Shown here piece after piece: positions 1 through 64,000 of a stretch of 64,000 nt of DNA (within the stretch, counting starts at the first letter, position 1; the number at the start of each line of letters is the position of its first letter). Under the pieces are notes generated by a model, which did no database searches, was not told the DNA's origin, and worked only from the letters and a program-made list of their open reading frames with translations. Source of the DNA: Xiphydria camelus (taxonomy: Eukaryota; Arthropoda; Insecta; Hymenoptera; Xiphydriidae); the NCBI GenBank assembly GCA_963678675.1, contig OY783191.1, positions 16,025,096-16,089,095 of the forward strand. Direction: 5' to 3'. Made by a program: the position numbers and the translations under genes.

Positions 1-1
1 A

Positions 2-424
2 GAAATCGTGTTATTACGATTTCATGTAATCAGGAGCTTTTCTGCGATACATCGGTTCTCTCTCTCTCTCACGAAACTGTTATAGTGTCTTCAATTGACT
101 AAGCCCAGAATACTCTTGAGTATCACTTCCCTTGGTTTCGACAAATAATATTGCTGGGGATCGAAGCAATCTAAGAACGTTTTCTCTTGATTTCAACCCC
201 AATAATGTATATATCAATTTCCAGGAATATTATTAGTTGAATTCAAGTGAAAGCGTAAGTTGAGAGTTTCAGTCTTCAGCATTGTTATTTGCCGAAATCC
301 CTTGAAGGGAAAGGGCACTCAGAACATTCTGAAACTAATCAGTGATAGACGCAATGACAATTGTGTAGACATAATGTATCACGGAAAAACTCCTGATTAC
401 ATAAAATTGTAATAACACGATTTC
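2..424. repeat. MITE with about 48-bp terminal inverted repeats
   Basis: The first ~48 bases (core GAAATCGTGTTATTAC) recur as reverse complement at 378-424 with only a few differences. No coding capacity is visible between the ends. The left terminus is at the window edge, so the element may start slightly earlier and its target-site duplication cannot be seen. Non-autonomous DNA transposon; superfamily not assigned. Confidence 0.7.
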
Positions 425-1066
425 CCATAATGGGCATCAACGGACCTTCTGAAACGAGTTCTACTAGGTTCCACGAGATGGAAAACGAGTCGCAACGATG
501 TTGGAATTTATCGTCAGTACTCTAAAAATCTAATATAGTTCAAAATCTTGTACCTATCAGCTTCCCTGTCAATTTGCTTGCTATTTTGACGTAGCAAATA
601 ATAAGTATCGAGGCTATATTTTTTTAAGCAGCAATGCATTAGGATGTGTAGAGGACTATCTAAAATGAGTTCCAATTCATTGGTGTCCATGAAGATACCT
701 ACTCAAAAAAAGGAGACATCGTCTAATATACTTCTTTGTATCATTAGGTCGTATGTCTAACGCAATGCTACCGATTTTAAACCGTTTGAAAACCTGGAAT
801 GAGGAACCTTAAGTGTAGTAAATATGACGACTAGTTTTAATTCGAAGTAGTAAGTAAAAAAACCTGTAAAAGAGAATTCGATTTATTCCAAGAAGAAACG
901 CCTACTATTTGTTGAACCGTTATTTGTGTAAGAACTTTTCATATGGGATATAACTTTTAGCAAATTAATTCTTGCAAAGGTTATCAGTACTTAATAGCAT
1001 TTTTTGACGCGAATAATACTTTTTGAAGTAAATTTTTTGTACATTTTTTAAAAACATTTTTTAGTA
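425..1066. other. AT-rich non-coding stretch
   Basis: No ORF, inverted repeat or recognisable repeat family was seen here. On the minus strand it lies downstream of the last visible Cep170 exon, so it is probably intron or later gene sequence. Confidence 0.4.
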
Positions 1067-1080
1067 GGTAATTTATTATT

Positions 1081-1205
1081 GCGGTCGTTACCAGGAGCTC
1101 TCTCATCATCTGGGCGATGAGGACGGAGGTTAGGTTTAGTGGGTAGGGGGCCCTCGCATTGCACTCGGCGAGGTGTCTCGAGTCCCACACTGGTGTCCCA
1201 AAAAA
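1081..1205 (+). mobile_element. 125-bp retroposed insertion (SINE or LINE tail)
   Basis: A GC-rich 125-bp block ending in a short A run is flanked by a perfect 14-bp direct repeat (GGTAATTTATTATT at 1067-1080 and 1206-1219). A long target-site duplication plus a terminal A run is the signature of target-primed reverse transcription. The block resembles a non-LTR 3' tail rather than a DNA transposon. The two small ORFs covering it are not credible genes. Confidence 0.75.
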
Positions 1206-1219
1206 GGTAATTTATTATT

Positions 1220-2079
1220 AAGTTTATCTCTATTGGATAAATTTGTCTAAACACAATTTTTTTGGATTTCGTATGTGTGTATTATACCACGTCTCCCAAA
1301 TACACTGGATACCAGCATAACTATTTCAATTAACCCTCTAAGGTTCACGCTATTACTTTTCAATTCAAAAATATGGTTTTTTTACTATGTATAAAAAAAA
1401 TACCTACAAACCTTGCTTATATGAATATATTAAAATATATTAAAGCAATTGTTATAAAAAAGTCAAGTTTGTAGTTGTTACCAAATGTCAACATATAGGT
1501 GTACAAATCATTAAAAATGTTGTAGGATACCTAAAGTTTCGTTGTAACCATATGGCTACAAGGTCTCTTACAGGGTTAAGGGAAATTCCAAAAAATCTTT
1601 CCAAACGAATGTGGTAATATTCAAATTAAAGCACAAAGCATATCCACTAAAGCCTATTCCCTTCCTGTTTCATAAATTGATGCAAATCTTTAAGTTTTGA
1701 CTTCAAGCTACTATTCATTATGACGTGAAAGTGTGATAAGGCTGTCAGTGTGAACATAAGGGGCCATGGGGAATTCGAATTGTACTTTCAGAAGTCTGAA
1801 ATTTCCAAGGTTGAATATGCGCTTATTGTGGGTAATCTGATTTTTTAAAGAAAAAAGCCTAAGCATTCTTTTTTGAAAACATTTTTCTCTTCAGCGTTAA
1901 CTGTTTCATAATATTAAAATCGAATTCTGAATATAAACATGGTAACTATTACTTGTATGATATTCATTTTTTTTAAGTGTTTCTAATCGTATAACTAGTT
2001 TCAACATTAAGATGCATCTTTTAACATTGTTGGAAGTTGGCAAAATTGACTCAAATTAGTAGGCTCGTAATATCTTAAT
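1220..2079. other. non-coding, nothing recognised
   Basis: AT-rich sequence without an ORF above background, inverted repeats or splice-flanked coding segments that I could recognise. Confidence 0.4.
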
Positions 2080-2522
2080 AGGGTCATCTCGTCCATTTTT
2101 TTTTCTCGGATTATGAAAGTTCAGGAAAAACTAAAATACCCCTATTTTTTCGTTTTTCAAATGTATTCCTCCTAATACGCGAAAAATATGGAAATTAACA
2201 GGAAAATTAAAAAGTGCGCCTTCTTATGTCCCGTCCCGCCGTGATGGTTAGAAAGCGATGAAAGCCGTGGTTGGTTACGAATGTAATCAAACGCCATTAC
2301 TATTCGACTCTTGCCGAAAACGCATGCGCGCAGTGCGTTCGGCGTTGGGATATATCACGTCACATCCGGCGTGAAATTTAATTGAAGATTTTCATATTTT
2401 ACGCTCTCCTACTTGCAATAATCAACAAAATCGGTTTTTTTTTATGAGACAGAATCTTATTACGCTTCAGTTTCCGAATGCAACTATTATTTTTATAAAA
2501 TTGTGATGGACGGGATGACCCT
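2080..2522. repeat. MITE, TIR AGGGTCATCYCGTCCAT
   Basis: AGGGTCATCTCGTCCAT at the left end is answered by ATGGACGGGATGACCCT at the right end, a 17-bp inverted repeat with one mismatch. The 443-bp interior has no transposase. No clear target-site duplication was found, so the superfamily is open. Confidence 0.65.
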
Positions 2523-2989
2523 GTTCTTTACGTGCCGTTATCGTATGGTTTTTTTTTTCATTTAATAGTCTAAGAATTTATTATTCAATTTAAAAAATCG
2601 CAAGCGATGAGCATGATGGCTAGCGTGATTTCAGTTAGACTTGACAAGCACCAATAATAATTCGAGCAATATTAGATTTATCGTGTGCTTACAGCAAATT
2701 CGGACGTAGTAGCGGCCCATAAATTATTCCGCTGAATCCAATACAATGTATTACAGGGAGTATCGTATCTATTCTCTTTATTGAGCTATTATAAGCCGCA
2801 TGACACATATGGCGTATTTTCGATTTTTTTACTTTTAGGAAGTATTCAGTATTATTCACAGCACACCTAAACGCATGCTAAACTCGTTAAAATCGAGCAG
2901 GCGACTCTCTTTGTGAACAAATATTTAAAAATTTATTAAAGAAAGACTATATTTACTTTAGTAATATTTGAAATGCCGTACATACGTAC
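2523..2989. other. Cep170 intronic sequence
   Basis: AT-rich sequence just 3' (minus strand) of the last visible Cep170 exon. It starts with the donor GTACGT at 2989. No other feature was recognised. Confidence 0.45.
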
Positions 2990-3175
2990 TTGTCGATTTC
3001 GTGTTCCTCTTTGAGATCTAGAATGAATGGAATGGATGGGAGATGGTATTTTAGTTGGACTGAGCGGCGAAGTTCGTCCTGTACAATCGCCCACAAGTGG
3101 CGGCAAAGAATTATGCTCCGCTACTTGCGATGCCCACTCTGATATCCATGTACTACTGTCTCTTGAAATACTAGT
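2990..3175 (-). CDS. Cep170: Cep170 exon with the WISEWASQ motif
   Basis: The acceptor is a pyrimidine-rich tract ending TTTCAG just before 3175, and the donor GTACGT begins at 2989. The exon is 186 nt, exactly 62 codons, open throughout. It encodes a Ser/Pro-rich segment starting TSISRDSSTWISEWASQ and later a KIPSPIHSIHSRS stretch. The WxSxWAS signature matches the conserved vertebrate CEP170 segment that follows the GTYTIE motif. The preceding exon is only 83 bp away and ends in the matching phase. Confidence 0.85.
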
Positions 3176-6100
3176 CTGAAAGAAAAGTACAGTTATTAGT
3201 CACGGGCGTTAATGTAATATAATACATCAGTAAAAAAAGTAATGAACCAAGAACCGACCTTGAAACTATGAACATAGGCTTCCTTGCTCTCTTCTTCCGT
3301 AAGTACTCCGACGCTAAAAACCTTGTCGATATCCATTCTTGCTTTTTCCTCATCCGTGTAATCCTTATGTATCGTGTAAGTCCCCGTCTCGCTCGGAGCT
3401 TCCTCTGAGCCGGTGTCAAAATTAGTAACGTTCAAAAGATCCAAATTTATATCTACCAAAGATTCTATTTTTGAATCCATCAAACTGATAAGGTTTGTAT
3501 CATTCGTAATTTGTATATTGGGATCAATATCTATAACGGACTCGAAACAATTTACTTTAGATTCATTTTCCGTCCTATCGTCAATGATCAGTCGGGCAAT
3601 ACAGTTATCCTCGAGACCGTAGGTAGTTTGGATACATTCGGTGTTACTGGATTGCTGTATTTCAAGAGAACATCGCGTCCAGATTCTTTCTTCTTCGTCA
3701 GTATCGTCACTTAGAGTTTGTCTCGAATTATTCATAATTTTGGATGTCGGGGAAGCTTGAGATAAATGTAACGCCAATGGAATAACAGAATTTGTTCCTT
3801 TTTTTGTCTCTTCGAGAAGCGATTGAGCATCGTTCATTTGCTCGTTACGGAGGTCGGAAGTTTCATGCCGATCGGGCTGATCGATATATTTGCTCGTTGA
3901 ATCAGCTTTCTTACTAATGCTGTCATCTCTTGAATCAGATTTCTGACCGGCTGCTAGACATAAAAATTAATATTATTATGTATTGTTATTATTATGACTT
4001 TTGTTATTCCTCATCGAAAAGGAAAATAATGATAATGCGGCTTAATATAAATCTTATCGTACGTAAACTAATAAACTCGCTAGGTATGTGTAATACATGG
4101 ATCACAGTCATTCTCCACTTGTAACCTCAAAAATGTAAAGTTTATAAGTTCCATTATTACAGAGCGTATAAAAACAGTGGATTATCCTTAATACTTATCT
4201 GAACAGTTAAGTATCTTTTCTTTGTAAGGACCGTTGTTTATAATTTTAACGGTTTTCATATTTACTACGAAAAATAGGATAAAGATTAAAGAGGTAGATA
4301 AATTGGCCAGTAGTTGTTATAAGTTAAAGTGTTTTGCATAAATTTTGCGGTCTGCAGGGTAAAAACTGAATTATGTGTGACCACGTATAACTCAGGTGGT
4401 AAGATAGTTTAACCCTTATGTGCACACCCAACTTTTACCACATCGTTACACACCCGGGGTACCCGGGTGCCCACCACTGGTTTTTCTCGATTTCTGAATT
4501 TTCATATAAACGGAATCGCTTGGAATCAATTTACTTCATTAAATAAACATTAATAGAAACTATTTAAGCCATTTCCAAGTTCCCTAGCCCACTACAACTC
4601 CCATGAAAAGAAATCGAGGTAGGGTCTCCGAGCGCTACACAGGTAGCACGCGGTCAATTTTGCCCAAGAAGAACAAAACTATCGACAATGCACTCTGATG
4701 CTGCTGTGAATGACGATAGAAAGAGAAAACCTCACATGATCTCTTATTATAATAGATATAAAACTGATGTAGATATTATGGATCAAATGGTTACTCGATA
4801 CATCATGCACAGGCGCACTCAGAGATGGCCGCTTGCTATGTTTTTCAATATCCTAGACGCAGGCGCTCTTGCTTCGTATATAATATATTATGAGAACAAC
4901 AAGATGATTCGAAAGAAAAGTAATCAGCGACGTATACAGACTGTTCCCCTCTATACACGCCAGCGTAGCACATTGCATATCGGTTGGCGCTATCGAATTC
5001 AAGATGGTTCCCTAAAATTCGGTGACAATACCGACAGCCCAGACACGAACCAAATAGATATTTCAGTCCGAAAAACATCGGTCATCTCAATAGTGGTGAA
5101 TGTGATAGACGCTCCGACAGATAGCTTGATAATCGTTTGGATTTTTTTCAAATAATCAAGATAGTGAACAGAAGCAGTGCCATTTTTCTCTGGTTGCTTG
5201 TGCATAAAGAGCAGGAAAGGAGACATCAGTATCTCAGAAGAAGTGCCATCAGATAAGTTACTTCCTAGCTCACCGTATTAACCTCATTTTGATAACGTAT
5301 GAAGGACAAATATCTTTGTGGTTATCAAAATGAGGTTAAGACGGTCAGTTAGAAAGTAACTTATCTGATGGCACTTCTTCTGAGATTCTGATGTCTCCTT
5401 TCCTACTCTTTATGCACAAGCAACCAGAGAAAAATGGCACTGCTTTCGTTCACTATTTTGATTATTCGAAAAAAAATCCAAACGATTATCAAGCTATCTT
5501 TCAGAGCGTCTGTCACATTCACCATTATTGAGATGACCGATGTTTTTCGGACCGAAACGTCTATTTGGTCCGTGTCTGGGCTGTCGGCATTGTCACCGAA
5601 CTTTAGGGAACCATCTTGGATCCGATAGCGCCAACCGATATGCAATGTACTACGCTGGCGTGTATAGAGGGGAATAATCTGTATTCTTGCGTCAACTGGG
5701 CGAAGAACTAGGAAACCCTTTATTGAGGATCGTTCTGCGAATGGCCAAATAATGCGCAACTTCAACACGAAAATTGCGATTGAAAGCGTGATCGAGCCAT
5801 AGGCTGGTCCTTCCACTATTCCTGAAAGGCAAGCTCAACCTCGAGACAGTACAGGCAGGAAGGAAATTATAGGTTCTTGTCATATATGCTACAAAGAAAC
5901 GATCAAAAGACGCCGGAAAACACGAAAATCTTGTTCGGTTTGCGAGAAACCTGTTTGCGATGAGCATTGTTCATCGACAATCAGATGTATCGATTGCGCT
6001 GGAGGAATGTAAATATACTCTAATATACCTTGAAAATTATTGTAATTATTTATTCATTAACCCCTGTTACCTCAATGAAAGATTCATCGATGATATTAAT

Positions 6101-9100
6101 TTATTCCCGACTCGAAATGCCATTTTTCATCTAGTGGGTACCCGGGTACCCGGGTGTGTCCGCTAAGCACATGAACTTCAACGCCGTTTATTTGTATTTC
6201 AAAAAATTTGAAAAAAATTTACGACTGTGTTTTTATCTTCAAAAAGAGTCAAATAATGGGGATCTTGAGGCCCAGGCCGGTATTTCAATTTTTCTCCGAG
6301 TTATGGGCAAAAATATGACAAGGTGGACACCCGGGTATCCGGGTGTGCACATAAGGGTTAATCGAGTTTCTCAGCTGCGACGCATAGAGAAAGGAACAAA
6401 CTATCAGATGTACACCCTCCCTGGGGGCTGCATGACCTTGACGCTGGTGGGAGGGCTGGCAGGGCTCGATGAATCTTGAGTGGAAGCCAGAGGAGAAATC
6501 TGAAACCGGAAGATCAAGGAGAGAGCCTGACTAAGAAGCAGTCCAAGAACAGCGTAGGGAAATGACGACCCCCATCGCTCAGGTATACTTCGGTATTACC
6601 TGCAAGCAGTCACCCAAGCCAATGCGTTAGATTACCGTGCCGAAGGCTGGTACCGGGGTATGGTATCGTGAACGGTGCTCTTGGGGCAACAGGTCGAACC
6701 CCATTGGTTGCGTTCAGCAGATCGAGCATAAACCGCTACCGCTCAGTACGCTCAGAAGTAGCGCTCTCTGTTCTACTGGCAACAAGTTTTGGCCGTGGCC
6801 TTCGATACATTAGGCGCGTGGTGCGGTGGACTTAAACGATCGAGTTGTCGTACTGAAATTGGCTTTATAAAATTGTTTAGGAACAATCAATTTGAGAGTC
6901 AGATTCGTTTTTAGCGCATATACACATAAATCTATAAGAATCACCTGGACGGGTTCGAGTAACAAAATCACTGTTGTCCAGTGTTCTCTCTGGTTACAAA
7001 ATGTTGTGTTGTTTATATCAATACCTCAGAGCTAAACAGTATTAACTCCATTTTATCAAAAACCATATTATTTCCTCATTCTGCTATTTTACATTGAAAA
7101 TAGCAGAATGAAGAAATAATAAGGTTTCGAAAAAAATGGAGCTAATACTGTGTAGCTCTGAGGTACTGATATGGTAACAGATTGTTTTACGATTACGATT
7201 ACGATTACCGGTGGCAAGAAAATGTAATTTTTTTCATAATAATACATAAAATATAAGACGTTCACTCGCACGACAGACGGAATTCGACACATCGGTTCAC
7301 ACCGCTCGACATCATTCATAAAATGCACCAAAACTTCTTCCGATGGAAGTGAGCGGGAGCGCTGGAGCGTAACTTTTCTTCGCTACAAAACATGGCGACC
7401 GCTACCATTTACGCTCACTTAGAGCGCTCGGTAACATGCGCGTTCGGCAGATTTTTGCTGAGCTGCTCCACAACTGTTGCGGAGCGGTATGATCTGCTGA
7501 ACGCACCCATTGTATCTAGACCTTACCTGGGCATTCGAGGCTCTGTCCAGGCGGACAGTACATTTCCTCGGTACTCGTGGGATTTTTATGGCAAAATTTT
7601 CTTCAAAAAATCTTTTATCTCAGGGGTCCACTGGAAACCTGGATGAAAAATCAGTAGAGGAGGCCGCGAAAGCGAACTCTTCTATAGCACTGGGGGGTAA
7701 CACCTAGGGAAAGGCCACAGTAACTGGCGAGAAACTAGAGGAGGTCACTAAAACGGTGGGAGACCTTTCTCTGGAAAAGAAGAAGAAGCCCAGTAGGGCT
7801 CAGAGGAAGAAGTGGAGACGTGAGAGGGAAGAGGCTGAAAGGTTGAAACCTTCTGACGATGAGGGGGAGAAGCAGAAGACCTCAGGTCCAAAAAAGAATG
7901 AGACCAGCAGAGGAGACTCCTCCGTTGGGGGATCAATACAGGAAGCGCACCAAGAGGCATGAGTTCTCTGGATCTCATGCTGATGTGGTGGCCGGACTTC
8001 CACGGATGGTTATCGTACAGCGAGAATTGGAGAAGGGTCTCACGGCGGAACAGGCGGAGCTCGTAATTGAGGCGATGCTTGAGGCCATCGATGAGATCGA
8101 GGATGGAGGGTTCATTCTGAAATTTCGGGAAACCGTTAGGGTAACCTGTGCGGATGAGCAGTCGAAAGAATGGCTGAGGGAGAAAGCACGGCTCTTCGGG
8201 GAGTGGGAAGGAGCGGATCTGGTTGCCATGGGCTTAGATGAGCTACCAAAGCTTGTCAGGACCATGGCATACTTCCCTCACCCTGGTAAAGAAGTGGAGG
8301 CGAGGACGCTTCTCAATAGAATTGAGAGGCAAAACCTGACGCTCTCTCTAAAGACGAGGAAATGGCAAGTATACGAACCGCCCAGCGTTTACCGGGAGTC
8401 GAATACGGTCAGACTCGTGTTAGGAGTCGAAGAAGAGGCCATCAAAGAAATGGAGAAGATGGGAATGAGGCCCTACTGTGGAGTTGGAAGGGCATCCTTC
8501 CAGATTCTAAGACAGGGGACGAAGAAGGATCCTGGGGAGGAGAAGATGAACCTGGACCAGGATCAAGTGAGTACACAAGATGGCTAAACACCTGAAAGTG
8601 ATTCAAATTAATCTTCACCGCAGCTCAGCGGCTGCGGGGCTGTTGAAACGTAAAATTATTCGTGAGGGCATCGACATTGCTCTGATTCAAGAACCTTGGG
8701 TTTTCAAGGGACGGATCAGTGGGGTTGGTGTGGATCAGGGGGAATTGTTTTACTGTATGAAGTCTGATTACAGACCGAGAGCAGCAGTTCTGGTAAGAAA
8801 TGCGGCGGCGATGCCGCTGGGGGAGCACATTAGTGCGGACCAAGCGGCTGTTAAGGTGAACATCGTGGAGGGAGGAGATCTCAAAAGGGTCGTTGTGGCG
8901 TCGGTCTACATGCCTTTTGAGGCTCAGGACCCTCCAACGGAGGATTTCCACAGGCTGGTGAGGGAATGCGAGGAAAAGGGCTGGAACATGCTGGTGGGAT
9001 GCGACGCAAACAGTCATCACACGGTATGGGGCAGCACTAATGTCAACAAGAGGGGAGAGTCTCTCTTAGAGATGCTTATGGACACATCGCTAGACATAAT

Positions 9101-12100
9101 GAACAGAGGTAGGTCCTATACCTTTAAGGGGTTATACTACCTAGGCTCACTGAAAAATAAACGTTTCTTGGGGAATTTTTTTCTTGGAAACTATTCAATG
9201 GATCAAAATGAAAGTTTGAGGCTTTATATACATGTTTTAAGGTATATAAAAAAATGTTGTATTGTAACTTTTGATACAAAATGGCGTCTTGGCAAGTAGT
9301 AAACGGAACATGTGTTTTTTCCGAGGAGCGAATTTGCGTACATCATAACATTCTTCGAACAGCACCTAGAGCAAAACAAAAATTTGTCGTTAATCTACAT
9401 TAGTTTTGCTAGGAAAGTACCCACGATTATACATTTTAACTGAAAATTCGCAAATTGGCGTCAGTTTGATCTTTTTTTTTCATTTTTTCGCTAAAAATCG
9501 ACTTTAAATTGTTAATAGCAATTTTAATTATTTATCAATCTTAAAAAGCGTGTGTACTTCCCTAGATAATTTATCTAAGAAGTTACAATTAAAATTTTAA
9601 GTGAATCCGACAAAAATTGAGCGAGTTACAGTGTACGCAGTTTTGAAAAATGTAGTTCTGAGAAAAACGCATTTAAAGTTTCAAAACGTATTTACTATAT
9701 GAAATATTTAAAATATCAGCTTGGCAATTTTTTTACCTTTACTCTGCTATCCCAACACCATATAACTGTCCTTCCAAGTATTCATTTTGCTTATCTGCTT
9801 CTTTTCTGAGCGATGTAAGGTCCTTCCGAGCGCTTTTTCGATGTTTTGATGCTGAGCGGTTTGCGGCTTTTACTCGACGTTCATCAGTTTCCATGATAAA
9901 ATTGTATAATTCAGAACTGATCCTCAGCTAAAGTGTGCTCATGACATCTAAAAGTCCTCGAAAACCGTCGTTGTATGTTATAGCAGCAATGTCAGTGGCG
10001 ATATCAATCACTGCTTTACCGCTGGAAATTGCTTTTGGCGCAATAGTCCAAACGACGGCATTGAGACTTTCATTAGCATTTTGATTGAAACCTCCTAAGC
10101 AATGGGAAAGAAGATCGTCTCTTGTCAAATCTTCATAAATTTTCTGAACGGCATCGAAAACTTGCATTGGCATGGCCGGTTTATGAGTATATACATCGAG
10201 AGTATGCGAGGCTTTCGCTCTTTGCCAAGAATACCAAAAATCTTTTCCTACTGGACACTTTTCGTGTTGAGGCTTTTCATCTGAAGATATTTTATGGTAT
10301 AATGTAGCATAGATCTCGTTGCGCATGTTCTCCATTGAATTTGTATTTCGACGTATAGCGACACCATAATACACACTTAATTCATCGATCAATTTACCAG
10401 TCAACTTGCCTCGACCTCCAAGATTTTTAACTTCTTTTTTTAAATTACGCAGTCTCGTTCCAAGCCTTTTTTTGTACGTGTTCAATACATTCTTTCTTGG
10501 CAACAGCAAAATTATCATACGGCTTGGCATCTTGAATACTTTTGAATGTTTTGCTGTCACCATCTCCGCTCGAAGTTATCTCCTTAAAAATAGTTTATTG
10601 AATTTTCCCCGACAAAATAGTGTTTGCATATCATTCTTGGATAGTTTATGCATCATTTAAGCCAATAAAAAAAAATGCAAAAAGAAAAAGTTGCTGGGTA
10701 GTATAACCCCTTAAGAATGCAAAAAGGGAAGAGGTGATTGATCTAACATTATGCAGCTCTCGGTTTAGCGTAAATGTTGAGTGATGGATAGTATCGGATG
10801 ATCCGTCATTGTCGGATCATAGGTACATTAGATTTGATGTCACGAGTGGCATCACGGGTAGTAAGTCTAGGAGTTTCAGGAACCCGCGTAACACAAGGTG
10901 GGTAATTTTCCTGGAAGACCTGGAGCAGAAGATGCTTTCTTTTTCGAAGAGGTACGGCACTCCCGAGGAGATTGACCGGGCAGTGCAGATTGTGACTGAC
11001 GCTGTACGGGAATCCTTTGAGGGGAGCTGCCCACTGAAGGAAAGAAAGATGAATGAGGTGTCGTGGTGGAATGAGGAGTTGTCGAAGCTACGACTAGAGG
11101 TGAGGAAAGCCCGTAACAGGGCCAGAAATGCTAGACTGCAGAGAGACTTAGAGAAATCGAAGGATCTTCAAAGGCAGTATAGGTCTAAGACCAGAGAGGC
11201 GCAAAGGGTCTCATGGAATGGATTCCTGAAAAGAATGGAAGACATTCCTGAGACGGCCAGACTCTGCAGGCTTCTATCTAGAGATGGACCGGCTGCTACT
11301 GGCTCCTTCCAGAAGAGTGACGGGAAGTTCACTCAATCTTGGGAGGAAGAGGTGATCAAGCTGTTGGAGAAATGTTTTCCTGGGTACATGAGATTGAAGG
11401 GGGTGGAACTGAACAGGGAGTATCCCGAGCTTTTTGGGAGCGCGACCTGTGACTGGTCCACGGCTTCCGGGATCGTGACCCAGGAGAAAGTGAGGGAGGC
11501 GATAAAGAGTTTCGATCCCTATAAAAGTCCGGGGGAGGATGGGATCTATCCTATTCTGTTGCAGAAGGGGGTAGATATCCTGGCAGGCCCTTTAACAAAA
11601 ATATACCGGGCAAGTGTTGCTACAGGATATATGCCGGTAGCTTGGGGAAGGACCAGGGTGGTCTTTATCCCAAAACCAGGCAGGGGTGACTACACGAAAC
11701 CGGGTAGTTTTAGGCCAATCAGTTTAACATCATTCCTTTTAAAGGTTCATGAGAGACTGAGGCTGATTGACAGGTTTATTAAAGAGGGGGCGCTCGTGGA
11801 GCATCCTCTACATCCAAGACAGTTTGGCTATCAAGTAGGGAAATCCGTTGAAATGGCATTGCACTGTTTGGTAGGCAGAGCTGAGAAAGCAATGCAAGAT
11901 GGGGACATAGTGTGTGGACTCTTTGCAGACATAGAGGGGGCCTTTAATTGCACCTCTCATGAGGTAATTGATCAGTGCGCTGAGAGACACGGGGTGCATC
12001 CAATGGTTAGACGATGGATTGCATCCATGTTGAAGATCAGGAGGCTCTCGGTTCAGAGAGGAGACTTCAGGATGGGAGTGGCGACTGTCAGAGGATGTCC

Positions 12101-15100
12101 GCAGGGGGGTGTGTTGTCACCTCTTCTGTAGAATCTGGTGATGGATGAGCTTATTCGCAGACTGGAGGAGGCAGATGGTGGCCAAGGATATGCAGATGAT
12201 GTATGTATCCTTGTGGGTGGGAAATTTACAGATGTGGTGAGGGGACTGCTAGTCACCTCGCTAGATGTGATAGGGCGATGATGTGAAAGGACGGGCCTAT
12301 CCGTTAACCCAGAGAAAATAGAACTGATCCTCTTCACCAGAAGGAGGAGACTAGACGGTTGGAAAAATCCGAATTTTCTAGGAGGGGGGCTACCCCTAAG
12401 GGGGTTGGAGTGGGTGCGTCTCCGATTATGTCATTTTGGTTCCCCCTCTCCACTGCCGAAACCGTATTTTTTTTTTTAGAAAATCTGTAACTCTGAGATA
12501 TTGGACTGGCAAGTTTTTAAAAATGTCACCCTGTATAATGCAGTGATCAAACCAGTCATGCTGCATGGTTCTCTGGTATGGTGGAGGAGAGCTGGGCAGA
12601 AAGTAGCTGGGGAGAAACTGGATCACGTAAGGGCCATGGCCCTCATAGCTATTACGGGAGCAATGGGGACGACGCCGATCTCGGCTCTGGGGATGATTGT
12701 TGGGCTCCCCCCAGTGAGGATCGAGGTGGAAGCGTCGGCCATACTCGCGGCGTACAGGGTAAAACTGAACGGGGAGTGGAAGGGAGGATCTAGAGTGGGA
12801 CACTCGAAGATCTTGACTGCTAGAGGACAGGATACCAGGAATAAATGGCTTGTAGGATTATATCCGATGCAAGCATAGATGCAACCGTAAATACGGGGTG
12901 GAATATCCAGAGAGGACTCAGTGGAAGGATGAAAAACGACTTCTGGGAAGAGCTGATCAGGTCTAGTTCACGGACGGATCAAATATTAACGAAGTGGTGG
13001 GATCCGGTTTTCATAAGCAGAACTTCAAGAAGGAATGTAGTTTCAGATTGGAGAAACACTGCACTGTCTTTCAGGCGAAGCTAATGGCCATACACGTCTA
13101 TGCACGGGATATGGTGCAGGAAAGTGTATGGCATAAGCGTATTGTGATCTGCTCAGATAGTCAGGCTGCCTTGAAGGCTCTTGAAAATCTGAGTATGAGA
13201 ACAGAGATTGTCGAGAGGTGTAGGAAATCACTAGATGAACTAGCCGTAGACAATAAGGTGAGATTACTGTAGGTCCCGGGTCATTCGGGGATACCAGGAA
13301 ATGAGAAGGCTGACGAGCTCGTGAGGAGAGGAGCCGAAGGGTCACTATATCTTCCGGGCACGGACGTCGGGATGCCAAGACATGCTGTTAAACGCTGTAT
13401 CAAGGAAGGAGTCATTCAAAGGATGAACCAGGACTGGAAGGAGGCGGAGGGTATGAGACAATCCGAAATCTTCATCAAAGAATGGAGCAGGAAGCGTACA
13501 GATGAATTGATGAATTTAGACAAAATGTCAATGAGGACTATGGTGTCCATATATACAGGACACTGTAGGCTTCGTAGACATATGAACATACTGGGCCAAT
13601 CGGTCGAGGTAAACTGCAGGCTATGCGGAGAGGCCGAAGAAACGCCTGGGCATATTATCGGTGATTTCCCAAGGATTGGGAGAAGAAGGGGGATCACGGG
13701 AAGGAACTTCCTGAGGGAAGAGGAATGTCGACAGATCACTGTCTGGGAGATCAGGAGCTTCATTAAAGATCTTGATCTCCCGTGGCGGTGAGAGGACCAC
13801 TGAAACAGTGAATGGGAGATAAAAAGGGCTTTAGTCTACTTATCGTTTCCCCAGGGAGGGCCCATTACTATACTACTACTACTAATAATAATAATCAGCT
13901 GTACATATTTCAGCTTTACTTAGCGCTGTATCATAATAATAAATCGCACCGTAAAAATTGTTTCTAATGTTAGATCAATTGTTCTGTCTAATCCAGTCAA
14001 ATTTTGAAATAAAGACGGCATTTTTTTTAAATATAAAACTATAAGCACCATGAAAGTACAGAATGCACAATAAAATGATATGTAACTAGCTGTAGTTAAT
14101 AGGGAAGTTGCATAAAATTTTATTATGCATGAAACACGGCAAACAATAGTTAAAGTTATTCAAAACACAGTACCAATAGTAAAAACTTGATAAAAAAAAT
14201 TCTACCCCAAAAATATTACTTTAAAAGTAGCATGGCCACGCCTCCCCAGTGAAACGCAGCGTCGTGGGCGGCACTGGTATCGTGACGTCACGAGTCATTA
14301 ACGGTACACCTGCGCGCCTTCTAGTACAGTAGCCGGGCCGAGAAAATCAACTTTGTTGTCCACTTTTCTTTACAAATGTCCGAGTTTTTGTTTCTGATGA
14401 TTGCAATATTTCATTACCTTTAAAACAAAACAAAAATCATCGAAAAATATCAATTTTTAGTAAAGTTAGAGGCATCTGTTTACAAGAGCGCGCGGGCGCT
14501 ACGGCGCATATTTATGTACAAAATGCAATATCTCGAGAACTATAAATCGTAACAAAATGAAATAAAAACCAATCGTTTCGTCTTGAAATTCTCCAAATTT
14601 TTTTCACAGTATGTCTCGATAACTTCTCAATAGTTTTCGAGATATTTAACCCTAGATAGCTAACCTTCCTTTACATACTTAATAAGCTACCCATTGCTAT
14701 TTGAAAAGAAGTGGAATTGGACCACTGTTATACTATGTACCTCATTTAGCTGTCTCCTTCTAATGCTTGCTGCGAGGGTGTTACCGTGTTGTATATAATA
14801 AACCGTAACAAGAGTATTTGTTAACAAAAAAAAATATTCAAACTTCAATGTTTGTCTCATCGACGAATGGTTAGCTTATTATCCCTTTTAGTGCCGGGCG
14901 AAAAAGAGGTGCCTATGCGAGAATAACCGGCCGAATTTCACAGTTTTACTAGGGTTTGGGAAAATGCTCATAAAAACCAAACGAGAAACAATATTTACAT
15001 GATTCAAAAAGCAGTGTACTAAGGATGAAATAGAGAACAAAACAATGACACGTATTACAAATTTATTTGGTTTATTTCTCCCGCAATGCGAATAGTAAAG

Positions 15101-18100
15101 CGCTACGAGGCGCGGGCCGATATATCGGCTCTGGCACTTTTTGCCAGTGTAGCAGGAGCCGATATATCGGCTCCCGGCACTAAAAGGGTTAAGTATATAA
15201 AGGAAGGTTAGTTATCTAGGGTTAAATATCTCGAAAACTATTGAGAAGTTATCGAGACATACTGCGAAAAAAATTTAGAGAATTTCAAGAAGAAATCATT
15301 GGTTTTTATCTCGTTTTGTTACGATGAATAGTTTTCGAGATATCGCATTTTGTACATAAATACGCGCCGTAGCGCCCGCGCGCTCTTGTAAACAAGTACC
15401 TCTAACTTCACTAAAAATTGATATTTTTCGATGATTTTTGTTTTTTTTTAAAGGTAATGAAATATTGCAATCATCAGAAACAAAAACTCGGACACTTGTA
15501 AAGAAAAGTGGACAACAAAGTTGATTTTCTCGGCCCGTGTACTGTACTAGAAGACGCGCAGGCGAACCGTTAATGGCTCGTAACGTCACGACGCATAGTG
15601 GTTCAGAACGCCGATTTAGCTTATCGAAATTCGTTATCGAAAAACTAAGGAACTTCTTGGTCAGTGAAGTCTTATTACGTTTATAGTAGGGTTATTTATC
15701 TATAAATTTAATGTTAATTCATAAAAAAAAATTAAAATTTATTTATAAAAAAATTATTTATAGAATCATAAAAATGTTTATGAAATAATTTGAATGTTAA
15801 AGTAATATTTGAATTAAATAAAAGAAATAAATTTTATTCATTTATAAATTTACGCATTAGTAAATGAGTAAGCGCCTCCTGAAGTTTGCTGTTTGTAGAC
15901 TGCGGGCTCATGACGCAAAATTGTACTATTCTCATCATCCGGTAAGGTGTTTCTGTTGCAAATTTGTACAAAATGGATCGTATGACCCCAAGGTATGTAG
16001 ATTTGTTGCAATAGTTACTTACATTAATAGAGTTTCGACTTGTTGCTGTGTGTGTTTTTCTATGTAAATAAGTTTGACATAAGATATATTATTCGGCAGG
16101 TAACGGCAGGAGCTGTTTTGGCTTGCATGTGCTTCTACTACTCTTACTGTAATAGGTGCAACATAAACTAAAACCTGCTTTAACCTGCTTTTTTTTATTT
16201 TTTATTTCCAGTGGTTACGTCGCACGATAGACTGTCTTCCGCACATTGGTCTTACCGCTCAATCTCATCGCGATCGAAATACCTCGCTAATGTAGAGTTA
16301 ATTTTGCCATCGAGGAGACGTTATGTACGCTGTTAATGAGCTCGCATTCCCGCACTTTTCCCGAAAAGGCTAATTGCCGAATGAATCGTAATGAACCGCT
16401 TCCCGCAATACCCATTCTAATAGATATGGCTTCACTAATTACGGCTATATTAATTCTCTGTATTGGTCTAATGCCCTCCTAACCAATCATGGCACACCGT
16501 ATGGCAAATAACAGGCATCAGTGAGGAAGTCATATGCAGAATAGGTGTTATTTTACGAACAATTTCTTGTGGGTTCAGAATAGACGTTGACAAAGGCTAT
16601 AGCAGGATAAGCATGGTCAATCTGCCTTGGAATGAAATCTTTTCCTAAATAAGAGTCCTTTGAACATCTCGTTGAAAATAAAATTTGACCAAAATTTCAG
16701 CTCCCTATCTCAAGCAGTTCCTGAGAAATTGTGAAAAACGTGATTTTTGATTTATTATTTTTCTCTCGGCCGCTATTGCAGATACTCTTACAAAAAAAAT
16801 GTGGTTGCAAAGTATGTCAAACCGTACTTGAAAAAATACTTGTTGACTTATCTCGCGCTATTCCCGATTTTTAAAAAATTCCTAAAATTTTCAAAATTTC
16901 TTTTCTCGCGTATACGAAAAAACGTCACCGCCAAAAAATTTGAGAATGTGTATTTCATCAAAATACACCTCTTCAAATTTTTTCAGAATTTTTAAAAATA
17001 CACTGAGAAAAAACGAAAAATCGCCTTTTTCGGCTTTTTTTTGATGTTTCTCTTCTTTATATGGGATATTTTTATTTTCTCACAATATATGAAATGGAAC
17101 ATGGAACACCTCTGAAGATTTCTATTATATTCTGCCGTAGTTTGTAGCGTGGTTAATAGATGGCGCCACGTGAATCGTATATATTATATACATTTCAGTA
17201 AGGCCACATATATTGTTCCTCTTTTCGCTTAAATAATGTATCTAACCTTAATAAAAATGGTATCGATATAATCATGCTTCTGTAAAGAATTGGCGAAAAT
17301 TACTTTTTCTTCGATCCAGCTTTTTTTAATTAAATAAATATGAGTAACAATTAGGTTCCTTATATTCGCCCCTGCCATTTAGCGGTGTTTGATTGAAGCT
17401 TGTTCTCAATTGTTAGTTTTGTCTTATTCCGACAGATGGCTGCATTGTACATACATTCTAACTTCTAGAGATAAAGTATAATGATGTTAATGATTGTAGC
17501 AATAAAAACAGCTAGTCAAACGGTTTTTTAATAAAAGTAATTATTTATATTTTCTATGAAAAAGTAGTGAATAGTTTACAAAATCGAATATGGTAAATAC
17601 ATAACTGAGAGACTAATCTTCGTCACTATCATCTTCGATGATTGGTTCAACTTGCTCGACATCAAAAATCTTCGTTAGTATCTCTGCTGGTCTAATGATT
17701 GATGATAAATATCTGGCACATGACAAGTAGTAAATAACGGAAGCTAGATGTGAACAACAACCAATTGTTCTTAATCCATTAGGACAGTCACATGTGTACC
17801 GTAAAATTCCAGCACGCGACCAATAGAATTCGGTTTGTACTCTATGTAGCACTTATATGACTTTCTATTTACATGTCGTGACCTGACTTCGAACTTAACT
17901 ATATTTGGTTGCTCTATCACATAATTAACATTAATATTACCATCATCGTCCATCATTTCTGCTAGATAGGATATTGTTTGAGAAAGTTGGTAAGAGCTGG
18001 TAAAAAAGATCTTCAATTCCTGTTCTGTGATTTCTGGGAAATCCTCTAAATCAGCCGATTTTAACAACTTGAAGGTCTTTTTCCTCCTACTCCATTTTGC

Positions 18101-21100
18101 GTCCATCACTTCGATAGCTAACGTGTTTTCAACAGATTTTCTAGAGTTTATCTGATGTACAATTTCTCGAAATAAACCTTTATCTGAATTCAATCGGCGA
18201 CCAAAGAGTTTCATAAATTCATAATTTCGAGGTTAAACGCTTCGATCTCCCGAATTGACACCAACTCTAACTACCGACTCGACTTCTACCGGTATTAAAT
18301 GACTCAAGTACCGACTAAGCCTCCCCGAAGGTAACTTCAAACTGGCCAATATAGAGTGGGACATACGGTATAAAGAAGTGAAACCTCAAAAAAAGCCAAA
18401 AAGACGATTTTTCGTTTTCTCTCAAAAAGTGTATTTTTAAAAATTCCGAAAAAATTTGAAGAGGTGTATTTTGATGAAATACACATTCTCAAATTTTTTG
18501 GTGGTGACGTATTCTCGTATACGCGAGAAAAAAAATTTTGAAAATTTTAGGAATTTTTTAAAAATCGGGAAAAGCGCGAGATAAGTCAACAAGTATTTTT
18601 CTAAGTACAGTTTGACTTACTTTGCAGCCACATTTTTTTTGTAAGAGTATTTGCAATAGTGGCCGAGAGAAAAATAATAAATAAAAAATCACGTTTTACA
18701 CGATTTCTCAGGAACTGCTTGAGGTGGGGAGCTGAAATTTTGGTCAAATTTTTTTTTCAAAGAGATGTTCAAAGGACTCTTATTTACGAAAAGATTTCAT
18801 TCCAAGGCAGATTGACCATGCTTATCCTGCTACAGCCTTTCACAAGTATGCTCTAGAAACCGCCACGTTATATATACAGAACTACGGCTGGTACTACATA
18901 CCAGTGACATTACACAAGATCTTAGTGCATGGTTCCGATATCATTAAATCTTGCATAGTCCCCATTGGCAAAATGTCTGAGGAAGCGCAAGAATCTCGGC
19001 ATAGAGAAGCCAAACGATTTAGAGAACATAATACACGGAAGATCAGCAGACTGGCTACTATGGAAGATTTAATGCATATGTTGCTGATAACCAGTGATCC
19101 TCTAATCAATTCCTACCGCAAACTCCCAGGTAAACCTAAATATTCTTTGCCAGAGGAAGTAAGAAGTCTGCTACAAGTGGAACCAAATGTGCCTATCACA
19201 ACTACTGACAATAGTGATTCTGACTGAAGGACATACTGGGATGACTACACTTATTATTTTATAAGCATGTGCTACTTACGTTTAACAGTTGATAAATATT
19301 CAAATTATTTTGTGTGGGTGATATACAATTATAATACTTCCTTGCATTTAAACTTCGTCCTTACAACATTGTACTTAGAAATTACCGGTGTAAATATTTG
19401 CTTGGAATATATAATTTATAATTACTATTAATATTAATAATATATAATAATAGTTTCGCCGAAACATATCGCTTCGCCGATGGCGAGATTAACTTTAAAT
19501 TAACGAGGTACTTCGATCGCCATGAGATTGAGCGGTAAGACCGATGTGCGGAAGACAGTCTATCGTGCGACGTAACCACTGGAAATAAAAAATAAAAAAA
19601 AAGCAGGTTAAAGCAGGTTGTAGTTTATGTTCACCTATTACAGTAAGAGTAGTAGAAGTACATGCAAGCTAAAATAGCTCCTGCCGTTACCTGCCGAATA
19701 ATATATCTCATATCAAACTTATTTACATAGAAAAACACACACAGCAACAAGTCTAAACTATTAATGTAAGTAACTATTGCAACAAATCTACATACCTTGG
19801 GGTCATACGATCCATTTTGTACAAATTTGCAACAGAAACACCTTACCGGATGATGAGAATAGTACAATTTTGCGTCATGAGCCCGCAGTCTACAAACAGC
19901 AAACTTCAGGAGGCGCTTACTCATTTACTAAAATGCGTAAATTTATAAATGAATAAAATTTATTTCTTTTATTTCATTCAAATATTACTTTAACATTCAA
20001 ATTATTTCATAAAAATTTTTATGATTCTAAAAATAATTTTTTTATAAATAAATTTTAATTTTTTTTATGAATTAACATTAAATTTATAGATAAATAACCC
20101 TACTATAAACGTAATAAGACTTCACTGACCAAGAAGTTCCTTAGTTTTTCGATAACGAATTTCGATAAGCTAAATCGGCGTTCTGAACCACTATGCGACG
20201 CGACGTGCCGCTCGACCGGCTGTTTCAAGTGGGCGGAGTTTATCGCACTTTATTAATTGTTTACGGCTTAATTTTGCGACCGGAAAAAAAATAAAGAACA
20301 CATCCCAACTTTTTTTACATGCCCAATCTATTTATGATGTAAAAAAAATATGTGCAATTTCCCCATTGTGCAATCGTATTGAAACGCTACTCTATTCAAA
20401 TCAACACTTGAAGCATTTCTTCTTTCGCATCGAAGATTATCACGTTGTTGATCTGTGCGATAAGCTCGACGATTTCTCATTGCCAGCCTAGCCATTTGAC
20501 GTACTGCCTCTCTTTTTTCTTGTATTTGTGAAGCACGAAATCGGGTCATATTAAAGGTGCGTTTCCTATGAAGCATCAGACGCACGCGGCTTCCGCAATG
20601 CGGCCGCCGCTGTACACTACTCCAATGAGATTCAAATAGGATCCCTCTTAAGGATGTTTCACCCCTATTGCAGAGGGGCTGTGGAGGTGGAAGGGAACAA
20701 TACGATTTTCGTCAGTGTTCCAATCCCTGAACAAAAAAAAAATGATTCTTTAATAACCTCCTTGAAGTTATATTTCATGATGTCGGTCGAGCCATTATTT
20801 TTCTGTAACTTTACTTTATTAAGTGTATCCTTAAAGTGTGTCAAAAAAATTATAGAAAAATAAATTTTAATTATTTTTAAAATATTGAAGCGGTCGGGAA
20901 CAGCGGCAACGTCGCCCCATAGAATGTTATAGAGAAGTGTGGTGGCACAAGTTGGTAACATTGCCTCACTAGAGCTTACTAGTTAAAATCCCGAATTATT
21001 AACAACATCCAACAAAAATAATATAAATTATAGTGAAAAGTGATGTTTAAAAGTATAAACATTAATCATTACGATTAATAATTTTCAGAAAACGTGAGCT

Positions 21101-24100
21101 CTCCGTATACGCTACACAGAAGATGTAACGCTTTTAACTCCAACTTTTGCCACTAAAGCGCATGACGATACCCATGCACGATCCCTATTGGGACCGTGCA
21201 ACTGCTTGGAGGGGATACGGCGAACGATCGTGCGCAACTAGTGGTGAAGGCTTGAAGTTAGTGGGCACGTCTCTCCATACCTATAACACGTTGACTGCCA
21301 GCCACCACCGCTGCCGGGTTAAAGTACATTATATGGCGGTCAACGTGTCTGAAGGTGAATAAACCGGCCCTAAATGTTATGCTTACTGTTTATTGCAATT
21401 CTATACTTGAGGAGCACAGTTCCAAAACTCGTTTAGTCCATTCGCAGTTTGTCCTATAATTGCTAATAGTTTAGCGATTATAAGACAAACTGCGAATGGA
21501 CTAAATGAGTTTTGGAACTGTGCTCCTCACTTATAAATAGTTGCTATAAAATACACCTGATGAAAAACATTCATATTGTTGTTCACTAATTGGTTTTGCC
21601 GAGGATTTCTATATTCTTGTCGTATTTGGTACTGTATAAAAGTGCCTATTTTTTGCCGACTACTGCCACCAGGTGTCACTGTACGGGTGTTGCACGATCC
21701 CAATACTTGGTGCGCTCTGCGGCGTTGCCGCACTTCACGACTGCGCGCGCAGCAATCTCCATCGTAAGCGAATTTACCAAGATCTCTTAATTACTTGTTA
21801 TAAATTACTGCCCTGATCAATGTGTGAAAATATACCATTTATTCTTTGCATAATAATCTAGCGGTATGCAGTTTCATTACGGTAACCCAATTTTCCAACG
21901 TTTTTTTTCTAAGTTTCTGTGAATTTCCCATAAAAGCACGGGTTAAATTGTCATTTTTATTTCAATTATAACTTTTTAATGAGTTAGTCAAGAGACTTGA
22001 AATTTTGCATACGGCTTTCAAAGATATTAAAGAATCTTGGGAAAAAATTTAAGTAACTTCCTATATGTTTGATAATAGGGGTGAAACATCCTTAAATGTG
22101 TCAGCCGGCATGCGTCAATCGTAGACAGGTAGCGCCGCACGGTTGTACCTCTCGGAGAGCAGTATAGACGCAGCCGCAATTGAAAATTCTACGTCGATTG
22201 GTCACGATGACTCAAGCAAACGAGGCAAAAGTTCTATTTCCTGTTACAGAAGATGAAAAATTAGTAGAATGTGTGTCCGAATTTCCTTGTTTGTATGATT
22301 TATGCAAATCTCCTTTACAAAACAGCCCTCCTCACGTCTCGACTTAACACTTTCGCTGCCGGCGAAATTTTTCAGACTTCATCAAAAACCGGACTGACTT
22401 TTATAATGTAAATTAGTTTATTTTGGTACAAGATGGTCAGAAGAACATGTTTTAAGGCAAATATAACAAAATGGCGCTTATAAACGCTAACACACACACA
22501 GTGCGTGATCGGCCTCCTGAGATGTATAATTTGCCAGAGACCGATCACGCACACGGTGGTATAAGTGGTATAAATTTGGTATAAGTGGGTTTTTTGGGTC
22601 GCTGATCACGAATCTGAAATTAGATTTCAAAAATTCAAAATTTCCCAAATTTGGCACGAATCCGTCAATTTTCGAAAATCTCGTCCGCCATATTGGATCC
22701 GCCATCTTGAATTTTTGAAACCTGACTCCAGATTCGTGATCAGCGACCCAAAAAAACCCCTACACCGTATTTGGTTTAAGTTGAATAAGCCATTAAGAAT
22801 GTTGTCCTTCTAATTCAAGGAAATTTTCCACTGTGCTCCGCTGACCATAAAGGTCACATGAAAAAAATGGTCAAGGACATATTTGAATGTGAAATTTCCC
22901 GCGCTTTTCATTTCCGGTATCAAAAATAGGGGTTCGCATTTAAAAAGATCAATTTGACCTTGATGACCTTGAAAGTCATGGTCAAGGTCAAATCCAATGT
23001 GACCGTTGGGTAGCCAGGGAAAAATCCTAAAAGTTTTGCATTAAACATTTTTCTTTAAAATGATTTCCCGCTGAGATAATCAGCCGTACCGGGAGTTTTT
23101 GAAGACCCTGTATATAGATTAAGAAACTTTTCCCAACTCACCATTCGTTGACGATGTTCCGTGATTTATAAGTTTGTGGATAAATTGAAAATAGTAAGAC
23201 TTTTCATTGCCTTACAAACGTTTCATATACTCTCAGCGTCAACGATTCTGATCGACCCGCCCTGACAGCACACAATATCCTATAGATATACAATGGATGT
23301 CTTTTCGACATTGGGCGGTCCGTTACATGCCCATAGGATGTTTTTTTTAGATCTTTGTGCTATCTGTGCACTTTAGGTAATGGAACTTTATTGAAATCGT
23401 CCAATTATAGTTAAACGGTATGAGCGAATCTTATTTTGTCATGAAAGCTAAACTCACTCACTGGTCCTTCAAGGCAAAACTTCGTTCGAATCTTTCAGCT
23501 ACCGACGACTCCAATAAATTTCCATCGCCCAAAGCGAGTAAATCGAAATCATTGTCGCCGGGTGTACATTATTTACACCAGAGAGGACCTATTTAATCCA
23601 CTGCATATCTCATTTGTTTGTGCAATTCGTCATTAAAAAAAAATCTTTTGAACAAAATTTATCCATCCGCAAGTAATTTTTTTCTTCATATTACTGCGAT
23701 ACGTCTGCACCAAAAATTATGTAATGTTTTAAAAGGGCGTTTTAACCAATTGTCTACAGTATAAAGATACGATTAAAAAGATATGACACTATCAGGCATC
23801 TGCCACATTACAATGTTAAGTGTTTTGCGGACATAATCATGTGCCTAAGAGGTGTCTGAAAAATGCCTATTGGAGGGTGTGGTTATTATACCTGACTGAA
23901 ATATTTCCTCCTCACGAAATAATATCCCTGGAACCTTTCTGAACGGTATTTGTGCTGTGTGTAAAGAGTATACTTTCTTCATTAGTCTCGATAAGTTCTG
24001 TGCATTTTATTTCAAGGAAAATATCGATCAAGAGACACGGTAGTGTCTCGCGGCATGTTCGTTCAATGTCGCCGCGGGCACCCGTGTATCTGCAGGAAAA

Positions 24101-27100
24101 ATGTCTACCCCCTTCACACCTCAATTTTTACATCCATTTTTCTCAAAAATATATGGTTATAACCAAAACTATGCTTAGTTACGCCATATAAATTTTTTAT
24201 TCTCTATTGATAGAGACCAGAATAAATTGTATAAGTTACATATTAACAGAGATTCATCCTTAACACAACGCGAAGCCACGCCCCTCGCGCCTAAGAGTCG
24301 AGAATTTTAGATTTCTCGGCCGATATCTATATGTCAAAATGTCAAAAAAATTCCGGAAATCTTCGGCGATAGTCGGCCATGATCGGAAATGTGTATACAT
24401 AGATACGATCAAACACACACACGCGCCATTGAATGTGTGAGATTCCGGCTTTCATCGTCGACTGTTCGGCGATGATCGGCAATTCGTTATGTTCAATTGC
24501 TCGTTTCATGATAACATTAAAAAAAAGAAGGAAATGACATGACTATATTATCGACTATCGGATTATTTACCGTATGTCCCAGGAGAATTCGAGCAAGTGC
24601 CGATACCTATGGCCGAAACCTAGAAATTTAACTTCGGCAGTATTTGCCAACGGTCGAGTTTTTAATAGTTGGAATTGGCTACAGAATCGTAAATCTGTGA
24701 ATAATGTAAGTAATTTTTAGAACTTAAAATTTAAGTGTTACTACACAACGAGTAGGTTAGGGGATTTTCATGAAGTTTTTGACAGTCCGGTTTTTAAACT
24801 TTTGGAGAATTTCATCGAAGAATGATTATTTTTTATCACTTCTACAAATTACCCATCATTTATTCACAAATTCACGATTTCGAGATGAGGCGCTTCGATC
24901 TCCTGAATTGACAGCTATCGGGATCAAAGACTCGACCGTCGGCAAACACTGCCGAAGTCAAATTTTAAGGTATCAGCCATAGGTATGACTTTGATCGATT
25001 TGCCCGCGGACATACGGCAGTTATTTATGGAAATCCTTTCACGAACGAATTGTTCTGGGGAAAATATAAATATTATCGAAACATTAATTATAAAATCATT
25101 TCAAAATATCACGAGAATAAATCAAAAGTAACGTTGTTATAATTAATTGACTCGTATCGGTATAAAATGTGAGACTTTAAATTTTGTGGTAATAAAAAGC
25201 TATTCTCCTACATGTACATATTCTCCTCATGAATAAATTCCAAAAAGTAGTGAAATCTTGTCACAAAAACAGATTCTCCGTAAAAAAAGGGGGCATGTTC
25301 AGTCAGTGCCAAAAAAAAATTGATACGTAAAATACTCTCCAAAAAAGATTAGAAATCAATTAAGATCGCCATATTCATGATTTATGTATAAAAAATAAAA
25401 GGCTTCATTTGAAAGGAAAATTATTGTAAATCAAGTTACTCAAAAATTCGAAGACAAAAAATTTATAAACAAATTTTCATAAAAAAGAACGCCGCGTTTT
25501 TTTCCTTCAAAATAAAAAACTCACAGATAGAAAATTATATTTGATGTTTATGTATTTATGATTTTAAATAAATTCATACACTTATATGCAACCACCAGTA
25601 TAATAATAATAGTGGAAAAAATATGAAAACTTAAACGCGGCAAATTCTTTTTTATGAAAATTTTTTTATAAATTTTTTGTCGTCGAATTTTCGAGTAACT
25701 TGATTTACAATAATTTTCCTTTCAAATGAAGCCTTTTATTTTTTATATACAGGGTGGACCAGGTTAAACGTCTTTTTTTTTATATGTGATAGAACAACAA
25801 CAAAAAAGTAGACTTTCATAAGAAAATTTTTTTCAAAAATGTTTCCTGACAAAGATACAGGGTGTCAATGTTTCGAAAAAAAAATTGATTTCTCATCATA
25901 ACTTCTAAACTACTTGATCGATTTCCATGAAATTTCGCACACAGGCTAATGTAGAACAGCTCTAAGCAATAATAAAATAATTTTTAAAAATTCTCCAGTG
26001 GCGTAAATACTGGGGGCCGGTACCCTCCTTTCCCCCTCCCAATCTTCGGCGCCACTGGATATTTTGCAAAGAAAATTTTAGATTTCCCGTTTAATTTAAA
26101 GAAAAAAATCTCAAAAACGAAGTCACAAATCAAAAATTTGCAAGGGTGATTTTTTTCTTTAAATTAAACGGGAAATCCAATAATTAAATTTTCTTTGCAA
26201 AATATCCAGTGGCGCCGAAGATTGGGAAGGGGGAAAGGGGGGTACCGGCCCCCAGTATTTACGCCACTGGAGAATTTTTTAAAATTATTTAATTATTACT
26301 TAGAGCTATACGACATTAGCCTGTGTGCGAAATTTCATGGAAATCGATTAAGTAGTTTAGAAGTTATGATGAGAAAACCATTTTTCTTTCGAAACTTTGA
26401 CACCCTATAACTTTGTTAGGACATTTTTGAAAAAAATTTTCTCATGAGAATCTATTTTTTTTTGTTGCTCTATCACATATCACAATTAATGGAGTTCAAC
26501 CTAGCTTTGGCCTGCTCGCAACCCTATAAATTAAAATAAATATCTCAAAAACGAAGCAATAAATCAAAAATTTGCAAGGGTGATTTTTTTCTCTAAATTA
26601 AATGGGGAATCCAATAATTAAATTTTCTTTGCAAAATATCCAGTGGCGCCGAAGATTGGGAGGGGGAAAGGGGGGTACCGGCCCCTAGTATCTACGCAAC
26701 TGGAGAATTTTTTTAAATTATTTAATTATTGCTTAGAGCTGTTCTACATTAGCCAGTGTGCAAAATTTCATGGAAATCGATCAAGTAGTTTAGAAGTTAT
26801 GATGAGAAAACAATTTTTTTTCGAAACTTTGACACCCTGTATCTTTGTTAGGAAACATTTTTGAAACAAATTTTCTTATAAGTACTTTTTTGTTGTTGTT
26901 CTCACATATAAAAAAAAATGACGTTTAACCTGGTCCACCCTGTATAAATCTTGAACATGGCGATTTTAATTGGTCTAATCTTTTTTGGAGATTATTTTAC
27001 GTATCAATTTTTTTCTGCACTGAATGAACATGCCCCCTTTTTTTATTTCTATTAAAATAAAAATGAAAGTGCGCAAAAACTTTTTACGAGCATCATATAT

Positions 27101-30100
27101 TTTGCTTGATACAAAACAGCTTTTGCCCGAAAGATTTTTTCATAAAATGATAAATAACGGAAATAAACGGGATGTGCGTTAATAAAAAAAAAAAAAAAGC
27201 CAGGATTTAGTCCAGGCGTCAGAGCAAAAAAAAATAGAAATCATGAAAAAATTTCTACAAAAGGTTTTATTGTCTTAATCAGTTCTTTAGGGGGTCAATA
27301 TTAATAAACAAAAAAATAATACTCGAACTCTTCCCTGAACCGATTGTTTAAACAAGTGAAATGGACGCTTTTTAGGTTTTTTATAAATAACTAGAAAAAT
27401 ATCAATTTTAAAATAAAAAGTTATTATCAATTTTGCTCCTTTATAAATTTTCTACAAAAAAGTCTACACTTTTTTACGTACGAACTATAGTTTACGGGAT
27501 ACAGCCCCGAGGTGCGAGTAGTCATGGTAGCACTGCTATATCCGACGCTCTATACTAAATATTTTATTATCAAGAGACACGGTAGTGTCTCGCGGCATGT
27601 TCATTCAAGTCGTCAGAACGACGCCGCCAGCGCTGTCGCCGCGAGCACCCGTGTATCTTTACAGGAAACATGCCTGCCCCCTTCACCCCTCAATTTTAAC
27701 ATCGAATTTTCTCAATAAATATACGGTTATAACCAAAACTATGCTTAGTTACGCCATATAAATCGACTATTCTCTATCGATGAGAGACCAGAGTAAATGT
27801 TGTAAGTTACATATTAACAGAGATTTTTCCTTAGCAACGCGAAGCCACGCCCCCCGCCCCTCAAAAGTCGAGAATCCGATTTCTCGGTCGATATATATAT
27901 GTAAAAATGTCACAAAAATTCCGCCTGTCTTCGGCGGTATTCGGCCATGGTCGGAAATGTGTACACAGATGCGGCCACACGCATACGCCATCAAAAATGT
28001 ATGTGAGAGTGTGTGAGAGAATATATTCCTTGAATGTTTAGTTGTTCTTCAAAATTAATAAAATATTTCCATTCGCGAAACGATTTCCCTCGCATTTTTT
28101 CGATCCTCGAACGCGCTTATTAATAAAAAGTAAAAATTCAGTATAATCGGAGTAGTGAATCTCAATAGGGAAGCTGCACCTTGATTAGTGGCGCCATCGG
28201 TAGAGATTCTCTGCATATTCTTGGTATAAACAATTCGTGACAGTATTAGGTTATATCAGAGTTTAATAGTAATTTTAAAGTGAATCCATGCCTAAATCGG
28301 AGCGAAACTGTTGTGTTACTAATTGCAAAAATGCTGAAAATTCTTGCGAAAACAGTAATATTAAGTTTTACTCATTCCCGGGTAAATCCTACGAAATGGG
28401 AAGGCGACAGCAGTGGATAAAAGCTGTTAACCGAAAAAAGTAAATAAGTTTAGTAGTCGTTGAGAACAAAATTATCATTGTGGAAAGGCGACAGCAGTGG
28501 ATAAAAGCTGTTAACCGAAAAAAGTAAGTTTAGGTTATTAGTCGTTGAGAACAAAATTATTATCATTGCAATATTTCAGTGAGGATGGTTCTTTATAGGT
28601 TCGTTCCAACTAACACGAGAACTTGTTCTGAACTCGACGGAGTGTTCGTAGTCTGATCTAGCCGTCCCAAAAATCAGACTGCTTACACTCCGTCGAGTTC
28701 AGAACCAGTTCTCGTGTTCGTTGGAACGAACCCTATGGGTACCAACAAAATATTCAAAAATATGTAGTGCACATTTTGTCGGAGGCCAACGAAGTACCAT
28801 GCAGTCTCATCCTGCGTATTTTCCAACTATATTCTCTGCGACGCGGTCCCACATTTCAACAGAAGCGGAGACGCAGGCTATTTCTCGTTTTGAAAGATAT
28901 ATGAAAAGGATCGACCGCACTTCTGAAACTGTTTTCAGCCCTAAAATTACGCAGGTGATACAAGCTGACAATGAAGATGAAGAGGTTGAAAGAATAATCC
29001 ATCCCCTCAATACAAAAAGTAGTATTGAAACACAGTGTTGTTTTGACTCTTACGAAATAAATAAAGAATATTTTGTGTTTGAAAGTTCCTTAGATGGAAA
29101 TAACTTTATAAAGGGGGTAAATTTAATAAGGGGGTAAGTTGATAGACATTTGTCTTATAACATGTTTAGTTGTAAAAAACAGTCCAGGGTGTTCTATTTT
29201 CTGAACATTTATTACATGTTTTGCTTCACATAATTTCTCTCCTTTTAGCACTTCTGATGGTCTGTTATTATTGAAATAAAATTTTTTCAAACCCACAGCG
29301 AATAACTTTGTCCATTTTTGAAAACAAATGCACAAAATACTTCAAAAATTACATTACACGAAGAAAACACCGACTTAAAAAAATTTACTGACACGTTTCG
29401 TTTATACCAACTATATTCCAGCAGCGATCACTAGGGGGCACTGTTCGCCGGTTCGTGCAGCTTCCCTATAGTGGTGAATGTGACAGACTCTCTGACAGCA
29501 AGCTATTATCAAATCGTTTGGATTTTTTTTTAATAATCAAGATAGTGCACGAAAGCAGTGTCATTTTTCTCTGGTTGCTGGTGCATGAAGAGCAGGAAAG
29601 GAGACATCTGTATCTCGGAAGAAGTGGCATCAGATAAGTTACTTCCTAACTGACTGTCTTAACCTCATTTTCATCCCTTATACAGAATAAATATCTTTGT
29701 GGTTATTCTATTTTTTGTTTTCAGCGCCATACGAGAACGGGACGGATTGATGGAAATTTGATTTTTCTTCGCAGTCAAAAATCAAACTAGGTAGAAAAGA
29801 ATTCTCTAGAATTGCGGTACAATGCCACGGTATGAATATCAGGTCCTACCGACATGACATGCTTCAACAAGGTCTGTATCAACTTTAGCGGTATATTAGG
29901 GGCACTGCACTAATCCTGTGGCACATTTTTCTATCTGGGAAAGCATATTATTATGGTAGTACAGCTGTACAGCGTTCCGATAATATACCGTCTTCCCGTA
30001 CTGACAGTATACATGCATTTTACCTCCAATATGCCGGAATTAAAAATCTCTAGAACTCTGCGGTACAATGCCACGGTAGGAATATCAGGTTCTACCGACA

Positions 30101-33100
30101 TGACATGCTTCGACAAGGTCTGTATCAACTTTAGCGGTATATTGGGGGCACTGCACTAATCCTGTGGCACATTTTTCTATCTGGGAAAGCATATTATTAT
30201 GGTAGTACAGCTGTACAGCGTTCCGATAATATACCGTCTTCCCGTACTGACAGTATACATGCATTTTACCTCCAATATACCGGAATTAAAAATCTCTAGA
30301 ACTCTGCGGTACAATGCCACGGTAGGAATATCAGGTTCTACCGACATGACATGCTTCGACAAGGTCTGTATCAACTTTAGCGGTATATTGGGGGCACTGC
30401 ACTAATCCTGTGGCACATTTTTCTATCTGGGAAAGCATATTATTATGGTAGTACAGCTGTACAGCGTTCTGATAATATATAATTGGAACTTTTGATAATA
30501 CGAAAGGGGGAATATATCGATAAAGAAAAGATAATAAAATAATTACTTCATTATTGTAATCCAATTCTATCATATCTCCTACTTTTCTACCACGGCTTTC
30601 CCAGATAGAAAAATGTGCCATAGGATTAGTGCAGTGCCCCCAACATAATGCTAAAGTTGATACAGACCTTGTCGAAGCATGTCATGTCGGTAGAATTTGA
30701 TATTCCTACCGTGGCATTGTACCGCAGAGTTCTAGAGATTTTTAATTCCGGCATATTAGAGGTAAATGCATGTATACTGTCAGTACGGGAAGACGGTATA
30801 TTATCGGAACGCTGTACAGCTGTACTACCATAATAATATGCTTTCCCAGATAGAAAAATGTGCCACAGGATTAGTGCAGTGCCCCCAATATACCGCTAAA
30901 GTTGATACAGATCTTGTCGAAGCATGTCATGTCGGTAGAACCTGATATTCATACCGTGGCATTGTACCGCAATTCTAGAGAATTCTTTTCTACCTAGGTT
31001 GATTTTTGACTGCGAAGAAAAATCAAATTTCCATCAATCCGTCCCGTTCTCGTATGGCGCTGAAAACAAAAAATAGAATAACCACAAAGATATTTGTTCT
31101 GTATAAGGGATGAAAATGAGGTTAAGACAGTCAGTTAGGAAGTAACTTATCTGATGCCACTTCTTCCGAGATACAGATGTCTCCTTTCCTGCTCTTCATG
31201 CACCAGCAACCAGAGAAAAATGACACTGCTTCCGTGCACTATCTTGATTATTTAAAAAAAATCCAAACGATTTGATAATAGCTAGCTGTCAGAGCGTCTG
31301 TCACAAAATCTTCTGACGAACGAGGGATCGTCCACTTGCCGTTCCAAAAACCAGTCGGAATAGTTCATTCATCGAGCTGGATCTAGCTAATTGTACGCTG
31401 AAACATGCCCAAGTTGTATTCAGCCTTGAGAAGATTTATTTTCAATATTGGACCAAAGGTACGGCAATCCTGTTGCTTCAACTTCCAGGTATATTAATTG
31501 TAAGTATTACTGCAGAACGAGTAGGTTAAAAGATTTTCGTGAAGACTCACGATTTTCTGATATGTCATTTCGTACAGGTGCAACCGAAGAGGATCTAGCT
31601 CGTGTCCTGTCCGTAAAAAGATGACTCGATGGACATCGGAGAATGTCAGGCTTGTCACCGAGCGCCTATTACCCACGGTACATTAATTGCAATACGCGCT
31701 TCTCGTTTCATTCAACTATTCCAGCGTTAAATAACTTTTACTTCTTTCAAGGTAATCACCTTTTATGAACTGTTCGTGGTAGGAAGCAGCGATCGATAAT
31801 AGAGACTCGTCGTAGACAAGTTCGTCTATTAAAACTAAAAGGCAATTGGTGTGCAACTGGAACATCATCGCAGGAATAATTTGTCTACGATTAGTCACAA
31901 TCATTGATCGTTGCCCCCTACGATCAACAATTCGTACAAGGTAAATGCTTTGAAAGAAGTAAAAGTTACTTAGAGTAGAAAGGCGCTCGGTGACAAGCCT
32001 GACATTCTCCGATCCATCGAGTCATCTTTTTACGGACAGGACATGAGCTAGATCTTCTTCGGTTGCACCTGTACGAGATGACATGTCAGAAAATCGTGAG
32101 TCTTCATGAAAATCTTCTAACCTACTCGTTCTGCAATAATACACTTAGTAATAAAAAGCTATTCTCCTACATGTATATACGTATTCTCCTCATGAATAAA
32201 TTCCAAAAAGTAGTGAAATCCCCCCACAAAAAAAGATTCTCTGTAAAAAAAAGGCGGCATGTTCATTCAGTGCCAACAAAAATTAATACGTAAAATACTC
32301 TCCAAAAAAGATTTGAAATCAATTAAGATCGCCATGTTCAAGTTATATATAAAAAGTAAAAGGCATCATTTGAAAGGGAAATTACTGTAAATCAAGTGAC
32401 TACAAAATTCGACTAAAAAAATTTATAAAAAAATTTTAATAAAAAAGAACGCCGCGTTTTTTCCCTTCAAAATAAAAAATTCAGACAGAATTATACTCGA
32501 TGTTTATGCACTTATGATTTTAAATAAATTCACACTTATATGATACCACCAGTATACCGAATGTCGTACGAGAAACCGATCAGGCGGGGGCCTTCTGAAT
32601 TTCTCTGAATTTGACTTCGGCAGTGCAATTTATGAATCACTCTAACACCGTCCAAGCACTACCAATTATTCGGTATAGTGGACAAAATATGAAAACTTAA
32701 ACGCGGCACAAGTTCTTTTTTATTAAAATTTTTTTATAAATTTTTTTAGTCGAATTTTGTCGTCACTTGATTTACAATAACTTCCCTTTCAAATGATGCC
32801 TTTTACTTTTTATATACAGGGTGTTCGGAAAAAACACCGACACAGAAATAGGGGTGATAGGTTACGTCATTACAAGTATTTTGATATAAGGGACCTATAC
32901 CCGCAAGCGCGCCCCCTTCTGGAGATATCAACTTTTCAAGTTTATAACGACCGAGGTTGATCAAAGTAGAATAATATTGAGTTTTTTGTCTACCTGTACA
33001 ATTGAAAAACAAATGAAAACTCCTTGTATCCGCATCATCTTCGAAAAGTACAAGGACTTGAGCCAAGCGGTTATCCTTTCCGCAAGCAGTTTGCGCAGCG

Positions 33101-36100
33101 GCACATCTATCCAGAATCGTTTCCGATGTTGCATGGACATGGGTGGCCGTCATTTTGAGCATTTGCTGTAGTACATTGTTTTTGTATCTCGTAAAATTAA
33201 ATATTCGTTACCATCTTGTGATACGTTTCTTATTATTCTACTTTGATCAACCTCGGTCGTTATAAACTTGAAAAGTTGATATCTCCAGAAGGGGGCGCTT
33301 GCGGGTATAGGTCCTTTATATCAAAATACTTGTAATGACGTAACCTATCACCCCTATTTCTGTGTCGGTGTTTTTTCCGAACACCCTGTATAACTCTTGA
33401 ACATGGCGATCTTAATTGATTTCAAATCTTTTTTGGAGAGTATTTTACGTATCAATTTTTGTTGGCACTGAATGAACATGCCGCCTTTTTTTACAGAGAA
33501 TCTGTTTTTGTGAGGGTATGGTTTTAACAAGATAGCTCCGCTACATTTTTCTCCACACATCGTATCATTGAGTACTGGCATAAGAGGCGATGAGATTATC
33601 AATAAAATTGTCATAATTCCCTCGAAGTCGGAACAGCACTGATGCAGACAATTTATTGTTGGAAAATATTTCGGAAGTGTCAAACTAGCCAGAAACGCTA
33701 GGGTGAAACCCTCGCGTGTCAGTAAACCCTCTGTTATTATTCCAACGGATTTCGCTGACGAAAAAGTCAAATGAGCAATTAAAAAATTACTTTGACTATG
33801 AATTGGCACCGTATCCTTTATCATTGTTTGATGAATTAGGTATGCGCAGAACAAAGAAGTCTACTTTATACGAATATTTCACACCATCCAATACTCAATT
33901 ACCAGTTAATAAAACGATACATGTTGTGTGGATGGTGGATACCTTCTTCATCGGGTACTATGGCAACAGAATGAAACTTTCGAAGAAATCACGAATATGT
34001 ATGTGCAATACATGCAAGAGCATTTTGAACCTCACAGAATAATATTGTCTTCGATAGATACCCACATGATGCCCATATGAAAAGCACGAAATACGCTGAA
34101 CGATTGAGAAGGCCGCAGAAACAAACCTCTGTGGATCTTATATTTGATTTAACAATGAAAGTGACGGTTTCACAAGATAAATTTTTGAGTAATGACACTA
34201 ATAAAAGCAGACTCATTACAGCATTGAATGATAAACTCAGCAGTGCGGGTTTTACTACCAAACAAGCATACGAAGATGCAGATAGTTTGATAGTTACTTC
34301 TGCTAAAGAAATAGCACAAAAATACGAAGCTGTGGTAATTGTTGGTGAAGACATCGATTTATTAGTTCTTATGACAGGGCTTGACCCTGTTCATGAAAAT
34401 ATCTACTTCTTAAAACCGAGTAAAGGAAAAGCTTAAGAGAAATTATATACAGCTGAAAGTTTTCAATTTCCATCGATTCGCAAGTTCCTTCTGTTCCTCT
34501 ACGCTTTCAGTGGTTGTGACACAACTTCAGCTTTTTTTCGAATAGGCAAAATAAAACACGTCAAGTTATTAGAAAATGATAATGATTTGCAGAACATTAT
34601 CTCACAATTTCTTTGTACACACTCTCATCCCGATCACCTCGATTTTGCAGCTCAAAAATTAATTTTGGCTTTATATAGAGCTAAAAAAACACTCTAATGT
34701 ATTTGGATCAATTTCGGTTTCAGTGTTTCGCAAAAGCTTCCACCAAGAATTCATTTAATTTGGCATCTTTACCTCCAACTCGAGATGCTACAAGGCTACA
34801 TGCTCTCCGCGTATATCACCAAATCTAAAGCTGGAGTGGTAATCATTGGAATCCAACCGATTGGGGTTGGAGACAAACGGTGAATGGCTCACTACCCTGT
34901 ACCGCCACTTCTCCTGCTGCCCCAGAAGAATTGTTACAAACCATTTGCTGTAAATGTTTTAAAGGCTGTACACACAGGCAACTGTAGCTGCCGCAAAGTT
35001 GGGCTGCACTGTTTCGTGATCTGTCTAAATTGCCAAGGGAAAAGCTGCTCTAATACTGATAACAATATTGACATTGAAGAAGAAATCGATGAGTTGATAG
35101 ACATCGATGTTGAACAATTCCTTTCCATGGAAATAGAAGAAGAAGAAGAAGCAAGTAAGATGAGAGTGATTCTGATTCAAATCTTCGTTCACCAGCTCCC
35201 AAAAGAAGAAAAAATTGAAATATGTAACAACAAATTAATTTTACCGATTTAAATGTATTTTTAACAAAAAAAGTATTCTTCATGTTTCCAAATGTTTTGC
35301 TTCAGATTAATTTTTAATTGAAAATCAACAAGTTCTGCCTTGTTTTATATTATAATACATTTTACTGCTTCATATGGACGTTGATAAAACCTGAATGTGT
35401 ATATTACTTAAAAATACGGAAGTCCCACAAAGTTTCACGCGATTCGAGAACCGTATCTCGTAAACTATTGGTCGGATGTAAAAAAGTGTAGACATTTTTG
35501 TAGAAAATTTATCAAGGAATAAAATTGATAATAACTATTTTTATTCTAAATTTGATTTTTTTCGAGTTATTCACAAAAAACTAAAAAGCGTCCATTTTAC
35601 TTGTTTAAACAATCGGTTCCGGGACGAGTTCGAGTATTATTTTTCTATTTCTACATATTGACCTCTCAATGAACAGATTCAGCCAATAAAACTTTTTGTA
35701 GGAATTTTTTCGACCTCAAAATACCTGACGACTGGACTGATTGCCACTTAACTCTGCTCACAAAATTTCCTGACTGAAATCACTAATTTTCCTGACTTTT
35801 TAATTTACGAGAAGTGAATAAACAATAACACAGCTCCACAAAAAAAATCGAAAAAATACTTCCTCTGACCAGACCAGTATATCTTTATGTTTTTGGGGTC
35901 GCTGAATCCGAATCCGGTGTCCGTTTGTCTCCATCACGTCACATTTTTTTTTAAATCTCAAAAAACCATCAATAGATCATTATTTTCAAAAAGTTAATGA
36001 ACTTAAACCAAATTCGCTATAGGGGGTTTTTTGGGTCGCTGATCACGAATCTGAAATCGGATTTCAAAAATTCAAGATGGCGGATCCAATATGGCGGACG

Positions 36101-38818
36101 AGAATTTTGAAAATCGACGGATTCATGCCGAATTTGGTATAAGGGGTTTTTTTGGATCGCTGATCATGAATCTGAAGTCAGATTTAAAAAATTCAAGATG
36201 GCGGACCCAATATGGAGAACGAGATTTTCGAAAATTTTGAATTTTTGTAAATATAACTTCATATTCGTCATCAGCGATCGAAAAAAAAAAACCGTACCAA
36301 ATTTGGCATGAATCCGTCGATTTTCGAAAATCTCGTCCTCTATATTGGATCCGCCATCTTGAATTTTTAAAATCTGACCAGATTCATGATCAGCGACCCA
36401 AAAAACCCCCTTATATCAAATTCGGTATGAATCCGTCGACTTTCAAAAATCTCGTCCGCCATATTGGATCCGCCATCTTGAATTTTTGAAATCCGATTTC
36501 AGATTCGTGATAAGCGACCAAAAAACCTTCTATAGCGAATTTGGTTTAAGTCCATTAACTTTTTGAAAATCATGATCTATTGATGGTTTTTTGAGATTAA
36601 AAAAAAATGCGACGTGATGGCCAAATTTTGACACCGGATTCATGATCAGGAGGCAAAATTACTACGGATAACATATATCGCATCAAATGTATACCCCACT
36701 TATTTTTTTATGACTGTGTAATCAATATAACAATCGTTGGTCTATAGAAATGAGCTATATAGGTCCTAAAAAAGATCTGGGAGAATTGAGGAGCAGAGCC
36801 TTCTTCAAAGAAGTTTGACGACCGATGCAGGACCAGGATTGTTTGCATTTTTGTAATATTTTTCAGAACTGTGCTTTTTTGAGATTCTCTCTCTTTGTAT
36901 TCTTACTCTTTTCAAATCAAGAGCATCTATAGAGGCTCGTGCCAAGGACTAAAAGCGTAACTCCTGACGCAATATTTGTAATGAGGTCTCTTTTTCTCAG
37001 CAACTAAAATGTTTTGAGTTACAAAACTATTTTCGTGCGTAATTTCCAAACTCAGCTTTCAATCAAGCCTACGCAGAATCCAATTTATGAACAGATTCGA
37101 GATATAACTTCAAAAAGAATCGTTCACAAACATCACCCTTGTCTCTGCCACATGAATGAAATGTAATATACTCTGTCGTACTTACGTAATTGTTTCCCTT
37201 TCCGTGAGGGTTGATCCAGCTTCCGTTTCGAATCATCCTCTTGATCGCTACTAAAATAGCCTTCTGAGTGAATACTGGGAGCTTTTTGTTTTCGTGCTGA
37301 CTTCAAGAATGTCGTCAGTTTACTAGTATTTATGTCTACCTGAGAAAAGGAATATTGAAACTTTAGCTTACATTTTAAGAATATAGAAAATATTATAAGA
37401 AACAGTTTGCATATCTTTACACGAGTATGATTGATTCACGCATTTTTTTTTTGTAATATTACTATCAGGGCCGCTTCTAGATGATGAGGCGCCTTCGTGC
37501 TTGGCGCCCTTTTCTAGAGAAGGTATGAGGCCTTTTGGCGCCCCATGACTAGTGCATCTTCATGCGCGCCTTCGTGCGTGGCACGAAATGGCCACTCATT
37601 AGACGCGGCCCTGATTACTATGGTAATACAGTAGAGTCCTGTTGGTCTGAGGTAGTTGGGGGGAAGTGTACCTCGAATAACCAAAATCTCAGATAATACA
37701 GAGCAATAGACATAATAAGAACATTTTTAACTATGTATACCAGTTTTGTATAGACAAATATGCATATTACCTCATATTTGCAATGTATAAAAATATATAT
37801 ACCTTTAACAAATGCGCGCGCGTGTGTGTATGTTTTTATTGCAATCTCGTACTACTGATATGGTTTAATAAAATAAATACATATAGTTATACTTCACGTG
37901 CAATGTAGCAATTCTGTCCGTTTTATTCAACCTTAAACCTCGGTTAAGGAGTACTCAGATAATTTAACCGCCTCGCACAATACAAATCTTGGATAATAAG
38001 GACTCTCTAATAGATGGAACTCAACTATATGTAGTATGAAACATTGAGTTAATTTAGATAAAGTATATCTCTTGTCTTAACAAGCCAAGCGACAATGTAG
38101 GAAAAAACTTCGAATTTTACTCGATGTTCGATTATGAAACATTTATTTGATAGGGAAAAGCTGAGATAATTTGACTCTTGGTTTATTTTAGAGAAAACAA
38201 AACGCACTTTTTTTTCACTTGTTACTTTGGGAGTGGAAAAGTTCCTTCTACATCGGGCGTTATATTTCTTGAGCAAGTTCTGGTACTTGGCGTGGTCAGT
38301 TTTAGTGTCTCCAAAATCAATCGTAAATGCGAATGCCGATTGAGTACTACAAGCCAAAGTGTCCTCCTCATCATTGGACTTCCCTTGCGAAGCCAAGGTT
38401 TTGCTTGTCGAAATTTCCAAAGTTATCAGCTCATTCGGACAGTTAACGCTTGCCGTCTCACGAGTCGTTTCATCCGGCTTTTCTTCGCCTTCTACACGTC
38501 CAAGGTCTACACGCACTTCTACTTTTGGCTCGGAAAACTCGTTCTCCAAATGAGGCATGCCGTTCAACTTCGGAGATACGACCAAATCTATTAACTTCGA
38601 GTCGTCACCTTCCACGAAGCCGCTAATGCCTTGCAAAAACTGACGTTCCTTAGAACAGTCATTATCGCTGCTCGACACAGCTGTCAAAGCCCGGGTGTCA
38701 AGCACCTTTGACGTGTTTCCTGGCTCCATGAGTGTGGCCGTTGAACATTCCAAAAATGGAAAGCACACAATTTTCGTTCGCCGTAGATTACTATCAAATG
38801 TATTAATTGAACACTTCA
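2990..38818 (-). CDS. Cep170: Cep170 homologue, four internal exons (gene span)
   Basis: Centrosomal protein of 170 kDa is an FHA-domain protein of the mother-centriole appendages and microtubules. Four minus-strand exons join in frame: 38818-38226, 37339-37186, 3953-3259 and 3175-2990 (phases 0, 1, 0). From known CEP170 architecture I recognise an FTIDF segment (FTIEF in vertebrates), then GTYTI followed by an IDKVF motif, then WISEWASQVAEH (WVSQWASLAANH in human), in the same order. The FHA exons should lie beyond 38.8 kb on the minus strand and were not found in the window. The C-terminal exons should lie below position 1. Introns are 83 bp (3176-3258), 33.2 kb and 886 bp. No disabling mutation was seen in the exons, so the host gene appears functional despite the transposon-filled intron. 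Confidence 0.85.
3259..3953 (-). CDS. Cep170: Cep170 exon with the GTYTI...IDKVF motif
   Basis: A 695-nt exon begins after TTTTTATGTCTAG and ends CAAG|GTCGGT. Its first two bases complete a proline codon begun by the upstream exon (C + CA), confirming phase 1. It encodes about 231 acidic, Ser/Thr-rich residues, ending with GTYTIHKDYTDEEKARMDID and KVFSVG. This matches the vertebrate CEP170 GTYTIELENPN...ARKMIDKVFGV segment. An internal Met near 3837 is not the start, because the reading frame runs upstream to the acceptor. The codons after 3259 in the open frame are intron read-through. Confidence 0.85.
4676..4933 (+). pseudogene. piggyBac transposase, C-terminal catalytic part
   Basis: The reading frame gives KLSTMHSD, then KPHMISYYNRYKTDVDIMDQ, MVTRYIMHRRTQRWPLAMFF and a NILDAGALASYIIYYE segment. 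This is the DDE_Tnp_1_7 region containing the last conserved Asp of piggyBac transposases (compare the GVDxxDQ and KRKTRRWP motifs). The frame is cut at RKKSNQRR by a foldback insertion and resumes at 5689. The N-terminal catalytic residues are absent, so the fragment is inactive. Confidence 0.85.
4934..5688. repeat. foldback element inside the piggyBac gene
   Basis: Two arms of about 350 bp (4934-5290 and 5330-5688) are inverted copies with high identity around a short loop at about 5310. Each arm encodes the same fortuitous peptide beginning PLYTRQRSTLHIGWRYRIQD. The insertion interrupts the transposase codons between RRK-type residues and QLGEELG. A second member of the family is at 29467-31310. 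No transposase was found in it. Confidence 0.8.
5689..6012 (+). pseudogene. piggyBac transposase C-terminal cysteine-rich domain
   Basis: Continuation of the transposase after the foldback: RQLGEELGNPFIED, one in-frame stop (TAG after VIEP), then a cysteine-rich tail SCHICYKETIKRR... KSCSVCEKPVCDEHC... IRCIDCAGGM and a TAA stop. The C-x2-C / C-x2-C-x4-C-x2-H / C-x2-C spacing is the C-terminal zinc-binding domain that piggyBac transposases use to bind their ends. Confidence 0.85.
6362..7339 (+). other. GC-richer non-coding stretch, possible LINE leader
   Basis: This block has stops in all frames and is more GC-rich than its surroundings, especially 6375-6840. It sits directly upstream of the R1-type LINE ORF1 on the same strand, so it may be the LINE 5' leader or another relic. 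A palindromic MITE lies at 7016-7172. I could not find a 5' junction or target-site duplication. Confidence 0.35.
7016..7172. repeat. palindromic MITE (157 bp)
   Basis: TATCAATACCTCAGAGCT at the left is answered by AGCTCTGAGGTACTGATA at the right. The inverted repeat continues for about 60 bp per arm (ACAGTATTA / TAATACTGT, and CTGCTATTTT / AAAATAGCAG at the loop). No coding sequence. Confidence 0.75.
7639..8587 (+). pseudogene. LINE ORF1, DUF4780-like gag protein, frameshifted
   Basis: A Lys/Glu-rich N-terminal part (LEKKKKPSRAQRKKWRRERE) is read in one frame up to about 7960, with one stop near 7705. The frame open from 7859 then carries the globular part: GLTAEQAELVIEAMLEAIDE, a DGGFILKFRETVRVTCADE strand and the SKEWL motif, the hallmark of the DUF4780 region of hymenopteran R1-like ORF1 proteins. 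A frameshift between about 7860 and 7960 joins the two. The ORF stops at 8587 and overlaps the ORF2 start by 8 bp (ATGGCTAA), as in translationally coupled LINEs. Confidence 0.75.
8580..9127 (+). pseudogene. LINE ORF2, APE endonuclease part
   Basis: It starts MAKHLKVIQINLHRS with the APE motifs in order: QINLHR, LIQEPWV (catalytic Glu), SVYMPF and GCDANSHHTVWGS. The domain should end with an SDHRYI motif, which lies beyond the nested element at about 10815. Precise removal of the 9128-10710 insertion plus one TTAA restores ACC TTT AAG AAT GCA in frame, so the insertion is the only break here. The product nicks target DNA for reverse transcription. Confidence 0.85.
9128..10710 (-). mobile_element. 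Kolobok-like DNA transposon in LINE ORF2
   Basis: TTAA at 9124-9127 and 10711-10714 flanks inverted ends GGGGTTATACTACC and GGTAGTATAACCCC. The minus strand carries a transposase relic of the arthropod family annotated as 'Mutator-like' in many genomes. TTAA duplication together with GG-starting ends fits Kolobok; piggyBac is excluded by the protein. It lies inside a LINE ORF and must be younger than the LINE. Confidence 0.75.
9739..10563 (-). pseudogene. transposase relic (Kolobok / 'Mutator-like' family), C-terminal part
   Basis: Characteristic segments: KKRLGTRLRNLKKE, GGRGKLTGKLIDELSVYYG, ATLYHKISSDEKPQHEKCP, IYEDLTRDDLLSHCLGGFNQ and NANESLNAVVWTIAPK. A TAA stop after LLDVMSTL interrupts the frame, which then continues to a family-typical end YGVGIAE at about 9740. 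The N-terminal half is missing, so the copy is non-functional. The family assignment rests on recalled similarity, not on a search. Confidence 0.7.
10711..13791 (+). pseudogene. LINE ORF2, reverse transcriptase, RNase H and C-terminal zinc motif
   Basis: After SDHRYIRFDV (end of the endonuclease) the RT motifs are clear: FADIEGAFN (motif A), RGCPQGGVLSPLL (motif B) and QGYADDVCILV (YADD, motif C). Downstream are an RNase H-like segment with CSDSQAALKAL and VPGHSGIPGNEKADEL, and a terminal CRLCGEAEETPGHII C-C-H motif. In-frame stops interrupt it at about 10778 (TGA), 12129 (TAG), 12280 (TGA) and 13270 (TAG). The last three sit where the family has Trp. Around 12425-12530 conserved coding sequence is replaced by an unrelated T-rich segment. 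Confidence 0.85.
13897..14217. other. AT-rich spacer between LINE and foldback
   Basis: About 320 bp without ORFs or repeats that I recognise. It follows the LINE microsatellite tail and precedes the left arm of a foldback element. Confidence 0.4.
14883..15188. repeat. TTAA-type (piggyBac-like) MITE
   Basis: Ends CCCTTTTAGTGCCGGGCG and CTCCCGGCACTAAAAGGG are inverted. The right flank is TTAA and the left flank TTAT, one mutation from TTAA. The internal hairpin GCCGATATATCGGC occurs twice near 15117 and 15160. It lies in the loop of the larger foldback. Confidence 0.7.
15864..15992 (+). CDS. candidate first exon in left Transib arm
   Basis: An ATG-initiated 43-codon segment starting MSKRLLKFAVCRLRAHDAKL and containing a PVRCFCC cysteine cluster ends at an AAG|GTATGT donor. 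An almost identical copy lies inverted in the right arm. Conservation of frame and donor in both arms suggests the 5' exon of the Transib gene, perhaps a zinc-binding N-terminus. I could not follow the splice to the catalytic part, so this is provisional. Confidence 0.4.
16471..16593 (+). pseudogene. Transib transposase fragment upstream of nested element
   Basis: The reading frame gives VWQITGISEEVICRIGVILR, then TISCGFRIDVD, and stops at the nested insertion. Joining across the insertion and one ACAA gives IDVDKYALETA, the continuous Transib-type sequence, so this fragment and the one starting at 18846 were one exon. The frame is broken upstream (TAA near 16465). Confidence 0.6.
16594..18841. 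mobile_element. palindromic element nested in Transib transposase
   Basis: Arms of about 450 bp (16594-17050 and 18385-18841) are inverted copies sharing GCAGGATAAGCATGGTCAAT and the long AAAATACACCTCTTCAAATT block. A 4-bp ACAA duplication (16590-16593, 18842-18845) flanks it. The centre (17060-18370) contains a separate transposase relic ending at a TACCGTATGTCC-type terminus at 18370. Confidence 0.7.
17613..18214 (-). pseudogene. transposase C-terminus with SWIM-like zinc finger
   Basis: The minus strand encodes LEDFPEITEQELKIFFTSSY, then SYLAEMM, EVRSRHVNRKSYKCYIEY and, after a frameshift near 17810, YTCDCPNGLRTIGCCSHLAS and VIYYLSCARY with an acidic DDSDED end. The CxC...CC-x-H pattern is the SWIM-like tail of an arthropod transposase family that elsewhere follows a DDE_Tnp_4 (HARBI1-like) domain. 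The catalytic domain is absent. It lies just inside a TACCGTATGTCC terminus, so it may be the transposase tail of that MITE family. Confidence 0.6.
18846..19227 (+). pseudogene. Transib transposase C-terminus (RAG1-like)
   Basis: It encodes YALETATLYIQNYGWYYIP, LHKILVHGSDII, GKMSEEAQESRHREAKRFRE, HNTRKISRLATMEDLMH and a TSDPLINSYRK tail, ending TDNSDSD before TGA. It aligns in order with the RAG1 C-terminal core (HKTLAHVPEII... ASEGNESGNKLFRRFRK... EMEDVL). The Glu in MSEEAQE corresponds to the third catalytic acidic residue region. The upstream catalytic Asp residues are not present in the window, so the copy is non-autonomous. Confidence 0.7.
19796..19924 (-). CDS. candidate first exon in right Transib arm
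   Basis: Inverted copy of the 43-codon exon at 15864-15992, with the same reading frame, the same cysteine cluster and the same AAG|GTATG donor. Both copies remain open, which for a dead element suggests recent duplication or arm homogenisation rather than coding selection. Confidence 0.4.
20328..20585 (-). pseudogene. possible Helitron helicase N-terminal fragment
   Basis: A basic repeat-like region (QEKREAVRQMARLAMRNRRA) precedes SSVDLNRVAFQYDCT. The LNRAAFQYD-type motif is familiar from the region just before the Helitron_like_N domain of insect Rep/helicase proteins. The fragment stops there, and no Rep, helicase or Helitron 3' hairpin was found, so the call is tentative. Confidence 0.4.
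21187..21704. repeat. ATTGGGACCGTGCAAC-ended element, copy 1
   Basis: ATTGGGACCGTGCAACTGC at the left is inverted as GTTGCACGATCCCAAT at the right. The same sequence (about 385 bp without the hairpin insert) recurs at 55328-55710, with shared internal blocks such as GGTTTTGCCGAGGATTTCTA and GCCACCAGGTGTCACTGTAC. Non-autonomous and non-coding. Confidence 0.75.
21409..21528. repeat. 120-bp hairpin MITE in the element above
   Basis: GAGGAGCACAGTTCCAAAAC is inverted as GTTTTGGAACTGTGCTCCTC and the arms pair almost fully. It is flanked by ACTT on both sides (21405-21408, 21529-21532), and the sister copy near 55535 lacks it, so the insertion is polymorphic between copies. Confidence 0.8.
22207..22347 (+). 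pseudogene. MADF-domain protein start, truncated
   Basis: An ATG opens MTQANEAKVLFPVTEDEKLV, ECVSEFPCLYDLCKSP and is cut by a stop next to a TTAA junction at 22345. The DEKLVExVxxFPCLYD motif is the first helix of MADF DNA-binding domains, which often form the second protein of PIF/Harbinger transposons. Only the first ~40 residues remain. Confidence 0.6.
22348..24025. other. non-coding stretch with hairpins, otherwise unassigned
   Basis: It starts with TTAACACTTTCGCTGCCGGCG, which looks like a piggyBac-type terminus without a visible partner. A short hairpin lies at 22500-22556 (GTGCGTGATCGG / CCGATCACGCAC) and a palindromic repeat at 22586-22765. From 22770 to 24025 no gene or inverted repeat was recognised. 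Confidence 0.45.
22586..22765. repeat. palindromic repeat, GGGTCGCTGATCACG family, copy 1
   Basis: TTTTTTGGGTCGCTGATCAC at the left is inverted as GTGATCAGCGACCCAAAAAA at the right. The interior has GATGGCGGATCCAATATGG-type sequence in inverse. The same family makes the larger palindrome at 35905-36650. Confidence 0.75.
24026..24450 (+). repeat. dispersed repeat, copy 1 of a ~430-bp family
   Basis: It begins ATCAAGAGACACGGTAGTGT and contains GGTTATAACCAAAACTATGC. The same sequence in the same orientation lies at 27570-28020. The opening GAGACACGGTAGTGTCTC is a perfect small hairpin. No coding capacity; class unknown. Confidence 0.65.
24568..25019. repeat. TACCGTATGTCC-family MITE, copy 1
   Basis: TACCGTATGTCC at the left and GGACATACGGCA at the right, with about 100 bp of inverted arm on each side including AACTTCGGCAGTRTTTGCC. 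The family has TA at both outer ends, fitting a TA target duplication. Further members: 32555, 39067, 40636, 57451 and 62768, plus the terminus at 18370. Confidence 0.75.
25260..27045. repeat. foldback element, GATTCTCCGTAAAAAAAGG family, copy 1
   Basis: The left arm (CAGATTCTCCGTAAAAAAAG... and TACGTAAAATACTCTCCAAA) is inverted at 26985-27045. The inner palindrome 25340-25750 is symmetrical around about 25550. A CAGGGTGGACC element (25750-26942) is inserted at a TATATA in the right arm. The second copy is at 32190-33517. Confidence 0.75.
25750..26942. mobile_element. mariner-like element, TIR CAGGGTGGACCAGGTTAAACG
   Basis: CAGGGTGGACCAGGTTAAAC and GTTTAACCTGGTCCACCCTG are perfect 20-bp inverted ends with TA on both flanks (25748-25749, 26943-26944). 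Inside are three copies of a 66-bp module with CCAGTGGCG ends (about 25999, 26209 and 26641), itself similar to a short hAT-type MITE. No transposase. Confidence 0.8.
27240..27505. repeat. left partner of an 8-kb-spaced inverted repeat
   Basis: The block containing AGTGAAATGGACGCTTTTTA and TTTACGTACGAACTATAGTT is inverted at 35455-35715 with moderate identity. The PIN-like nuclease relic (33.7-35.3 kb) lies just inside the right partner, so the pair may be the old ends of that transposon. Target duplication not determined. Confidence 0.55.
27570..28020 (+). repeat. dispersed repeat, copy 2 of the ~430-bp family
   Basis: Same orientation and order of blocks as 24026-24450, with a 25-bp extra segment after the opening hairpin (CGTCAGAACGACGCCGCCAG). 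The two copies do not bound any retrotransposon genes, so they are not an LTR pair. Confidence 0.65.
28036..28135. repeat. short dispersed module (ATTCGCGAAACGAT block)
   Basis: TTAATAAAATATTTCCATTC followed by GCGAAACGATTTCC occurs here, at 40150-40240 and 50605-50652, and inverted at 51660-51705. The module usually adjoins THAP elements or the ACCGGGTG element. Its nature is unknown. Confidence 0.5.
28399..28566 (+). repeat. tandem duplication over the THAP exon 1 donor
   Basis: About 84 bp starting GGAAGGCGACAGCAGTGGAT and running through the GTAA donor into the intron is present twice head-to-tail (28399-28481, 28482-28566), with small indels in the intron part. Two alternative donors result (28440 and 28524). 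Confidence 0.85.
28597..28734. repeat. hairpin MITE in THAP exon 2, AT duplication
   Basis: AGGTTCGTTCCAACTAACAC and its inverse GTTCGTTGGAACGAACCCT bound a 138-bp hairpin. AT flanks both sides. Removing the insert and one AT restores TCT TTA TGG GTA CCA (SLWVP) in the THAP exon, which proves the boundaries. Confidence 0.88.
29467..31310. repeat. 1.84-kb palindrome: foldback with nested inverted core
   Basis: The outer arms 29467-29705 and 31085-31310 match the foldback at 4934-5688. The inner arms 29715-30440 and 30590-31080 are inverted copies of a CCCAGATAGAAAA-type repeat (also at 61041-61564). The left side carries extra tandem copies, so the palindrome is asymmetric. No gene; the small ORFs are arm sequence. 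Confidence 0.8.
29945..30436 (+). repeat. 246-bp tandem duplication, nearly identical copies
   Basis: Two head-to-tail units (29945-30190, 30191-30436) differ at about one position (ATATGCCGG versus ATATACCGG). Each includes TTTCTATCTGGGAAAGCATA. A third, inverted copy lies in the right arm. Near identity implies a recent duplication. Confidence 0.88.
31311..31496 (+). other. possible coding relic, unidentified
   Basis: The frame around 31368-31490 is open: SFIELDLANCTLKHAQVVFS then LEKIYFQYWTKGTAILLLQL, followed by CAG|GTATAT, a plausible donor. I do not recognise the family; it could be a transposon exon. Confidence 0.25.
31497..32152. repeat. palindromic element with ~170-bp arms
   Basis: The left arm 31497-31670 (GAACGAGTAGGTTAAAAGAT... 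GTGACAAGCC-type end) is inverted at 31985-32152. The loop at 31700-31960 has an inner inverted pair (AACTTTTACTTCTTTCAAGG / CTTTGAAAGAAGTAAAAGTT). A fragment of the same arm occurs at 24705-24775. Confidence 0.7.
32555..32675. repeat. TACCGTATGTCC-family MITE, short copy
   Basis: TACCGAATGTCG and ATTCGGTA ends, 121 bp, with the family block TTTGACTTCGGCAGTG inside. Sister copy 1 of the host foldback reads CCAGTATAATAATAATAGTGG at this place, so the insertion is clean at TA. Confidence 0.7.
32817..33388. mobile_element. mariner-like element, TIR CAGGGTGTTCGGAAAAAACA
   Basis: CAGGGTGTTCGGAAAAAACA and its inverse bound 572 bp, with TA on both sides. The inverted arms are about 165 bp and contain AAGCGCSCCCCTTCTGGAGA. 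The centre keeps a scrap of transposase reading frame, so this is a deletion derivative of an autonomous mariner/Tc1 element. Confidence 0.82.
33088..33171 (+). pseudogene. mariner/Tc1 transposase C-terminal scrap
   Basis: The last residues before a TAG read SIQNRFRCCMDMGGRHFEHLL-like. The R-x-R-x-C-x2-x-x-G-x-HFEHLL ending is typical of one branch of mariner/Tc1 transposases. It sits exactly at the centre of the CAGGGTGTTCGG element. Everything catalytic is gone. Confidence 0.6.
33716..35252 (+). pseudogene. PIN-like nuclease transposon protein, degenerate
   Basis: Segments in order: YELAPYPLSLFDELGMRR; FDRYPHDAHMKSTKYAERLR; LSNDTNKSRLITALNDKL; VTSAKEIAQKYEAVVIVGED; IDLLVLMTGLDP; FLYAFSGCDTTSAFFRIGKI; and a cysteine-rich tail SCRKVGLHCFVICLNCQGKSCSN. 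This is the PIN/FEN1-like protein common in arthropod transposons (acidic GEDIDLL and SGCDTT motifs, CxC...C tail). Stops after KPSKGKA and KKTL, and frame changes near 34040 and 34700, inactivate it. The superfamily of the parent element is uncertain. Confidence 0.65.
35455..35715. repeat. right partner of the 8-kb-spaced inverted repeat
   Basis: Inverse of 27240-27505 (shared blocks AAAGCGTCCATTTTACTTGT and its inverse). It begins about 200 bp after the PIN-like relic. Confidence 0.55.
35905..36650. repeat. large palindrome, GGGTCGCTGATCACG family
   Basis: Outer arms AAACCATCAATAGATCATTA... / ...ATGATCTATTGATGGTTTTT and inner repeats TTTTTTGGGTCGCTGATCAC and its inverse are arranged symmetrically around about 36275. 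At least four partial units of the family, alternating in orientation, make up the 745 bp. A related copy is at 22586-22765. Confidence 0.75.
36651..37185. other. Cep170 intronic sequence, no insertions recognised
   Basis: Ordinary AT-rich sequence just downstream (minus strand) of the 37339-37186 exon donor. This may be what remains of the original intron. Confidence 0.45.
37186..37339 (-). CDS. Cep170: Cep170 exon (HSEGYFSSDQEDD)
   Basis: The acceptor ATTCCTTTTCTCAG precedes 37339 and the donor GTAAGTACG follows 37186. The 154-nt exon encodes VDINTSKLTTFLKSARKQKA then PSIHSEGYFSSDQEDDSKRK and a KGKQL end, leaving one base that pairs in phase with the exon at 3953. The short size and clean consensus sites support it strongly, though it is too short to stand out as an ORF. 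Confidence 0.85.
37466..37613. repeat. hAT-type MITE with perfect 8-bp duplication
   Basis: CAGGGCCGC and GCGGCCCTG bound 148 bp flanked by ATTACTAT on both sides (37458-37465, 37614-37621). CAGGGCCG ends and an 8-bp duplication are the hAT signature. It lies in the 886-bp Cep170 intron. Confidence 0.92.
37629..38010. repeat. pogo/Tigger-like MITE in Cep170 intron
   Basis: CAGTAGAGTCCTGTTGG after TA at the left and AATAAGGACTCTCTA at the right are imperfect inverted ends. GGTCTGAGGTAG-like and CCTCGGTTAAGG-like internal sequence fits pogo-type MITEs (compare CAGTAGACTCTCGG at 44412). The right end is mutated. Confidence 0.55.
38226..38818 (-). CDS. Cep170: Cep170 exon with the FTIDF motif (5' limit uncertain)
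   Basis: It encodes MEPGNTSKVLDTRALTAVSS, an acidic middle, and SAFAFTIDFGDTKTDHAKYQ then NLLKKYNARCRRN. The FTIDFxD followed by a basic stretch corresponds to the FTIEFDD segment of vertebrate CEP170. The donor is best placed after CCCAAA|GTAACA at 38225, which keeps phase 0 into the next exon; the open frame beyond is intron. The acceptor is either before 38818 (TTGACATTTAG) or nearer to MEPG at 38731; sequence alone does not decide. Confidence 0.8.
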
Positions 38819-39066
38819 CTAAATGTCAACAATATGTTACCATTGAGAGATTACATTTCGATAAAAAAAAAAGGAAAATAACACACCTAATTCTCCACAC
38901 GAAGATACGCCTAAATACGTCATTTGACAGCCAGACCCCATGGGTATCGATGGTTGCGTTCGTAATGTGCGGGATCAGCAAATATCGCTCCTGGGAAGCA
39001 CACGACGGTCATTGGTTGAAATTCAGTATTTTAGGCAGTGACCATCGAAAATCACTCAACGGTTGG

Positions 39067-39248
39067 TACCATATGTCCGCGATCAAAGAGCCCATAGCAA
39101 TCGAAATCGAAGTCGAACTGCACTCGCGGATGACTACGCATGCGCATTCACGCTTCTCCGGTGATTCTATTGGACGAGGAGACCCACAGAGGTGCTCATG
39201 CAAAACTCGCAATTTTGCTATGGGCTCTTTGATCGCGGACATATGGTA
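39067..39248. repeat. TACCGTATGTCC-family MITE (182 bp)
   Basis: TACCATATGTCCGCGATCAA and its inverse, with arms containing AGAGCCCATAGCAA and ATGCGCATTCACGCTTCTCC. It shares its terminal TA with the CACCCGGG MITE that follows. Confidence 0.8.
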
Positions 39249-39461
39249 CACCCGGGTTCACGGATTCTGAGCATAGTGACTTTTCAAAATGTCATATTTC
39301 AAGGTATACTGACCAATGAATAATTAATTATCATGCTTTCATTAGCCAGGGCAAAGGCCGAATTGGCTAATGAGAGTATCAGATTTAATTGCTAATTGGC
39401 TGTTACGTTTAAAAATTACAATTTGAAAAGTCACTATGTTCAAAATCCGTGAACCCGGGTG
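39249..39461. repeat. CACCCGGG-family MITE, copy 1
   Basis: CACCCGGGTTCACGGATTCT and its inverse, arms with AGTGACTTTTCAAA, TA on both sides. Three other copies: 39663, 39877 and 62523. Confidence 0.82.
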
Positions 39462-39479
39462 TACCAGGTCTTAGGCTAT

Positions 39480-39658
39480 GTTGTGGCCATAGGACGATAT
39501 GGTACGTAGCGATATTTAGACTCTAGGTTGTACGCTATTGGTCGGAGACGCAAGGACGCCGAACGATTGGCTCTGCTACCGTCGGCAGACGGCAATCGTC
39601 GCGAGAGAAGTTCCCTAGGGCGTAGGCACCTAGCAGACGAGAGAGTATGGCGGTTGCA
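39480..39658. repeat. GCTATTGGTCGGAGACGCAA module
   Basis: GTACGCTATTGGTCGGAGAC, CGATTGGCTCTGC and GAAGTTCCCTAG blocks recur as the arms of the ACCGGGTG element (49404-49600; inverted 51770-51967). Here only one arm is present, so this is a solo end fragment. Confidence 0.6.
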
Positions 39659-39662
39659 CGTA

Positions 39663-39874
39663 CACCCGCAGCCACGGTATCTGTCGCTGGTGACTTTTTT
39701 TAAACGTTATTTTTAAACGTACTAACCAATGATTCATAATCTTCATGCTTTCATTAACGAGAGTAGACGCCACCGTAGCTAATGAGCGCATGAGAATTAA
39801 TTGTTCATTGGTTAGTACGTTTAAAAATAACGTTTAAAAAAAGTCACCAGCGACAGATACCGTGGCCGCGGGTG
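39663..39874. repeat. CACCCGGG-family MITE, copy 2
   Basis: CACCCGCAGCCACGG... and ...CCGTGGCCGCGGGTG ends; arms with CTGTCGCTGGTGACTTTTTT. Its right TA (39875-39876) is also the left TA of copy 3. Confidence 0.85.
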
Positions 39875-39876
39875 TA

Positions 39877-40089
39877 CACCCGGGCTCACGGAATCTGTCG
39901 CTGGTGACTTTTTTTAAATGTTATTTTTAAACGTACTAACCAATGATTAATCAATCCTCGTGCTTTCATTAACGAGAGTAGACGTCACCGTAGCTAATGA
40001 GGGCATGAGAATTAATTGTTCACTGGTTAGTACGTTTAAAAATAAGGTTTAAAAAAAGTCACCAGCGACAGATTCCGTGAGCACGGGTG
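39877..40089. repeat. CACCCGGG-family MITE, copy 3
   Basis: Near-identical neighbour of copy 2, with the same arms, ending GCACGGGTG before TA. The head-to-tail pair shares one TA, so one copy inserted into the TA bordering the other. Confidence 0.85.
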
Positions 40090-40091
40090 TA

Positions 40092-40635
40092 CGTTTATTT
40101 ACGAAGTGGAATTTTTCGAAGCAATTGTATTTTTTGGAAATAAAACGTGGATTTCAAAGTTAATAAAATATTTCCATTCGCGAAACGATTTCCTTCGCGT
40201 TTATTTCGATCCTCGGATGCGCTTATTAATAAAAAGTAAGAACAACGTAATTTCACACAACTATGGTCTTGGGGGCCTATTACGTACCTCAGATTGGGTG
40301 AAAATGTGCAAAGTGAGCAGTTCACGAGATTACATATGATTTCACTGGGTGAAAATGTGAAATTAGTCGCGTGAGCTAGTTCGACAAGAATTTTAGAGTG
40401 AAGAAATGAAATATGAGCGAGATAGCTAGATAATAGAAAAAGATGAAAATATGTCTTCGAAATGAGGTTGGCTGGGCAAAACTGAAGTAGATGGCGTCAC
40501 CGAGCCAAACACCCGAGGGCAAATTTAAATGGTTATAGTATATTATTAATGCTGCACTAATGTGACTGGTAAAAAAATTGTAAAAATGAATTACAAAATA
40601 AAATTCAAATACAATCCCCATATGTACTATAAATA
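40092..40635. other. dispersed module plus unassigned sequence
   Basis: 40092-40240 carries the TTTATTTACGAAGTGGAATT and ATTCGCGAAACGATTTCC module shared with 28036, 50540 and 51660. From 40240 to 40635 nothing was recognised. Confidence 0.45.
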
Positions 40636-40886
40636 TACCGTATGTCTGACGGCAAGCGCAACAGGAGCTGTAACCTAAAATTTGACTTCGGCAGTGTTTG
40701 GAGGGTGTTCAAGTCACTCACAAATAAGAAATAATTGACAGCTATCGAGAAATCAGACATTTTGACACTTTTCGCCCTTACGCTGCGCGAGCAGCGTTTA
40801 TGAGTGACTCGAGCATCCTCCAAACACTGCCGAAGTCAAATTTTCAGGTCACAGCTCCTGTTGCGCTTGCCGTCAGACATACGGTA
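40636..40886. repeat. TACCGTATGTCC-family MITE (251 bp)
   Basis: TACCGTATGTCTGACGGCAA and TTGCCGTCAGACATACGGTA are perfect 20-bp inverted ends. The arms continue with GCGCAACAGGAGCTGT and TTTGACTTCGGCAGTGTTTG. Confidence 0.88.
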
Positions 40887-40915
40887 CATATTTAATTAAA
40901 TCAGAAATGTTCAGA

Positions 40916-40978
40916 AATTGGCTGACAGTACTGCATTCCCTTACTTCGGAATGGGAATACAGTACTGTCAGCCAATTT
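40916..40978. repeat. 63-bp hairpin in THAP pseudogene
   Basis: AAATTGGCTGACAGTACTG and CAGTACTGTCAGCCAATTT form a 19-bp perfect stem around a 25-base loop with a further partial stem. It lies where the THAP reading frame loses similarity. Confidence 0.8.
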
Positions 40979-40984
40979 ATGTGT

Positions 40985-41199
40985 GCACGCTCTAAATAAT
41001 TTTCAGTTTTACCTGCATCACCGCTAAAAGTTATTAACTGATCAGGAGTAAAATGAACTTCGCATAATCTTTTTCTATGATGAGGTGCATATTTTAAGAA
41101 CTCGAGCCACTTTTGACGAATATCTTTCGATTTTTTTACAGAAGGAACCATGAACCTTGATTTATTTTTACAACTCGGTACTGCACACGAAAAAACCAT
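40985..41199 (-). pseudogene. THAP-domain exon
   Basis: MVFSCAVPSCKNKSRFMVPS, then KDIRQKWLEFLKYAPHH, RKRLCEVHFTPDQL. C5, C10, the Trp and C-x2-H of a THAP zinc finger are present at the expected spacing. It is followed by a hairpin insertion and the flanking MITE, with no catalytic domain, so it is a truncated transposon or gene relic. Confidence 0.7.
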
Positions 41200-41329
41200 T
41201 TTATATTACATTTTTTATTTCAATTCACTTCACTACATATAGATTCATAAATTAAGGTTATATTTTCATTCTTTACTCCTGCAATGCCTACTATGAAGTA
41301 GGTTGCCATATTGATATATCGATACCATC

Positions 41330-41482
41330 GATACCTTACTTTGAAAATTTCGCAAGTGCAATTTTTGAAAAAAATGCCATTTATAGCTTACTGTTTTCAG
41401 ATTTTAAACCTTAACACAGTAAGTTATAAATGGCATTTTTGTCAAAAATTGCACTTCGAGCTTTTCAAAGCAAGGTATCGAT
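41330..41482. repeat. palindromic MITE with GATACC ends
   Basis: GATACCTTACTTTGAAAA and TTTTCAAAGCAAGGTATC, with long arms (GTGCAATTTTTGA, TGCCATTTATAGCTTACTG) and a ~25-bp loop. Confidence 0.75.
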
Positions 41483-42050
41483 ATTTCAAATCAGGCGGTC
41501 AAAAAGGGTGTTTAGCTCGGTGGCGCCGAAGTTTACTTCCTCGACCACCAGCCAACCTATATAGATCTCGAACATCCCGAAATAATATATAATGACATTT
41601 TGAACGCGGTATCGATGTTCGTGATCGAATTATAAGAACTTATTTTGCGGGTGTTTATTAAATACTTGTACAAAAGTTAAAGGGTGATTCTTTGACTAAT
41701 TTTAAGATAAAAAGTTCACATGAACATAGGTCCACAATGCCTTGGTTTTTGAGATACAGGGCGTCCAAGAAATATTTTATTTGGTTTTTTGATTAATATT
41801 GTTGTTCAATAACATGGCAATTTAACGAAATTTAGGATACTGGGTGCGCTTATGACGAGGAACTAAAATATTAACTTATATCAATGTTGTAAACAGTTCT
41901 GTAAGGAGCCATACAATAAACTAAACTAACTTAATTTTTTGTTTAATGTTAGCCTTCCGCGAAAGGTACGGGACTGCGAGCGCATTCCAGCCCCTGCTTG
42001 GCCTTAACATACCCCATTTCATCCCTCGAGTGACCTTCGTACTACAAGAG
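41483..42050. other. unassigned repeat-like sequence
   Basis: AAAGGGTGATTCTTTGACTA... TTTTTGAGATACAGGGCGTC resembles transposon tails common in insects, but no ends or ORF were identified. Confidence 0.35.
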
Positions 42051-42158
42051 TATTGGGGACGCTAGAAATGAATGCGGTACCTGGCGGCAAAGCGTGTACT
42101 AAAAAACATGGCCGATATTGGCGTTTTGGATTGGTTCGTAATTGAAAAGCGTTAATTT
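42051..42158 (+). repeat. solo copy of the THAP-element 5' terminus
   Basis: TATTGGGGACGCTAGAAATG through GTACTAAAAAACATGGCCGA is repeated in direct orientation at 43111-43218, immediately upstream of a THAP start codon. This is probably a fragment of a related element. Confidence 0.6.
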
Positions 42159-42339
42159 GCTCCATTTTTTAAAAAATGAGCATTTTTAGAACGAGATATA
42201 GACATTTATTTTCACAAACAATGAAACGAATTCATTCGGATCAACTGTATACTACTGGTCGCCGGAATTTGAAATACGCGGTGTGCTGAACGCCTAATAT
42301 CCGCCATGTTTCCGCAGCGCCGCGAGCGCCGCCATCGGT

Positions 42340-42489
42340 GAAGGCCATCACACGTGAAAAAACGTAAGCAGTAACAGTAAGGATTGACCAATCAGAAATA
42401 CTATTCTTACGGAATTATGCTTAAACAGGCTTTCTGATTGGTCAATCCTTACTGTCACTGCTTACGTTTTTTCACGTGTGATGGCCTTC
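42340..42489. repeat. palindromic MITE (150 bp)
   Basis: GAAGGCCATCACACGTGAAA and TTTCACGTGTGATGGCCTTC are perfect inverted ends; the arms run through AAGGATTGACCAATCAGAAA to a short loop. Confidence 0.88.
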
Positions 42490-42711
42490 AATAGCGGTCT
42501 CAATACGCAGAAAGAAAGAGATATGCTAATAGGCTATTTGACTACTATTGAGAAACCACCAGAAATGGTTTATTATATAATTTTGTATAAGCTGTATGAA
42601 TATTTCTAATGAAATAAGCAATATATTCACTAAAAATCGAGGAACAAATTTAAATATCTAAAAAGGCGCCAAAGACGACAAGCTAGCGGCCTCTCTAATC
42701 ACATGATCCCT

Positions 42712-42925
42712 CTGACGTCACATAATTGTAAACACAAATGAACGTCAAGCAGCAGCTGTCAGAATTAGTTGTTCTCTTTGAAAAGAAACCAAATTGTTAA
42801 AAAACAATTAACTACAAGTGGTATGCAGTGCCAATAATAATCTCAAAACAAAACGATTCTAAAGCAAACCTAACCTAAAAGTTGTTGTGAACTGTTTGTT
42901 TACAATTATGTGACGTCACACTAAC
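42712..42925. repeat. MITE with TGACGTCACATAATTGTAAACA ends
   Basis: TGACGTCACATAATTGTAAA at the left is matched by TTTACAATTATGTGACGTCA at the right (perfect 20 bp). Non-coding interior. Confidence 0.8.
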
Positions 42926-43110
42926 CGTTAGCCAATCGCGTGTCGTTTCTAATTAAATGTCCGCATTTTAAAAAGACAACTTTTGAAGTTAAGATTTTTA
43001 ATATCAAACATTTATATATTTTCGTTATTTTACTGAAATAAGCTTAATTAGATAGCAATAAAGAGAGATGATAATAATTTGTAATGTATTTTCAAACTAG
43101 TCAAAATGCC

Positions 43111-43690
43111 TATTGGGGACGCTAAAAATGAATGCGGTACCTGGCGGCAATGCGTGTACTAAAAAACATGGCCGACATTAGCGTTTTGGATTGGTGCGAA
43201 CTTTTAAAGTATTAACTTCCTCCAAAAGTTTTTCTAAGATGAATTCGCATAAAAAGATTCGAAAGAGGAAAATAATTCGCAGAAAATGTTGCGTTCGAGA
43301 ATGTCCGAGTGCATCTATGAATGACTCAAGTTTCAGTTTTCATCGTATTCCACCACAGGACCGACTAATGTCAGTCATAACCACTGATGATACAGGTGAA
43401 ATAACTGTAATTCCTATTCGGGATTTATGGATTGAAAAATTGCAAATTCAAAAATTATTAAAAAGTTCACGAGTGTGCAATTTACATTTTTTACCTGAGG
43501 ACTTCGTTCTATCAGGTAAGTTATGAAATATAAGTAATGTAAATGTGATAATTTTGGAATTGTTACAATATTATTTTTATCTCTTTTTTTTAGACTTTTC
43601 TGATGTACATACGTGTCATAAAACGTCGCCATTTGAAACAATATGCGATTCCCAGTCAGAATTTACCAGCGCCCTATTCCAATGATCAAC
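43111..43690 (+). pseudogene. THAP-domain transposon gene, 5' part
   Basis: After the conserved TATTGGGGACGC terminus, an ATG at 43241 opens KRKIIRRKCCVRECPSASMN, FSFHRIPP, LWIEKLQIQKLLKSSRVCNL, HFLPEDFVLS: the C2CH THAP finger. The donor TCAG|GTAAGT is at 43516 and the acceptor TTTTTTAG before 43594. Exon 2 ends in KRRHLKQYAIPSQNLP, the THAP-terminal motif, but one frame off, so a frameshift has occurred. The frame then breaks at 43691 where the CCCAGATAGC element begins. Confidence 0.7.
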
Positions 43691-44044
43691 CCCAGATAGC
43701 AATCGTGCGTCGCACGTAGGACGCACGACGTGCGGTCTCACGCGTGCGCTCTACTACGCAGTCAAAATGAAGTCACGCGTGAGTTTTGAGCGCACGCGAT
43801 GAGACTTGAGTGCTTTTTGTAATCAAGTAGCACCAACCCCGATAGCAAAGCGTGGATTTACACGGCATGCCAACATAGTTTTATGTAAATTTCAAGATTT
43901 TAGTACGGGGGTTAATTCAATCATTTTGATACGCAGGGAACGTGTTCGTAGTTAAATTTAAAGGTTCGGTGGTCGAGCAGTGCGGACGTGTAGCGGATCG
44001 CTCCTGCGAATTTCGGACCTTTAGTCGGGTTTTTCGCGAGTGAG

Positions 44045-44480
44045 TGCGATAAAGAATTCATGGTGGTGTTCGCGGAGCAGTGCGAAGCTCACTGAGTGAA
44101 GTGGAAGTGCGACGAGGCCGGCGTTTAGGAGTTATTCGACGATTACGAAGTCTGCCGTGCCGAGTTCCCTCGTGGCACGGACGCCATCGTCGGTTAACGA
44201 AAGACCGCAAAGGCCAGAAGAGAGACACCGGACGAGCAACCCTCGCGAGAAGCCGCCTCGGGGGGGAGCTCCGGGACACCGAAGAGGCCCTTGCGAACGA
44301 CCGAGCTATGCTGGGAATCTACAGTGAAGTGACAACGGCGCGCAACAAGTTGCGACGCGTGCGAATGGCGGCCGGCATGACGCCGTCGCCAAGTCGCGCC
44401 CGCGACTGTGCAGTAGACTCTCGGTTAACCGAGGCTCCGGATTAACCGAGGGCTCTCTCGCCGCATGATCTACTGTTTCT
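44045..44480 (+). other. GC-rich segment with a 121-codon ORF, possible captured exon
   Basis: Base composition jumps here. An ORF from 44080 contains EEALANDRAMLGIYSEVTTA and ends in a pogo-like CAGTAGACTCTCGGTTAACC relic at 44412-44475. The block lies upstream of the kinase fragment on the same strand and could be a host 5' exon picked up with it. I do not recognise the protein, and the ORF may be fortuitous. Confidence 0.3.
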
Positions 44481-44851
44481 CCAACGTTGGCGTAATATTT
44501 CCAATTACAGGTACTGTGCGCGGATGAGCTGATCCAAATACCACACTAATCAACTAATTAACCTAACTTAACTAATTCAATAAGCCAACCTGTCATCCTC
44601 CCCCCTCTCATCGCATAAACACAAGAAAACACGAGGAAAGTGCACTACGAATCATTTTACGCGTTTGATATTTCCGTAGGACCTCTTTCCATGCCACGAC
44701 GACGCATCTTCCGACGCATTTCAAAGGTCCAGACCATCGAGGTAATTATTCAATCAATGTCGTATCTCGACACTTGCAATACTTTCTTTTTTTCTTCTCC
44801 ATCACACCCTCCGTCACACTTGGTACCTCATACGCGATAACGCAGTTGCAG

Positions 44852-45712
44852 AAGCGAATAGTTCAAAGCGTCAAGCACACAAAACGACGCGGCTCCAAGA
44901 TCCTGAAGGAAGGATGGATGGTGCATTCGATGAATCGCGATCCAATGGTAGGTCGACGACGTGGTGCTGATTCGGTTTCGCTTCCTCCGTCATTAAGACT
45001 TTCGTGTTTTCAGAGGAAGAGACACTACTGGTGATTGGACACAAAGGCCATAACTCTGTTCCAAAGCGACAGCAGTTCCAAGTACTTCAAAGAGATTCAA
45101 CAACATTCTCGTGAGTACATATCTATATCGTTAGAAATTGTCTGCGCGCGTTTAGTCGATGTACAATGCACGCGTTCTCTCCTTCCAGGCACGATGCATG
45201 GTTTCGAGTTGAGAACGGCCAATGTCGATTACTACGTCGGCGAAGATCCCCTCTACACAGGTGCGAGTGGTTAGCTTCCACCGCCGGAAAGTGGCGTTAG
45301 CGCTCACTTGGCGAGGACCTGGAAAACGAGTATCAGGCAGGCATTGATGCCCATCACCTCCAAATCGGCAAGTACGTCCAGAGCTCGCAAGTGTGCGCAC
45401 GAACGCGTACCGATGCTATATTGAAAAACACGCGTCGTTTTCGCAGGTCGGCAAGAGCAGTCGACAACTGAGCCAGAGGAACGCGTAACCGACATGTCGC
45501 AGCTCTATCAAATCTTCCCAGACGAAGTTCTTGGCTCGGGTCAATTTGGTATCATCTACGGCGGAGTTAATCGCAAGACCGGCCGCGCGATGGCGATAAA
45601 GGTGATCGACAAGCTGCGTTTTCCCACCAAGCAGGAGACCCAGCTCAAGAACGAAGTAGCCATCCTGCAGAATCTCTCCCACAGCAGAGTCGTCAATCTC
45701 GAGAGGATGTTC
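44852..45712 (+). pseudogene. PKD: protein kinase D (PRKD) gene fragment, introns retained
   Basis: Four exons with matching phases: 44852-44947 ([20 protein letters not shown]), 45014-45110 (RKRHYW*LDTKAITLFQSD), 45189-45371 (ANVDYYVGEDP... ARTWKTSIRQALMPITS) and 45447-45712 ([53 protein letters not shown]). These are the PH domain and the start of the kinase domain (Gly loop GSGQFG, Lys in AIKVI) of PKD. A TGA in exon 2 (CGA expected) and a TAG in exon 3 disable it. It stops abruptly at 45712 at a repeat terminus. Retained introns mean a genomic, not retroposed, copy. Confidence 0.88.
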
Positions 45713-45752
45713 ATTTTACATTTTTTATGAATAACGCCGTACACGCGTTTTA

Positions 45753-45838
45753 ATATCGTCAGCTTACTTATAAAACCTACTAAGTCCTATGTCCGAAAAT
45801 CGGACTTGTGGAAGGTTTAACAAGTAAGCCGACGATAT
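45753..45838. repeat. 86-bp hairpin MITE
   Basis: ATATCGTCAGCTTACTTATA and the matching AACAAGTAAGCCGACGATAT form long imperfect arms, with an inner stem TCCGAAAATCGGA. Confidence 0.7.
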
Positions 45839-45848
45839 GTAATATTAA

Positions 45849-45933
45849 CCCTTATGTGCACGCTAAGCGGCACTCCGTACCGCACCGCTAGCGTGTACTG
45901 ACGGGAAACAAAATTTAAGCGTACACGTAAGGG
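45849..45933. repeat. 85-bp piggyBac MITE, TTAA-flanked
   Basis: CCCTTATGTGCACGCT and AGCGTACACGTAAGGG ends between TTAA at 45845-45848 and 45934-45937. It shares its terminal CCCTTATGTGCAC with the piggyBac element at 4413, its likely source of transposase. Confidence 0.88.
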
Positions 45934-46282
45934 TTAAATACACAATATTTAACCATCGCTCCGAACGTCCGAAAGTTCATCGACATTTTCTTCGGTGATG
46001 CCAAGTGTTTCTTTTAGTTCCTCAATTTTTGCAGCGGTTTCGTCCTCCGTTTCCAATCCCGGCAAAGCCTTATTCCGTTTCTTGTCGGAATTTCTTCTCC
46101 CAAAATTTTTGTGCCTCTGTTTTGTCGCCCTTAAAATTTCTTTCATGTCATTATATTATAATGAAAGAGTAGGCACCACAACACGGCTAGATACAACGAA
46201 AGAGTAGGCATTATTACCAATACTACAGGGATTGTCGTTTTTGGCAAGTGTTGTTTTTGAAAGGAATCCTTCAATTGTTTAA

Positions 46283-47043
46283 CCCTTAATTTGACAGTAT
46301 ATCTCATAAGATAGGTCTGTTAACCCTTACTTGCCACACTGGGGTTCGAAACCACCCCATGGTAAAATTCGTACTTGTGCCACACTGGGGTTGATTTACA
46401 CCTCAGCGAGAAGAATTATTATAATAAATAAATTATAGCATATTTGTGTACTTGAAAATTTTACCAGCTCATCTTAAGAGCGTACTTTAAAGGACCGTGT
46501 AACTTTAATATTTAATTTTTTTCGCATACTTAATTTTAAGTTCTGGCTATACAAGTTCCACTGCCTTTTAAAGCACGCTCTTAAGAAGAGCTGATAAAAT
46601 TTTCAAGTCCAAATATGCAATAATTTGTTTATTATAACAATTTTTCTCGCTGGGGTGTAAATCAACCCCAGTGTGGCAAGTACGTGATTCTATAAAAGTG
46701 TGGAAAGTAAGGGTTAAGTAAGAGCGTGTACGGCGTTATTCATAAAAAATGTATTCAACAATGTTTTTTCTACATACATACGTTTGACATATTTCAATGC
46801 ATTGCACAATTACAGTTGATAATGAGCCCAATCACCACCATCGAAAATTTGATGGATATTATGCCTCGGAGATGCCAAGCAATTATCGATGGTAGTGATT
46901 GGACTAATTATTAATATAATTGCGTATTGCCTTGGAACATGTCAAACGTATGTATGTGGAAAAAACATCGTTGAATGATTTTTTAATGAATAACGCCGTA
47001 CACGCTCTTACTTAACAGACTGAGAACACTGTCAAATTAAGGG
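46283..47043. repeat. TTAA-flanked palindromic element, copy 1
   Basis: CCCTTAATTTGACAGT and ACTGTCAAATTAAGGG ends between TTAA at 46279-46282 and 47044-47047. The inner arms AAGAGCGTGTACGGCGTTAT / ATAACGCCGTACACGCTCTT enclose a hairpin core. A second TTAA MITE (46324-46713) sits inside near the left end. Copies 2 and 3 lie at 47499 and 47955. Confidence 0.85.
46324..46713. repeat. TTAA-flanked MITE nested in the element above
   Basis: CCCTTACTTGCCACACTGGG at the left and GTGTGGAAAGTAAGGG at the right, TTAA at 46320-46323 and 46714-46717. Without it the outer element reads GTCTGTTAAGTAAGAGCG, matching copy 2 at 47535. Confidence 0.88.
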
Positions 47044-47340
47044 TTAATAATCGCTATGTGAGCGCTATTTGACAATTTACCATTTTTCACAAAATCTGAG
47101 CAGAAATTCCTATAGTATTTGCTGCTGCGTTTCGATAAATAGTCAGAAATCGGTTTCCGTAACATTAAGTAATTATCGATAATTCGAAAACTGTTCTTAT
47201 TTCGAAACAATTGTAAAATTATCAACATTTTTAAGTAGTGCCTTCTTTGCAAATCTATTGTATGTATTTATCGTATTGTATGTTTGAATTATCTATGTAT
47301 TAATATTGCTTATGTATAACTATGTATATGTATTAATTTT

Positions 47341-47457
47341 AACTGAACTTTTATTCGGTAATAATCAGGCCTTTTAAATATCCACAAGAATAACTACACG
47401 TAGTTATTCTTGTGGATATTTAAAAGGCCTGATTATTACCGAATAAAAATTCAGTTA
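47341..47457. repeat. near-perfect 117-bp hairpin
   Basis: The arms 47341-47395 and 47401-47457 pair almost completely (AACTGAAYTTTTATTCGGTA outermost, GAATAACTACACGTAGTTATTC at the tip). No target duplication was found. Confidence 0.85.
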
Positions 47458-47498
47458 AATTTAAACTACAGGCAACAGAAGTATCATCTTAAGAATAA

Positions 47499-48245
47499 CC
47501 CTTAATTTGACAGTGTATCTTATAAGATAGGTCTGTTAAGTAAGAACGTATACGGCGTTATTCATAAAAAATGTATTCAAAAATGTTTTTTCTACATACA
47601 TACGTTTGACATATTCCAACGCACTGCGCAATTACAGTTGATAATGAGTCCAATCACCACCATCGAAAATTTGATGGATAGTATGCCTCGGAGATGCCAA
47701 GCGATTATCGACCGTGGTGATTGGACCCATTATTAATATTATTGCGTATTGCCTTGGAACATGTCAAACGTATGTATGTGGAAAAAACACTGTCGAATAA
47801 GTTTTTTTATGAATAACGCCGTACGCGCTCTTACTTAACAGACTGATAACAACGTAACTCTCAAAATGTACTTCTCAAAATGTATTGTCATGTATAACTA
47901 TGTCACGTATAACTATTTGTCATGTATAACTATGTATATATATTAATATTACTTATGTATAATTTCACACAACAATGTTTTTTCCACATACATACGTTTT
48001 ACATATTCCAACGCATTGCGCAATTACAGTTGATAATGAGTCCAATCACCACCATCGAAAATTTGATGAATAGTATGCCTCGGAGATGCCAAGCGATTAT
48101 CGACGGTGGTGATTGGACTCATTATTAATATAATAGTGTATTGCCTTGGAACATGTCAAACGTATGTATGTGGAAAAAACATTGTCGAATAAGTTTTTTA
48201 TGAATAACGCCGTACGCGCTCTTACTTAACAGACTGATAACAACG
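47499..48245. repeat. two truncated copies of the TTAA palindromic element
   Basis: Copy 2 (47499-47846) starts CCCTTAATTTGACAGTGTAT with ATAA instead of TTAA and loses its right end. Copy 3 (about 47955-48245) lacks both outer ends. Both keep the core with TTGATAATGAGTCCAATCAC and the GAATAACGCCGTACGCGCTC arm, and both are followed by AACGTAACTCTCAAAATGTA, so copy 3 and its flank are probably a tandem duplication of copy 2. Confidence 0.75.
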
Positions 48246-48596
48246 TAACTCTCAAAATGTACTTCTCAAAATGTATTGTCATGTATAACTATTTGTCATG
48301 TATAACTATGTATTATATTATAATAATAAATGAATAACGGATTTACTCATAAAAATTGTGTCATTTATTGTAAACATTTACGTAGAATCCATATTAATTT
48401 TCTAACGGTGTTGAATTTCCCGCGACATTTCTGCGCATGCGCGCCGTTCGCGCATGCGTCAAGTAGCACTCGTGCGCCTCAAATGCGACGCATATGCACG
48501 CGCATATGTAAGGCCAAATGCGTCGCACACGTGCGACTTGAAGCGCACGCGTGCAGTCACAGGTGCGCGCATTGTGACTGCATTTTGCTATCTGGG

Positions 48597-48776
48597 ACAA
48601 GAACACAAATTAACGGAATATCCTTCTCAGCAAGGCAGTACATCACCATTCCGAAAACAGAGAACCTGCTGGAAACAAATATAAAAGTAACACCACGAAC
48701 TCCTGATTCCGTATCTCCTGGCAACAACGGAAGTACATCCAAGTTCACTGTAATAAAAAGATTTATGCCTTTCGTG
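48597..48776 (+). pseudogene. THAP gene, part downstream of the CCCAGATAGC insertion
   Basis: QEHKLTEYPSQQGSTSPFRK continues the frame of the upstream exon. A second frame (VTPRTPDSVSPGNNGSTSKF then TVIKRFMP) is open further on. No catalytic domain follows. Confidence 0.45.
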
Positions 48777-49089
48777 TAAACACATAAGAGATAGCAATCA
48801 ATGAGCTATTTATTTATTGATACTTGCCCAGGTAGCACACTGACGTTAGAATAACGTCTCAGACGTCATTTTTTGGTCAGTATAGGGTTTCAGACATCAG
48901 TTGTCGTAATATTATGCGCATGGTTTTGAGAATACGGTGTGTGTTGTTGATTGCACTGAATTTAAAATTCGGCCTCCCAAATGTTTGGCATGTCGATTAA
49001 AAGTTTACTCTCAATACAAGTCCAATTTCACTGTCAAATACATGACTGCAGTCAGTCCAGGTGGACTTTTAATGTATCCCTACTGAAAA

Positions 49090-49330
49090 AGTGCACGTGT
49101 AAAAGCACATGTAAAGGCACATGTAAAAGCACATGTAAAAGCACACGTAAAAGCACATGTAAAAGCACATGTGAAGGCACATGTAAAAGCACGTGTAAAA
49201 TCGTATGTAAAAATCGAAAACTTTCATATGTGCTTTTATATGTGATTTTACACGTGATTTTACATGTGCTTTTACACGTGATTTTACATGTGCTTTTACA
49301 CGTGATTTTACATGTGATTTTACACGTATT
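49090..49330. repeat. 12-bp minisatellite hairpin, left arm
   Basis: About ten GTAAAAGCACAT-like units (49090-49210), then a spacer TCGAAAACTTTC, then about eight inverted units (ATGTGATTTTAC / ATGTGCTTTTAC) to 49330. The derived CKST repeat peptides in either strand are a by-product of the 12-bp period. Confidence 0.9.
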
Positions 49331-49601
49331 CTGATACTCTATATTGTAAACACTTTACTGTGTTTTAAATATTATTTAAATAATAATTTTAATACCACAC
49401 ATACCGGGTGTTTTCCTGGGTTGTTGACATAGGCCAATATGGTGCATAGCAGTTTGTAGACTATAGTATGTACGCTATTGGTCGGAGACGCAAGGACGCC
49501 GAGCGATTGGCTCTGCCTATCGTCGGCAGACGTCAATCATCGCGACAGAAGTTCCCTAGTGCGTAGGCACCGAGCAGACGAGAAAGTATGGCGGTTGACA
49601 C

Positions 49602-50537
49602 TGTCGCGTCTGCATCCAGACTTGACCTAAAACCCCTATAACTTTTGGAAGTTACTAGATTTTTGGCGGCGCATTCAAACTCTTTGTATTAACCTCTAAT
49701 TATTGTCATTTTATTAAGCAAGTAAGGTATAGATGGATTGTAATAGAGAGAAAGAACGAGAACGTCGAAGACTGCGTGATAAGTTAAATAAGTCGCAGGC
49801 CACCGTGGTTTCTATTCGCGAGATTATAAACACCTTTATTGCGTGATGGACAGGGGATCTGAGTCGCGGGCCGCTGCGAGCTCCGTTTGTAAATATGGTA
49901 TCCCCTTTCGCGGACCGATAGGTCGTAGTTAATTTAGCTAGCAAGAACAGTTCTCCTTTCTTTGAGTCACGTAGGCGTGCGCGCATAAGATTTGTCATCG
50001 ATACGCGCTTCGGATTGCGGGAGTTCGTGCGCGGTAGACCCACGGTCGATGAGGGCATGTTTTCTTTCGAGTGCGTGGGATTGTGCGCGCCAGAATCAGG
50101 GTCGATGCGTACTTTCTTCGCACGTGGACGCGTGGAGCGTGGATTAGATCATTGTGCGTAGACGAAGAAAGTGGGAGTAGAGTCCTTGACTACGACTAGC
50201 GTCGAGTATCAGATTGGTTCCCCACATAAGCGCTGAGTATTTGATTGGTTCCCCGTTGTTACCGAGAGGCGGGGACTTTTGATTTAAAAGGATGCACTTT
50301 GCCGCTCGAGGTGCACTCAGATACCGATTTATAACGACAAATTATATTCTAACTATGTGTTAAAATATAATTCATTGGTGATCACCTAATTCTTGAATTA
50401 AGAGTTTTCATTTCTCCACCTGCAATAAAACTCTTCATCTCCCGATCCCGCTCTTTCCGAGCAGAGTGGTTCAGCACTCCACGGGCACGGACCTGCCCCC
50501 TACAAACTGACCAAGAAGACCAGCCCGGCACGCAACA
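49602..50537 (+). mobile_element. solo LTR, copy 1 (936 bp)
   Basis: It begins TGTCGCGTCTGC and ends CACGCAACA, flanked by a 4-bp ACAC duplication. It contains a TATA-like GATTTAAAAG at about 50281 and AATAAA at 50424. TG...CA ends, a 4-bp duplication and absence of gag/pol on either side define a solo LTR of a Gypsy- or BEL-type retrotransposon. The ORFs inside are not genes. Confidence 0.88.
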
Positions 50538-51769
50538 ACACATACGTTTGTTTACAAAGTGGAGTTTTTTTCAGAGTAATTGTATTTTTTGAAAATAAAA
50601 TGTGGTTTTCAAAGTTAATAAAATATTTCCATTCGCGAAACGATATCCCGCTCATGAAATAGAAATAATAGATGCTCGGCTGAGCAAGGGAATAATTTCG
50701 AACGTCTCCTGCAAACATGAAGCAGCGGTGAGTTTTCCACAACATGTCATGATATGAAAAGGATTTATTTACATTCATGGTATCGTTTGGGATAATTTTA
50801 TTAACCTTTCACCGTATTCCTCATGTTACAGCTTTTCGTGTCCTCCGGGGGAGTTGGTGCTCATCGTTGCAATTTCAGCATTTCACGGTGGATTGGATTA
50901 TTGCTCGGCTGAGCAAGGGAATAATTTCGAACGTCTCCTGCAAACATGAAGTAACGGTGAGTTTTCCACAACATGTCATGATATGAAAAGGATTTATTTA
51001 CATTCATGATATCGTTTGGGATAATTTTATTAACCTTTCACCGTATTCCTCATGTTACAGCTTTTCGTGTCCTCCGGGGGAGTTGGTGCTCGTTGTTGCA
51101 AAACACAAAGTCATTAACCATGGTCCTGGTTATCGATGCTTGCTGAAGTATTCAATCACGTTGGTTAGCAGATGGTAATATGAGTCGTATTGGTAAATAA
51201 ATACCTGCACTATATTCTTTTTCTGTATCAATACTATTTTATGTTTCATTTATTTCTATTTCATGAGCGGGATACCAATCGTCCTTCGTCTTTGGCACAT
51301 TTCTCCGTGGAGGCTGATGCACGTCGTCGAACTTTTCCATCATCCATGAAGAATTCATCACTTTCTCTCTAAGTCTACAAATAATTTTTGTACTATTATT
51401 ATCTTTATAAAGTATAAAGAAATTGAATGACTTCAAAACAATTCCTTTTTATTATTCCTCTCGATTTATCGTTACACTTACCCTACTCAAAAATCCTGAG
51501 AACTGCCTGGTCACTGTTATTTTTCACGTCGGTTCACTTGTCTCTACAACTCGTTAATTATTTTACATTTGTCCCAAGATTTATCACCCTTCCTTCATTA
51601 CTCTTTTTAACTGTATTTTTACTATTTATTAAAAAGCGCGTTCGACGGTCGAAATAAACGCGAAGGAAATCGTTTCACGAATGGAAATATTTTATTAACT
51701 TTGAAAACCACCTTTTATTTTCAAAAAATACAATTACTCTGAAAAATTCCACCTTGTAAACAAATTTTT
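50538..51769 (+). repeat. 229-bp tandem duplication with exon-like structure
   Basis: Unit 1 (50673-50901) and unit 2 (50902-51108) repeat CTCGGCTGAGCAAGGGAATA... CATGAAG, a GCG|GTGAGT donor, a short intron-like piece and a CTCATGTTACAG|CTTTTCG acceptor. Flanking this are inverted copies of the ATTCGCGAAACGAT module (50605, 51660). The exon-like parts encode FVSSGGVGAH, which I cannot assign. Confidence 0.6.
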
Positions 51770-52949
51770 GTATCAACCGCCATACTTTCTCGTCTGCTCA
51801 GTGCCTACGCACTAGGGAACTTCTGTCGCGACGATTGACGTCTGCCGACGATAGGCAGAGCCAATCGCTCGGCGTCCTTGCGTCTCCGACCAATAGCGTA
51901 CATACTATAGTCTACAAACTGCTATGCACCATATCGGCCTATGTCAACAACCCAGGAAAACACCCGGTATTGTGATTTATACATGTCAAAGATTACCTAA
52001 TTTAACATCCCCGTCTGTTACAATTTATTGAGAGCGAATAAAAGGAATATATTTTAATCATTTTTTAATCGATTGAAATATGATTTTAATCATTTTAAAT
52101 TGCATCTTTTAACGTTTTAATCGTATCCAATAAATTCTAATCAAAGATGTTTAACAGGGATACGAAATGATATGAAAACATTTCTTATTGAACATGGTCA
52201 CCTTATTTTATTACAATTTTATTTACAAACATTGTATTTAATGGGAATAATAATCATTCAATAACCATATCTTATTAAATAGTTATATATATATTTTTGT
52301 ATTTCTATTTATTCACCATTCTGACTTTAGTACAGTTTACAAAACATAGATGTCTTTACAAGTTATATCTCCCTCGCTGTGCTCTCCCAACTGCAGGTTG
52401 TCTATACCTACTTGCTTTCGCTGCCGCCTCTTCTTTGATCACTTCTCTCGCTAATTTTTCAAATTCCCTACTATAATCGCATCCTTCTGTTACGACATCC
52501 CCCTTTAACAGTTCTGTCATTGCGCTTCTAACATCGCTCGTTTCGCTTATGTTATATATACATATATAAATTGAACAAAGCAATTCTGAACGTTATTACT
52601 ATTTTCATAACTTTCATACAAAAAACAAATCCGTTCCTTCTTATTCCATGAAAAACAACTTATTAACTATTATCTTACTCAATATTACAGTCAATTATCA
52701 CAATAGAATTTCTGGCAGCTTTTCTTTTTTTTATAATTTATTCATTATCCACATAATAGTGATTCAAGGAAATAGAAGGAATGTTTAAATCTGAAGGGAG
52801 AGATTGATACGATTTTTGAATTAATAGAACTAGTGTGAGGAAGGAGACGGTCAGACGTAGGAAACGTAATTGATCTTAGAACAGCACGAATTAATAAAAC
52901 GAAAATGGACTATATTTTGAAATTGACAAAATGATATTATACATACACT

Positions 52950-53192
52950 CTAAGAAAAATCGGGTAAATGCTGCGAAGGGTTGCTGTGATACTCGAGAGA
53001 CAAGCGGATAGAGATTTCGACTGAGCCGTGGTAGAGCAAGGAAGCGACTGATCGTGTCGAGGGCAGAAAGGTCTGTTCCTCTCCTTGAACTTGGGGGAGG
53101 AAAAAGGAAAGTATAGCGAAAGAGAGTGGACGCGCTCGATCCAGGAATTTTTCGTAACGCTGAGGGGCTGTAGGCGACCCTCTACAGGTCAC
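52950..53192 (-). other. 80-codon arm ORF, left copy
   Basis: MTCRGSPTAPQRYEKFLDRA... ends HSNPSQHLPDFS. The right-arm copy (54541-54783, plus strand) differs at only about two residues. The family is not recognised. Conservation is explained by arm identity alone, so it is not evidence of coding. Confidence 0.3.
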
Positions 53193-54540
53193 CTTGGGGT
53201 AGCAGAGTCAGAGGCTGGTTTACAGTTCTGTTTTGAAAGTTGACGGCTCCAACTTTCGAGGAAACCTCGCAATACAATAATTCGCCGACGGTTTGCCGAA
53301 GGCCGGCCGACCGGCACCGTGGGGACGGAATGCTCGCGGTAGAACCATCGAAGTTTCACGAAACAAAATTAAATCGAATAATTCATCTAAAAATAGCAGG
53401 AAATGTCGCACTTTAATTGATACTGCTATATTTCGAATGTTGAGTTAGCTTTGCAAAGGGGAGAAATGACGGATTCTTACCGCTCAGTGTAGTACCTACA
53501 GTAGATGGGCTGAGAAAATCGACTTTGTTGTCACTTTTACTTTACAAGTGTCCGATTTCAATTTTTCTTTTTTTTTAATACTCAGAAAAATATGTAGAAC
53601 AAATGTTACATAAAGCCAAAGTGTGCTTTTTAATTTTTAGTAAAAATTTATTTTTTGTACGACTTTTTCTTTAAATATCTCGAAAACTATTGAGAAGTTA
53701 TCGAGACATGCTGCAGAAAAAATGCGTTTTTACTATTAAATCGTGTTAATGCATTCTTCACGCTCGATAACTGGCGTAAAACCGAAAAAATTGACAAGTT
53801 TTTGATTCCGATGATTGAAATATTTCATTACCTTTAAAACAAAAAAAGAACCATCGAAAAATATCAATTTTTAGAAAAGTTAGAGGCATTTGGTTACGAA
53901 AGCGCGCGGGCGCTACGGCGCGTATTTATATACAAAATGCAAAATCTCGAGAACTATATTCATCGTAATAAAATGAGATAAAAACCAATCGTTTCGTATT
54001 GAAAATCTCTAAATTTTTTCCGCGGCATGTCTCGATAACTTCTCAATAGTTTTCGAGATATTTGAAAAAGCCGTACAAAAAATAAATTTTTATTAAAAAT
54101 TAAAAAGCACACTTTGGCTTTATATAACATTTGTTCTACATATTTTTCTAAGTATTTTTAAAAAAGAAAATTTGAAATCGGACACTTGTAAAGTAAAAGT
54201 GACAACAAAGTCGATCTTCTCAGCCCATCTACTGTCGGTACTACACTGAGCGGTAAGAATCCGTCATTTCTCCCCTTTGCAAAGCTGACTCAACATTCGA
54301 AATATAGCAGTATCAATTAAAGTGCGACATTTCCTGCTATTTTTAGGTAAATTATTCGATTTGATTTTGTTTCATGAAACTTCGATGGTTCTACCGTGAG
54401 CATTCCGTCCCTACGGCGCCGGTCGGCCAGCCTTCGACAAACCGTCGGCGAATTATTGTATTGCGAGGTTTCCTCGAAAGTTGGAGCCGTCAACTTTCAA
54501 AACAGAACTGTAAACCAGCCTCTGACTCTGCTACCCCAAG

Positions 54541-54783
54541 GTGACCTGTGGAGGGTCGCCTACAGCCCCTCAGCGTTACGAAAAATTCCTGGATCGAGCG
54601 CGTCCACTCTCTTTCGCTGTACTTTCCTTTTTCCTCCCCCAAGTTCAAGGAGAGGAACAGACCTTTCTGCCCTCGACACGATCAGTCGCTTCCTTGCTTT
54701 ACCACGGTTCAGTCGAAATCTCTATCCGCTTGTCTCTCGAGTATCACAGCAACCCTTCGCAGCATTTACCCGATTTTTCTTAG
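54541..54783 (+). other. 80-codon arm ORF, right copy
   Basis: Inverse partner of the left-arm ORF, differing at R4G and I/V near residue 27. Unknown protein; probably fortuitous. Confidence 0.3.
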
Positions 54784-55327
54784 AGTGTATGTATAATATC
54801 ATTTTGTCAATTTAAAAATACGGTCCATTTTCGTTTTATTAATTCGTGCTGTTCTAAGATCAATTACGTTTCCTACGTCTGACCAGCTCCTTCCTCACAC
54901 TAGTTCCATTAATTCAAATCGTATCAATCTCTCCCTTCAGATTTAAACATTCCTTCTATTTCCTTGAATCACTATTATGTGGATAATGAAAAAATTATAA
55001 AAAAAAAAGAAAAGCTGCCAGAAATTCTATTGTGATAATTGACTGTAATATTGAGTAAGATAATAGTTAATAAGTTGTTTTTCATGGAATAAGAAGGAAT
55101 GGATTTGTTTATCGTATGAAAATTATGAAAATAGTAATAACGTTCAGAATTGCTTTATTCAATTTATATATGTATATATAACATAAGCGAAACAAGCGAT
55201 GTTAGAAGCGCAATGACAGAACTGTTAAAGGGGGATATCGTAACAGAACGATGCGACTATAGTAGGGAATTTGAAAGATTAGCGAGAGAAGTAATCAAAG
55301 AAGAGGCGGCAGCGAAAGCAAGTAGGT

Positions 55328-55710
55328 ATTGGGACCGTGCAACTGCTTGGAGGGGATACGGCAAACGATCGTGCGCAACTAGTGGTGAAGGCTTGAAGTT
55401 ATACCAGCCACTACCGCTGCCGGGTTAAAGTACATTACGGTATGTCCCACTCTGTACCTATATGGCAGTCAACGTGTCTAAAGGTGAATAAACCGGCCCT
55501 AAATGTTATACTTACTGTTTATTGCAATTCTATACATATAAATAATGGCTATAAAATACACCTGATGAAAAACATTAATATTGTTGTTCACTAATTGGTT
55601 TTGCCGAGGATTTCTATATTTTTATCGTATTTGGTACTGTATAAAAGTGCAGGATTTTTCGCCGACTACTGCCACCAGGTGTCACTGTACGGGTGCTGCA
55701 CGGTCCCAAT
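55328..55710. repeat. ATTGGGACCGTGCAAC-ended element, copy 2
   Basis: Same blocks as 21187-21704 but without the hairpin insert and with a 22-bp extra piece (ACGGTATGTCCCACTCTG). Its right end GGTCCCAAT supplies the octamer used by the next two insertions. Confidence 0.75.
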
Positions 55711-55932
55711 CACGGATATATATATTATACACAGGATAGCCGATAGGGCGATTGGCGGCGTACCAAGTTGACCGTCGCGCATGATCGCTATGTTAAGTTT
55801 TTATAGACTCTGTGACGTCAGTGTTGAACGCTCAATTCTGTCGAATTGTTGTCATCATAGTGTTGATATTGTGACTAGTAAAGTGAATAAGTACAGAAAA
55901 ACAATTCAGGTAACAATTACAGGTTGTTAAAA

Positions 55933-56640
55933 ATGGGACGATGCTGTTTTTGCCATGCTCTGACAACTAAAAAAGTGGTCTCACATTTCATAGGTAAGTA
56001 CTGTCCACTTACAAAATATATTTTTATGGTTATGGCATATAATGGCAATTTAATTTATATTTATATTTATCAATTAGGTTTCTCAACGATCCGAAAAAAT
56101 ACCAAGAATTGATAAAAATATCCCACTAATTGACTGGAAACCCACTAGAACTGATGTACTGTGTTCAAAACATTTTAAAAAAGATTGCTTTGACAAAACT
56201 GGAAGCTATGTGTGATTAAATTTTGATGCAATTCCGACAGTGTTTAACGACCCTCAATCGCTTTGTGTGTATTGTAAACGAGGAAAATGTTATAAAAACG
56301 GGATTTCATTTTTTCGGTACGTAATAATATTATATATAATGAAAAACTTAATCATTTCCGCAATCGATAGAACACTTTATGTACTTTCATTTACATTCTA
56401 ACTTTGAGTGACATTGCCACCAAGTTTATCTAATTTGTATGAAAAATTTTTTGTTTCCCCTAGATTTCCTGTTGAGGAACCTGAAATGTTTCAACGTTGG
56501 TGCCACAATATGGGCAAAGAGAATTAAGAACCAAGAGAGGATAGCTATCTATGTTCACAACACTTTGAACCCTCATGTTTCAAAAAAAATCAGGGGAAAT
56601 ATTTCAAACTAAAAAAAGGGAGTGTACCAACGATGAATCC
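55933..56640 (+). pseudogene. double-THAP protein, several stops
   Basis: First THAP: MGRCCFCHALTTKKVVSHFI, intron, FLNDPKKYQEL... LCSKHFKKDCF... AIPTVF. Second THAP: CVYCKRGKCYKNGISFFR, intron, FPVEEPEMFQRWCHNMGKEN, LCSQHFEPSCFKK, SVPTMN. Each finger is split by an intron at the corresponding place (before F-L/P of the second half), so the pair arose by duplication of a two-exon unit. Stops occur after SH (first), at SYV* and at KEN*. Further exons to about 56950 are weak. Confidence 0.75.
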
Positions 56641-57450
56641 TTTGAAAATATTCAAGGTAAAATTTTTTCAGTATAAATATTAATAATGGTTTATCCACGC
56701 AAGGTTATAACCTTGATTGATTTTTTTTGTTCAGATCCTAGATCCTTATCACCACAATCATTGAACAACGCTGTTTTGATGCAAATACACAGTGATAATA
56801 AAATTGTGGATATTTTGATCAACATTCTACCAATCAAGTATCAGTGAATCCCAATGATGATTTATAAAAAACAAATGTATCAACTAATTGCTCCAATGAT
56901 CAAGAGGAAATGTTGAATAATCTATTGACGCACAACACTGCTGTAATCGAAGAAAATGATTACCATTATTTGCACTGAAAAAAATAAAATTTTACCACAG
57001 CAAGGAGTTGAAAAAATTGAGAGTAACTGTCACTGTGAGCATGTCCGAATGATATAAAAAAAATCGGTAACCATCCAATTTATTTTTCTATTTTTTTTGC
57101 AAAAAATATAATAAAAGAAAAAATGTCATCGTGAAAATTGATTTTTTGAGGTTAAAATACGGTACCGGGGTTAGTATTTCTTTATATAGGGGTGATCAAT
57201 TTAATTGGGAAACCAATGCAATTTATTTCCATTCATTCGAACACGTCTTTTTATATTTATTTATTTATTTTCATACGACAGAATGGATATACGCGACCCT
57301 CGTGCGCGCTCGACAATTGTCACATACACGCTCGCGTGTGTCGGTGAGTGAACATTCGCGCAGGCGCGGTCTAACTTTACTTAACATGGCCGCCCATCAA
57401 TTTCGTACGCGCAGCTCTATGGTGAGAGCATAGGCATCGGCTATCCAGTG

Positions 57451-57729
57451 TACCGTATGTCCGCGATCATTTGAACCATAGGAAAATTGCGAGTTTTGCA
57501 TGAGCACCCCTTTGGGTCTCCTTGTCCAATAGAATCACCGGAGAAGCGTGAATGCGCATGCGTAGTCATCCGCGAGTGTGGCGTCGTCAGCAAGTTCAGA
57601 TCGGTTATCGAAATAATCGATAGCGCATTCACGCTTCTCCGGTGATTCTATTGGACGAGGAGTCCCAAAGGGGTGCTCATGCAAAACTCGCAATTTTCCT
57701 ATGGTTCAAATGATCGCGGACATACGGTA
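57451..57729. repeat. TACCGTATGTCC-family MITE in the P-like TIR
   Basis: TACCGTATGTCCGCGATCAT and ATGATCGCGGACATACGGTA ends. The right arm lost about 40 bp compared with the intact copy at 62768. It is inserted at a TA inside the right terminal repeat of the P-like element. Confidence 0.85.
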
Positions 57730-57753
57730 TAATATATAATCCGTGGTCCCAAT

Positions 57754-59095
57754 CAGCCCCCTGCAACTCTGCGTTTCGCAGGGCCACACCGTTGTCGCCA
57801 ACCGCGTGGTGGCGCAGTGTCGCTGGCCCGGCTGAAAGCGGGCGAATGAGGTGTGAATGGAGGGACTTGAGTGCAATGAAGCATTATTCCATTTTGTAAT
57901 AAATATGTAGGGATAAGGAATTTTATGAAGTAATAGAAATAGTCCAGTAAATGTTCGAACGAATTTTATGAGCCAGCGCAGCCAACAGCCAGCAGCCAGC
58001 AGCAGCCAACACAGGGCCAGCGTGTAGGGCGCCACGTAGCGGATTAGTACGACTGGCGACTGTCGCGTCTGCATCCAGACTTGACCTAAAATCCCCATAA
58101 CTTTTTGAAATTACTAGATTTTTGGCGGCGCATTCAAACACTTTGTATTAACCTCTAATTATTGTCATTTTATTAAGCAAGTAAGGTATAGATGGATTGT
58201 AATAGAGGGAAAGAACGAGAACGTCGAAGACTGCGTGATAAGTTAAATAAGTCGCAGGCCACCGTGGTTTCTATTCGCAAGATTATAAACAACTTTATTG
58301 CGTGATGGACAGGGGATCTGAGTCGCAAGCCGCTGCGAACTCTCCGTTTGTAAATATAATATCCCCTTTCGCGGACCGATAGGTCGTAGTTAATTTAGCT
58401 AGCAAGAACAGTTCTCCTTTCTTTGAGTCACGTAGGCGTGCGCGCATAAGATTTGTCATCGATACGCGCTTCGGATTGCGGGAGTTCGTGCGCGGTAGAC
58501 CCACGGTCGATGAGGGCATGTTTTCTTCCGAGTGCGTGGGATTGTGCGCGCCAGAGTCAAGGTCGATGCGTACTTTCTTCGCACGTGGACGCGTGGAGCG
58601 TGGATTAGATCATTGTGCGTAGACGGAGAAAGTGGGAGTAGAGTCCTTGACTACGACTAGCGTCGAGTATCAGATTGGTTCCCCACATTAGCGCTGAGTA
58701 TTTGATTGGTTCCCCACATTAGCGCTGAGTATTTGATTGGTTCCCCGTTGTTACCGAGAGGCGGGGACTTTTGATTTAAAAGGATGCACTTTGCCGCTCG
58801 AGGTGCACTCAGATACCGATTTATAACGACAAATTATATTCCAACTATGTGTTAAAATATAATTCATTGGTGATCACCTAATTCTTGTATTAAGAGTTTT
58901 CATTTCTCCACCTGCAATAAAACTCTTCATCTCCCGATCCCGCTCTTTTCGAGCAGAGTGGTTCAGCACTCCACGGGCACGGACCTGCCCCCTATAAACG
59001 GACCAAGAAGACCAGCCCGGCACGCAACACGACAAAGCGTGGTCAAAGATATCTAATGGGAATATATATATACGTGTAAGTGTTGCAGGGGGCTG
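57754..59095. mobile_element. CAGCCCCCTGCAAC-ended element (hAT/P-like), split by LTR
   Basis: CAGCCCCCTGCAAC and GTTGCAGGGGGCTG bound the element and GTCCCAAT flanks it on both sides (57746-57753, 59096-59103). Without the solo LTR it is 369 bp, non-coding, with a CAGCCAGCAGCCAGCAGC-type microsatellite near 57978. Confidence 0.8.
58061..59029 (+). mobile_element. solo LTR, copy 2 (969 bp)
   Basis: Same LTR family as 49602-50537, same orientation, flanked by CGAC on both sides (58057-58060, 59030-59033). The 33-bp length difference is a tandem duplication of ATTGGTTCCCCACATTAGCG. Different duplications show two independent insertions, not the two LTRs of one element. Confidence 0.9.
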
Positions 59096-59629
59096 GTCCC
59101 AATAGACAACCTGCAGTAGGGAGAGCACAGCGAGGGCGATATAACTTGTAGACATCTATGTTTTGTAAGCTGTACTAAAGTCAGAATGGTGAATAAATAG
59201 AAATACAAAAAAATATATATATATAACTATTTAATAAGATATGATGTATTGAATGATTATTATCCCCATTAAGTATAGTTTGTAAATAAAATTGTAATAA
59301 AATAAGGTGACCATGTTCAATAAGAAATGTTTTCATATCATTTCGTATCCCTGTTAAACATCTCTGATTAGAATTTATTGGAAACGATTAAAACGTTAAA
59401 AAATGCAATTTAAAATGACTAAAATCATATTTCAATCGATTAAAAAACGATTGAAATATATTCCTTTTATTCGTTCTCAATAAATTGTAACAGACGGGGA
59501 TGTTACATTAGGTAATCTTTGACATGTATAAATCACAATATGTGGTATTAAAATTATTATTTAAATAATATTTAAAAAACACAGTAAAGTGTTTACAATA
59601 TAGAGTATCAGAGTACGTGTTAAATTACA

Positions 59630-59905
59630 TGTAAAATGACGTGTAAAAGCACATGTAAAATCACGTGTAAAAGCACGTGTAAAATCACGTGTAAAATCAC
59701 GTGTAAAAGCACGTGTAAAATCACGTGTAAAAGCACATGTGAAAGTTTTCGATTTTTACATACGATTTTACACGTGCTTTTACGTGTGCTTTTACATGTG
59801 CCTTTACATGTGCTTTTACACGTGCTTTTACATGTGCTTTTACGTTTGCTTTTACGTGTGCTTTTACATGTGTTTTTACATGTGCTTTTACACGTGCACT
59901 TTTTC
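59630..59905. repeat. 12-bp minisatellite hairpin, right arm
   Basis: GTGTAAAATCAC/GTGTAAAAGCAC units then, past GTTTTCGATTTTTACATACG, inverted ACATGTGCTTTT units. Inverse image of 49090-49330 with different unit numbers. Its outer edge GTGCACTTTTTCAGTAGGG matches the left arm at 49078. Confidence 0.9.
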
Positions 59906-59976
59906 AGTAGGGTCGTCATCCGACGTCAGAACTGACCTTCAAAAAACGTCATTTCGATGTTGATGTGCTACCTGGG

Positions 59977-60419
59977 TTGGTTCACAAATTCGATGCCTGC
60001 GGCGAGGCAAACCATTAATATTACCGTCGCCTTCATTATTTAAAAATAAATCTGCGAAGAACCCATCCATTTCTTATAGGTTATAGGACCAGTTCCACAA
60101 CTCGTGCTTAACTCTTATACGGAGCTTAAGTCATCCGTTCAACCAATAAGCGTCCGAGAACGGGGATTTAAACCGAGTTTATCTAGATAAGCCCGAGTTG
60201 TGAAACTGGCCCATAGACGTTTACATACATACGATTCAAACATAACCGCATGCATCATAAGTTCATATGGTTATACTGCGCGGCGCTGCGCAAATAAATC
60301 GTGGTAGGGGACACTAATTTTAACTTTAACCGAGCGGCCAAATTAACTAACTGGCAGTTAACGGATAAAGAACCGGTCCTTACTTTCCTGTGTATAAAGG
60401 CACACTTTGTAACGTATTT
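59977..60419. other. spacer with one ISL2EU-type MITE
   Basis: 60085-60212 is a 128-bp MITE: AGGACCAGTTCCACAACTCG and CGAGTTGTGAAACTGGCCC with AT on both flanks. The rest (59980-60080, 60215-60419) is unassigned. Confidence 0.6.
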
Positions 60420-60910
60420 AGGGCCAGTTCCACAATTCGGGCTTATCTAGATAAACTCGGTTTAAATCCTCATTCTCGGGCGCTCATTGGTTGAACGGAT
60501 GATTTAAACTCCGTTTAAGATTTAAGCCCGAATAGACTGCCTAAGTCTTGACGTCACACGAAGGGGCGGAGCTTACAAACCTTTCCAAACAAATCGGTTT
60601 TACGTGCAAATTGTCCATAAGAGAGTTTTCTTTTCAAGTGTATCGTTAATTTTGACGTAAATAAGGGTTATGAGCTATATATTTTGGTAAAGTTTGGTCA
60701 AACCTAGGATATCCCCAAATATTTTAAAATAGGTAAGCTGTATAATATATTTTGTGCTCCTGTTAGATATGTTAGGTTATGAGGTTATATCAATGTTTTG
60801 TTTTCATGAACTTTTATAATTTTTGAAAACTACTATTTTCTCAGGAGTGTTTTTAAATGTTTTTTTATTATTATTTTCTAGGTTGAACGGTTTAATGGGC
60901 ATTTATAACC

Positions 60911-61027
60911 ATGGTAATGTGTTTTGTGCCTGATTGTAAACACTACAGTGACCGAAATCTTTGTACATTTTTCACGTTCCCTGCTGACTTACAAGAGGGA
61001 AGGAAATGGATTAACATGATAATGTAA
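60911..61027 (+). pseudogene. THAP first exon, left arm copy
   Basis: MVMCFVPDCKHYSDRNLCTF then FTFPADLQEGRKWINMIM: the C-x4-C start, FP and KW positions of a THAP finger, cut before the C-x2-H pair. The inverse copy lies at about 61578-61694. Confidence 0.6.
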
Positions 61028-61040
61028 TATTATTGAATAC

Positions 61041-61564
61041 TCCCAGATAGAAAAGTCTGCCACAGGATTAGTGCAGTATCGTCAATATACGGCCAAAGTT
61101 GATGCAGACCTTGTCGAAGCACGTCTTGTCGGTAGAACGTGATATTCCTACCGTGGCATTGTACCGCAATTCTAAACATTTTTAATTCCGGCATATTGGA
61201 GGTAAAATACATGTATACTGTCAGTACAGGAAGACGATATATAAGGGGGATAGTTTCAAAGTGTATGATCTCCATGCTTCGTAAGCTAACGATATATAAG
61301 GGGTAGTAGTTCGTAGGCTTACGAAACATGGAGATCGTACACTTTGAAACTATACCCCTCATATATCGTCTTCCTGTACTCTAACAATATACATGTATTT
61401 TACCTCCAATATGCCAGAATTAAAAATCTCTAAAATTGCGGTACAATGCCATGGTAGGAATATCACGTTCTGCCGACAAGACGTGCTTCGACAAGGTCTG
61501 CATCAACTTTGGCGGTATATTAGCAGTACTGCACTAATCCTGTGGCAGACTTTTCTATCTGGGA
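61041..61564. repeat. CCCAGATAGAAAA palindrome at the dyad
   Basis: TCCCAGATAGAAAAGTCTGC and GCAGACTTTTCTATCTGGGA are perfect 20-bp inverted ends. The inner stem GAAACTATCCCCC-like / TAAGGGGATAGTTTC marks the loop at about 61245-61370. Same family as the core at 29930-30900. Confidence 0.8.
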
Positions 61565-62088
61565 GTATTCAATAATATTACTTTATCATGTTAATCCATT
61601 TCCTTCGCTCTTGTAAGTCAGCAGGGAACGTGAAAAATTTACAAAGATTTCAGTCACTGTAGTGTTTACAATCAGGCACAAAACACATTACCATGGTTAT
61701 AAATGACCATTAAACCGCTCAACCTAGAAAATAATAATGAAAAAAACATTTAAAAACACTCATGAGAAAATAGTATTTTTCAAAAATTATAAAAGTTTTC
61801 ATGGAAACAAAACATTGACATAACCTCATAACCTAACATATCTAAAAGGAGCAAGAAATATATTATACAGCGCTTACCTATTTTAAAATATTTGGGGATA
61901 TCCTAGGTTTGACCAAACTTTACCAAAATATATAGCTCATAACCCTTATTTACGTCAAAATTAACGATACACTTGAAAAGAAAACTCTTATGGACAATTT
62001 GCATGCAAAATCGATTTGTTTGGAAAGGTTTGGAAGCTCCGCCCATTTGTGACGTCAGACTTAGGCAGTCTATTGTGGAACTGGCTCT

Positions 62089-62522
62089 TAATGCTGTCGG
62101 CGGCCACTGTAGCGCTAAATATTGCCTACTGCCGCGCCACCACTCGGGCATGCACGAGTCCTGTAGCAGTGGATTAATGCAATTTTTAACTGCATTAATC
62201 CACTTTACACGTTTGTGTGATTCTTCCATGGCAAGTGAACACTACTTGTAGGAAACGAATAGAATTTTACTGGTGGATTAATATTTTGTACACGATCTGC
62301 TGTATTTAAGCAACCTTTGCCGCAACAGATTTTTTCGAGTATAGCATTTTACAAAAAATATTTAATTTTAATTAGTAAAAAGGAATTTCATTGTAATTGC
62401 CCTTTATGCACTCGTTAAATTCCCCCACATTACTTTGCACAACAGCTCTCAGATGGCGTCCTAATTGCCTTGCACGGTCCCTAAATACCACGGCCAATCA
62501 ACTATGTATCACACTTTACATA
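62089..62522. other. unassigned, with a small hairpin
   Basis: A 16-bp stem AGTGGATTAATGCA / TGCATTAATCCACT lies at 62168-62206. No gene or other repeat was recognised. Confidence 0.45.
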
Positions 62523-62709
62523 CACCCGGGGACTCGGAATCTATCGCTGGTGACTTTTTTAAATGTTACTTTTAAACGTACTAACTAATGATTAATCAAT
62601 CCTAATGCTTTCATTAACGAAGGTAAACGCCACCGTAGCTAATGAGGGCATAAGAATTAATTGTTCATTGGTCGTATGTTTAAAAATGACATTTAAAAAA
62701 AGTTACCAA
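62523..62709. repeat. CACCCGGG-family MITE, copy 4, right end lost
   Basis: It starts CACCCGGGGACTCGGAATCT after TA and matches 39877-40089 up to the AAAAAAAGTTACCAAG block; the terminal inverted end is missing. Confidence 0.75.
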
Positions 62710-62767
62710 GTCCCCCTAGTGTTGCGTGGAATGTCCACGATGTCGTGCGCGCGTCGACAATTTGAGG

Positions 62768-63087
62768 TACCGTATGTCCGCGATCATTTGAACCATAGGA
62801 AAATTGCGAGCTTTGCATGAGCACCCCTTTGGGTCTCCTCGTCCAATAGAATCACCGGAGAAGCGTGAATGCGCATGCGTAGTCATCCGCGAGTGTGGCG
62901 TCGTCAGCAAGTTCAGATCGATTATTTCGATAACCGATCTGAACTTGCTGACGACGCCACACTCGCGGATGACTACGCATGCGCATTCACGCTTCTCCGG
63001 TGATTCTATTGGACAAGGAGACCCAAAGGGGTGCTCATGCAAAACTCGCAATTTTCCTATGGTTCAAATGATCGCGGACATACGGTA
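62768..63087. repeat. 320-bp near-perfect hairpin, TACCGTATGTCC family
   Basis: The two 155-bp arms are almost identical inverses (one or two mismatches) around a loop of about 9 bases at 62927 (GATTATTTCGATAACC). Ends TACCGTATGTCCGCGATCAT / ATGATCGCGGACATACGGTA. Most intact member of the family in the window. Confidence 0.92.
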
Positions 63088-63324
63088 TATAGATTGGGAA
63101 TTAGTCCTATCGTTTGGAAATAGTTTGGGGATATTTAGGAAATTAGTTTCAGATTTTGGGAAACGTTAATTAATATAAATTAATTTATTATAAATTATTT
63201 TTTACTTGACCGTATACCTAGATAGCAAATATTAATTAGAAATTGTCAAATTACAGACGAATCAATTGGAAATCATTTGGGGAATTGAACCCTATTGTTA
63301 ATTTCATTTGAGAAATAATACTTA

Positions 63325-64000
63325 GGGCCGATTCCACCAACTCTGATTAAATGCTTGATTACCTAATCACGATTATATTTAATCGGCGTTCTAATCATGA
63401 TTAACTGCACAATTCGTTCCACCATAAATTTTTAACCCCCGATTATCTAATCATATACCCTCTTCGCAATAAGTTTTGGTTTTGTTGTAACGGTGATTCT
63501 GATTGGTTCATCAACGGAACTTGTAATGGAGTAGGAGGAAAACCTGACGTGATCAACTGACGCGCTGCAAGCCGAGCTCAGTGAGCTGCCGAAATCTCCA
63601 ACAGAATTTAAAAAGGAACCAGTTGCATAATACCGGAGAGCAAGCAGGAGTTGTACTCTGGGTGCAATAGCGTGGTTTCTGAAATGTGCACTCCCTTTAT
63701 TTAGTAAAGATACAGAAAATTCTACGCGATTTTTAACGTAATATGATAATGTTGCGATATTTTAAAATAGATTATATATTATTTAAGAAGTAATTTATCT
63801 TTCTGTAGCGTGTTGCAAATTATGTACAATTTCCAGAAGCAAAGCTTCAACACTGTCTTTCGATAACCGAAAACGCGTAATAAAATCCAAATCATCCAAA
63901 GTTTGGAAATAATTAATTCGTTCCTTAATTAAATGTGGCCTTCTGTCAATTTCGATACCATTTTCATCATCAGATGATGATAAAATACCGTTGTAAAATA
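63325..64000 (-). mobile_element. PIF/Harbinger element, 3' end, runs off window
   Basis: TTA followed by GGGCCGATTCCACCAACTC is a Harbinger-type terminus with TTA target. About 460 bp inward on the minus strand lies a HARBI1-like reading frame. The 5' end is beyond the window. The spacer 63420-63790 is non-coding. Confidence 0.65.
63795..64000 (-). CDS. HARBI1-like transposase, partial
   Basis: The minus frame from the window edge reads GILSSSDDENGIEIDRRPHL, IKERINYFQTLDDLDFITRF, RLSKDSVEALLLEIVHNLQH and ATER then TAA. The RERxNYFxxxDDLDFxxRFRLSK motif is the N-terminal helix-turn-helix region of Harbinger transposases. A stop this early means truncation, an unseen splice, or a degenerate copy. 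It is open at the 5' end. Confidence 0.65.
   Translation of the reverse strand, partial: FYNGILSSSDDENGIEIDRRPHLIKERINYFQTLDDLDFITRFRLSKDSVEALLLEIVHNLQHATER

What the first reader, a model, noticed from the sequence alone, without database searches (positions are those of the whole stretch)
55703..59103. Two different elements inserted one after the other in the same octamer GTCCCAAT
GTCCCAAT occurs at 55703, 57746 and 59096. A THAP-bearing P-like element (2,035 bp) lies between the first two and a CAGCCCCC element between the last two. Both make 8-bp duplications of the identical sequence, which is itself the end of an ATTGGGACC element. This points to strong sequence-specific targeting or use of a transposon end as a hot spot.
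Basis: seen in the sequence. Interest (0 to 1): 0.75.

Follow-up and report, generated by a model that had tools for sequence, protein, structure and literature searches.

The report
Two P-type transposons sharing one octamer
Two different relatives of the fruit-fly P element landed one after the other in the same eight-letter site at the edge of an older small transposon; both families mildly prefer that kind of site, and this looks like a tidy coincidence rather than precise targeting.

Summary
GTCCCAAT stands at 55703, 57746 and 59096, with a 2,035-bp THAP-bearing element between the first two and a 1,342-bp CAGCCCCC element (H) between the last two. An inverted paralogue about 3 kb away lacks all three elements. 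The strong interpretation fails. H duplicates many octamers, with a weak palindromic consensus GTCNNGAC; 1 of 81 sampled sites, the window's own, is GTCCCAAT, and no other H end with at most one mismatch to the joined pattern follows GTCCCAAT genome-wide. The THAP family (P) has five perfect 8-bp duplications, all different. About 580 ends of the ATTGGGACC element were counted (643 hits, 59 control); no second one bearing P or H at the octamer was found. The useful correction: H is not a hAT. A 4.8-kb element with H ends, a perfect duplication and H-like subterminal DNA encodes a P-type RNase H domain. Both guests are thus P-superfamily elements with a shared loose target preference; the second apparently used the octamer that the first had duplicated. 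Which came first is unresolved.

The parts
55329..55709 (+). ATTGGGACC element: small inverted-repeat element with TIR TTGGGACCGTGCA, flanked by TA; its right TA is now split off to 59103-59104
   Evidence: Second copy at 21187-21704; 643 genome hits to its end against 59 control hits; 96 of 100 listed ends followed by A
55703..55710 (+). GTCCCAAT, first copy: left target duplication of the P-like element, and the end of the ATTGGGACC element
55711..57745 (+). P-superfamily element, non-autonomous, TIR CACGGATATATATATTATACACNGGATAGCCGAT, remnants of two THAP domains, no RNase H domain seen
   Evidence: THAP PF05485 E 3.9e-6 at 56528-56683 and E 0.0068 at 56078-56215; no transposase domain in the 9 plus-strand ORFs scanned; 20 family matches in the genome; clean copy 1,760 bp
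56078..56215 (+). remnant of THAP domain 1 (below the Pfam cut-off)
56528..56683 (+). remnant of THAP domain 2 (above the Pfam cut-off)
57453..57727 (.). foldback element nested in the P-like element, TA at 57451-57452 and 57728-57729 (boundaries read by eye)
   Evidence: 116-nt arms 95% complementary; absent from the clean P copy L010; related stretches at 62767-63089 and 39121-39251
57746..57753 (+). GTCCCAAT, second copy: shared between the P-like element and H
57754..59095 (+). H element (CAGCCCCCTGCAAC ends), a non-autonomous P-superfamily element; 369 bp without its nested insert
   Evidence: 259 candidates in the genome, 40 scored; duplications; full-length relative with P-type transposase domain
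58061..59029 (.). 969-bp element nested in H with TG...CA ends and duplication CGAC (58057-58060 and 59030-59033), read as a solo LTR; related copies at 49602-50537 (duplication ACAC) and in a P copy, L037 (duplication ATAC)
   Evidence: boundaries read by eye
59096..59103 (+). GTCCCAAT, third copy: right target duplication of H; its T plus A59104 is the right TA of the ATTGGGACC element
51968..53723 (-). inverted paralogue of the flanks (94.6% and 96.1%), with none of the three elements at the junction near 52403-52406 (reads AGGTATAGAC)

Best explanation
An ATTGGGACC element was hit at its right end by one P-superfamily element, which duplicated the 8 bp GTCCCAAT. A second P-superfamily element of a different family then inserted into one of the two resulting octamers, in exact register, making the third copy. 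Both were ordinary cut-and-paste insertions by P-type transposases that make 8-bp staggered cuts and weakly prefer palindromic GTCNNGAC-like sites. An insertion restores the octamer on each side, so the preferred site stays available. Shown: the three octamers, the empty paralogue, the two families, their 8-bp duplications, the H target consensus, and the P-type transposase domain inside an H-ended element. Inferred: the cut-and-paste steps, that the second guest used a duplicated octamer in a separate event, and that the shared preference (about 14-fold by the H matrix) helped this octamer to be reused. The order of P and H is unknown.
For: Octamers and ends. Empty inverted paralogue. P family: besides GTCCCAAT, perfect duplications GTTTCAAC and GTTGATAC, and GGTAAGAT and GTGGTGAT obtained by pairing left flanks with right ends; the last pair spans 9.6 kb and its pairing is inferred. 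H family: of 30 loci, 21 have perfect 8-bp duplications (the window copy and L066 with long inserts among them), 6 have one mismatch, 1 two, 1 seven, and in 1 no right end was found; where several right ends were possible the one with the better duplication was taken. 81 sites give consensus GTCNNGAC. GTCCCAAT scores 3.83 bits on the H matrix made without it, top 0.8% of window octamers. The four other perfect P duplications score high on the H matrix (0 of 200,000 random draws reach their mean), and so do 13 further P flanks, unpaired or mismatched (6 of 200,000). H is P-type: PF21787 at C1:16892594-16893007 (E 6.7e-31) lies between H ends at C1:16890565 and C1:16895374 with duplication CGCCAGAC; both subterminal regions align with the H MITE (scores 126 and 355 against maxima 26 and 29 of 100 shuffles). 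The published P-element consensus GTCCGGAC (PMC3276498 Table 4, passages seen) scores 6.5 bits on the H matrix, near its maximum.
Against: No second instance of reuse was found: two H elements exactly 8 bp apart gave 0 hits with up to 3 mismatches, so reuse of duplicated octamers is not shown to be general. By a rough estimate (about 170 H copies from ends over control; 40 P octamers; 14-fold weight; 357 Mb) this very pair would be expected about 0.0003 times, so a post hoc coincidence is being accepted. Some P flanks score poorly on the H matrix (ACATGTGT -2.9, TCTGTGCG -1.7, CGTTGCGG -0.4). The H matrix itself is weak (2.3 bits in all).
Confidence: 0.85

Rival explanations
1. Strong site specificity: one or both families target GTCCCAAT, or the ATTGGGACC element end, as a hot spot.
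For: Three identical octamers in exact register; GTCCCAAT is among the top 0.8% of octamers for the H matrix.
Against: 1 of 81 H sites and 1 of 5 perfect P duplications, in each case the window itself; about 580 ATTGGGACC ends counted and no second joined case with P or H among the hits at up to 3 mismatches. In one search (41 hits, 34 in the control) three hits at 3 mismatches hold GTCCCAAT before an imperfect H-like end, none preceded by the G of the ATTGGGACC end; they were not read. A look-alike, five copies of GTCCAAAT-CAGTCCCCTG, share their outer flank and so look like copies of one insertion.
Confidence: 0.04
2. The two guests are a P element and a hAT element whose consensus sites happen to overlap (hobo GTNCGNAC and P GTCCGGAC are published, PMC3276498 Table 4).
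For: 8-bp duplications and CAG...CTG ends are compatible with hAT; hAT dimerisation domains exist in the genome (22 matches to PF05699).
Against: None of the 22 lies in the full-length H-ended element, whereas a P-type RNase H domain does, with H-like subterminal DNA on both sides. A second P-type hit lies 1.9 kb inside another H end on C21, whose other end was not seen. Only one hAT domain model was searched.
Confidence: 0.05
3. P and H entered separate alleles of the same octamer and were brought together by recombination.
For: Would also give three octamers in register; nothing in the sequence excludes it.
Against: Needs unequal exchange within the 8 bp; the direct repeat found across the two junctions is 22 bp at 77% and consists mainly of the octamer.
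Confidence: 0.05

Closest known systems
Drosophila P element and insect P-superfamily elements with their MITEs (PMC1562414, PMC7776569; passages seen)
   Same: 8-bp duplications, THAP domain, roughly 31-bp inverted repeats in the CACGGAT family, P-type RNase H domain in the full-length relative of H, MITEs whose ends match a full-length P element
   Different: H has short 14-bp terminal repeats, nearer to the 13-bp repeats reported for the zebrafish THAP9 element; in the window copies no catalytic domain was seen
Target motifs of the P superfamily: P GTCCGGAC, 1360 GTTNAAC (PMC3276498, passages), Galileo GTATTAC (PMC4168063, passages)
   Same: Palindromic GT...AC octamer or heptamer preference; H consensus GTCNNGAC
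   Different: The H preference is weak, at most 0.48 bits at any position; the published strengths were not compared
Double P insertions at one 8-bp site in Drosophila, singed-weak (recalled; two library searches did not show it: one search held no paper, one search listed 12 of 21)
   Same: Two elements separated by one copy of the octamer (recalled)
   Different: There both elements belong to one family (recalled); here two families

Membership tests
P superfamily (55711-57745) | 8-bp target duplication | tested here: met
   Five perfect pairs: window, L010, L035, C20:11600104-11602092, C1:26883241-26892824; other read copies have lost, damaged or unmatched ends
P superfamily (55711-57745) | THAP domain | tested here: met
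   PF05485 E 3.9e-6, above cut-off, at 56528-56683; a second, weak remnant below cut-off
P superfamily (55711-57745) | Terminal inverted repeats of about 31 bp | tested here: met
   34 bp at 91%, window left end against the right end of the clean copy L010
P superfamily (55711-57745) | P-type RNase H transposase domain in an autonomous family member | tested here: inconclusive
   None in 9 plus-strand ORFs of this short, decayed copy; no longer family member was read, though a PF21787 match lies about 8 kb from a P fragment on C14
P superfamily (H, 57754-59095) | 8-bp target duplication | tested here: met
   21 of 30 loci perfect, 6 with one mismatch, 1 with two, 1 with seven, 1 without a right end found
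P superfamily (H, 57754-59095) | Full-length relative with P-type transposase | tested here: met
   PF21787 E 6.7e-31 inside the C1 H-ended element; scanned alone E 3.4e-33; subterminal homology on both sides. Only 1,024 bases of that element were read
P superfamily (H, 57754-59095) | THAP domain in the full-length relative | tested here: inconclusive
   Only 300 bases at its 5' side were read; an ATG there opens MPRCKVLGCTV, translated by eye from L079; the whole domain was not read
hAT (H) | hAT transposase in a full-length relative | tested here: not met
   22 PF05699 matches, none inside the C1 element; other hAT models not searched
Tc1/mariner-like MITE (55329-55709) | TA target duplication | tested here: inconclusive
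   96 of 100 listed ends followed by A, but the empty paralogue reads TATA rather than TA
Tc1/mariner-like MITE (55329-55709) | Related transposase | not tested
   No search was made

The most novel reading that the evidence does not exclude
P-superfamily transposases may treat the octamer duplicated by another P-superfamily insertion as a favoured target, across families, so that elements stack in register.
Probability: 0.07. Interest if true: 0.5.

Novelty: new member of a known kind. Interest (0 to 1): 0.28.

Why it matters
It places an abundant MITE family (H) in the P superfamily rather than hAT, where its CAG...CTG ends and 8-bp duplications would have put it, and adds target data for two P-superfamily families. 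It shows that a GTC..GAC preference like that of Drosophila P holds for a family in another genome, and gives a clean case of target reuse that needs no special targeting.

Tried and rejected
Tried without result: a protein search with a window ORF to place the host (585 candidates, none at E 0.001). Literature searches for insertion into another element's duplication (2 papers; 10 of 167 listed) and for the singed-weak precedent (none; 12 of 21 listed) showed no paper of that kind in their listings; this is not a claim that none is in print. Rejected: that GTCCAAAT-CAGTCCCCTG, seen 5 times, shows site specificity; one search found one shared outer flank. Rejected: C14:12579886, where an ATTGGGACC end is followed by AGCCCCTGCA, as a second H insertion; the 471 bases fetched show no H. 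The three other listed ends not followed by A, besides the window, were fetched (201-281 bases each) and show neither P nor H. The order of P and H could not be settled: all three octamers are identical.

Limits. A few of the 81 may be copies of one insertion: C14:6514793 and C29:18671417 share flanks, and GCCGTCAC occurs twice. The listing favours sites with A two bases outside the octamer. Searches used 77 of these sites, without the window and without a few doubtful or repeated ones. One search scored 11 P flanks as a set and left others out; one search repeats this with 4 perfect and 13 further flanks. One search listed 100 of 643 hits (59 control). One search scored 40 of 259 candidates and gave 30 loci. 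One search read 18 P loci; those with lost, damaged or unmatched ends gave no duplication: L034 and L043, one duplicated locus, have GTGTGACC against GGCTGACC, and L033 was first unmatched (GGTAAGAT against GTGCAGCT) and then matched by a second right end.

Full report
What is there. The window lies on contig C1 (16025096-16089095) of a 357-Mb, 38-contig genome. The host was not identified; an animal, perhaps an insect, is my guess from the mix of elements. GTCCCAAT is at 55703, 57746 and 59096 on the plus strand, and its reverse complement at 55328 and 21187. The layout is: ATTGGGACC element - octamer - P-like element - octamer - CAGCCCCC element (H) - octamer - flank.

Real insertions. The flanks have an inverted paralogue at 51968-53723 (94.6% and 96.1% identity) that joins them directly as AGGTATAGAC, without any of the three elements. 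The ATTGGGACC element has a second copy at 21187-21704, itself interrupted by another insert but without P or H, and several hundred ends in the genome (643 matches, 59 in the control).

The P-like element. It has an 8-bp duplication, THAP remnants and 34-bp inverted repeats, judged against a clean 1,760-bp copy. Its extra length in the window is a 275-bp foldback element inserted at a TA. The family search scored 20 matches. Perfect duplications are GTCCCAAT (window), GTTTCAAC, GTTGATAC, GGTAAGAT and GTGGTGAT, that is G(T/G)NNNNA(C/T). The GTGGTGAT pair lies 9.6 kb apart and its pairing is inferred. One duplicated locus (L034 and L043) has GTGTGACC against GGCTGACC; other copies have an end lost or unmatched.

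The H element. Without a nested 969-bp TG...CA element with a 4-bp CGAC duplication, read as a solo LTR, it is 369 bp, like the clean copy L071. Of 30 loci, 21 have perfect 8-bp duplications and 6 one mismatch. The end pattern gave 717 hits against 378 in the reversed control; 98 of the 100 listed rows collapse to 81 sites with symmetric frequencies G 0.51, T 0.62, C 0.43 at the first three positions, that is GTCNNGAC. GTCNNNAY occurs, on either strand, at 12 of 80 sites (window left out) against 0.3% of window octamers. GTCCCAAT occurs once among the 81, in the window, and genome-wide no other GTCCCAAT stands before an H end with at most one mismatch to the joined pattern.

H belongs to the P superfamily. 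Among 86 matches to the P-type RNase H domain PF21787, one lies inside a 4.8-kb element on C1 bounded by two H ends with the perfect duplication CGCCAGAC. Of this element 1,024 bases were read: 107 bp at one end and 219 bp at the other align with the H MITE, in inverted orientation, and the domain alone scores E 3.4e-33. None of 22 matches to the hAT domain PF05699 lies there. Two adjacent PF21787 pieces on C21 lie 1.9 kb inside another H end, close to the 2.0 kb on C1.

Is the site special? GTCCCAAT has the left half of GTCNNGAC and A at position 7; it scores 3.83 bits, top 0.8% of window octamers, on an H matrix made without it. The four other perfect P duplications score high on that kind of matrix (0 of 200,000 draws reach their mean), and 13 further P flanks, some of which score badly, still do as a set (6 of 200,000). 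The published Drosophila P consensus GTCCGGAC (PMC3276498 Table 4, passages) scores 6.5 bits. In that paper 178 of 1,226 natural P insertions fall exactly on sites hit in mutagenesis, so exact reuse of a site by P elements is known. Against a hot spot: of the 100 listed ATTGGGACC ends one, the window's, bears P and none bears H; joined patterns found the window at 0 mismatches and nothing else below 3 for P (control 10 hits, found 9) or below 2 for H (control 34 hits, found 41), and the right-end list of P shows the octamer only in the window. Two H elements separated by exactly 8 bp were not found.

Conclusion. Most likely two ordinary insertions by related transposases with a loose common preference, the second into an octamer left by the first. 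Order, the time between the events, and the reason for this exact reuse beyond a roughly 14-fold preference are not shown.

Noticed in passing
52403-52406 and 55327-55328: The empty paralogue reads AGGTATAGAC; a TA-duplicating element at this site should leave AGGTAGAC when absent. Either the paralogue is an excision footprint that kept both TAs, or the ATTGGGACC family duplicates AT within TATA.
   Followed up: partly
49396-51974: Element with 206-bp inverted repeats (97.6%) in the paralogous arm, carrying its own copy of the 969-bp TG...CA element with an ACAC duplication.
   Followed up: partly
59605-59893: Array of 12-bp units (TTTTACACGTGC type) that turns over into its reverse complement, forming a 140-nt inverted repeat at 80%; a similar array lies near 49094-49330.
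   Followed up: no
G000 C6:26820733, C28:6470434, C28:6515664, C28:9723502, C28:11474312: Five copies of a related end CAGTCCCCTGCAACTT after GTCCAAAT with nearly the same outer flank; a PF21787 match lies about 3 kb from the C28:6515664 end.
   Followed up: partly
L034 and L043: P copies in a duplicated locus whose left flank GGCTGTGTGACC looks like the right flank GGCTGACC with four bases added.
   Followed up: no
L010 and L033 flanks: Two P copies inserted a few bases apart relative to what looks like the same flanking repeat, GTGTGATGGCCTTAAG.
   Followed up: no
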